Source of the DNA: a virus
Strand: one strand, 5' to 3'
Length of the DNA: 33,172 nucleotides
IMG/VR virus record: IMGVR_UViG_3300013233_000432
Location: 1-33,172 of that record
In this document: positions 1 to 33,172 of the stretch, piece after piece
Numbering within the stretch: the first letter of the stretch is position 1
Layout: every line of letters starts with the position of its first letter
Program-made: the position numbers and the translations under genes
The notes under the pieces: generated by a model
Database searches by the model: none
What the model was told of the DNA's origin: nothing
What the model saw: the letters and a program-made list of their open reading frames with translations, nothing else

Positions 1-5
1 GTGAA

Positions 6-752
6 TTACTTTGAGCATGGAAGGACGTTGCTTTGCCCCTTATTCCTCGGCCTCTTGTTGGCAGCCTGCTCCTTTGGCGTGGCCCACCGACAGTTGCCTG
101 GCTCGTAGTTCCCATTCACGTCAATCCGGTCGATCGTCTTGCCGGGCGGCCGCTCGCCCATGTCCTCGAAGAAGGCCGCGAATGATTTGCTCCACCGCTC
201 GCAGACCTTGATGCCGCGTCCGCCGTAACGGGGATAGGCCTGGTGCTTCTCGTAACTACACCGCTTCCTCATGGAGATCCAGGTCCCGTAGGTCGGCGAT
301 CCGTTGCCCGGCCCGCGAACGTGACTCTGATTCAGCGATTTGCCGGGTGGTCTCTTCCTCGATTCCGGCGGCTTCTTGCACCCGCATGGCGCTGGGCTTC
401 CCACCCCGGTCACCCACGCCTTCCCTGAACACCAGGGGCAGCAGCAGAGATACCGCCACCGGTTCGTGGCCAGCCTCTCGCGGGCCATGACCACCCCCGC
501 CTTGACCTTCTCGCCCAAGGCCGCAGCGGCGCCGCAACCGCAATCACTTCGGCGGCTGGCGCTTGCCAGGATGGTCCTGCGGACCTCCAGAACCCGGCCG
601 CAGTCGCATTGGCAGATCACCCAGCGGAAGGCGCGGAACGGGCCGCCCCGGCGCCCCGAGTCTCCAAGGACGGTCAGCCGCCCGAAGGTGCGGCCGGTCC
701 AGCTCTCGCGACTCCTCCCGCCCCTCGGGGGACGCGACGATCGCAGAGCCAT
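6..752 (-). CDS. HNH/AP2-type phage endonuclease (homing-endonuclease-like)
   Basis: The protein is about 248 aa from the ATG at 752; a GTG at 791 that overlaps the upstream stop (GTGA) is an alternative start. The N-terminal part holds the [11 protein letters not shown] motif followed by Cys clusters (CQCDCG, CGCG, CCCPWC, CGC), which look like zinc ribbons. The C-terminal part has the pattern usual in phage HNH/AP2 proteins: [44 protein letters not shown] and KEQAANKR. Family members nick or cut DNA and are often mobile, and HNH proteins next to terminase genes can assist packaging. If the window ends join, this gene sits directly upstream of the terminase small subunit, which would suit that role. 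Family assignment is firm; cleavage role is inferred. Confidence 0.85.
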
Positions 753-787
753 CAGCGCAGGCCATCCCTTCTTGGGCCCCCTCACCC

Positions 788-1009
788 TCACCCCTCCGCC
801 CCCGCGTTCGCCGCCCGCTCTGCCGCCTCGACGACCTCCCTCCGCTCCAGCTCCTTGATCTCGCGCAGCAGCGCCTCGCACATCGCAATCATCTTCGCGC
901 GGTCCAGCTCCTCCTCCAGCGTGACCGTCACCCGGCGGCCGATCATGCGCAGCCCCAAGCCGTGGACCAGCGCGCTGAGGCTGACCTCCTTCGTGAGCCG
1001 GAGCTTCAC
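788..1009 (-). CDS. Hypothetical protein, 73 aa, helical C-terminus
   Basis: The start is a GTG at 1009 that overlaps the TGA of the upstream gene by 4 bp (GTGA). I do not recognise the family. The sequence after about residue 30 ([22 protein letters not shown] to the end) is rich in Glu, Arg and Ala and is probably one long helix or coiled coil. The tight overlap with its neighbours places it in the leftward replication/packaging operon and supports it being translated. Confidence 0.6.
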
Positions 1010-1602
1010 GACAGGGCTCCCTTTACTTTCCAGATGTCTCGCATATCTTGCGCGATGAAGTCGGCCACTGTGGTTCTCGGAGCGCGGTCCAGGAGTGCCA
1101 GCGCGACCTCGCAGTAGCAGGACCGGGCCAACAGACCGCCCTTTCCTTTCCTGGTCTCGGGAAGCTCCCTGATGCCATAGACGAGCACTCTGTCGTCATC
1201 CTCGATCCTTTCCGGCCCGCCGTCCGGTGCCGGGGAGAAAGAGCGAGCCAAGAAGAACTCGTCCCAATCCGGCAGCCGTTCCGCGAGCAGCGGGGGAAGC
1301 CAGTCGTATTCGTCGAGGCGGATCACTCCTTCGCCCACAGCCCCGGCGTCGGCGTCGCGGTTGAGGCTGGCGAGGAATCGGTTATGCGACCTCACCAGCT
1401 CGAATTCCGCAATCTTGGCAGCGTGCTGGACGCCGATCGCTTTCATCAGGCGCAACGAAATACAGGTAAATGCCTGGAACTCCTGGAGCACCCCGCTCAC
1501 GCCGCAGACCTCGGGACCGCAGCTCGCTGCGATCTCCCACGACGGGAGCAGCTCCTGGACCGCAGCCTGAAGATCCTCGGCAATCTTGGTGGAGGCGATC
1601 AC
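1006..1602 (-). CDS. Hypothetical protein, 198 aa
   Basis: The start is taken as the GTG at 1602, because it overlaps the TGA of the upstream gene by 4 bp as its neighbours do. The frame stays open further upstream, but there it would run antiparallel in frame over the upstream gene. No family is recognised. The protein is acidic and aromatic in its second half ([22 protein letters not shown]) and has a few Cys residues without a clear metal-binding spacing. It lies directly after the gpZ/gp10-like gene, so a morphogenesis role is possible but not shown. Confidence 0.6.
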
Positions 1603-2225
1603 TTCGCCGACCTCACCGCGTCCTTCATCGCCGCGTCGAACCGAGGCCCGAACTGCCGATCCGCCACGATCTGCCCGGCGCGTCGGAAGGGGATGCGCCG
1701 GGTGCGGTAGGCCACACTCGGCTTGAACGCCACGAGCATCTTGAGCCCGGGGCGCTTCTTGCCCCCCGTCCGCAGCCAGATGCCGAGATCGCCGGAGCGT
1801 CCCGCCCGCCCGATGAAAGCCTTCTTCCGCTCGGCCGCTGAGAGCTTCCGGGTGCCTCCACGCCGCGGCATGTTGCCGTAGCGGTTGAGGCGGAGGTTGT
1901 GCGTCGGCACCGGGATACCAGCGCCCTTCGGCGTCCGGGTGCCGCCCTCGATCTGGTAGCGGAGGTAGCGCTCCTGGATTTCCTGGACGTAGACCGAGGC
2001 GACCTGCTTGGTCTTCGTCGCTCGCTTGACGCGGAAGGCGCGCTTCGTGAACGGCGTCGGGCGGTCCAGCCAGCGGGGGAGGCGCTCCGCCAGGTGATTG
2101 CGGACATCCCACGCGGTCTTCGTCAAAGCCTTCGCCGTCGCGAACGGGAGCTGCTTGCGCTCGAGGTCCGACAGGTGGCGGGTGAGGCGCTCCAGGTCCT
2201 GCTCGATGCTGATCTCGATGACCAT
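1599..2225 (-). CDS. gpZ / HK97-gp10-like minor tail or neck protein (tentative)
   Basis: The protein is 208 aa with an ATG at 2225 that overlaps the upstream stop (TGATG). It is very basic. The N-terminus (EQDLERLTRHLSDLERKQLP followed by ATAKALTKTAWDVRNHL) resembles the opening helices of lambda minor tail protein Z and HK97 gp10-like proteins, which have an amphipathic helix, then an A-x-A-L-x-x-T/A helix, then a long basic beta-rich part. Its length is close to that of lambda gpZ (192 aa). Against this, it lies in the replication arm, about 15 kb of transcript ahead of the other tail genes. I am fairly sure it is a real gene and only moderately sure of the family. Confidence 0.5.
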   Translation of the reverse strand: MVIEISIEQDLERLTRHLSDLERKQLPFATAKALTKTAWDVRNHLAERLPRWLDRPTPFTKRAFRVKRATKTKQVASVYVQEIQERYLRYQIEGGTRTPKGAGIPVPTHNLRLNRYGNMPRRGGTRKLSAAERKKAFIGRAGRSGDLGIWLRTGGKKRPGLKMLVAFKPSVAYRTRRIPFRRAGQIVADRQFGPRFDAAMKDAVRSAK

Positions 2226-2479
2226 CACCACTCCTCCGGGATGAGGCTGCCGCCATGTTTCCAGACGAAACGCCATCGGCTGATCCCGGTGTCGCGGAAC
2301 AGGGCGCAAGCCTTCTCCCGAATCTCCCGAATCCGGCCGCTGCTATTCAGCCGATCGAAATCCTCGGCCTCCAGGAGGATCTCACCGAAAGTCGGACGAC
2401 AGGAGACTAGCTGCCTCTCCTCCGTCCAACACGGCGTGGGCGAAACGGCGAGCGGAATGATGATGGTCGGCCGCGTCAT
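2225..2479 (-). CDS. Hypothetical protein, 84 aa
   Basis: The ATG at 2479 overlaps the TGA of the initiator gene by 4 bp (ATGA), and the stop overlaps the next start (TGATG). No family is recognised. It has an N-terminal hydrophobic stretch (TIIIPLAV) and a C-terminal Trp-rich segment (RWRFVWKHGG). Its place directly after the replication initiator is where lambda-like phages carry the helicase loader, but at 84 aa with no Walker motif it cannot be a DnaC-type or P-type loader by sequence. Confidence 0.6.
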   Translation of the reverse strand: MTRPTIIIPLAVSPTPCWTEERQLVSCRPTFGEILLEAEDFDRLNSSGRIREIREKACALFRDTGISRWRFVWKHGGSLIPEEW

Positions 2480-3897
2480 GCCGCATCCTCCTCGAAATAA
2501 TCCAGGCCCTGGTTCTGGAGTGCCTGCCTGTGATCCTGCCGAACAGCTCGCTGGACCTCCAGCAGCTTCTCGTCCTCTGGCCCTCGTGGCTTGTCGTGAC
2601 GCGCCCTGTCCGTCCGGGCTCGCTCGGCGGCCTCCTCCGCCTTCATCCGCTCGGCCTGGATCGTGGCCAGGTGGTCGCCCGGGTCCTCGTGAAAGATCCT
2701 GGCGAGCACGGAGCGGCACTCGTCCTCCTCCAGCAGCTCCCGGGTGGGCTCCGGGAGATCGGGCGCAGCCTCCAGCTCCTCGACGAGGGCGGCGCCCAAG
2801 GCCTGGAGATCGGCGTCGGCCTGCTCTGCCTTGGCCTTGGCCTCCTGCTCGCGGGCGTAGGAGATCTCCATGGCTTGCCACTTCACCCGCCCGGCCTCGT
2901 CGCCCTTGAGGATGGCCTGGTGGAGCTGGCGGAGCTTGCCGTCCTTCTTCGTCGGCCGCTTCCCCTGCCGGCCGTAGAGGTCCAGCATCGAGTAGAGGTA
3001 AGCCGGGGGGTCCTTGGCGATGGCCGCCTGGCGACACCAGCAGTCCACGGACTCGACGGGCCAGCCGCGGTCGAGGTAGGCGCGGAGGATCTGTGCGGTC
3101 TTGGCCTTCCGGTAGCTCGCGGTCAGCCACTCGCGGTGACCGGTCTCCGGGTCGGGCTCGGAGAACTGGAGCCATCGGGGGGTCTGGAGAACGGCATCGA
3201 CGGCCGTGGCGAGGTCGAAGCCTGGCCCGGTGCCGGGTGGCGGAGGGACGGGAGGCAAGACGGGAGGAGGGCTCGGGGCTTCGGCTCGGGGCTTCTCCGG
3301 TCCGGGTTCAGCGGAGCTGAAATTCACATCTCCGGGAGAGGCTGGAGCGGGGGGAGGCTCGGGCGGGTGAGGGGGGCTGGGAGGAGATGTGGATTCTTCA
3401 ATTGGATTCTTCCCATTGAATACTTCAGAGGGGTCAGTTGACCCCTGGTAGTAGGGGTCAGTTGACCCCTGGTGGGGGGGTCGGTTGACCCCTGGTCCAG
3501 CATAGGGGGGGTCAGTTGACCCCTGGTTGGCCGGAATCCCGCGCCGTTCCTGGGCAGGGGGGGGGTCAGTTGACCCCTGGTAGACCACGAAGGAGGGGTC
3601 AGTTGACCCCTGGTGTGCGAGTTCGCTCGAAATCGCCCAGACCACCACCCCGCGGCCGGTCTTGCGTCCTGTCTTGGCGACCACCCCTGCTTTCTCGAGA
3701 TCGAGGAGCCGTCGGCCGACCTGCCGCAGATCCACCCCGGACTCCTCCGAGATCCGTCGCCGCGAGGGCCAAGCCTCCCCTTCCACGTTGCGGCGGGAGA
3801 GGAGGGCGAGATAGACGAGGACGCCATCGAGGGTGACGCCGCGGGCCTTCAGGTCGCGAACGAGATCCAGGCTCATCCAGGCGCGGCGCTCAGACAC
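2476..3897 (-). CDS. Phage replication initiator (lambda O-like layout, winged-helix N-terminus)
   Basis: The protein is 473 aa with a GTG start at 3897 that overlaps the upstream gene by 8 bp. Residues 1-92 form a helix-turn-helix/winged-helix domain of the kind found in phage replication proteins: MSLDLVRDLKARG, GVLVYLALLSRRN, WPSRRRISEESGVDLRQVGRRLLDLEKAGVV. Residues 95-160 are the translation of six origin iterons (QGSTDP in five copies, PGVNRP in the third). A Pro-rich linker follows (about 170-215), then a C-terminal part with a long charged helical region. The order of DNA-binding domain, origin inside the gene, linker and C-terminal domain is that of lambda O, which binds its iterons and recruits a helicase loader. 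No loader is visible nearby. The sequence family of the C-terminus is not recognised. Confidence 0.8.
   Translation of the reverse strand: MSERRAWMSLDLVRDLKARGVTLDGVLVYLALLSRRNVEGEAWPSRRRISEESGVDLRQVGRRLLDLEKAGVVAKTGRKTGRGVVVWAISSELAHQGSTDPSFVVYQGSTDPPPAQERRGIPANQGSTDPPYAGPGVNRPPHQGSTDPYYQGSTDPSEVFNGKNPIEESTSPPSPPHPPEPPPAPASPGDVNFSSAEPGPEKPRAEAPSPPPVLPPVPPPPGTGPGFDLATAVDAVLQTPRWLQFSEPDPETGHREWLTASYRKAKTAQILRAYLDRGWPVESVDCWCRQAAIAKDPPAYLYSMLDLYGRQGKRPTKKDGKLRQLHQAILKGDEAGRVKWQAMEISYAREQEAKAKAEQADADLQALGAALVEELEAAPDLPEPTRELLEEDECRSVLARIFHEDPGDHLATIQAERMKAEEAAERARTDRARHDKPRGPEDEKLLEVQRAVRQDHRQALQNQGLDYFEEDAA
3391..3429. other. AT-rich stretch beside the iterons, candidate DNA unwinding element
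   Basis: In a strongly GC-rich genome this stretch next to the first iteron is mostly A and T (ggattcttcaattggattct and following). It lies inside the initiator gene on the C-terminal side of the iterons. In lambda the easily melted region also borders the iterons within gene O. The role is inferred from position and composition. Confidence 0.5.
3430..3613 (+). repeat. Six palindromic iterons, probable replication origin
   Basis: Six copies of GGGGTCAGTTGACCCCTGG lie in the same orientation at 3430-3448, 3454-3472, 3477-3495, 3508-3526, 3562-3580 and 3595-3613. Five are identical; the third has GGGGTCGG. The first 16 bp are a perfect inverted repeat (GGGGTCA, GT, TGACCCC), so each copy can bind a dimer. 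Copies 3, 4 and 5 are preceded by runs of extra G (seven to nine G in a row). The array is inside the initiator gene, between its DNA-binding domain and its C-terminal part, as in lambda ori. Function as the origin is inferred. Confidence 0.8.
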
Positions 3898-4270
3898 AGC
3901 TCCCCTCCCCGTCCTCTCCCTGCTTCTCGGAGGCCAGCGCGTGCTCGAGCTCCTCCAGCAGCCTCCGGCGCTGGCCTTCCTCCCCGGGTGGCACGATCGA
4001 CCACATGGGAGGCTTCCAGCTCATCCGCGAGATCAGCTCCCGCCCTTCGAGGTGGTCGAGGATTCCCCCGAGGAGGCCGGGCGAGAGAGCCAAGAGGTCG
4101 GCGAAGCGGTCGAGGTTGTGGATCTCAACGATCTCCGCGATCTGGTCGGCGAACTCCCACAGCGCCTGATGGACGATGCCCGCGTGATAGCGGCGGATGA
4201 CCTCCTCCCGCTTGGCGACCAGCAGCCGCAGGTGGCCGGGGAGGCGGTCGCGGATGGGGTTACGCTTCAT
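3890..4270 (-). CDS. Hypothetical protein, 126 aa
   Basis: The ATG at 4270 overlaps the upstream TGA by 4 bp. No family is recognised. The sequence is mostly helical (REEVIRRYHAGIVHQALWEFADQIAEIVEIHNL) with a central segment, LLALSPGLLGGILDHLEGRELI, that could be a winged-helix-like fold. It lies between a small possible winged-helix protein and the replication initiator, so a role in replication control is possible. Confidence 0.65.
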   Translation of the reverse strand: MKRNPIRDRLPGHLRLLVAKREEVIRRYHAGIVHQALWEFADQIAEIVEIHNLDRFADLLALSPGLLGGILDHLEGRELISRMSWKPPMWSIVPPGEEGQRRRLLEELEHALASEKQGEDGEGSCV

Positions 4271-4578
4271 GCTTCGATTTCCGGCTGGAAGAGGGTGACG
4301 GCGTAGCGGTGGGTTCCTTTGACCCGCCGGAAGTCGATGAGCTTCGCATTGCGGAGTTGACGGAGCATGAGTATCACAGTATTGCTGGACAGTCGAATCG
4401 AGGGGCCGAAAGTAGAAGGAAGAATTTCCACCGTTTCGCCAGGGGCGAGAGTTTGCCGGAGTTCCAGCAGGGCCAGGATGGCGCCCCTTGTGAGCCTCTT
4501 AGGCTTCCAGATCGAATCAGTCTCCCCCGGGACGATCCAAGGGGCGCACGGGGTCTGCGGCGTGGAGAGAGCAGGCAT
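4267..4578 (-). CDS. Small protein with possible winged helix, first gene of the leftward operon
   Basis: The protein is 103 aa from an ATG at 4578. RGAILALLELRQTLAPGETVEILP, SSNTVILMLRQLRNAKLIDFRRVKGTHRYAV reads as a small winged helix: two helices, a recognition helix and a beta-wing ending in a Tyr/Val strand. It is the first gene leftward from the divergent control region, where phages often encode a regulator or replication accessory. A TTGACC lies 38-43 bp upstream on the minus strand, but the matching -10 is poor. Function is not assigned. Confidence 0.6.
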   Translation of the reverse strand: MPALSTPQTPCAPWIVPGETDSIWKPKRLTRGAILALLELRQTLAPGETVEILPSTFGPSIRLSSNTVILMLRQLRNAKLIDFRRVKGTHRYAVTLFQPEIEA

Positions 4579-4626
4579 GGGCTCACGATGGCGCCGACCT
4601 GGCGCGGGGTCAATAGGTCATGGAGG

Positions 4627-4689
4627 TTTTTTCGCAGAACTTCACCCTCACCTTTTGTCGCCGCGGCCGCACGTTCATTTGCGAAAAAA
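4627..4689. repeat. 10-bp inverted repeat in the divergent control region
   Basis: TTTTTTCGCA at 4627-4636 is the exact reverse complement of TGCGAAAAAA at 4680-4689. The arms are 43 nt apart and lie in the non-coding segment between the two divergent operons, just upstream of the plus-strand -35 box. They could be paired sites for one regulator on opposite faces or strands. A terminator is less likely because of the long loop. Confidence 0.5.
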
Positions 4690-4692
4690 AGA

Positions 4693-4720
4693 TTGAAAAC
4701 CCTATTCACTCGGCTATCGT
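4693..4720 (+). promoter_or_regulatory. Probable early rightward promoter
   Basis: TTGAAA at 4693-4698 matches the -35 consensus in five of six positions. After 16 bp, TATCGT at 4715-4720 matches the -10 in four of six. It lies in the only sizeable gap ahead of the rightward operon and its -10 is covered by a palindrome, so it is well placed to drive and regulate the recombination genes. Confidence 0.55.
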
Positions 4721-4733
4721 GAACGCCGATAGC
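4713..4733. promoter_or_regulatory. 21-bp palindrome over the -10, candidate operator
   Basis: GCTATCG at 4713-4719 and CGATAGC at 4727-4733 are perfect 7-bp inverted arms with a 7-nt spacer (TGAACGC). Half-site spacing and position over the -10 fit a dimeric phage repressor operator. The regulator is unknown; the small HTH protein at 8589-8855 and the possible winged-helix protein at 4267-4578 are candidates. Confidence 0.55.
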
Positions 4734-4772
4734 AAGGACTGGCGACGCGGCTTTTGCTCGCATCCAACCCCC

Positions 4773-4925
4773 ATGACCACTCCCACTCACCACTTTCCCA
4801 CCGCGGAGGCTCGGCGCTTTGCCACCACCGCGCACCCGCTCTCTCCTTCGCAACGCCGCAGCTACACGGCACTTGCGACCATCCTCATCACGACGCTGCT
4901 CCTGGCATGGGCGGTGATGGGATGA
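4773..4925 (+). CDS. Small membrane protein, 50 aa
   Basis: The ATG at 4773 is the only usable start downstream of the early promoter, although no clear ribosome binding site precedes it. The stop overlaps the next ATG (ATGGGATGA region). The first 30 residues are polar and the C-terminus is one hydrophobic segment (TALATILITTLLLAWAVMG), so it is a single-span, tail-anchored-like protein. First genes of phage early operons often encode small host-takeover or exclusion proteins; nothing more specific can be said. Confidence 0.45.
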   Translation: MTTPTHHFPTAEARRFATTAHPLSPSQRRSYTALATILITTLLLAWAVMG

Positions 4926-5200
4926 GCGGATCCACCCCCCTGTTCGAGGCCCTCGCGATGCCCCAGGAGCCCGCGGAACTCATGGCCTACTATCCCGCCC
5001 TTGTCCGGGCGGAGAAGGCAGCTCTAGACCTCCAGGTAGCCTGCCTCCGGATCGCCTCCCTAGGGACGCGTCAGCGGATCGGCGAACTCCTCGTCCAAAT
5101 TCAGACCATTCGGTTTGGGACGGAGAATTGGCTCATGGACGCAGCCGTGCTCCGCAACATCCTCCAGGACCGGGTGGCAGAGGAGGGGGCAGATGACTGA
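4922..5200 (+). CDS. Hypothetical protein, 92 aa
   Basis: The ATG at 4922 overlaps the previous TGA. The end overlaps the ATPase start by 8 bp. It is helical and Leu/Ala rich (YYPALVRAEKAALDLQVACLRIASLG) with no recognised family. Its position ahead of the ATPase and nuclease genes suggests it belongs to the recombination module. Confidence 0.6.
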   Translation: MSGSTPLFEALAMPQEPAELMAYYPALVRAEKAALDLQVACLRIASLGTRQRIGELLVQIQTIRFGTENWLMDAAVLRNILQDRVAEEGADD

Positions 5201-6587
5201 TTCCACCCCTCCCCCCCTCACCGTTGTCGCCCTCCAGGCGTCGAACTTCAAGCGCCTTCGCGCCGTCCAACTTGCCCCGAGCCCGACCGGCCTGGTCGAG
5301 GTCCGAGGCCGCAACGGGGAGGGGAAATCCTCCCTCCTCGATGCGCTGGCCGCGGCCCTCGGGGGCAAGCGGTCCTGCCCGTCCCAGCCCATCCACAGCG
5401 GGGAGGATGCCGCGGAGGTCGTCGCCGACCTGGGGGGCCTTGTCGTCCGCCGGCGGTGGACGGACCCCGCAGATCCGCAGAAGTCCTATCTCACGGTGGA
5501 GAACGGAGAAGGGGCGCGCTACCCCTCGCCTCAAGCCCTCCTGGATGGGCTCGTCGGGCGCTTCGCCGACCCGGTGCGGTTCCTCGGGCTGCCAGAGCAG
5601 GAGCAGATCCGGGAGGTGCTCCAGATGGTTGACCTCGGGGTCGATCTCCCGGCCTCGCGGAAGCAGGAGGCTGAGCTGGCCGCCAGGCGTAAGGCGCTGC
5701 GATCCGCGACCGAATCCCTGGAGGCCCGACTGGATGGCCTCCTCGAGGAGGCGGTGGACCAGAGCGGCGACCTGGTGGACGAGAAGCAGGCCGACGCAGC
5801 CCGGCAGCTCCTCGCGCAGGATGACGAGGCGAGACAGCGCCACGAGGCCGCAATCCAGCGCGCCAGGGCAGCCGAGGCCGAGGAGACGCACCTCAACTCC
5901 GCGTGGGACATGGCCACCGGCGAGGTCCAGCGGATCACCCAGGAGATTGATCGACTCCAGGCGCAGCTGGAGACCGCGCGCCAGAAGGCCAACGAGATCC
6001 ACGGCAAGATCCAAGAGGCCGAGAAGGCCACCCAGGCAGCCCTGACCGCCGTGGATGCGATCCAGCCCAGGCTCGCCGACGAGGCGCGCGAGGAACTCAA
6101 CGCGGTGATCGAGCGAGCGAAGAGCCAGGAGCAGATCCGCGCCCAGCAGGCCGCCATCGAGGCTCGGGGGAAGGAAGTCCAGGATCAGCTCGCCGCATCC
6201 CGCGAGGAGCTGGAGCAGACCCAGCAGGCGATCGAGGAGGTCCGTCAGCAGCGCAAGGACGCGCTCGCTGCGATCCAGTTCCCGGTTGACGGCATGGCCT
6301 TCGACGGCTCCCAGATCCTCCTCAACGGCGTGCCATTCTCGCAAGCCTCGCAAGCCGAACGCTTGTCCGCGAGCGCGGAGCTTGCCATGGCCCAGTCTCC
6401 GCGCATCCGGGTCATGTTCGCCCGGGACGGCAGCCTCCTCGACGAGGCCCACAAGGCCCAGCTCGCCGAGATCGTGGAGCGCCACGGCTGGCAGCTCTGG
6501 CTGGAGGTCGTGGATGACCAGGCCGAAGGGCCGGGAGTCTTCATCGAGGACGGCACCGCGATCACCGCAGAAACTGTGAAGGAATGA
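5193..6587 (+). CDS. SMC/RecF-like ATPase of phage recombination module
   Basis: The protein is 464 aa from ATG 5193. It opens with a RecF/Rad50-type head: LQASNFKRLRAVQL, then the Walker A GRNGEGKS at residues 39-46. Residues 165-385 are a Glu/Ala/Gln/Arg-rich coiled coil. The C-terminal head has VPFSQASQAERLSASAELAMAQ, which stands where the ABC signature lies, and IRVMFARDGSLLDEAHKAQL as a degenerate Walker B/D-loop. It is shorter than SbcC/Rad50 and resembles the compact ATPases phages encode beside RecE/RecT. It probably handles DNA ends together with the exonuclease at 7050. Family is clear; substrate is inferred. Confidence 0.85.
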   Translation: MTDSTPPPLTVVALQASNFKRLRAVQLAPSPTGLVEVRGRNGEGKSSLLDALAAALGGKRSCPSQPIHSGEDAAEVVADLGGLVVRRRWTDPADPQKSYLTVENGEGARYPSPQALLDGLVGRFADPVRFLGLPEQEQIREVLQMVDLGVDLPASRKQEAELAARRKALRSATESLEARLDGLLEEAVDQSGDLVDEKQADAARQLLAQDDEARQRHEAAIQRARAAEAEETHLNSAWDMATGEVQRITQEIDRLQAQLETARQKANEIHGKIQEAEKATQAALTAVDAIQPRLADEAREELNAVIERAKSQEQIRAQQAAIEARGKEVQDQLAASREELEQTQQAIEEVRQQRKDALAAIQFPVDGMAFDGSQILLNGVPFSQASQAERLSASAELAMAQSPRIRVMFARDGSLLDEAHKAQLAEIVERHGWQLWLEVVDDQAEGPGVFIEDGTAITAETVKE

Positions 6588-6793
6588 AGAAGCAAACCAA
6601 GAAGATACTCTCTCTGACCCGGCGCGGCTGGGTCTCCCCGATGGCCGCTCTCCGCGAGGCCGGGTGTATGCGGCTCGGCGCTCGAATCTACGAGCTGCGC
6701 GAGATGGGCCACGAGTTCGAGACGCGGTGGCGGCGGCTGCGGAACGGGAAGCTTGTGAAGGAGTTCCGGCTGCGGAAGTCGGTGAGCGCATGA
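6584..6793 (+). CDS. Small helix-turn-helix protein, 69 aa
   Basis: The start overlaps the ATPase stop (ATGA). After a basic N-terminus, RGWVSPMAALREAGCMRLGARIYELREMGHEFETRW matches the pattern of the short phage helix-turn-helix domain in which a conserved 'RL..RI..LR..GH.I' recognition helix and wing follow a first helix. The C-terminal beta-strands end in a basic tail. It probably binds DNA; whether it is a regulator or a recombination accessory is not known. Confidence 0.7.
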   Translation: MKKQTKKILSLTRRGWVSPMAALREAGCMRLGARIYELREMGHEFETRWRRLRNGKLVKEFRLRKSVSA

Positions 6794-7053
6794 GCCAGCC
6801 CCGAGAGATGGCGAACCACCAGCGGGACTTCTCCGCCTGCGTTTTCTGTGGCCGGAAGATGGCCATGTCGCGGTCTGGGCAGCTCTCCTGCGTCTGCCCG
6901 GATTGGCAGGACTCCTTCGCGCGGAAGCGGAAATACCCGGCCTGGGCCTACGACGCGGCCGTGGAGATCCAGAAGGCGAACCACTACTACTCGCACGACG
7001 CGGCAGCGCGGATGGCGCGGATCATTGGGAAGCACGCGGGGAAGGAAGCATGA
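6790..7053 (+). CDS. Zinc-ribbon-containing hypothetical protein, 87 aa
   Basis: The ATG at 6790 overlaps the upstream TGA by 4 bp. The N-terminal CVFCGRKM and LSCVCPDW give a likely four-Cys zinc ribbon. The rest (AWAYDAAVEIQKANHYYSHDAAARMARII) is helical. No family is recognised. It is coupled to the exonuclease gene (ATGA overlap), so it may bind DNA or the nuclease. Confidence 0.6.
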   Translation: MSQPREMANHQRDFSACVFCGRKMAMSRSGQLSCVCPDWQDSFARKRKYPAWAYDAAVEIQKANHYYSHDAAARMARIIGKHAGKEA

Positions 7054-7874
7054 AGGACATCCCCCTCGGCGTTCACGACGACATCAGCAACGCGGACTAC
7101 CACGCTGGACCCGGCATCAGCAAGTCCGGCCTCGACCTGGTTCACCGCTCCGCGCTCCACTACTGGGCGCGCTACATCGACCCGGAGCGCGAGCCCCAGG
7201 AGCCGACCAAGGCGCTGCGCATGGGCTCTGCCATTCACGGTCTGGTGCTGGAGCCGGACCGCTTCGGCGAGGACTTCGCCGTTGCCCCGGTGTGCGATCG
7301 GCGGACGAAGATCGGCAAGGCCGCCTACGCGGACTTCCTCCTTGATGCGGAGGGCAAGACCGTCCTTTCCGCCGACGAGCACGAGCTGGCCAAGCGCATC
7401 GCCGAGAGCGTCCACGCGCACCCGACGGCGGCCTACCTGCTCTCTGAGGGAGCGCCGGAGCTGTCCGCCTACTGGCGAGACGAGAAGACCGGCGAGCTGT
7501 GCCGCTGCCGTCCCGATTGGTCGCGACCGGACGGAATCCTGGTGGACCTCAAGACCACCGAGGACGCGGGTTATCACGGATTCCGGCGCAGCGCGTGGAA
7601 GTGGCGCTATCACGTCCAGGCGGCCTTCTACCTCGATGGCTGGACGGCTGCGGGGAATCGCCAGGCGGAAGTGTTCGCCTTCGTCGCGGTCGAGAAGTCG
7701 CCGCCCTTCGCGGTCGCCGTCTACTACGCCAGCGAGGACATGGTGCGGCTCGGCAGAGAGGAATATCGCGCCGACCTCGATCACTTCTCCGCCTGCCACA
7801 AGGCGGACCAATGGCCGGGCTACCCGACCAACCTCCAGCAACTCGACCCGCCTGGATGGGCGATGAAAGAATGA
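7050..7874 (+). CDS. RecE-like PD-(D/E)XK exonuclease
   Basis: The protein is 274 aa. It opens with the family signature HDDISNADYHAGPGISKSGLDLVHRS. Nuclease motifs follow: GSAIHGLVLEPDRF with His63, ELSAYW near Glu137, DWSRPDGILVDLKTT with Asp166 and Lys168 (the D...xK core), and HVQAAFYLDG with Gln190 and Tyr194. This is the YqaJ/RecE-type fold that degrades the 5' strand of double-stranded ends to load an annealing protein. The RecT-family gene follows with a 4-bp overlap, which is the usual RecE-RecT pairing. Catalysis is inferred from the motifs. Confidence 0.9.
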   Translation: MKDIPLGVHDDISNADYHAGPGISKSGLDLVHRSALHYWARYIDPEREPQEPTKALRMGSAIHGLVLEPDRFGEDFAVAPVCDRRTKIGKAAYADFLLDAEGKTVLSADEHELAKRIAESVHAHPTAAYLLSEGAPELSAYWRDEKTGELCRCRPDWSRPDGILVDLKTTEDAGYHGFRRSAWKWRYHVQAAFYLDGWTAAGNRQAEVFAFVAVEKSPPFAVAVYYASEDMVRLGREEYRADLDHFSACHKADQWPGYPTNLQQLDPPGWAMKE

Positions 7875-8596
7875 CCGACGAAATCAAGAATGATTCGATC
7901 ACCGTCGCGGAAAGCGACGCCAACTCCGCGCTGCCCGCGATCCCTGACGACGCGCAGTTCCAGCGGCTCTGGCGCATGGGCTCGCTGCTGTCGAAGTCGC
8001 AGTTCGTCCCGGAGCGGTTTCGCGGGAAGCCCGAGGACTGCGTGGTCGGCATCCAGATGGCGGCAAGGCTCCAGGCCGATCCTTTGATGGTGCTCCAGAA
8101 TGTCCAGGTGATCCACGGGACGCCCGGGATGTCGGCGAAGTTCCAGTTCGCGCTCGCCAATCAGCGGGGGCCGTTCTCCGGGCCGATCCGTTTCCGCACT
8201 GAGGGCGAGGGCGAGACGCTGAAGGTGACGGCCTACGCCACTTTCCGCGATGGGGGAGACACGGTGGAGGCATCCGCGAGCATGGCGATGGCGGCGGCGG
8301 AGGGGTGGACGAAGAACGGTAAATACCAGTCCATGCCCGAGCAGATGTTGCGCTACCGGGCCGGAACGCTGCTGATCCGCCTCTACTGCCCGGAGGTCGT
8401 GCTGGGGATGCAGACCGCCGACGAGCTCGAGGACATGACGGCTGCTGCGAAAACCGAGAAGCCCCCCGCCATCAAGAACATCGAGGCGCAGGTGGTCGAT
8501 CCCAAGCCCGACCTCGGCGGCGCTTCGGTCATCACTGACGATCGCCGGGCGCTGCTCGATGCGGCCCTCGGCAAGACGGAGGGCAACGGTGAGTGA
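7871..8596 (+). CDS. recT: RecT-family single-strand annealing protein
   Basis: The protein is 241 aa. It matches the RecT core: VPERFRGKPEDCVVGIQMAARLQADPLMVLQNVQVIHGTPGMSAKF, then the beta segments TLKVTAYATF, ASASMAMAAAEGW, and the diagnostic SMPEQMLRYRAGTLLIRLYCPEVVLGMQTADEL. It coats the 3' single strand exposed by the exonuclease upstream and anneals it to homology. With that nuclease, the ATPase, SSB and RuvC-like gene it forms a full phage recombination system. Confidence 0.92.
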   Translation: MTDEIKNDSITVAESDANSALPAIPDDAQFQRLWRMGSLLSKSQFVPERFRGKPEDCVVGIQMAARLQADPLMVLQNVQVIHGTPGMSAKFQFALANQRGPFSGPIRFRTEGEGETLKVTAYATFRDGGDTVEASASMAMAAAEGWTKNGKYQSMPEQMLRYRAGTLLIRLYCPEVVLGMQTADELEDMTAAAKTEKPPAIKNIEAQVVDPKPDLGGASVITDDRRALLDAALGKTEGNGE

Positions 8597-8855
8597 TTCT
8601 CCGGGGCGCGGGCCCGGACCGGGTCGGCCGCCGTTGGGGGCTGGGGTCAAGCTCCACACTGCGCGGCTGGAGGCTCTCATGCGCGAGCGTGGATTGGACC
8701 GGCACACCCTCGCGGCGCAGCTCACCCTGCGCGGAATCCGGACCAACGTGGATCGTTTCTTGGCAGGGACTGCGGTCCCGCGCAGCGAGACGCTCTACCA
8801 CCTGGCGAAGATCCTGGGCTGCTCGATGGAGCGGCTCTTGGACGTAGAGGAATGA
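8589..8855 (+). CDS. XRE-type helix-turn-helix protein, 88 aa (possible repressor or Cro-like)
   Basis: The start is the GTG at 8589, which overlaps the recT stop by 8 bp. The fold is a single XRE/Cro-CI domain: ARLEALMRERGLDRHTLAAQLTLRGIRTNVDRFLAGTAVPRSETLYHLAKILGCSMERLLDVEE. There is no peptidase or dimerisation domain, so it is not a LexA/CI-type cleavable repressor. It is the only classical phage-repressor-like domain in the window, but it lies deep inside the early operon, not next to the divergent promoter. It might be Cro-like. Confidence 0.75.
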   Translation: MSDSPGRGPGPGRPPLGAGVKLHTARLEALMRERGLDRHTLAAQLTLRGIRTNVDRFLAGTAVPRSETLYHLAKILGCSMERLLDVEE

Positions 8856-8923
8856 GGCATTTAGGTGGCCGCGGTTGAGGGGCTGCGGCTGCCGTTTTTC
8901 TGCGGCGGCGGGTAGCGCGGTTG

Positions 8924-9028
8924 GTGTGCTTCGTCTACGGCCATCAGCCCGCGATGGTCTGGCGCCGCTCCTCCTGGATCTGGCAGTGCCAGAGCTGCGG
9001 CAAACGGATCAAGTGGAGAACGAAATGA
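8924..9028 (+). CDS. Very small zinc-finger-like protein, 34 aa
   Basis: A GTG at 8924 opens a frame that reads CFVYGHQPAMVWRRSSWIW then QCQSCGKRIKW and ends in a TGA overlapping the next ATG by 4 bp (9025-9028). The CxxC pair plus an upstream Cys/His, Trp-rich core and basic end are typical of tiny phage zinc proteins. The translational-coupling overlap supports it. The segment 8856-8923 before it holds nothing else I can support. Confidence 0.5.
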   Translation: MCFVYGHQPAMVWRRSSWIWQCQSCGKRIKWRTK

Positions 9029-9249
9029 AGAACGTAACACGGATTCAGGACAGACTAGATCACCTCGACGCGGCGAGGAAGCTCCTCGCGCAGGAAGGCG
9101 CGGTCGCGACCCTCTCGGTGAGGCTAGGGGCGGAGCAACGCATCCTCCGCTTCGGTCGCCACAGGTTGCGCTGGGCGGTGATACACGCGCTCGGGGACAT
9201 CCTGGACACGGAGGAGAAGGAGCTGCGGGGGAGGTATGGCGATGTCTGA
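9025..9249 (+). CDS. Hypothetical protein, 74 aa
   Basis: The ATG at 9025 is preceded by a good ribosome binding site (GGAGAACGAA). The sequence is helical and basic (IQDRLDHLDAARKLLAQEGAVATLSVRLGAEQRILRF), with a C-terminal ALGDILDTEEKELRGRYGDV. No family is recognised. It overlaps the next gene by 8 bp. Confidence 0.6.
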   Translation: MKNVTRIQDRLDHLDAARKLLAQEGAVATLSVRLGAEQRILRFGRHRLRWAVIHALGDILDTEEKELRGRYGDV

Positions 9250-9529
9250 AATCCCCCCCGACCTCCGCCGCCTGCTTCTGGAGTGGCGCGACCACTGCTC
9301 CGGGAAAACCATCGAAGAGCTAAACGCATGGATCGCCACCCACCTACAGCCCAGCCTCCAAGAGCAGATCCAGGCGTTGCTGCCGGATGGGTTTCGGGTA
9401 TCAGTCCTTGAAAGATGCCTAACAATCAAGTGGGAAGGAACGGCGATATCGTGGCCCGTTTACAAAACAGGCCATACCGCCGAGGAGATCGTGGCGGCCT
9501 GGCGGGTGATGTCGGGGGTGGAGGAATGA
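9242..9529 (+). CDS. Hypothetical protein, 95 aa
   Basis: The ATG at 9242 is chosen over 9236 because the GGGGGAGG site lies 7 nt before it; an ATG directly against the site would be too close. The protein is acidic to neutral with conserved-looking Trp residues (LLLEWRDH, TIKWEGTAISWPVY, VAAWRVM). No family is recognised. ATGA overlap with the next gene. Confidence 0.6.
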   Translation: MSEIPPDLRRLLLEWRDHCSGKTIEELNAWIATHLQPSLQEQIQALLPDGFRVSVLERCLTIKWEGTAISWPVYKTGHTAEEIVAAWRVMSGVEE

Positions 9530-9762
9530 CCGCGCCCCGCTGCCGACACAACCGCGCTTGGCCGAGCCTCTACGGGATCTACGGGCTGATGTGGTGTCCC
9601 GATTGTGGGGCGATACGGGCGATCAGGCGCGGTTACCCCGACAGAAACAGCTTCCACTACATGGACCAGGGCTGGGTGCGCCCCGGCGAACATTACGAGG
9701 CCGATGCCCACCGCGTGTGGGGGTGGCCGAAACCCGAGAAGAAGGAGAAGAATGATGCCTAA
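9526..9762 (+). CDS. Zinc-ribbon hypothetical protein, 78 aa
   Basis: The start overlaps the upstream TGA. CRHNRAW at the N-terminus and MWCPDCGAIRAIRRG give a likely C-H...C-x2-C zinc site. The C-terminus is aromatic and then Lys/Glu rich. Short proteins of this type are common in phage early regions and have no known role. Confidence 0.6.
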   Translation: MTAPRCRHNRAWPSLYGIYGLMWCPDCGAIRAIRRGYPDRNSFHYMDQGWVRPGEHYEADAHRVWGWPKPEKKEKNDA

Positions 9763-10165
9763 CCCCCGCTGCCCCCTGACCATCGAGGAGCTTCGGCTGA
9801 TTCAGAAGGAACTGAAGCGCGGAGAGTGGCACGACGACCCCGATTCCTTTGAGCCTTCCTACTGCGCGTCTTGCGGGATGGATCACCCCCGCCACGCGCT
9901 TGAGTGTTCATGGTTCAAAGCCTTCGGGCTGGTCAGCCGCGCGATTGGCGTCATGACCGAGCGCGAAAGAGAAGAAGGCCGCTTCATGACCATCGGCAAA
10001 GAAGCGCCCCCCTGGTTCCTGGCGCTCAAGGGCGAGGCGTGGCGCTACGACGATGCCGGATTGCTCCAGGTGAGGATCAACGGCGAGTGGCAGCACCCCG
10101 AGACCGGGCAACGGATCACGGAGGAGGAAATGTTGGCAGCCGAAACGAAGAAGGAAACGGAATGA
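9752..10165 (+). CDS. Hypothetical protein, 137 aa, with Cys/His motif
   Basis: Two consecutive ATGs (9752 and 9755) follow an AGGAG site; either may be used. The middle holds YCASCGMDHPRHALECSWF, a C-x2-C-x8-C-like arrangement with two His that could bind zinc. The end has a repeated Trp-rich strand pattern (GEAWRYDDAGLLQVRINGEWQHPETGQRI). No family is recognised. Confidence 0.6.
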   Translation: MMPNPRCPLTIEELRLIQKELKRGEWHDDPDSFEPSYCASCGMDHPRHALECSWFKAFGLVSRAIGVMTEREREEGRFMTIGKEAPPWFLALKGEAWRYDDAGLLQVRINGEWQHPETGQRITEEEMLAAETKKETE

Positions 10166-10389
10166 ATCACGACACCGAAGCAGAAATCAACAACCGATTC
10201 ACCTATCACGCCCCGCACGGCAACCAGGCGGATCGCTACATGGAGATCCGGGAAACGGCACGGGGCTTTGCCTTTGACCTGCTCCGGCTTGTCCCCGATA
10301 GCCGCGAACGCTCGCTGGCCCTGACCAAGCTGGAGGAGGCCGTCTTCTGGGCGAACGCTGCGATTGCGCGGCGGGAGGAGGAAGAATGA
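10162..10389 (+). CDS. acb2: Acb2/Tad1-type cyclic nucleotide sponge (anti-CBASS / anti-Thoeris)
   Basis: The protein is 75 aa with an ATGA overlap at both ends. It carries the pattern of the Acb2/Tad1 helical hairpin family: RFTYHAPHGNQADRYMEIR near the start, a long first helix, then PDSRERSLALTKLEEAVFWANAAIAR as the second helix. Family members form compact oligomers that bind and sequester the cyclic oligonucleotide or gcADPR signals made by CBASS and Thoeris defences, so the effector is not triggered. Length and motif order fit; ligand specificity cannot be told from sequence. It sits in an early operon among small unknown genes, as expected for a counter-defence gene. Confidence 0.85.
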   Translation: MNHDTEAEINNRFTYHAPHGNQADRYMEIRETARGFAFDLLRLVPDSRERSLALTKLEEAVFWANAAIARREEEE

Positions 10390-11156
10390 CCCCCGAATCC
10401 CTGAAGAAGCTCGCCGCCGAGGTCGAGGCCATGCTGCCCGAGGGGTGGGCCACGGAGGACAAGGAGGGCAATGTCCTGTGGATGGAAATCGGCGACGAGG
10501 AAGGTCACTGGCACGCCTACCCCGACTCCACCACCACCGCCCTGGGAATCGTGCGCTCCCTCCACGGGCTTGCGCCGGGCCTGGTGCCGGAGCCGGAGGC
10601 GGATGCCTACCTGGACATCGTGTTCGACGGGCCGCCGAGCCATGAGGCCCCGCGCTTCGTCGAGGTCGAGAACGAGCAGGGGTGTAGCGTCAGAGCTGGA
10701 GAATGGGTCGAGCGGGAGGACGGATACTGGGTGCTGCGTATCCAGGTCGCTCCCACTCCCGAGCCGCCCAGCCAGCCGGAGGCCGAAGCGCCGGAGCCGG
10801 AGTTCCGCTCCCATGAACCTCAAGAAGACGTAATAACCATGACTATTGCGGAGTTGAAGGCGGAGCATGAGGGCGCAGTGGATCGTTATCTGCGCGATCA
10901 CCCCGACCCCTACCTGCCTCTCCTCCGGGCCATCGTCGCGGAGTTGCGCGGGATTCGGAGGCTCTATACCACCAAAACCTTCCCGGGAGTAACGAGCGGT
11001 AGAGGCTTTGAGAACGACCTTGACGCAGCCGACCGCCGGAGCGCCGAGGCGCTGGGGGAGGTGGGGGAGGAACACCCGTTCGAGGTTCGGGGTGTCCGCG
11101 AAATCCTGCTTGGACAACCCGGCAAGTCGCTGGGGGAGACTGAAAACGATGACTGA
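10386..11156 (+). CDS. Hypothetical protein, 256 aa, two-part architecture
   Basis: The ATG overlaps the sponge gene stop. Residues 1-115 are acidic with paired beta segments (NVLWMEIGDEEGHWHAYPDS, GYWVLRIQVAP). A Pro/Glu-rich linker (about 118-150) leads to a helical C-terminal part starting at an internal ATG (10839). That internal ATG is preceded by AAGAAGACGTAATAACC and could start a separate 106-aa product. I see one unbroken frame, so I annotate one gene. No family is recognised. Confidence 0.6.
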   Translation: MTPESLKKLAAEVEAMLPEGWATEDKEGNVLWMEIGDEEGHWHAYPDSTTTALGIVRSLHGLAPGLVPEPEADAYLDIVFDGPPSHEAPRFVEVENEQGCSVRAGEWVEREDGYWVLRIQVAPTPEPPSQPEAEAPEPEFRSHEPQEDVITMTIAELKAEHEGAVDRYLRDHPDPYLPLLRAIVAELRGIRRLYTTKTFPGVTSGRGFENDLDAADRRSAEALGEVGEEHPFEVRGVREILLGQPGKSLGETENDD

Positions 11157-11370
11157 AAAAATGGACACGGGAAAACTGGGCGAGGCTATTGGAAAGCTCT
11201 TGTTGAAGGTGAAAGACCTGCGGCGGCGCGAGAGGGAAATCGAAGGAAGGCTGTCCCGCTTGCCCCTTGAGCTTGAGGCGGTCGGCAGGGAACTCGCGGA
11301 GACAAAAGAGAAGATTAAGAAACTGACCGCCGAGGCGCTGGGGGAGGGGGAGGACGCGAGCGATGGTTGA
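11149..11370 (+). CDS. Coiled-coil hypothetical protein, 73 aa
   Basis: It overlaps both neighbours by 8 bp. Nearly the whole protein is a heptad-rich helix (IGKLLLKVKDLRRREREIEGRL, LELEAVGRELAETKEKIKKL). It ends in GEGEDASDG; the DNA coding that tail is the first copy of a repeated junction sequence and also supplies the ribosome binding site and start of the next gene. Function unknown. Confidence 0.6.
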   Translation: MTEKMDTGKLGEAIGKLLLKVKDLRRREREIEGRLSRLPLELEAVGRELAETKEKIKKLTAEALGEGEDASDG

Positions 11371-11629
11371 CCTCACGGCCTCCTGCGAGCATCTTGCCAA
11401 GCGAATGGCCCTCCAAGCCCGAGGGATACCTTCCGTTTCCTTCTTCCTTCGAGAGGGCACGGCAGTCTTCGAGATCCGGGCGGACGACCGGACGATGCTG
11501 GTCTCGGTCTCGGAAGACCTTGTCCTGTCCAAGCCCGACCTGGTCTCCCGGGTCATAGACCACGCCTGGGAAAGCGGGAGGGATTCCAAGATCGAAACAT
11601 TCCACCTGGAGGACGCGAGCGATGAGTGA
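11363..11629 (+). CDS. Hypothetical protein, 88 aa
   Basis: The ATG at 11363 is part of the repeated junction GAGGACGCGAGCGATG. The protein alternates short helices and strands (SVSFFLREGTAVFEIRADDRTMLVSVSEDLVL) and ends in LEDASDE, encoded by the second copy of the junction. No family is recognised. Confidence 0.6.
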   Translation: MVDLTASCEHLAKRMALQARGIPSVSFFLREGTAVFEIRADDRTMLVSVSEDLVLSKPDLVSRVIDHAWESGRDSKIETFHLEDASDE

Positions 11630-11843
11630 GAAGAAGTGGTGGGCCGTGGTCACGGAGACCAGGGAGAAGGTGAAAGACCCCAAAACAGGGCTCCTCCGTG
11701 ACTACCTGCGCAAGGAGTTGACCCTTTTCTCGTCCGAGGAAGATGCTGCTGAGTTTCGGGCATGGGCGCGAGGAGGGGAGGTTCTGCTCTTCTCTCCAGA
11801 CGAGATTGATTTCGCCGACGAGGACGCGAGCGATGAAGCCTGA
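11622..11843 (+). CDS. Hypothetical protein, 73 aa
   Basis: It starts in the second junction copy and ends in the third (DEDASDEA). The body, WWAVVTETREKVKDPKTGLLRDY then LTLFSSEEDAAEFRAWARGG, looks like a small alpha/beta protein. No family is recognised. Together with its neighbours it forms a run of similarly sized, acidic small proteins. Confidence 0.6.
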   Translation: MSEKKWWAVVTETREKVKDPKTGLLRDYLRKELTLFSSEEDAAEFRAWARGGEVLLFSPDEIDFADEDASDEA

Positions 11844-12057
11844 CTCCAATACCTGGGTGGTGTCCTACCACGACGACGGCTCCGGCGAGGGAGGACTCGA
11901 CTCCAGGGAAGAAGTCTATCTATGCTCCAGCATGGAAAAGGCCAATGCGCTCAGTCTTGAGCTTGAAAACCAGCCAGACAGAAAGGGAAAGCGTGCGTTT
12001 CTCTACACCCCTTCGCGTGTTTTTATGGTCGAGGAGGAGGCAACCGATGAAGCCTGA
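11833..12057 (+). CDS. Hypothetical protein, 74 aa
   Basis: The ATG at 11833 lies in the third junction copy; it begins MKPD, as does the next gene. The layout (WVVSYHDDGSGEGGLDSREEVYLCSSMEKANALSLEL) resembles the preceding 73-aa protein: a Trp-Val strand, an acidic loop, then a helix of the 'EKANAL/EEDAAEF' kind. That suggests distant paralogy between the two. It ends in EEATDEA, the fourth, degenerate junction. Confidence 0.6.
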   Translation: MKPDSNTWVVSYHDDGSGEGGLDSREEVYLCSSMEKANALSLELENQPDRKGKRAFLYTPSRVFMVEEEATDEA

Positions 12058-12442
12058 CCTCGCCCAACGCCTGGAGCGGTTCATGCGGGTGGATCATGCC
12101 CGCCTGACCCAGCGACGCCTTTACAGGTCATGGCGATGCGAGCGGAGGGATGAGGACGAAGACCCTTGCTGGGTCGAGCATCGGCGACACCCCCGCAACC
12201 CAGGCTCGTATGTTCTGGCCGAAGACGAACACGCCCTGTTCGAGGCGGAGCGGGCCGGACGAGTCCTAAACACCTGGAAGGCGGTATGGGTTCAGGGCGA
12301 TCGAATGGCCTACGCCGACATCACCAACTACTGCCGCGCTTGCCGCGCCAGGGAACGGCTCTTTCGATTCCGCGACCACCTGAACACCCAGCGCACGGCA
12401 GCCCTCCTCGCCCTCCGCCGAGCCTGGGAGGGGGAGCGATGA
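12047..12442 (+). CDS. Basic hypothetical protein, 131 aa
   Basis: The ATG at 12047 lies in the degenerate fourth junction copy. The protein is strongly basic, with many Arg and Trp residues (RRLYRSWRCERRDED, RHPRNPGSYVL, YCRACRARERLFRF). CRAC plus the earlier Cys residues may bind zinc. It is coupled to the RuvC-like gene by an ATGA overlap, so nucleic-acid binding is likely. No family is recognised. Confidence 0.6.
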   Translation: MKPDLAQRLERFMRVDHARLTQRRLYRSWRCERRDEDEDPCWVEHRRHPRNPGSYVLAEDEHALFEAERAGRVLNTWKAVWVQGDRMAYADITNYCRACRARERLFRFRDHLNTQRTAALLALRRAWEGER

Positions 12443-12930
12443 CCCTCCGCACCTGCTTCGGGATCGACCCCGGACTTACCGGGGCAGCCGTCGCGCTCGA
12501 TGACCGGGGCAATCTCCTCGGCTACACCAGGATGCCGATCACCCGGGGCGGCAAGCGAGAAGTGCGCGGCCCGGCACTGATCGAGTTTCTTTCCCTCTTC
12601 CCGAACGAGGAAACGGCGCAGATCGCCGTCGAGGAAGTGGGCGCGATGCCGAAGCAGGGGCTTGCCTCGACCTTCCGTTTCGGCCGCGAGTTCGGGCGCA
12701 TCCTCGGAATCGTGGACGCGCTCGGATTCCGCGTGATCCGCCCTGCCCCGCGGGCGTGGCAGAAGGTCATGCTGGCCGGGCTGGACCGGCGCGACACGAA
12801 GGCGGCCGCCGTCCTCGCGGCCACCCGGCTCTGGCCCGAGCTGGCCGAGCCCCTCAAAGTCAAGGCCGCGCAGGGCATCGCCGACGCTGCGCTGCTCGCG
12901 GAATACGGTCGGCGGAAACTCCTCGGATAA
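12439..12930 (+). CDS. RuvC-like Holliday junction resolvase
   Basis: The protein is 163 aa with an RNase H-like fold: CFGIDPGLTGAAVALDD gives the first catalytic Asp, QIAVEEVGAMP the Glu, and AAQGIADAALLAEYGRR the C-terminal Asp. ASTFRFGREFGRILGIVDALGFRVIRPAPRAWQKVM is the characteristic phage RuvC-like middle. Such phage enzymes cut branched DNA left by recombination and replication before packaging. It is next to SSB and in the same operon as RecE/RecT. Assignment is firm, exact substrate inferred. Confidence 0.88.
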   Translation: MTLRTCFGIDPGLTGAAVALDDRGNLLGYTRMPITRGGKREVRGPALIEFLSLFPNEETAQIAVEEVGAMPKQGLASTFRFGREFGRILGIVDALGFRVIRPAPRAWQKVMLAGLDRRDTKAAAVLAATRLWPELAEPLKVKAAQGIADAALLAEYGRRKLLG

Positions 12931-13371
12931 ATGGCATCCTTCAACACCGTCATCCTGATGGGACACCTCACCCGTGACCCCGAACTCCGCCAGGCACAAT
13001 CCGGAAACTGGGTCGCCAAGGCTGGCATCGCGATCAACGAGCGAGCGCCCGACGGCCAGGGCGGCTACCGCGATGAGGCCCACTTCTTCGACCTGACCTT
13101 CTTCGGCCGCACCGCGGAGAGCTTCGGGAAATGGTTCCAGAAAGGCAGCCTGGTTCTGGTGGAGGGCAAACTCCAGCAGGAGCGCTGGGAAACGAAGGAC
13201 GGGCAGAAACGCAGCAAGGTCGGCGTGGTCGGATTCCGCTGGCACTTCTGCGGTGAGGCTGCGTCCACCTCGAGGCCTGCTGCTCCTGCTCCTGCTCCTG
13301 CCCCCGCTCCAGGCCCGAAGCCTGCCGATGGGGGAGGTCTGGATTTCGTGCCTTCGGATGTCCCGTTCTAA
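12931..13371 (+). CDS. ssb: Single-stranded DNA-binding protein
   Basis: The protein is 146 aa, starting directly after the resolvase stop (TAAATG). The OB-fold is recognisable: MASFNTVILMGHLTRDPELR, GNWVAKAGIAINE, HFFDLTFFGRTAESFGKWFQKGSLVLVEGKLQQERW, KVGVVGFRW. A Pro/Ala linker leads to a C-terminal tip SDVPF in place of the usual DDDIPF. The tip is where partner proteins of the recombination and replication machinery bind. Confidence 0.93.
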   Translation: MASFNTVILMGHLTRDPELRQAQSGNWVAKAGIAINERAPDGQGGYRDEAHFFDLTFFGRTAESFGKWFQKGSLVLVEGKLQQERWETKDGQKRSKVGVVGFRWHFCGEAASTSRPAAPAPAPAPAPGPKPADGGGLDFVPSDVPF

Positions 13372-13481
13372 TGATCCGCTTCCTGGTCGCCCCTCTCCCC
13401 GTTCTCGACGACGGGGAGGAGTGGGCCGTCATGTGGCGGCCCGAGACTGGAGATTTCACATTCTTTCGCCTGGACTCCTGA
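13371..13481 (+). CDS. Very small hypothetical protein, 36 aa
   Basis: The ATG at 13371 overlaps the ssb stop in a TAATG junction, which is the coupling style of the operon. It reads MIRFLVAPLPVLDDGEEWAV then a Trp/Phe-rich end and stops at 13481. No family. It overlaps the probable excisionase frame, so one of the two starts may be misjudged. Confidence 0.4.
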   Translation: MIRFLVAPLPVLDDGEEWAVMWRPETGDFTFFRLDS

Positions 13482-13669
13482 CCTACGCCGAAGCGGCGAC
13501 GCTGCTCGGGGTCTCGCGACGCACGATCTCGCGGGCGGTGGCGAGGGGGGAACTCGAGGTCGTTCAGGCTCCGGGGACTCGCGGGCCTCGCGGTCGGCGG
13601 ATCACACGGCAGTCAGCGGAGAGAGCGGCTAAAGCCCCTCCAGCACTTCCCGCGCATCCTCTGCGGTAA
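13433..13669 (+). CDS. Excisionase-like / MerR-type helix-turn-helix protein
   Basis: The core LTYAEAATLLGVSRRTISRAVARGELEVVQAP with a following GRRI is the short winged-helix of the excisionase/HTH_17 type. I use the GTG at 13433 as the start; a later non-canonical CTG at 13478 would give the same domain. The gene runs head-on into the integrase and they overlap by 41 bp at their ends, a frequent phage arrangement. Likely role: bending attachment DNA for excision, or transcription control. Confidence 0.65.
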   Translation: MAARDWRFHILSPGLLTYAEAATLLGVSRRTISRAVARGELEVVQAPGTRGPRGRRITRQSAERAAKAPPALPAHPLR

Positions 13670-14660
13670 GGTGGGTGTAGTGCTCGGTCATCGCCGGGGA
13701 GTGATGGCCGACCAGGTAGCTCGCAGCGGCCTGATGACCTGACCGCGCGAGGCGGGTGACGAAGCCATGGCGGAGGCTGTGGAGGGAGAGCTGGATGCCG
13801 TGCCGCCGCTTCCACGCCCGCCAGATGCGGCGCACCGTATGCTGGCTCGGGATCGGCCCGGGGAAGCCCTGGAGCCGCCGGCGGCGCAGGATGGGCAGGA
13901 GCTCGGGGTGGATCGGCAGCACCCGGTCGCCGCCCTTGTTCCGCGGGCTGCGGATGCGCCAGGTAGCGGCCTCGATGTCGATGTCCTCCCAGGTGAGGCG
14001 ATAGACCTCGATGCTTCGCAGGCCCGAGAGCCAGACCAGGTGGAGCAGGTCGGCGATGAGCTGGGCCTCGCGGTGGCCGAGGTCGCAGGTGGCCGCCTCG
14101 AGGTCGGCGAGCGCCATTCTCCGCAGCCCCGAATACTCGTCTTCGGTGGTTGCGGGGTGGCGGTGGGGCGGAGCGGTGGGGGCTCGGACCGCGGCCACCG
14201 GATCACGGGCGGCGTAGCCCTGGGCGATCAGCCAGCGGAAGAGCATCCGCAGCAGGCCGAGTCTCTTGCGGCAGCCCTGCGGGGAGAGGTCGCGCTCCAG
14301 ATCATCCAGCCAGCGGGAGATCTCCCGAGGAGTCACGCGAGAGGGCTTGAGGCTGCCCAGTCTCGCCGCCTGGAGGCGAGCGACGAATGAGGCGTATTGC
14401 GCGAGGGTGGATCCCGCGAGCCCATAGCGGCGGCGGCTGCGCTCCTGGAGCCACTCCTCGGCAGCCTGGCCGAGGGTGAGGTCGGGAAGCGCCTGACCCC
14501 AGCCGAGCTCGAGCTCCTCCTCGAGGGCCTTGAGCCGGGCGCAGGCGGGGACGTGCTTGTCCGTCCCGAGAGATCGGCGCCGGGATCGGCCGGACTCCGA
14601 CCAGACCGCGTAGTAGGTGCCGTTGGGGTGCCGCCACAGATGGGGAGTAGGCGAATTCAC
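13629..14660 (-). CDS. int: Tyrosine-type phage integrase
   Basis: The protein is 343 aa from the GTG at 14660; a TTG at 14687 would add nine residues but lies inside the arm-type repeats, so I prefer the later start. There is an N-terminal arm-binding-like part (HLWRHPNGTYYAVWSESGRSRRRSLGT), a SAM-like core-binding domain (LTLGQAAEEWLQ ... CRKRLGLLRMLFRWL), and the catalytic domain: SGLRSIEV with Arg, SPRNKGG with Lys, LHSLRHGFVTRLA with His-x-x-Arg, VGHHSPAMTEHYTHL with His and the nucleophile Tyr (about residue 328). It should recombine the adjacent attP with a host tRNA-Arg gene. Confidence 0.93.
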   Translation of the reverse strand: MNSPTPHLWRHPNGTYYAVWSESGRSRRRSLGTDKHVPACARLKALEEELELGWGQALPDLTLGQAAEEWLQERSRRRYGLAGSTLAQYASFVARLQAARLGSLKPSRVTPREISRWLDDLERDLSPQGCRKRLGLLRMLFRWLIAQGYAARDPVAAVRAPTAPPHRHPATTEDEYSGLRRMALADLEAATCDLGHREAQLIADLLHLVWLSGLRSIEVYRLTWEDIDIEAATWRIRSPRNKGGDRVLPIHPELLPILRRRRLQGFPGPIPSQHTVRRIWRAWKRRHGIQLSLHSLRHGFVTRLARSGHQAAASYLVGHHSPAMTEHYTHLTAEDAREVLEGL

Positions 14661-14669
14661 GGATCGAGG

Positions 14670-14697
14670 TTGGCAAATCCTTGGCAAAATGGCAAGG
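14670..14697. promoter_or_regulatory. Arm-type integrase sites, left arm of attP
   Basis: TTGGCAAA occurs at 14670-14677 and 14681-14688, exactly 11 bp apart (one helical turn), followed by a partial third copy TGGCAA at 14690-14695. The same pair with the same spacing recurs on the other side of the tRNA core. Position immediately upstream of int suggests integrase binding here also controls int expression. Confidence 0.7.
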
Positions 14698-14755
14698 TTT
14701 CGGGGGCGGCCGGAGCGGGCGTGCGTCGTAAGAGGCTGCCCGATAGTGGGTTGTG

Positions 14756-14803
14756 TGGTACGCCCGGCAGGACTCGAACCTGCAACCGTCGGATTAGAAG
14801 TCC
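14756..14803 (-). tRNA. tRNA-Arg(TCT) 3' half: attP core, not a complete tRNA
   Basis: Read on the minus strand it gives the anticodon loop CTTCTAA (anticodon TCT), the 3' anticodon strand, variable loop, a T arm with GCAGG-TTCGAGT-CCTGC, the acceptor strand CGGGCGT, discriminator A and encoded CCA (14758-14756). Upstream there is no D arm or 5' acceptor strand. The anticodon stem pairs for only three bp (GGA/TCC) before identity breaks. This is the usual identity block by which an integrating phage restores the 3' end of the host gene. It will not make a tRNA by itself. Confidence 0.85.
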
Positions 14804-14874
14804 AGCCCGGGCCTTTCGCAAGTCATTGTAGCAGCACGGCTTGCGCGTCGCATCGCTTGATCTGTCCAAGGCTT

Positions 14875-14916
14875 ATGGGCGCCCATGGACGACTGAGGGC
14901 GACCATGGACGACTGA
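14875..14916. repeat. Short palindrome and 14-bp direct repeat within attP
   Basis: ATGGGCGCCCAT at 14875-14886 is a perfect palindrome. CCATGGACGACTGA occurs at 14883-14896 and 14903-14916, a spacing of 20 bp (about two helical turns). They lie between the tRNA core and the right arm sites, where excisionase or bending factors usually bind. Role inferred from position. Confidence 0.5.
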
Positions 14917-14931
14917 CGACGACAGGGCGGA

Positions 14932-14950
14932 TTGGCAAAATCTTGGCAAA
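14932..14950. promoter_or_regulatory. Arm-type integrase sites, right arm of attP
   Basis: TTGGCAAA occurs at 14932-14939 and 14943-14950, again 11 bp apart and in the same orientation as the left pair. With the left pair it brackets the core at about 70 and 130 bp. Non-coding sequence 14661-15049 is therefore almost wholly explained as attP plus a promoter. Confidence 0.7.
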
Positions 14951-14974
14951 GCAGAAAAAAAGATGGAAAGGGGG

Positions 14975-15003
14975 TTGAATATATGCGCCGTATAGCCGAT
15001 ACT
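14975..15003 (+). promoter_or_regulatory. Probable promoter for the two genes right of attP
   Basis: TTGAAT (14975-14980), 17 bp, GATACT (14998-15003) gives four of six matches in each box with ideal spacing, in a locally AT-rich stretch. The GCCGATA at 14995-15001 overlapping its -10 is also found in the right arm of the early operator (4725-4731), so the same regulator might act at both; that is weak evidence. Confidence 0.45.
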
Positions 15004-15049
15004 CTCTTGTGGGTGGCAACGAAGCCGCCCCCCAAACAAGAGCAGAAAA

Positions 15050-15736
15050 ATGACCAACTCCCACACCACTCACCACCACACCACCACCTGCGACATCTGC
15101 GGCTGCTCCGGCAGCTACGACCCCGCGACCGGCGAGGGCGACATCCAGCCCTACGACGAGCACACCCTCTGCGACACCTGCTGGACCGAGGCCGTCCGCC
15201 GGGTCCGCGACCACGAGGCCGACACCGAGCGGCAGGCCGTCGAGGACATGGTCGAGGCCGCCGAGTGCGGCGACTCCGAGACGACCCAGACCTGGCTGGT
15301 GACCGATGGCCAGGTGACGACGACCTACGAGGCGGCGAGCGCTGCCGACGCGGTGCGCGAGGCCCTGCGCAGCTACGATCGGCCTCTCCCCGAGGAGGGC
15401 AGCGCGGCGATCTGCCTGGCGGTGGCCCCTGTCGCCGATCAGGAGGTGGAGGAGGACCACCGGGTGGTCCTCGACCCGGCGGAGCCGCCCTGCTCCCGCG
15501 ACCACGATCACGACTGGCAGGCCCCGCACGATGTGGTGGCCGGCATCGAGGACAACCCCGGCGTGGTTGGCCATGGCTCCGGCGTCATGGTGACGGAGGT
15601 CTGCGCCCGGTGCGGCTGCTACCGGGTGACCGACACCGCTGCCACGGACGAGTGTGGCGAGACCTACACGAGGCTCCGCTACATAGAGGCGGACGACGCC
15701 TCGCTGGCCTGGGTGGAGGAGGAGGCCGCCCGATGA
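15050..15736 (+). CDS. Acidic Cys/His-rich hypothetical protein, 228 aa
   Basis: ATG 15050 follows a weak purine-rich site. The N-terminus (NSHTTHHHTTTCDICGCSG, HTLCDTCW) gives a four-Cys zinc site; a second Cys pair occurs at about residue 182 (VCARCGCYRVTD). Between them is an acidic alpha/beta segment (TTYEAASAADAVREALRS) of a kind seen in small phage accessory proteins. No family is recognised. Its own promoter and place next to attP suggest a gene that can be expressed from the prophage. Confidence 0.65.
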   Translation: MTNSHTTHHHTTTCDICGCSGSYDPATGEGDIQPYDEHTLCDTCWTEAVRRVRDHEADTERQAVEDMVEAAECGDSETTQTWLVTDGQVTTTYEAASAADAVREALRSYDRPLPEEGSAAICLAVAPVADQEVEEDHRVVLDPAEPPCSRDHDHDWQAPHDVVAGIEDNPGVVGHGSGVMVTEVCARCGCYRVTDTAATDECGETYTRLRYIEADDASLAWVEEEAAR

Positions 15737-16224
15737 CCCTCCCCATCGCCACCTACCTCTCCACCACCTTCCCCGACCTCGCCATCGAGGTCCAGCAGGA
15801 GAAGGGCGACCACCTGGCCCTCTCCTTCGCCTCTGACTGCTGGAGCCAGGCAGTCGCCGAGCACACCAGCCGCCGCGGGCGCGTGGACGTGACCGCCGCC
15901 GGGGTGCGCCAGGCCGAGATCGAGGCTGCGATCCGGCAGCGGATCAAGCGGGCGGTCAAGCGCGAATACCCCGGTCGGTGGAAGACCGTGACCGTCACCA
16001 ACCGGGCGCATCACCACAAGATCGAGCTGGTGGATGGGGGCGTTGTTCGCGCCCCCGCTACTCCACCGGCGCAGATCGCCGCGTCCAAGCGATGGGAGAG
16101 CGGCAAGCGCCGGATCGCCGCTCGCGTTTCGCCCGCGCTCTACGCCAGGATCGCCGCAAGTCGCGGCAGCCAGACCTGGGAAGCCTGGCTCGCCCGGGCG
16201 GTTGAGGCGGTCAGTGGATCGTGA
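15733..16224 (+). CDS. Hypothetical protein, 163 aa, possible ribbon-helix-helix C-terminus
   Basis: ATGA overlap with the upstream gene. The N-terminal 100 residues are unknown, with a basic helix (IEAAIRQRIKRAVKREYPGRW). The last 45 (KRRIAARVSPALYARIAASRGSQTWEAWLARAVEAV) have the strand-helix-helix pattern of Arc/MetJ-like DNA-binding proteins. Its end overlaps the oppositely oriented gene at 16211 by 14 bp, and I see no terminator between them. Confidence 0.6.
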   Translation: MTLPIATYLSTTFPDLAIEVQQEKGDHLALSFASDCWSQAVAEHTSRRGRVDVTAAGVRQAEIEAAIRQRIKRAVKREYPGRWKTVTVTNRAHHHKIELVDGGVVRAPATPPAQIAASKRWESGKRRIAARVSPALYARIAASRGSQTWEAWLARAVEAVSGS

Positions 16225-16597
16225 CGATGAACTTGACGAATGACCCGCCGCCAGCGTTTCGGAGCACCAGGTAGTTCGCGCGGATCTGGCACCATCCCGC
16301 GGTGCCATCTGCGGGCGCTGAGTAGGCGACTCCCGCGAGGGTCTCGTCGAGCTTGTCGTCGCTCAATCCCGAGACGCCCTCGTTGATGAGCCACTGGAGC
16401 GTGAAGACGCCTACGTTCCCCGTGACCTGGCAGGTCGCGAAATCGCGCCCGGCGGCGGCGAAGGGAATCTGGATGGTGGTATCCAGGTTGGTCCCCCCCA
16501 GCCCGTAATCTCCGGACGCGGGCGGGTTCTCACCCTCGAAGTGGTAGATGACGCTGCTCCCCACAGTCTCGATGTCGTTGGGCTGGATGACTGCCAT
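16211..16597 (-). CDS. Hypothetical beta-rich protein, 128 aa, end of the tail/lysis region
   Basis: It begins MAVIQPNDIETVGSSVIYHF and is Gly/Thr rich with alternating hydrophobic strands (FTLQWLINEG, WCQIRANYLVLR, SFVKFIVTIH). There is no catalytic motif of a lysozyme, amidase or peptidase. It may be another virion surface protein, or an accessory. Last gene of the long minus-strand structural run. Confidence 0.6.
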   Translation of the reverse strand: MAVIQPNDIETVGSSVIYHFEGENPPASGDYGLGGTNLDTTIQIPFAAAGRDFATCQVTGNVGVFTLQWLINEGVSGLSDDKLDETLAGVAYSAPADGTAGWCQIRANYLVLRNAGGGSFVKFIVTIH

Positions 16598-16598
16598 G

Positions 16599-17075
16599 CT
16601 ATTTGCCTCCGCTGCTCGACTTACGCCACCGCCGGAGCAGCGAGACCGGCGAGGGCAGAAGGAAGGCCAGGAGCCAGAGGCACCCGGCGGCGACCGCGAT
16701 CGCGGGCGCGTGATTAATCAGGGCGACGAGGGCCTGCCACGGTCCAGCGTCGCCGGTGGCCTGGGTGGTCGAGACCACAGCCGCCCCGCCACCCGGAAGG
16801 AGAAGCTCCAGGAGGAGGACGGTCAGCCCGACGGCGAGGCCCGCGCCCGTCGGCGCGAGACCCGACCAGACCGCGACGGAAGCGGACCCGCCCGCGGCGA
16901 ACGGGACGGCGGTCTTGTGGACGGCGCCCGCGACCTGCTGGGCGGTGCAGCTCGAAAGCAGGAACCACCAGGCGAGCAGCGCCAGGGCCACGATTACGAC
17001 CGCGTTTCGTCGCCCGAAACCCCGGGACAGAAGCTTTACCAGCCGACGAATGGCGTTTTGCGGGAGCCCCTTCAT
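16599..17075 (-). CDS. Multi-span membrane protein, 158 aa (holin or spanin candidate)
   Basis: The ATG at 17075 overlaps the upstream TGA by 4 bp. After a basic N-terminus, NAVVIVALALLAWWFLLSSC is a membrane segment ending in a lipobox-like LSSC; further segments are LAVGLTVLLLELLLPG and IAVAAGCLWLLAFLLPSPVSLL, followed by a basic tail. Position after the tail fibres together with a small one-span protein fits a lysis cassette. No sequence family is recognised. Confidence 0.55.
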   Translation of the reverse strand: MKGLPQNAIRRLVKLLSRGFGRRNAVVIVALALLAWWFLLSSCTAQQVAGAVHKTAVPFAAGGSASVAVWSGLAPTGAGLAVGLTVLLLELLLPGGGAAVVSTTQATGDAGPWQALVALINHAPAIAVAAGCLWLLAFLLPSPVSLLRRWRKSSSGGK

Positions 17076-17278
17076 TTCTTCAGCCCCTCCACCTCGGCAT
17101 CGAGCGTGGCGAAATGCCCCGCGGCGTCGAGCTGGTGCGCGTGGAAATCCCGCTGGAGATCGCGGAGCTGCCCGAAGGCCTGGACCACGAGCCAAGCGGA
17201 GAGAGAGAGGAGGGCGTAGGCGAGGGCCTGCACCACTCGGTTCCAGTCGAGCTTGTCGTTCACTTTTATTCTGCCCAT
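17072..17278 (-). CDS. Small one-span membrane protein with coiled coil, 68 aa
   Basis: The ATG at 17278 overlaps the upstream gene by 13 bp. DWNRVVQALAYALLSLSAWLVVQAF is a membrane span, followed by an amphipathic helix (LRDLQRDFHAHQLDAAGHFATLDAEVEGLKK). This shape is seen in class III-like holins, antiholins and i-spanin-like proteins. Pairing with the next membrane gene supports a lysis role; not proven. Confidence 0.55.
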   Translation of the reverse strand: MGRIKVNDKLDWNRVVQALAYALLSLSAWLVVQAFGQLRDLQRDFHAHQLDAAGHFATLDAEVEGLKK

Positions 17279-17724
17279 TGAATTGCCAGGTAGGTCACCA
17301 GCCGGGTGGAAGCCGATCCCGTGACCCCGGTAATGCGGCGCATGGCATCGAAGCCAGTGGTGGCCTCGTTGTCCACGCCCCACGTTTCGTCGCCGTCGGG
17401 CTCCTGCTGCCCGTTGACGACCAAGAAAACCTTCGGCGCGACCGTGAATCTCGCGTGGGAGAAGGTGACGCTGTAGCGGATGGTGCTGGCCGGGTGGGTG
17501 AACTGTCCAATCTCGAAACGGGAGCGCGCCAGGAGCAGCGCGGCGACATCCGCGAAAGTCGTGCTCGCGATCGAGGAGAGGTCGCGGGGGGTCGTCCCCA
17601 AGGACAGCTCCGTCGCCATGATGGCTTCCGCGATCTCGTTGGGGAGGTTGCCCGCGAGGTCGAGCGTGGCCTCCGTGAAGCTGTTGAAGGTGTCGTCCAA
17701 CGACGGATAGCCGGAACCTCTCAC
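17266..17724 (-). CDS. Tail adhesin-like protein, third tandem paralogue, 152 aa
   Basis: The start is the GTG at 17724, which overlaps the upstream TGA (GTGA) and has GGAGG about 9 nt before it. It shares a pattern with the two genes upstream: helix, LSLGTTPRDL, DVAALLLARSRFEIGQF, a strand-rich part with SVTFSHARFTVAPKVFLVV, and an end like YLAIQWAE. The strand region resembles the H-type lectin-like domains at tips of phage tail fibres. Likely role: host-surface binding. Confidence 0.6.
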   Translation of the reverse strand: MRGSGYPSLDDTFNSFTEATLDLAGNLPNEIAEAIMATELSLGTTPRDLSSIASTTFADVAALLLARSRFEIGQFTHPASTIRYSVTFSHARFTVAPKVFLVVNGQQEPDGDETWGVDNEATTGFDAMRRITGVTGSASTRLVTYLAIQWAE

Positions 17725-18203
17725 AGCTTGTCCTCCCACGCGAGGTAGTAGAAGTCCTCGGTGCCGCTGCTCTTGGTGGACATCGTGCGGCGCCACACCT
17801 CGAATCCGACCGGCGCTCCGGTGTCCACGATGATCCGGGTGTTGACCCTGAAATCCTGGCCGAGCCTGCGGCCCTTGCCGGTCGCGATCAGGAAGGGATA
17901 GACGATGATCTTCGTCGAGTCCGAAAACCTCTCCGGGTGCTGGAAATGGATCTCGGCGGGCGCGTCGGTGGGATACTCCAGGCTGAACTTCCCGACCTCC
18001 ACGGCGGAGAGACGCGCGACCAGGTCCGCGATGTCGGTGTAGGTGGACCACGCCGAGCCGAGGCTCGCCGGGTCGGTGCCCAGCTCGACCTCCATCGCGC
18101 GCGGACCCTGGAGGATGGCGTTGAAGAAGGCCGCGACGGGGCGGTCGAACTCGTCAGCCCGTAAGGCCACGATGTCGAAACCGGAAGGGTAGGCGGTGGC
18201 CAT
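17721..18203 (-). CDS. Tail adhesin-like protein, second tandem paralogue, 160 aa
   Basis: ATG 18203 overlaps the upstream stop (TGATG). It shares the block VELGTDPASLGS, DLVARLSAVEVGKFSL, IHFQHPERFSDSTKIIV and the end YYLAWEDKL with its neighbours. It probably has an N-terminal helical oligomerisation part and a C-terminal beta domain. Identity to its paralogues is low, so they diverged long ago or under selection. Confidence 0.6.
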   Translation of the reverse strand: MATAYPSGFDIVALRADEFDRPVAAFFNAILQGPRAMEVELGTDPASLGSAWSTYTDIADLVARLSAVEVGKFSLEYPTDAPAEIHFQHPERFSDSTKIIVYPFLIATGKGRRLGQDFRVNTRIIVDTGAPVGFEVWRRTMSTKSSGTEDFYYLAWEDKL

Positions 18204-18700
18204 CAGTTGTAGGTGTCCGCCTGGTCCTCCTCGATCCCGAAGGGCGGCTGGAAGGCCAGCCAGTTGACGGTTTTCCCCGCGGCAGCGCTGCGCGTGGTGT
18301 AGCCGCTGCCGACAACGAAGCCGTCGGTGGTCACGCGCTTGGCGGTGTAAACGTCGTCCACGCCGGGTTCGGTGGTGGTCGTGAACTGGAGCATCACGAT
18401 GGGTGGCGCCGAGAAGCGACCCGCCGTGAAACTCACCCGGGCGCCGGTCTTGCTGTTGACCAGCGTGAAGGTGCCGGTCTCGACCCGGCATAGCGCGATC
18501 AGGAGCGCGCCGAGAGTGCCGTAGTCCTGGCCTCCGATCGCGGTCTGGTCGGCCGGGTCGTTGCCGATCGTGGACTGGAGCGCTGCGACCTGATTCACCG
18601 CGAAGTGAAGCGCATCGGCGGGGAGATAGTCCACGTCGTCCACCACGTCCACGAGGGCGGGGTCTGTGGCAGTCGGGTAGGTGGAGGCGTTGTCGCTCAC
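18203..18700 (-). CDS. Tail adhesin-like protein, first tandem paralogue, 165 aa
   Basis: ATGA-type overlap with the hub gene. Pattern: STIGNDPADQ, LGALLIALCRVETGTFTLV, VSFTAGRFSAPPIVMLQF, TTDGFVVGSG, NWLAFQPPF. The segment from the 'GTF' strand onward is the most H-type-lectin-like of the three (F..G.F..PP.V..., then a GF... strand, then W.AFQ). Receptor binding is an inference from domain shape and position after the tail hub. Confidence 0.6.
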   Translation of the reverse strand: MSDNASTYPTATDPALVDVVDDVDYLPADALHFAVNQVAALQSTIGNDPADQTAIGGQDYGTLGALLIALCRVETGTFTLVNSKTGARVSFTAGRFSAPPIVMLQFTTTTEPGVDDVYTAKRVTTDGFVVGSGYTTRSAAAGKTVNWLAFQPPFGIEEDQADTYN

Positions 18701-20850
18701 GACGACTTCCTCGTGTTCTCCTCGACATCCTGGATGCGGCTCGCCAGCTCGTCGATTGCGGTGCTGGCGGGCTTGAGGCCGACGTTGCCCTTGATGCTGG
18801 TCACCACCCGCGAGCCGTGGCCGGAGAACTCACAGGTCGCGCTCATAGGCTGGAGCTCGAGGTGCGTGCCGTAGGGCGCTGAGTCCGCACCGAGGCCGAG
18901 CCGCCAGGCATAGTTGCGTCGGGTGAAGTTGGTGACCTCGCCGAAACGGGAATCCGCCGCGTCTCCCTGGAGTCGCCACTTGTATTCCCCGTCCAGGGTC
19001 GCGTTGCCCCAAGCGTAGCGCATCCAGCCGTATCCGGTGGAGGAGTCGGTCATCGCCGGATTCGCCAGGCACACCAGGTCGCCGTGCCGCTGCCAGGGGG
19101 CGTGTTCCGTGGCGTGGAGCTTGATGAAATCCTGGGCGTTGCCGCTCCAGTCGCGGTAGATTTCCACGGCGGAATAATCGGCGGTGCCGCAGTCCCCGGG
19201 GAATGCTGGTGCGGTGGATCCGGTCGCCGACGCCACGGCGTTGATGTTCAGGAACTTCGCCGACCCCTCCGTGTTGAGGTTCGCGTTGGTGACCGTGTTG
19301 CTGGTCATCTGGTAGGCGTTCGTTCCGTCACTCCAGAGGCTTCGCACGGTGTGCTGCGTGCCAGAGAGGTAGGAGACCTCGAGCGCGGTTGCGTGCTCGG
19401 AGAGGAGCTGCGCGCTGGTAATCAGCGTCGAGCTGGTGGCGAGCACCGCCCAGGTGCCGGACGTGTTGCGCCAGCCTACGGCGAGCTTCCACTTGCCAGC
19501 GCTCGGCACCCAGAGCACGACGTAGCGCTTGAGCAGCTCCATCACGGAGAGCCCCTGCGAGCTGTAGGCCGTGGAGCCGAAGGCCATCTTCGCGACGTAG
19601 AGCCGCTTGTCGCCCGAGCTGAGGCCGGGGGTCGGGTCCTGCGTCGGCGCATCGCTGCCCGTGGGCGCGTTGATGAACTCCAGGAACGAGTAGGCCGCCG
19701 TGGTGGTGTTGCGGGTGGCGCGGTAGGCGGTCTGGGAATCGCCCCAGCGGCGAATCGTCTTGTCCGTGTCGCGCACCAGGAGCAACGCGCTCGGCCGCGC
19801 AAGCGTGGACTGGATCACCCCCTTCGCCTTGGTCGCCTCGGTCGCCCCCGCATCGAGGTCGATCTCCGCCTTGAGGTCGGCTTTCAGTTTGCGGGCGGCC
19901 TTTTCCTTCACGATCCCCGCCGCCTTGATGGCGCATACCCCGTCATTCTTCAGGGAGGAATCGGTGAGGATCTGGCGGCGCATCCCGAACTGGTCGATGC
20001 TGTCGCGGCTGGTCGCCGTGCCGACGTAGAACGTGCGTGCGCTCCCGGGCGTGGGGTCGTCGATCACGTCACCGATCACGGTCACGCTATTGCGGATGTC
20101 GCTGTTGAGGGCCTCCACGCGGTAGGTCACCACCTGGTCGCGGCCGATGGTGTAAACCGTGGGCGCGATGCTGGAATCCTTCTCGTAGCTGTGTCCGCCC
20201 CAGAGGCGGAAGAACGCCTGGCCGTAGTTGTCCGATGTCGCCCCGGGCTCCACTCCCCAGAGGACGCGGGACGGGCCACCAGCCAGCTCGGCCAGACGCT
20301 TGAGCACCCTGTCGGCGGGGGTGTTGTCGAAATCGAGGGTCACCTTGCGCGCCATCACGCCGCCCGCATCCACATCGCGGGTGGTGACCGGGATATGCGT
20401 GTCCGCCACGACGGCATCGAGGACGGCTGCCGCGATGGTGCCGAGAGTCTCGCCCTCGTGGGTGCCGGTATAGAGCGAGTCCTTGAGGTATTGCCCCGCG
20501 CCGCGAAGGCGCAGCGTGACCTCCTGGCCGGTGCGGTCGGCTTGCGCGTCTTCGGCCACGCCGAACCAGATCAGATCCGTGGTCTCGTCCAGTGCCGTCG
20601 CGTCGCTCTCGTCGCGATCCCAGTAGATCCAGGCATTGGCGGCAGCACCGCGCGAGACCAGGCGTTCGTAAGCCTCCGTGTCGGAAGGGATCTTCACCGT
20701 CGCAGATCCAGACCACAGGCCGCCATCTGTGATCCGATACTGCCACCGCAGCTTTGCCAGCGGAGGGCCAGCGTGAAGCATCTGCCGTCGCTCCGTGGAC
20801 ACCCAGAGATCGGTCTGCGGGTAGTCGATGGCCAGGTGGATGCTGCTCAT
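18697..20850 (-). CDS. Tail tip / baseplate hub protein with ConA-like insert, 717 aa
   Basis: ATGA overlap with the distal tail gene. The first about 360 residues (LWVSTERRQMLHAGPP, SGSATVKIPSD, DLIWFGVAEDAQADRTGQEVTLRLRGAGQYLKDSLYTG, RVLKRLAELAGG, DQVVTYRVEALNSDIRNSVTVIGDV) look like a tail-tip hub of the Tal/gp27-like kind. The middle (FLEFINAPTG to about residue 620) is a Gly/Ser/Thr/Tyr-rich beta region resembling concanavalin-A/LamG carbohydrate-binding folds. A short helical tail (AIDELASRIQDVEENTRK) ends it. Role: joins tail tube to fibres and may contact host sugars. Confidence 0.7.
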   Translation of the reverse strand: MSSIHLAIDYPQTDLWVSTERRQMLHAGPPLAKLRWQYRITDGGLWSGSATVKIPSDTEAYERLVSRGAAANAWIYWDRDESDATALDETTDLIWFGVAEDAQADRTGQEVTLRLRGAGQYLKDSLYTGTHEGETLGTIAAAVLDAVVADTHIPVTTRDVDAGGVMARKVTLDFDNTPADRVLKRLAELAGGPSRVLWGVEPGATSDNYGQAFFRLWGGHSYEKDSSIAPTVYTIGRDQVVTYRVEALNSDIRNSVTVIGDVIDDPTPGSARTFYVGTATSRDSIDQFGMRRQILTDSSLKNDGVCAIKAAGIVKEKAARKLKADLKAEIDLDAGATEATKAKGVIQSTLARPSALLLVRDTDKTIRRWGDSQTAYRATRNTTTAAYSFLEFINAPTGSDAPTQDPTPGLSSGDKRLYVAKMAFGSTAYSSQGLSVMELLKRYVVLWVPSAGKWKLAVGWRNTSGTWAVLATSSTLITSAQLLSEHATALEVSYLSGTQHTVRSLWSDGTNAYQMTSNTVTNANLNTEGSAKFLNINAVASATGSTAPAFPGDCGTADYSAVEIYRDWSGNAQDFIKLHATEHAPWQRHGDLVCLANPAMTDSSTGYGWMRYAWGNATLDGEYKWRLQGDAADSRFGEVTNFTRRNYAWRLGLGADSAPYGTHLELQPMSATCEFSGHGSRVVTSIKGNVGLKPASTAIDELASRIQDVEENTRKSS

Positions 20851-21653
20851 GCTGAGAGATCACCCGCGTGGTGGTGGCGGTTGTAGTGCTTGACTTTGAA
20901 CGTGATGCCGCCGCCGGTGCCGTAGCCGTGGCTGATGCTGATGCTGTTGCTGCCGTTCGTGAGATCCCACACGCGGCCGTCGATGCGCTTGGGGACGTTG
21001 CTGTTCGTCGATGGTGTGCCGCTGAAATAGCTGCGGCCACTATCCCCCTCGAAGATGTAGGTGTCGCCGTCCGCGAGGTCGAGCTTGAAGAGCCGGAATT
21101 GTTTCCCGGTCGTCGAGTTGGTGATGGTGATCTGGTTGCCGGTGAAATCGCTGCCGCTGGCATTGACGATCTCGATGGTGGGCAGCGTGGGGGCGCGGCT
21201 CTGCGTCACGATCGACATCACGACCGGATCGACGGTGTTGGTCGCCGTGGTCGTGGTCTGATTCTGATCGCGATAGAAGGGGCTGGTGCTCGTGAAGGAG
21301 GCCGCCCATTCTGCGCGCAGACCGGCGCCGCCCTTGGTGACGAGCAGCTTGTCCAGGCTGGCGTAGCAGTCCAAGTATCGGTCATCGTTGACCCGCAGGA
21401 TGCCGAGGGTGTCCACATGGAGCGCCTCGAAGAAGAGGTCCATGCGGTTCTCCAGCGTGGCCGAGGTCCCCGCTGAGATCGTGCCGGAGAGCTTCACCTT
21501 GCGACCATCGAGGGAGTTGCTCGCGACCGACGACCCACCAGCGAGCAGCACGTCGAACTTGCCCTTGCTCTTGGCCTGATCTGAGAACTTCTCGACCACG
21601 ATGCCGGTCGTCGAGTCGAGCGCGAATCCATTCCATTGCGGCGCGAGGCTCAT
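20847..21653 (-). CDS. Distal tail protein (Dit-like)
   Basis: The protein is 268 aa. It starts APQWNGFALDSTTGIVVEKFSD and contains VASNSLDGRKVKLSGTISAGTSATLENRMDLFFEAL, LDCYASLDKLLV and ASFTSTSPFY, the layout of siphovirus Dit: an N-terminal ring domain that caps the tail tube, then a galectin/CBM-like C-terminal part (PTIEIVNASG, ITITNSTTGKQFRLFKLDL). It lies between the tape measure and hub genes, the canonical place. Confidence 0.8.
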   Translation of the reverse strand: MSLAPQWNGFALDSTTGIVVEKFSDQAKSKGKFDVLLAGGSSVASNSLDGRKVKLSGTISAGTSATLENRMDLFFEALHVDTLGILRVNDDRYLDCYASLDKLLVTKGGAGLRAEWAASFTSTSPFYRDQNQTTTTATNTVDPVVMSIVTQSRAPTLPTIEIVNASGSDFTGNQITITNSTTGKQFRLFKLDLADGDTYIFEGDSGRSYFSGTPSTNSNVPKRIDGRVWDLTNGSNSISISHGYGTGGGITFKVKHYNRHHHAGDLSA

Positions 21654-24058
21654 ATCCGGATCTCCTGCCCCAGCCTCTCGTTGATGGCCTCGACCAGATC
21701 ATCCGCGATGTCCTCGGGGGAGGTGGCGGCGGTATTGACGACGATGTCGCCGGTGAAGGTGTTGACTACCGAAGTAGCCGCCACGGTGCCACCCCCAGGG
21801 GCCAGCGCGGGGTTGCGCTTGAACATCTCCCCGAGGAGCTGCCGCGCGCGGTCCGGGCGGGTCTCGGGGACGATGGTCTCGCGGCCAGCCTCGCCCGCGA
21901 GGACGAGGGTGGGGGAGGACAGGACGCCACCGGCTGCCTTGGCCGAGGCGGCGCCGAGCAATGTAGCGGCCACCGCGCCCGCCGCAGCGCCCTCGCCAAG
22001 AACGGCAGGAAGAGCTGAGGTCGCCCCTGCCGCGCCACCAAACGATGCGACCAGGGCGAGCGAGGCTGCCGATCCCAGCCCGGGCATCATGGCGGCCAGC
22101 GTGTCGGCGTAGCTGGCCGTGATATCTTTCGCGACGCCTTGCTGGATCTTGACCGTGGCCGCGGCAGAGGCGGCCTCTCCTCCGAGCTTGACGCCGAGCC
22201 AGCCGAGGAAAGCCTTGATCAGCGGCTTGAAGATGGCGTCGTTGATGACTTGCCCCAGCGCGCGGAAGGGCGAAAGGATGGACTTGAAAAGATCGTTGAA
22301 GGCGGACTGCGCCCCGATGATCGGCTCCAGGAAGGCGGAAAGCAAAGACTGCTTCACGGTCTCGCCGAAGCTCATGAACTGCTCGTTCCACGTCTGCGAG
22401 TGTTGGATCAGCCCGTCGCTGATGCCCTTGCCTAGCGCATCGCCGATCTCGTTGGCAAGCGGCTCGATGGCCGAGGCGAACTCCTCGAGCTGCGCCTGGT
22501 AGTCCTCGAGGGCCCCCTGATTGAATGCCTGCGCGGAAGCCTCCGCCAGCGTCATCATTCCGTCGGTCGCGGTCTGCGAATCGTCGGCTGCCTGCTGGAG
22601 CGCGGGGCTCACGGTCGCGCCCATGATCTCCCCGGCGCGCTTGGCTGCCGCAGCGAAGTCCTCCAGCTCCTTCGTCCAATCCGTGAGGCTCGCGTGATTG
22701 GCGAGAAGGGAATCGGTCATCTCGTCGAAGCGCCGCTGCCAGATCCGTTGCGCCGCGGGGAACTGGTGCATCCCCACCAGGGTGTCGCTGATCGTGGTCT
22801 GGAGGCCCGCGATCTCACCGCGGAGCTTGGCAGTCGCAGCCTTCTGCCCCTGCGCGGCGGCCGCTGCCGCCACCTCTGCGGCACTTGCGCGCAGCTCCGC
22901 CTGTTCCTTTTCCCGCGCGGCGGCCAGATTCTCCTTGGTGGCATCGGTGTTTTCCCGAAGGGAGGCGGCGAGGTCGCGGAGGCCGTCGGCAGCCTTTTCT
23001 GCGGCTGGCGCCTGGGCCTCGATTGTCGCGCGCAAGGCCAGGGCGTTCCGCATGAACTCCCTCGAATCGCCGCTTACCGACTTGAACTCCTCCTTGAACG
23101 GCGTGGAAATCGTCCCTGCCACCGCCGAGCCGACCGACTTGAACTCACCGACGGTTCGCGGCACCCGCCCGAGAGCTTCGGCCAATGAGTCGGCCGCATC
23201 CACCGCATCGGCCAAAGCGTCGATCATGGCCGGCACCCAGACGCCGACCAGCGTGTCGATGGCTCCCGAGACCTTGTCGGCGGCAGGCCCCCCCTTCTGG
23301 ATCTCGTCGGCCCACTCCTTGATGCTGCCCTTGACAGTGTCGAGAACCCCCGAGAGATCCTCATTCTTGACCACGAAGTCGCCGACCTTCTCCAGCAGGT
23401 CACCCCAGGCATTCTTCACCTGGTCGAGCTGGCCGAGGAAGGTTCCGGCAAGTGCTGCTCCGGTGCCGCCGACCTTCGCCTCCATGTCGGACATGAGCGC
23501 GTTGAAGCGCGCCGTGCCTTGGAGGGTGTTGTCGATCTCGATGCCGTAGCGGGTCAGCGCGTTGGTGGAGCTGCCGAGGGACTTGGCCACCAGCGCGGCC
23601 GCACCCTTGAGGTCGGTGCCCTGAGCCTCCGCGAAGTCGATCACCGCTTGCGTCGCCCGCGGAAGCTGGTCCACCGACAGGCGGCCGAACTGGAGGAGCA
23701 TCGCCTGGACGGGGAGGATGGCCTCGTCGCCGAAGCGGGTCACCTGCTGGAGCGCGGAGGCGTTGCGCTGGAGGGCAGCGCTTGCGTCGTCGCTGAACTT
23801 GCCCGTGGTGCGCAGCGCCGCGTTCAGGCGTGCGACCGCTTGCTCCTGCTCGCCGGCCAGGAGGATCGGTTTCTCCATCGCCCCCGCCAGGGCCTTGAGC
23901 GCCTTGCCGAGCGCGGCCGCAATCTGGATGGTGTGCGCGATCGTCGCGGTGGCGTCCGCGATGTTGCGGCCCATGCCCTGCGAGGACCTGCCGACAGCCT
24001 TGAACGCTTGGCTCGCGCGGTCCTTGCCGACGATGTCGATCTGGTGACGGAACGCCAT
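21650..24058 (-). CDS. Tail tape measure protein
   Basis: The protein is 802 aa and starts inside the stop of the frameshifted chaperone (TAATG). It has long Ala-rich helices throughout, an N-terminal TMP domain (IDIVGKDRASQAFKAVGRSS, FGDEAILPVQAMLLQFGRLS, DLKGAAALVAKSLGSSTNALTRYGIEID), a hydrophobic Gly/Ala middle near 650-720, and a typical C-terminus (GGVLSSPTLVLAGEAGRETIVP). No lysozyme or peptidase insert is visible. Its length sets the tail length; about 0.15 nm per residue predicts a tail near 120 nm. Confidence 0.93.
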   Translation of the reverse strand: MAFRHQIDIVGKDRASQAFKAVGRSSQGMGRNIADATATIAHTIQIAAALGKALKALAGAMEKPILLAGEQEQAVARLNAALRTTGKFSDDASAALQRNASALQQVTRFGDEAILPVQAMLLQFGRLSVDQLPRATQAVIDFAEAQGTDLKGAAALVAKSLGSSTNALTRYGIEIDNTLQGTARFNALMSDMEAKVGGTGAALAGTFLGQLDQVKNAWGDLLEKVGDFVVKNEDLSGVLDTVKGSIKEWADEIQKGGPAADKVSGAIDTLVGVWVPAMIDALADAVDAADSLAEALGRVPRTVGEFKSVGSAVAGTISTPFKEEFKSVSGDSREFMRNALALRATIEAQAPAAEKAADGLRDLAASLRENTDATKENLAAAREKEQAELRASAAEVAAAAAAQGQKAATAKLRGEIAGLQTTISDTLVGMHQFPAAQRIWQRRFDEMTDSLLANHASLTDWTKELEDFAAAAKRAGEIMGATVSPALQQAADDSQTATDGMMTLAEASAQAFNQGALEDYQAQLEEFASAIEPLANEIGDALGKGISDGLIQHSQTWNEQFMSFGETVKQSLLSAFLEPIIGAQSAFNDLFKSILSPFRALGQVINDAIFKPLIKAFLGWLGVKLGGEAASAAATVKIQQGVAKDITASYADTLAAMMPGLGSAASLALVASFGGAAGATSALPAVLGEGAAAGAVAATLLGAASAKAAGGVLSSPTLVLAGEAGRETIVPETRPDRARQLLGEMFKRNPALAPGGGTVAATSVVNTFTGDIVVNTAATSPEDIADDLVEAINERLGQEIRI

Positions 24059-24548
24059 TAGACTTCTCCGATCACCACAACGGGCATGGCGCTGCCGCCG
24101 ACCTCTTCGCGGTTACGGCGCAACCGCTCGCTCGCGTCCCAGCGCAGCATCTCCGCCAGGGCGATGCCTTCGGTGCTGGGCATCGCCATCAGGTCGGCTC
24201 GGGAGAGGCCGGAGCGGATCAAGGTCGCTACGACGCCGACCCCGGCGGCCCTCCGAAAAAAGCGGTAACGGCCTCCATGATCTTCGCAAGGTCGTCGCCC
24301 ACCAGGGGGATCGCTCGCTGGAAATCCTCCTCGGAGCCCTCGTAGCCACCAGCCGTTGCGGAACGATAGGCCAGGAAGATCATTCCCTCCATCTTGTCCA
24401 GCTCGTCATCCGTGACCAGCTCGTTCCCGAGCGCTTCGATGTTGCGACCGAAGCGCTCGCGGAACTTGACCGAGTCGTAGACCGAGAGCGGCGCAAACCG
24501 CAGCTCCAGCCCGTTGCTCAACTTCACAGTCGGGGAGTCGGCGGGCAT
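24058..24548 (-). CDS. Tail assembly chaperone, -1 frameshift product (gpG-T-like), 163 aa
   Basis: The zero frame reaches the heptamer T TTT TTC (24261 down to 24255) at codon 98. A -1 slip there opens a second frame that reads through 65 more codons (containing LIRSGLSRADLMAMPSTEGI and ALAEMLRWDASERLRRNREE) to the TAA at 24060-24058, which overlaps the tape measure start. A GC-rich segment that can fold follows the heptamer. Tail chaperone pairs made by -1 slippage just upstream of the tape measure gene are a conserved siphophage trait. The extension has no start or ribosome binding site of its own. Confidence 0.85.
24228..24548 (-). CDS. Tail assembly chaperone, unshifted form (gpG-like), 106 aa
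   Basis: ATG 24548 follows the tail tube stop by four bases. The protein is acidic-helical (VKLSNGLELRFAPLSVYDSVKFRERF, DDELDKMEGMIFLAYRSA, IPLVGDDLAKIMEAVTAFFGG). It is the main translation product; ribosomes that slip at 24261-24255 make the 163-aa form. The pair coats the tape measure protein while the tail tube polymerises around it. Confidence 0.85.
   Translation of the reverse strand: MPADSPTVKLSNGLELRFAPLSVYDSVKFRERFGRNIEALGNELVTDDELDKMEGMIFLAYRSATAGGYEGSEEDFQRAIPLVGDDLAKIMEAVTAFFGGPPGSAS
24255..24261 (-). promoter_or_regulatory. Programmed -1 ribosomal frameshift site
   Basis: On the minus strand this is T TTT TTC in the correct phase (GCT TTT TTC in the zero frame), a canonical X XXY YYZ slippery heptamer. 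It lies nine codons before the zero-frame stop, and the -1 frame is open to the tape measure start. Confidence 0.85.
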
Positions 24549-24552
24549 CGGT

Positions 24553-25572
24553 CTAGAAGATCGTGGCGTCGGCGTTGATGACCGTGAGGGTGGCCTCGTT
24601 GGCCGAGCCGTCGCGGTAGGCCTTCCACTCCACCGTCTGCCAGAGCACTCCGGCAGCGTCCGCATGGGGCTCGCTTGCCGAAGTAATCAGGACATCGGGG
24701 CAGTCGAAGAGGAGAGACTCGCTCGCGGGCGTTGCCCCGTCCAGCGTGATCAGCAGGGACTTGGCGGTCTGGGTCCGGTAAACGGTCGTGAACGGATCGC
24801 CGCTCGCGCCCGTGCCGTCGAAACGGACCTCGAAGCTGCCGGTCATCGCGAGCATGTCGCTGATGCCGGGCTCTGCCATCGTCACGTCTGCGAGGTCGCG
24901 GACCTCCTCGTGAGGCTGCTCGATCTTGACCGAGGCCTTGCGCGCGACGTAAGCCGCCTCGCTTCCATCGGTGCCGAACTGAATCACCGAGGTGGGCGAG
25001 GACGCTTGGCTCGGCGACTGGACCCAGCCGGTGGAGCTGAAGGACGCGGTGGGCATGGTCAGGAAGTCCGCGCCTGCGCCCATGAGCGTGATGTCCAGCT
25101 TGGCGATGGCCCCGTATTCCGCCGTCAGCTCGATCGCGGTCGGGCGACAGCCAAAGTAGCGGTAAGCCTTGTCCGCACCAGCCGCGAGCAGGCCGTCGCG
25201 GTTCACGATCACAGACAGTCCCTTGCCGACCAGGGCCGCGTTGGTGCCGCCGACGCTGAGGCTGTGGGTGTAAGGGCCAGTCCCCGAATCGGTGAAGCGA
25301 TTCCCGAGCAGGTGCTCGTAGAAGATTCCCCAGCCGCCGCCGTAACGGAGCTGGAGAGCGAGGGAGCCGCTCACGGTCTCGGCACCCGGCAAAGCGTTGG
25401 CGATGTCCACGCCGCGCTCCGTGATGATGGGGGATTCGATCACGGCCTTCTCCAGGACGAGCTTGTCGTCCCCGGGGCCGAGCTCGAAATACTTGCTGGC
25501 GGCGACCGCGGTGGCGAAGGCGCTTTCCTCGCCGACCCCCGCGAACGCACCGATTCCTACGCGGTTGCTCAT
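24553..25572 (-). CDS. Major tail tube protein
   Basis: The protein is 339 aa and beta-rich. It starts SNRVGIGAFAGVGEESAFATAV, a common opening of phage tail tube proteins, and continues SGSLALQLRYGGGWGIFYEHLLGN, FGCRPTAIELTAEYGAIAKLDITLMGAGADF, KASVKIEQPHEEV. Position directly before the chaperone pair and after the tail terminator agrees. At 339 aa it may contain an extra surface domain beyond the tube core. Confidence 0.85.
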   Translation of the reverse strand: MSNRVGIGAFAGVGEESAFATAVAASKYFELGPGDDKLVLEKAVIESPIITERGVDIANALPGAETVSGSLALQLRYGGGWGIFYEHLLGNRFTDSGTGPYTHSLSVGGTNAALVGKGLSVIVNRDGLLAAGADKAYRYFGCRPTAIELTAEYGAIAKLDITLMGAGADFLTMPTASFSSTGWVQSPSQASSPTSVIQFGTDGSEAAYVARKASVKIEQPHEEVRDLADVTMAEPGISDMLAMTGSFEVRFDGTGASGDPFTTVYRTQTAKSLLITLDGATPASESLLFDCPDVLITSASEPHADAAGVLWQTVEWKAYRDGSANEATLTVINADATIF

Positions 25573-25751
25573 CGTTCAGTCTCCTTCTTCTTCTTGGTGG
25601 TTTCCTTCGCGGGCTCGAAGTCGCCGGATTCGACGAGCGATTCCGCCACGTCGTCTGCGACCCTGATGATGTCGCCGGTGGCGACGTAGCCGACCCCCCC
25701 CATGACTCGCAGGGGGCGCGCGCTCTTGCTGATGCACTTGAGCTTTTTCAT
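25569..25751 (-). CDS. Small basic protein, 60 aa, between terminator and tube genes
   Basis: ATGA overlaps on both sides. KKLKCISKSARPLRVMGGVGYVATGDIIRVADDVAESLVESGDFEP and a Lys-rich tail (TTKKKKETER). It has the same make-up as the 57-aa protein at 26452: a short beta-alpha core with a poly-Lys end. The two may be paralogues of small head or neck accessory proteins. Confidence 0.65.
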   Translation of the reverse strand: MKKLKCISKSARPLRVMGGVGYVATGDIIRVADDVAESLVESGDFEPAKETTKKKKETER

Positions 25752-26173
25752 GGCGTGGCGTGGACCGTGTAGGTGATGGCCGCGACGGCGTGGTCCTGTT
25801 CGCCGTCGGTGTCGAAGCTGATGTCGGTGGCCTGGTATTCGTGATGGAGCACCCCGGTCAGCGAGAGGGTCTTGTTCGCCGCCATCGCCGTCTCGACCTG
25901 CTCCGCGACCGTGTCGATGGCGTCCTCGACCAGGGAGGTCGCGCGATCCACGACCTCGATCACGAGGGTGACGTCCCGCCAGAAGGCCGCGTCGCCGGAA
26001 GCGATGGACTCCCACTCGACGAACTGGTCGCCGCGGCAGAACACCCGGATGGCGGGGAGATTCGAGGTCTCCAGGGGACGCGACCGCGAGGCATAGACCC
26101 GCGTTCCCGCATCCGTCGCGCCGCTGAGGAGGGTCACCGTGGCGTCGCGCACCTGTTTGCGGATGTGCGTCAC
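25748..26173 (-). CDS. Tail terminator (lambda gpU-like)
   Basis: The protein is 141 aa from a GTG at 26173 in a GTGA overlap. THIRKQVRDATVTLLSG, LPAIRVFCRGDQ, FWRDVTLVIEVVDRATSLVEDAIDTVAEQVETAM and the closing strand DHAVAAITYTVHATP are the alpha/beta layout of gpU-type tail terminators, which stop tail growth and join tail to head. Gene order (connector, terminator, tube) supports it. Confidence 0.75.
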   Translation of the reverse strand: MTHIRKQVRDATVTLLSGATDAGTRVYASRSRPLETSNLPAIRVFCRGDQFVEWESIASGDAAFWRDVTLVIEVVDRATSLVEDAIDTVAEQVETAMAANKTLSLTGVLHHEYQATDISFDTDGEQDHAVAAITYTVHATP

Positions 26174-26451
26174 GCTCCCTCCAGGACCAGGGTGGTCATA
26201 CCGGTGCCGTCAGGCTGCCGCTCGGCGAGGGTGTAGGCGGTGCTGTCGATGGTCACCGTCTCGCCGATGGCCGCGCTCGCCACATCGGAAGCGCGGCAGA
26301 GGAAGACCGGGCGATACCCGGCGATGCCGGAGCTCTCCAGGTATGCCCGGTCGAAGATTCCGGTAACCGCACCGATCACGCCGAACGTCGCGGTGACCGC
26401 AAAGCCGCCGCTCACGTCCAGGAACTCGGTGAGGTCTTCGGAGAACGCCAT
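26170..26451 (-). CDS. Head-tail connector (lambda gpFII-like)
   Basis: The protein is 93 aa, starting next to the upstream stop (TAGATG). FAVTATFGVIGAVTGIFDRAYLE, RPVFLCRASDV, IGETVTIDSTAYTLAERQPDGTGMTTLVLEGA match the beta-barrel pattern of gpFII-type joining proteins, including the PDG-x-G turn near the end. It forms the interface on which the tail docks. Confidence 0.75.
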   Translation of the reverse strand: MAFSEDLTEFLDVSGGFAVTATFGVIGAVTGIFDRAYLESSGIAGYRPVFLCRASDVASAAIGETVTIDSTAYTLAERQPDGTGMTTLVLEGA

Positions 26452-26625
26452 CTACTTCGCCTTCTTCTTGGCGGCCTTTTTCTTGGCGGCGGGTTCTTCC
26501 TCGTAGGGGACGGCACGACCGAGGCGCAGAAGGGTCTGCGCGTCCTCTTCCGAGAGATCGACCACCTTGTCGAACTCCACGAGCTTGCCGCTCGCGAACG
26601 TGGTGCGGATGATCTTGACCTTCAT
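26452..26625 (-). CDS. Small protein with Lys-rich tail, 57 aa
   Basis: ATG 26625 is preceded by a weak site (ACGAGAAACAA). KVKIIRTTFASGKLVEFDKVVDLSEEDAQTLLRLGRAVPY then a poly-Ala/Lys end. Small proteins of this shape are often found directly after the capsid gene in siphophages. Function not known. Confidence 0.65.
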   Translation of the reverse strand: MKVKIIRTTFASGKLVEFDKVVDLSEEDAQTLLRLGRAVPYEEEPAAKKKAAKKKAK

Positions 26626-26651
26626 TTGTTTCTCGTTTTGCGGGGAGTGCC

Positions 26652-26671
26652 GGGGCGACCGAAGCCGCCCC
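26652..26671 (-). terminator. UUCG-capped hairpin after the capsid gene (attenuator or processing signal)
   Basis: Read on the minus strand, GGGGCGGC-UUCG-GUCGCCCC gives an 8-bp stem (one G-U pair) with an extra-stable cUUCGg loop, in the 64-nt gap between capsid and the next gene. No U-run follows, so full rho-independent termination is unlikely. It probably protects or tunes the highly needed capsid message. Confidence 0.55.
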
Positions 26672-26689
26672 AGCGTTTCCCCAATCCCG

Positions 26690-28567
26690 TTACGCCGTGA
26701 TGGCGTCAACCATGGCCGCGAAGGAGACAGCGTTGCGCACGGCGATGTCCACGTCCTGGAACGCGGTCAGGCGCACGGTGCCGCTGGTGCTGTTGGTGTA
26801 GGGATCGACCAGGAGATCGAGGCCGCCCCACATGCCGATCAGGAGATCAGCCCAGTTGCCGAAGAGGATGGCGGACAGGTTGCTGCCGGTCCCCTTGGTC
26901 AGGTTGCTCGGCACCTGGTTGGTAGACCAGGCCTTGTAGCCGTTCATCTCCCCGGCTTCCCAGATGAAGGCGGCGGTCGAAGAAGCCTTCTCGGTCTGCT
27001 TCATCTTCCCGCGCACCTTCGCGTTGGTGACGTAGGCCAGGCGGCCAACGTCCGCGTTGTCCTGCGCGACCTGGGTTTCCAGATCGACGATGTTGCCCCA
27101 GGTCGGGACAGCGCCGTTCGTTCCACCAGCCACCGAGCCGATGCCGGTGGTGTTCATGATGCCGGTGGGCTGGTTGCTGGACCCGCTGCCGTTGATGGCG
27201 GCCAGGTCAATGCCGAGGCCGAGGACCTGGGCCAGGTCGCGCTGGACCAGGGCCTGGACGTCAAGGCTCGACTGCTTGATGAGCTTGCGGCTGAGATCGG
27301 TGTAGGTGGTCACCGTCTTCGGGGTGAGGGTCACCTGACCGAACGCGGGCTGCGACTCGGTTCCCGCGCCGGACTCGGCCACCCAGTAGGCGGTCGCGGA
27401 GCCGGTCTGCGAAGGCACCGCCACGTCACCGTTCAAGTCACGCAGCGGAGTGCCGAGCTGCATCATCAGCGACGCGTTGCGCAGCATCTCGATGAAGCTC
27501 CCCGAGAGCAGGTCGGTCGCCACGAGGTTGCCGCCAGCGGTCGCGGTGCCAACGGTCAGATCGCGCCGGAGGACTTCCGCCGGAACCGTCAGGCCGTTTT
27601 CCCGGACCGAAGGCCGCACACGGCGTGCCTCCTCGCTGCACTCGATCTCGAACGCGGCCGCCTCGCGGAGGCTGCGGTCTTGCGGGGCGGCCAGATACCG
27701 CAGCGCCTTCATGAGGTTGTAGCTGCGGGTCTCCTTCTCGCTCATGCCGATGTCGGCAGCGTTGGTCGGCACCGGAGTGCCAATCGCCTTGAGCAGAGCG
27801 CCACGGAACTCGTCCAGGCTCTTGCCTTCGGCGATGAACTTGTTCGCCAGCTCGCGCTGCTTGTAGGTCTCGCCGAGCTGCTGGATGTCGGCCACGCGCT
27901 CGCGCTCGCGGCGGAGAACATCCTCGTTGGACGGTCCCGCGCGATGGGTCGGCGCGACCGGAGCAACGGGTTCCGGCTGCGGCGCGGGGGCCGGGGCCGG
28001 GTTGGTGGGTTCGTCAGGCATCTTTCTTTCCCTCTTGTCGATGATGGTGGTGGTGAATTCCTGTTCGGAGTCACGGCCAACACCGACAGACGTATCTGCC
28101 GGGATCGGGACGAAGGAAACCTCGTGAGGCTCCCACCTCGTCGCGACGTAGGTGTCGGGCGCGTTGCCCTCGCCTGCCGTCCTCTCCTCCTTGTGAATGA
28201 CGTAGCCAACACTGATGTGCGGCAGCACGCCATCCACCACGTCCTGGAACTTCTCCGCGGCCAGCGCCCCCCTCCCGAAGCGCACTGTGGCGCGACCTAC
28301 CCGGTCGCTGCCGATGGAAGCACTTTCGACGACACCGATATGCTTCCCGGTGTCGTGATTGAAAAGGACGGCGCCCCCGTCGTTGAGGCGGTCCAGGATC
28401 ACGCTGTTCGGCGAGTGATCGAGGATCTCGATCCCCCAAGGGCGCTCGACGGGCGCCTCCGAACTGAAGGAGATCGCGACGGTGCGCTTCTCCTCGTCGA
28501 TCGCGCTCGGGTCGAGCTTGAAGCTACGCCACTGAAGGCTGGTTTTGATTTCCTGGGTCTTGGGCAT
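26690..28567 (-). CDS. HK97-type prohead protease / major capsid protein fusion, 625 aa
   Basis: ATG 28567 has a clear site (CGGAGGAAAAC). Residues 1-170 are a U35 prohead protease: LQWRSFKLDPSAIDEEKRTVAISFSS, VLFNHDTGKHIGVVES with His71 and VLPHISVGYVIHKEE with Ser119. Residues 185-300 are Pro-rich then a delta-domain-like coiled coil (DVLRRERERVADIQQLGETYKQRELA). From about 330 on is the HK97 capsid fold (GNLVATDLLSGSFIEMLRNAS, AYWVAESGAG, TDLSRKLIKQSSLDVQALVQRDL, INGSGSSNQPTGIMNT, LLVDPYTNSTSGTVRLTAFQDVDIAVR). The protease should cleave itself and the delta domain during maturation. An internal ATG at 28021 may give capsid alone. Confidence 0.92.
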   Translation of the reverse strand: MPKTQEIKTSLQWRSFKLDPSAIDEEKRTVAISFSSEAPVERPWGIEILDHSPNSVILDRLNDGGAVLFNHDTGKHIGVVESASIGSDRVGRATVRFGRGALAAEKFQDVVDGVLPHISVGYVIHKEERTAGEGNAPDTYVATRWEPHEVSFVPIPADTSVGVGRDSEQEFTTTIIDKRERKMPDEPTNPAPAPAPQPEPVAPVAPTHRAGPSNEDVLRRERERVADIQQLGETYKQRELANKFIAEGKSLDEFRGALLKAIGTPVPTNAADIGMSEKETRSYNLMKALRYLAAPQDRSLREAAAFEIECSEEARRVRPSVRENGLTVPAEVLRRDLTVGTATAGGNLVATDLLSGSFIEMLRNASLMMQLGTPLRDLNGDVAVPSQTGSATAYWVAESGAGTESQPAFGQVTLTPKTVTTYTDLSRKLIKQSSLDVQALVQRDLAQVLGLGIDLAAINGSGSSNQPTGIMNTTGIGSVAGGTNGAVPTWGNIVDLETQVAQDNADVGRLAYVTNAKVRGKMKQTEKASSTAAFIWEAGEMNGYKAWSTNQVPSNLTKGTGSNLSAILFGNWADLLIGMWGGLDLLVDPYTNSTSGTVRLTAFQDVDIAVRNAVSFAAMVDAITA

Positions 28568-30059
28568 GTTTTCCTCCGATCTCCACGCCGAGCTGCTGCG
28601 CGATCTGCTCTTCCTCCGCGAGCGCTTCGACGATGTCTCGCCAGTCCTTTCCCTGTTGCGCCGCGATCTCCTGCCGCGTCGCAACGCCGAGCGCAATTGC
28701 CTCCGCGCTCGCCTTGATGTCCTTGAGCGGATCGACCCACGACCAGCCGCGCGGTTGCCATTCGACCTGCTGGAACTTCGCGATCTTGCGCGGGGGCAGG
28801 TTCAGCGCTCCGGTCAACAGCGAGTGCGCGAGCCAGGCTTGATAGACCGGCTCCAGAAGCGCTTCTCCCATCCAGTCTTGGAGCACCCGCCACTGCTCGC
28901 GCTCCTCGAGGACGCCGCTGCGGATGCTCGAATAGTTCACCCCTTCGAGGTCGTTCGCGAAGGTCGGATAGCTGACGTTCAAGCCCGCGCCGACGCCGCG
29001 AAGGATCGCCTTCGTAAAGTTCTGGAACGCCGTGGTCGGGTGCTGCGGATCGAAGCCCTGGAAGGTCGTCCCCTCCGGCAGCTGCTCGAACGTGCCCGGC
29101 TCGACCTCGGTGACGAGTGAGCCATCGTCGTTGACGTCATCGCCCTTGTAGGCGGCCCCGCTCGCGCTGGTGAAGAATCCCATCTTCCCGGCACCAAGCC
29201 GAGAGGCGACCAGCTCGGCCTCCAGATAGCCGCCGAGCATCCGCAGACCACGAATCGCGGAGTGCGCCCACGGAATGCCGCGCACTTGGCGAGGGCGTTC
29301 CTGAATGAATCCGTGGATCACGCGCTCCGCCGGAACCCTCGCATACTGCCTGCGGTTGTAGGTATAGACGCTCTCCCCAGGATGATCGGTGAGCAGGTGA
29401 TAGGCGATCGGGCGATCCCAGCTGTCCAGCTCGACGCCCATGACGATGCGGTTTCCGTTCGCGAGCTTGCGGTTCAGATCCTCGTCCAGGTGATCCGCTT
29501 CGAGCATCTGCGCGGCGAAGCCCCAGTCGTTGGGATAGCCCGGCACCAGCACGACGAGGGCCTCCCCGTCTTGCGCGACGGCGGTGATGAAGAGCCGCTG
29601 GAAGTCCGCGAAGGAGAGCCTCCCGGTCACGTCGCAGACGCCTCGCTTTCCCCATCGCGACCAGGAGGCCTCCAAGTATTTCTTGTCCAGCTGGTCGATG
29701 ACCCCGTTCTCGCGGGGCTTGGCGACCAGCTGGATTCCGCGACGCCCAACGATGTGCGTCCGCACCATCGCCAGGAAGCGCTTGGCGTAGTCGTTGTCCA
29801 GGCACAGCTGCCGCGACCGGCCGCGCATCTTGCGCAGGTCCGCAACCAGGAGATCGTTCAGGCTGCGGTTGGTGCCAGCGAAATCGGAGAAGAGATCCGA
29901 GACTTCTGCGGCCGCGAAACCGCGAGAGCCGCGACGGGCGGGTCGGCGACTGGTGGCCTTGCGTTTCGCGAGCACGGCCTCCACGCGCTTGTGGCTGCGC
30001 TCCTTTCGCTGCCGAAGCTCCAGATCGGCGAGTCGCTGCTTCACGAGGGCGCTCGCCAT
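28524..30059 (-). CDS. Portal protein (lambda gpB family)
   Basis: The protein is 511 aa, start codon overlapping the previous stop at 30059. SRQLCLDNDYAKRFLAMVRTHIVGRRGIQLVAK, YLEASWSRWGKRGVCDVTGRLSFADFQRLFITAVAQDGEALVVLVPG, QMLEADHLDEDLN, RVPAERVIHGFIQERPRQVRGIPWAHSAIRGLRMLGGYLEAELVASRLGA and DLEGVNYSSIRSGVLEEREQWRVLQDWM are lambda-type portal motifs. It forms the dodecameric DNA channel at one vertex. Its end overlaps the protease-capsid gene by 44 bp. Confidence 0.93.
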   Translation of the reverse strand: MASALVKQRLADLELRQRKERSHKRVEAVLAKRKATSRRPARRGSRGFAAAEVSDLFSDFAGTNRSLNDLLVADLRKMRGRSRQLCLDNDYAKRFLAMVRTHIVGRRGIQLVAKPRENGVIDQLDKKYLEASWSRWGKRGVCDVTGRLSFADFQRLFITAVAQDGEALVVLVPGYPNDWGFAAQMLEADHLDEDLNRKLANGNRIVMGVELDSWDRPIAYHLLTDHPGESVYTYNRRQYARVPAERVIHGFIQERPRQVRGIPWAHSAIRGLRMLGGYLEAELVASRLGAGKMGFFTSASGAAYKGDDVNDDGSLVTEVEPGTFEQLPEGTTFQGFDPQHPTTAFQNFTKAILRGVGAGLNVSYPTFANDLEGVNYSSIRSGVLEEREQWRVLQDWMGEALLEPVYQAWLAHSLLTGALNLPPRKIAKFQQVEWQPRGWSWVDPLKDIKASAEAIALGVATRQEIAAQQGKDWRDIVEALAEEEQIAQQLGVEIGGKHAQDPGNQNQPSVA

Positions 30060-30619
30060 CAGATGAACCTCGTGTGGATCTTGGCCGAGGTTCCGAGGCC
30101 CTTGGCGATGCGGTCGGCATTGGTCTCCGCCTGGACCTCGGCCTGGTATTTCGAGCGGAGCACCAGCAGCTCCTCGAACGTGTAGCGCGCCAGGGAGCGG
30201 CCAGCGATCGAGTAGCTGGCCTGGTCCTTCGTGGCCTTGCCCTCGAGCAGGGCCTCGATCGCATCGAGGACGGTCTTGGCGTGCGTGCGTCCGTCGAGGG
30301 TGGACGCCGTCGCGAGGTCGGGCTTGACCGTGACCGTCCCGCGTTCCACCGTGAATCGCTCGCTGGAGAGCGTCACGATGATCTGATAGCTGTAGTCGCC
30401 AGCAGCCCAGCCCGCAGTAGTGGTCGCAGCGATCGTGGTCAGGTAATCGTCACCGGACGCCACCGCCGTGAACGTTCCAAGATCGGCTGAGCTGCCGACG
30501 ATCTCGGTGGTCATCGTCCAGCCATCGCCCGCCGGGTAGTCAGCGAGCGAAAGCTGATACTTGACCGTGTCCCCTGCGACCACGGTGGTCGGGAACCGCG
30601 TCGGGATGTCGGCTGCCAC
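30059..30619 (-). CDS. gpW-like connector protein with N-terminal Ig-like beta domain, 186 aa
   Basis: GTG start at 30619. Residues 1-105 are a beta-sandwich-like domain (PTTVVAGDTVKYQLSLADYPAGDGWTMTTEI, YSYQIIVTLSSERFTVERGTVTVKP). Residues 108-165 (HAKTVLDAIEALLEGKATKDQASYSIAGRSLARYTFEELLVLRSKYQAEV) follow the gpW-like pattern of helix, hairpin, 'L..Y..EEL..LR..Y' helix. Lambda gpW is only 68 aa, so this is a longer version with an added domain. It lies between terminase and portal, where gpW lies in lambda. Confidence 0.65.
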   Translation of the reverse strand: MAADIPTRFPTTVVAGDTVKYQLSLADYPAGDGWTMTTEIVGSSADLGTFTAVASGDDYLTTIAATTTAGWAAGDYSYQIIVTLSSERFTVERGTVTVKPDLATASTLDGRTHAKTVLDAIEALLEGKATKDQASYSIAGRSLARYTFEELLVLRSKYQAEVQAETNADRIAKGLGTSAKIHTRFI

Positions 30620-30623
30620 GACC

Positions 30624-30641
30624 GAACGCTACCCAGCGTTC
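30624..30641. terminator. 7-bp stem-loop in the terminase/connector gap
   Basis: GAACGCT-ACCC-AGCGTTC is a perfect inverted repeat with a 4-nt loop. On the plus strand it is followed by TTTTGTG, resembling a short rho-independent terminator for antisense reading. On the minus strand it sits just before the GTG start of the connector gene and may mask its ribosome binding site. The surrounding 30642-30714 is AT-rich and holds a possible minus-strand promoter (TCGACC, 16 bp, TATTTT). Confidence 0.45.
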
Positions 30642-30714
30642 TTTTGTGATTGAATAGGTCCGCCAACAAAATACCATAATCTTTACTGCGGTCGAATAAA
30701 TGAACGGTGAAGGA

Positions 30715-32568
30715 TTACCAGCTCTGCGCCCAGCCTTTCTTCCTCCTCGACTTGCGCGGCCGACGGACCGGGGCGGGTTTCGGATTCTCTACCTCGGCAT
30801 CCTCCCGCTTGTCGCGGGTCTCGTAGTTGGCTGCGATCGCGTCGTAGTCGGGGTTGAGTAGCATCCGCGCGGCCACCGCATAGACGCGGCAGTCCAACGC
30901 TTCGTTGCGCCGCCGGGTCTTGACGTAGCGCCGCACCTTCTGCCCGTTCTTCCAGGCCGCGACCGCCTTCTCGGCGGTGAGCTGCGCGAAGAACTCCTCG
31001 TCGTAGCGGGCCGGGAAGTGGCAGAAGCCCGGGCCTTCCTCCTCGACCTGGAGCGCAGACATGAGCCAGTCCTTCGCCGCTTCGGTGCCTACCGTGACCA
31101 AGCCGACACTGCCCTTCGCCACCTTGCCCACCCTGCCGATGATCGGTTTTCCCGCCACGCTGGACCCCTTGATGGCGTGGACGCGGCGAGTCTGGCGGGG
31201 CCGCACGAAGTCATAGACGGCCTGCGCGTGGTGTCCGCCCGAGTCGATGCAGACCGCGGCCGCGGAGAGGTGGCCGCCCCAGCTCGTCGCGTGACCCGCC
31301 AGGAGCCAGCGGTCCAACTGCTGCCAGACTTCGGGCGTTCCGGGGTCGCCCTGGAGGACGACATAGTCCACGCTCCAGGTCTCGTCGCCCTTGCCCCAGC
31401 CCAGCAGCTCCGCTTCCAGGCGGTCGCCCTGGACATCGACGCCGGCCGTCAGGACGAGCACGCCATCGGGCAGGACCTCGAGGTCGTAGTCCTCGCGGCG
31501 AGACATCAGCGCGTGATGCTCCACCTGCTCGCCCTGCTCCTCCCAGGTCTCGCCGAGCACCGTGTTCACGAAGGTCTTGAGCAGCTCCACGTTGCCGTCC
31601 TCCGCTGCGCGCTTGGCCTCCACGAACTCTTCCGCGAGCAGGCCCCAGTTGGCCTTGGGCGAATATGAGTAGGCCGCCCAGATGTGGAAGCCTGCGATGC
31701 CGTTGAAGGGCGCCGTCGCGCGCCACTCGCCGCGCTCCACCATCCACCGCTTCTTCCGGTGAGGAATCGCGCAGCCGCAGCGCTCGCAGAGATAGAACGC
31801 CTCGCGGGGGTTGCCCTCGGGCCACTTGATCCCGAACGCCGCGCCCTTGCCGCCCCAGCGCAAGACTTGGTATTCGCCACACTCGGGGCATGGCACGAAG
31901 TAGCGGCGCTGATCCGAGCGGAGGAACCAGTCCTCGATGCGGGAGAATCCCTTGACCGTCGGCGTGCTGCCGATCGCCACCTTGCGATTCCAGTAGGTCG
32001 AGCTGCGCATCATGCCCAGCTTGATCTGGTCGCCTTCGCTGCCCGCCGATGCGGGGTAAGCGTCCACCTCGTCGAACCAGACGCAGCGAACCGTGAGACG
32101 TCGGAAGCCGCGCGGGCTGTTGGCGCCGACCAGGGTCAGCGCCCCGCCGGTGTAGGACTTCTTCAGCAAGGTGTTCCCGCTGTCTCTCGCTCGCGGGTCG
32201 GCCACCTTGTCGCGCAGGACTTCGACATCGCGGAGCATCGGGGCGAGCTCGTCCTTCGAGAATCCCTCCGCGTCGTCCACCGTCGGCTGAACGATGAGCT
32301 GCGGACACGGCGCTTCCGCGATGTGGTAGGCGATCGCAATATCGAGGCATTTCGAATAGCCCTCCCGCGCCCCTTTCTGCCAGACCAGGATTTCAATCGC
32401 CGGATCTCCAAGTGCGTCCAGGATTCCGCGTTGGTAGGGCCAGCAGCGCCACGGGCCAGGCTCGGCCGACGACTCGGGAGAGAGGATGAAATTCGCCTCG
32501 CTCCATTCGCTCATGGACAGCTTCGGGTCGGGCTTGAGGCCGCGGCGGAAGGCGGTGGCGTAGGTCAT
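30715..32568 (-). CDS. Terminase large subunit (lambda gpA family)
   Basis: The protein is 617 aa, ATG at 32568 overlapping the small-subunit stop. The ATPase has the lambda-type Walker A variant QKGAREGYSK (residues 64-73, as lambda's SARVGYSK) and Walker B CVWFDE (Asp166, Glu167). A zinc-like insert follows (CPECG at 227-231, CERCGC at 261-266). The C-terminal nuclease part contains LTAGVDVQGDRLEAELLGWG and VCIDSGGHHAQAVYDFV with the expected acidic residues. It pumps DNA through the portal and cuts the concatemer, probably at a cos site. Confidence 0.95.
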   Translation of the reverse strand: MTYATAFRRGLKPDPKLSMSEWSEANFILSPESSAEPGPWRCWPYQRGILDALGDPAIEILVWQKGAREGYSKCLDIAIAYHIAEAPCPQLIVQPTVDDAEGFSKDELAPMLRDVEVLRDKVADPRARDSGNTLLKKSYTGGALTLVGANSPRGFRRLTVRCVWFDEVDAYPASAGSEGDQIKLGMMRSSTYWNRKVAIGSTPTVKGFSRIEDWFLRSDQRRYFVPCPECGEYQVLRWGGKGAAFGIKWPEGNPREAFYLCERCGCAIPHRKKRWMVERGEWRATAPFNGIAGFHIWAAYSYSPKANWGLLAEEFVEAKRAAEDGNVELLKTFVNTVLGETWEEQGEQVEHHALMSRREDYDLEVLPDGVLVLTAGVDVQGDRLEAELLGWGKGDETWSVDYVVLQGDPGTPEVWQQLDRWLLAGHATSWGGHLSAAAVCIDSGGHHAQAVYDFVRPRQTRRVHAIKGSSVAGKPIIGRVGKVAKGSVGLVTVGTEAAKDWLMSALQVEEEGPGFCHFPARYDEEFFAQLTAEKAVAAWKNGQKVRRYVKTRRRNEALDCRVYAVAARMLLNPDYDAIAANYETRDKREDAEVENPKPAPVRRPRKSRRKKGWAQSW

Positions 32569-33152
32569 CGGGCTAGATCCGAGAGGGCGAGGAGCAGCTC
32601 CTGCTCGAGGAGATCGGCGACCTTCTGCGGATCATCCTCCGCCGCCAGGGCATCGCGCAGCCGGGTCGGGAGGACGAGGAGCTTGTCCCTCACCGCTCTG
32701 GCGGCAGCGAACGCCTCTCGCTCGACCTCTGCGCGGGGCACGAGCTGCCCGGTCCGCTCCATGACCTTCTGCCGCTCGTGGCGCGCCTGCCAGATGGCCT
32801 TGAGCCTCTCGGCCGTCGCCCGGTCGGCATCGGCGGGGATGTCCTCCTCCGGGCCGGCGGGGGTCGGCGGGGTCGGCGGAGCCGGGTCGGGCTGATCGCG
32901 GCGAGGGCCGAGGATCGCGTCGGCCTCGGCCGGGTCGATCTTGCGGTCGTGGAGCGGGATCTTGCCGTCACGCACGAGCTGGCCGATGCGCGAGAGAGAT
33001 AGCCCGCGATGGTGGGCATACTGCTGGCGAGAGAGGAGGGTTCGGGTTTCGGCCTTCGGCTTCGATGTTGCTTTTCTCGCCTTGCGCTTGGCGACCCGCT
33101 TGGAGGCCTTCTTCTTGGCCTTGCGCTTGGTGGTCTTCCTGGGTGCCGTCAT
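32565..33152 (-). CDS. Terminase small subunit (Nu1-like) with Lys-rich N-terminus
   Basis: The protein is 195 aa. Residues 1-35 are a Lys/Arg/Ala tail (TKRKAKKKASKRVAKRKARK). Then LLSRQQYAHHRGLSLSRIGQLVRDGKIPLHDRKIDPAEADAIL is the winged helix of the Nu1/DNA-packaging type, followed by a Pro-rich linker and a helical end with AVRDKLLVLPTRLRDALAAEDD for binding the large subunit. It recognises the packaging site. Only 20 nt lie between its start and the window end. Confidence 0.85.
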   Translation of the reverse strand: MTAPRKTTKRKAKKKASKRVAKRKARKATSKPKAETRTLLSRQQYAHHRGLSLSRIGQLVRDGKIPLHDRKIDPAEADAILGPRRDQPDPAPPTPPTPAGPEEDIPADADRATAERLKAIWQARHERQKVMERTGQLVPRAEVEREAFAAARAVRDKLLVLPTRLRDALAAEDDPQKVADLLEQELLLALSDLAR

Positions 33153-33172
33153 AGGTCTAGCCGCCGCAAGGG

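Follow-up and report, generated by a model that had tools for sequence, protein, structure and literature searches.

A candidate theta-type replication origin of six iterons inside the initiator gene of a temperate tailed phage

A leftward gene in the viral record IMGVR_UViG_3300013233_000432 contains six direct repeats beside an AT-rich stretch, which raises the question whether this locus is a replication origin embedded in its own initiator gene, as ori-lambda is embedded in O. The window, meaning the whole stretch of DNA that was analysed, is the full record of 33,172 bp, with a mean AT content of 34%. It encodes a gpA-type large terminase, a tyrosine integrase and a portal protein, and also codes for a RecE-like exonuclease, RecT, SSB and a RuvC-like resolvase; on the basis of these terminase, integrase, portal and recombination genes, the source was assigned as a temperate tailed phage. 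The recombination module lies at 5193-8596 (+ strand), and consists of an SbcC/RecN-like ATPase (PHROG 1499), the RecE-like exonuclease and RecT.

The six direct repeats were located at 3430-3614, reading GGGGTC[A/G]GTTGACCCCTGGT on the + strand. In the 19-base form GGGGTCAGTTGACCCCTGG they start at 3430, 3454, 3477, 3508, 3562 and 3595, five of them exact and one with a single mismatch, against a chance expectation of 0.02 for the whole window with up to 3 mismatches allowed; at the same tolerance, no full iteron was found elsewhere in the 33,172-bp record. Numbered in gene order and given at full unit length, all on the + strand, iteron 1 (3595-3614, exact) directly follows the segment encoding the winged helix, and is succeeded by iteron 2 (3562-3581, exact), iteron 3 (3508-3527, exact), iteron 4 (3477-3496, one mismatch), iteron 5 (3454-3473, exact) and iteron 6 (3430-3449, exact), the last being nearest to the AT-rich element. 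Start-to-start distances, from the lowest coordinate upwards, are 24, 23, 31, 54 and 33. A sequence-only reading of this locus had described six 19-bp palindromic iterons, of which the copy number stood; the repeat unit is 20 bp, since the next base, T, is common to all six copies, and the dyad is confined to the 16-bp core, where it has a 7-2-7 form (7-bp arms, 2 bp between) and is symmetric at 14 of 16 positions. Such a core suits a dimer, and the CTGGT tail is asymmetric, so that all six iterons are set in one orientation.

The AT-rich neighbour was delimited by 40-bp AT content as a stretch of 45 bp at 3385-3429, and is treated here as a candidate DNA unwinding element. It is one of four places in the contig with a 40-bp AT content of at least 65%, and 3393-3422, within it, is 70% AT, a value that 30-bp segments reach at just two further places. 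A repeat scan showed a tandem 13-mer in this stretch (GAAGAATCCAATT / GAAGAATCCACAT, 3387-3412, - strand); an exact 10-mer repeated within 26 nt occurs at four places in the 33 kb, 3387-3412 among them. The stretch lies 3' of the array in the direction of the gene, with iterons coming before AT-rich DNA, 5' to 3' in the minus-strand gene, and the AT-rich neighbour and the order resembling lambda O/ori, both put forward in the sequence-only reading, were thereby borne out. Cumulative GC skew, which had been suggested as a check, has its minimum at 2905, yet skew at four-fold sites follows gene orientation, so this minimum is not evidence and was not counted.

The putative replication initiator gene (2476-3876, - strand) was assigned from matches of its product to Pfam HTH_36 (PF13730; E 1.1e-7, 31.9 bits, passing the curated cut-off of 25) and to the PHROG replication initiation families 270, 1032 and 391, the best being PHROG 270 (E 1.3e-10). 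The protein has 466 aa from ATG 3876 and 473 aa from GTG 3897; an MS start is conserved at ATG 3876 in the alignment, and this is probably the initiator start, which places the repeats at residues 88-149 and not at residues 95-156 as previously given. The first 80-odd residues (3613-3876, - strand) are confidently predicted to form an N-terminal winged-helix DNA-binding domain, whose recognition helix spans about residues 50-62 in the numbering from ATG 3876. AlphaFold2, run with a 29-sequence alignment (28 relatives and the window), gave a model with an overall pLDDT of 85.5 and the order H-H-H-H-E-E, and Foldseek returned weak matches in the PDB to MarR-type and other winged-helix proteins (best E 8.9e-4), and helix-turn-helix matches among viral models, including a putative replication protein O. 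A TrmB match, below threshold, was present besides HTH_36. Taken with the HTH_36 and PHROG matches, the modelled fold agrees with the earlier description of a winged-helix replication protein. The remaining C-terminal part (2476-3285, - strand) was modelled by single-sequence AlphaFold2 as a proline-rich linker and then an all-helical region, at a confidence (pLDDT 58) too low for the model to be of use; this part is a candidate for helicase contact.

Close relatives of the whole initiator were found neither in viral contigs nor in genome contigs or phage records, and plasmid matches were weak and covered part of the protein only. Relatives of the domain were therefore the material of the survey: 125 loci were fetched by domain alignment (a 10-sequence alignment was too diverse for locus search) and, together with phage and plasmid cases, reduced to 34 clusters besides the window. 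Within this sample, which was picked by similarity to the domain, is mostly gammaproteobacterial, and whose array rate should not be generalised to all HTH_36 proteins, 25 of 34 clusters have an array of their own (at least 3 repeat copies) beginning at residues 80-122, right after the domain; the array in the window begins at residue 88. Each cluster has its own or a related repeat sequence, and a 26th cluster, with three matches, was rejected as not an array. At least 3 repeat copies were present in 27 of 35 initiators (window included) versus 10 of 96 other genes in the loci, and at least 4 copies in 17 of the 35 versus none of the 96 neighbouring control genes. The survey detector used 14-base words, and the counts are conservative, since words of this length miss the four annotated iterons of lambda O; 18-base words recover them at residues 117-139, and the DNA beyond them is up to 81% AT. 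No significant array was obtained in TP901-1 rep with the detector used, and this gene was accordingly not taken as a parallel. Among the relatives tested, the downstream side of the array was the more AT-rich in 13 and the upstream side in 10, with 3 ties, showing no consistent downstream excess.

A short motif, GAAYCMRTCA (as in GAACCAGTCACTCTTTTGAACCAGTCAATGAACC), was observed in 2-3 copies at most 130 nt after the array in 22 of 26 repeat-bearing clusters (window excluded, one mismatch allowed), with a copy upstream of the array in only five of those 26, and these counts are descriptive only, because the motif was read from the same sequences in which it was counted. Examples at 0-60 nt after arrays are found in loci L020, L033, L065, L070, L096 and L107, among others, in gammaproteobacterial prophages. 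The motif is possibly a shared unwinding or initiator-ssDNA element; in its place the window has the 13-mers, which are of other sequence.

In-gene iterons have been documented in several phages. Iterons that differ from gene to gene lie within the coding regions of lambda O, P22 gene 18 and L gene 18 (PMC8022706), SPP1 oriL lies within gene 38 (PMC6316719), and in lambdoid Stx phages O contains six iterons, with the AT-rich tract as the unwound part (PMC7466680). Given these cases and the arrays in 25 of the 34 relative clusters, the locus is not of an undescribed kind. What survives of the proposal of an undescribed initiator/iteron pair is that the searched collections yielded no second instance of this particular array: the 19-mer iteron had no exact match in viral contigs, two-copy patterns and matches to the 16-mer core elsewhere were not arrays in initiator genes, and locus L009, at first a promising candidate, was rejected with its repeats outside any recognisable initiator gene.

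The closest parallel in layout is lambda O with ori-lambda, which likewise has an N-terminal DNA-binding domain, dyad iterons of about 20 bp mid-gene and an AT-rich run, in the same order. The differences anticipated by the sequence-only reading in both iteron and protein were upheld: lambda has four iterons of the ATCCCTCAAAACGAGGGA type, whereas the six in the window, GGGGTCAGTTGACCCCTGGT, are unrelated to them, and no Phage_rep_O (PF04492) match was found for the window initiator, while lambda O itself matches at 5.7e-36. The window protein belongs instead to HTH_36, has a longer C-terminal part and is not accompanied by a P gene. No lambda P (PF06992), DnaC/IstB or DnaB was recognised in the window, the record being possibly incomplete, and this result, together with the failed Pfam test for lambda O, makes the system lambda-like in layout and not lambda O proper. 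An ORF at 1006-2256 was considered as a helicase loader and rejected; part of it is in the wrong frame, the coding scores pointing instead to 1006-1602 and 1599-2225, and 1599-2225 (- strand) is a minor tail protein (PHROG 1924, E 1e-46), lying within the gene cluster of the initiator, apart from the other tail genes.

The lambdoid Stx phages P27 and 933W resemble the window in having six iterons in the initiator gene and an AT-rich tract (PMC7466680), but their iterons and proteins are of lambda's own family. Gene 18 of P22 and of phage L also has its own repeats, different between the two (PMC8022706), but these differ in sequence from the window iterons, and P22 and L both have gene 12, which codes for a DnaB-type helicase (PMC8022706). 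SPP1 differs in having its own loader gp39, its own helicase gp40 and a second origin, oriR, whereas the window is without a second array. HTH_36 / PHROG 270 prophage initiators (ST64B Sb42, Klebsiella phage 1 LV-2017, Acinetobacter prophages) share the Pfam domain and an array right after it, but show 22-32% protein identity in the domain and different iterons; spacing in these relatives is mostly 21-24 bp, compared with the wider and less regular spacing of the window, and most of them have GAAYCMRTCA after the array, which the window does not. The window is a further case of the documented layout, in the HTH_36 branch and not in Phage_rep_O.

Three other explanations of the array were weighed. 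Because five of six iterons encode the same hexapeptide, QGSTDP, the repeats could be a linker selected as peptide, their similarity as DNA being a consequence of recent duplication. All six codons are identical in the five QGSTDP copies (P about 1.3e-7 by codon usage alone), including the rare TCA and ACT, whose shares among synonymous codons in this phage are 3.3% and 4.5%, while the spacers between iterons are unrelated, and the copy at 3477 keeps the DNA repeat in another frame, where it encodes PGVNRP; preservation in a shifted frame indicates that DNA, not peptide, is under selection. Recent duplication could account for the codon identity, but not so easily for the shifted-frame DNA and the unrelated spacers, and in relatives the DNA arrays at this position encode other peptides. 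Selection on the peptide is thus very improbable, and the protein segment encoded by the repeats is probably tolerated as a linker, without a specific function as peptide. Loss of the DNA repeat with retention of QGSTDP, which the sequence-only reading had named as counter-evidence, was not seen, and the frame-shifted copy is the reverse of it.

The array could also be an operator, or a plasmid-style copy-control or incompatibility locus, for the same protein, given that iteron binding in plasmids can serve control as well as initiation; the true origin would then lie elsewhere, for example in the divergent AT-rich intergenic region at 4579-4921, where 4670-4708 equals the iteron neighbour in AT-richness and a single GGGGTCA half-site is present at 4606, upstream of the operon. 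However, six further copies of the 7-bp half-site lie outside the array, so the one at 4606 is not significant, no full iteron lies outside the initiator gene, and a mid-gene array bordered by an AT-rich tandem repeat is the way known origins are laid out, making this explanation improbable. The same intergenic region has a promoter-like match at 4693-4720 (+ strand). Direct repeats also serve as partition sites, and a centromere-like site, or one bound by a different regulatory protein, for example the product of either small gene (3890-4270 or 4267-4578), could be supposed on the weak MarR match of the former. Among the proteins searched, however, no partition genes were recognised, a tyrosine integrase is present, and the array lies beside the winged-helix segment of a protein that matches replication initiation families, a pairing that recurs in relatives; such a site is accordingly highly unlikely. 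The two small genes (- strand) lie directly upstream of the initiator gene and may be regulators of the replication operon, the MarR match of 3890-4270 being below the cut-off and 4267-4578 resembling a winged helix by eye only.

The preferred reading, to which we assign a probability of about 0.9, is that theta-type replication starts at this locus, within the initiator gene, in the manner of lambda O/ori. Good support for an origin within the initiator gene comes from where the repeats lie, the family of the protein, conservation at the DNA level and the AT-rich neighbour; the points against it are that no close relative and no recognisable loader or helicase gene were found, that the spacing is less regular than in most relatives, that GC skew gives no support, and that AT content in the set tested does not consistently favour the downstream side. 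On the pattern of lambda O and SPP1 gp38, dimers of the initiator would bind the six dyad iterons via the N-terminal winged helix, giving a nucleoprotein complex, this complex would melt the adjoining AT-rich 13-mers, and the C-terminal part would recruit the replicative helicase, either host DnaB with a loader of the host, or by way of a phage protein that escaped recognition. It is rather unlikely that the protein both recognises the origin, through a dyad iteron found as an array nowhere else searched, and recruits the host helicase directly via its long helical C-terminal part with no phage loader; it would then be an O-type initiator that reaches the helicase by another route.

In this high-GC phage, the frame change at a single repeat allows selection on the DNA to be told apart cleanly from selection on the protein. 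More broadly, the survey suggests that in many temperate phages the initiator gene itself reveals the origin, as an array immediately after the HTH_36 domain. It also provides ready-made protein/iteron pairs in which the joint evolution of winged-helix specificity and binding site could be followed, as well as candidate replicons for use in hosts without plasmids. Repeats with a core similar to the window iteron, in a different setting, were also observed in several viral contigs, as pairs of GGGTCATTTGACCC or GGGTCAAATGACCC; in loci L008, L011, L013, L015, L016 and L018 these pairs are 28 bp apart, outside long ORFs.
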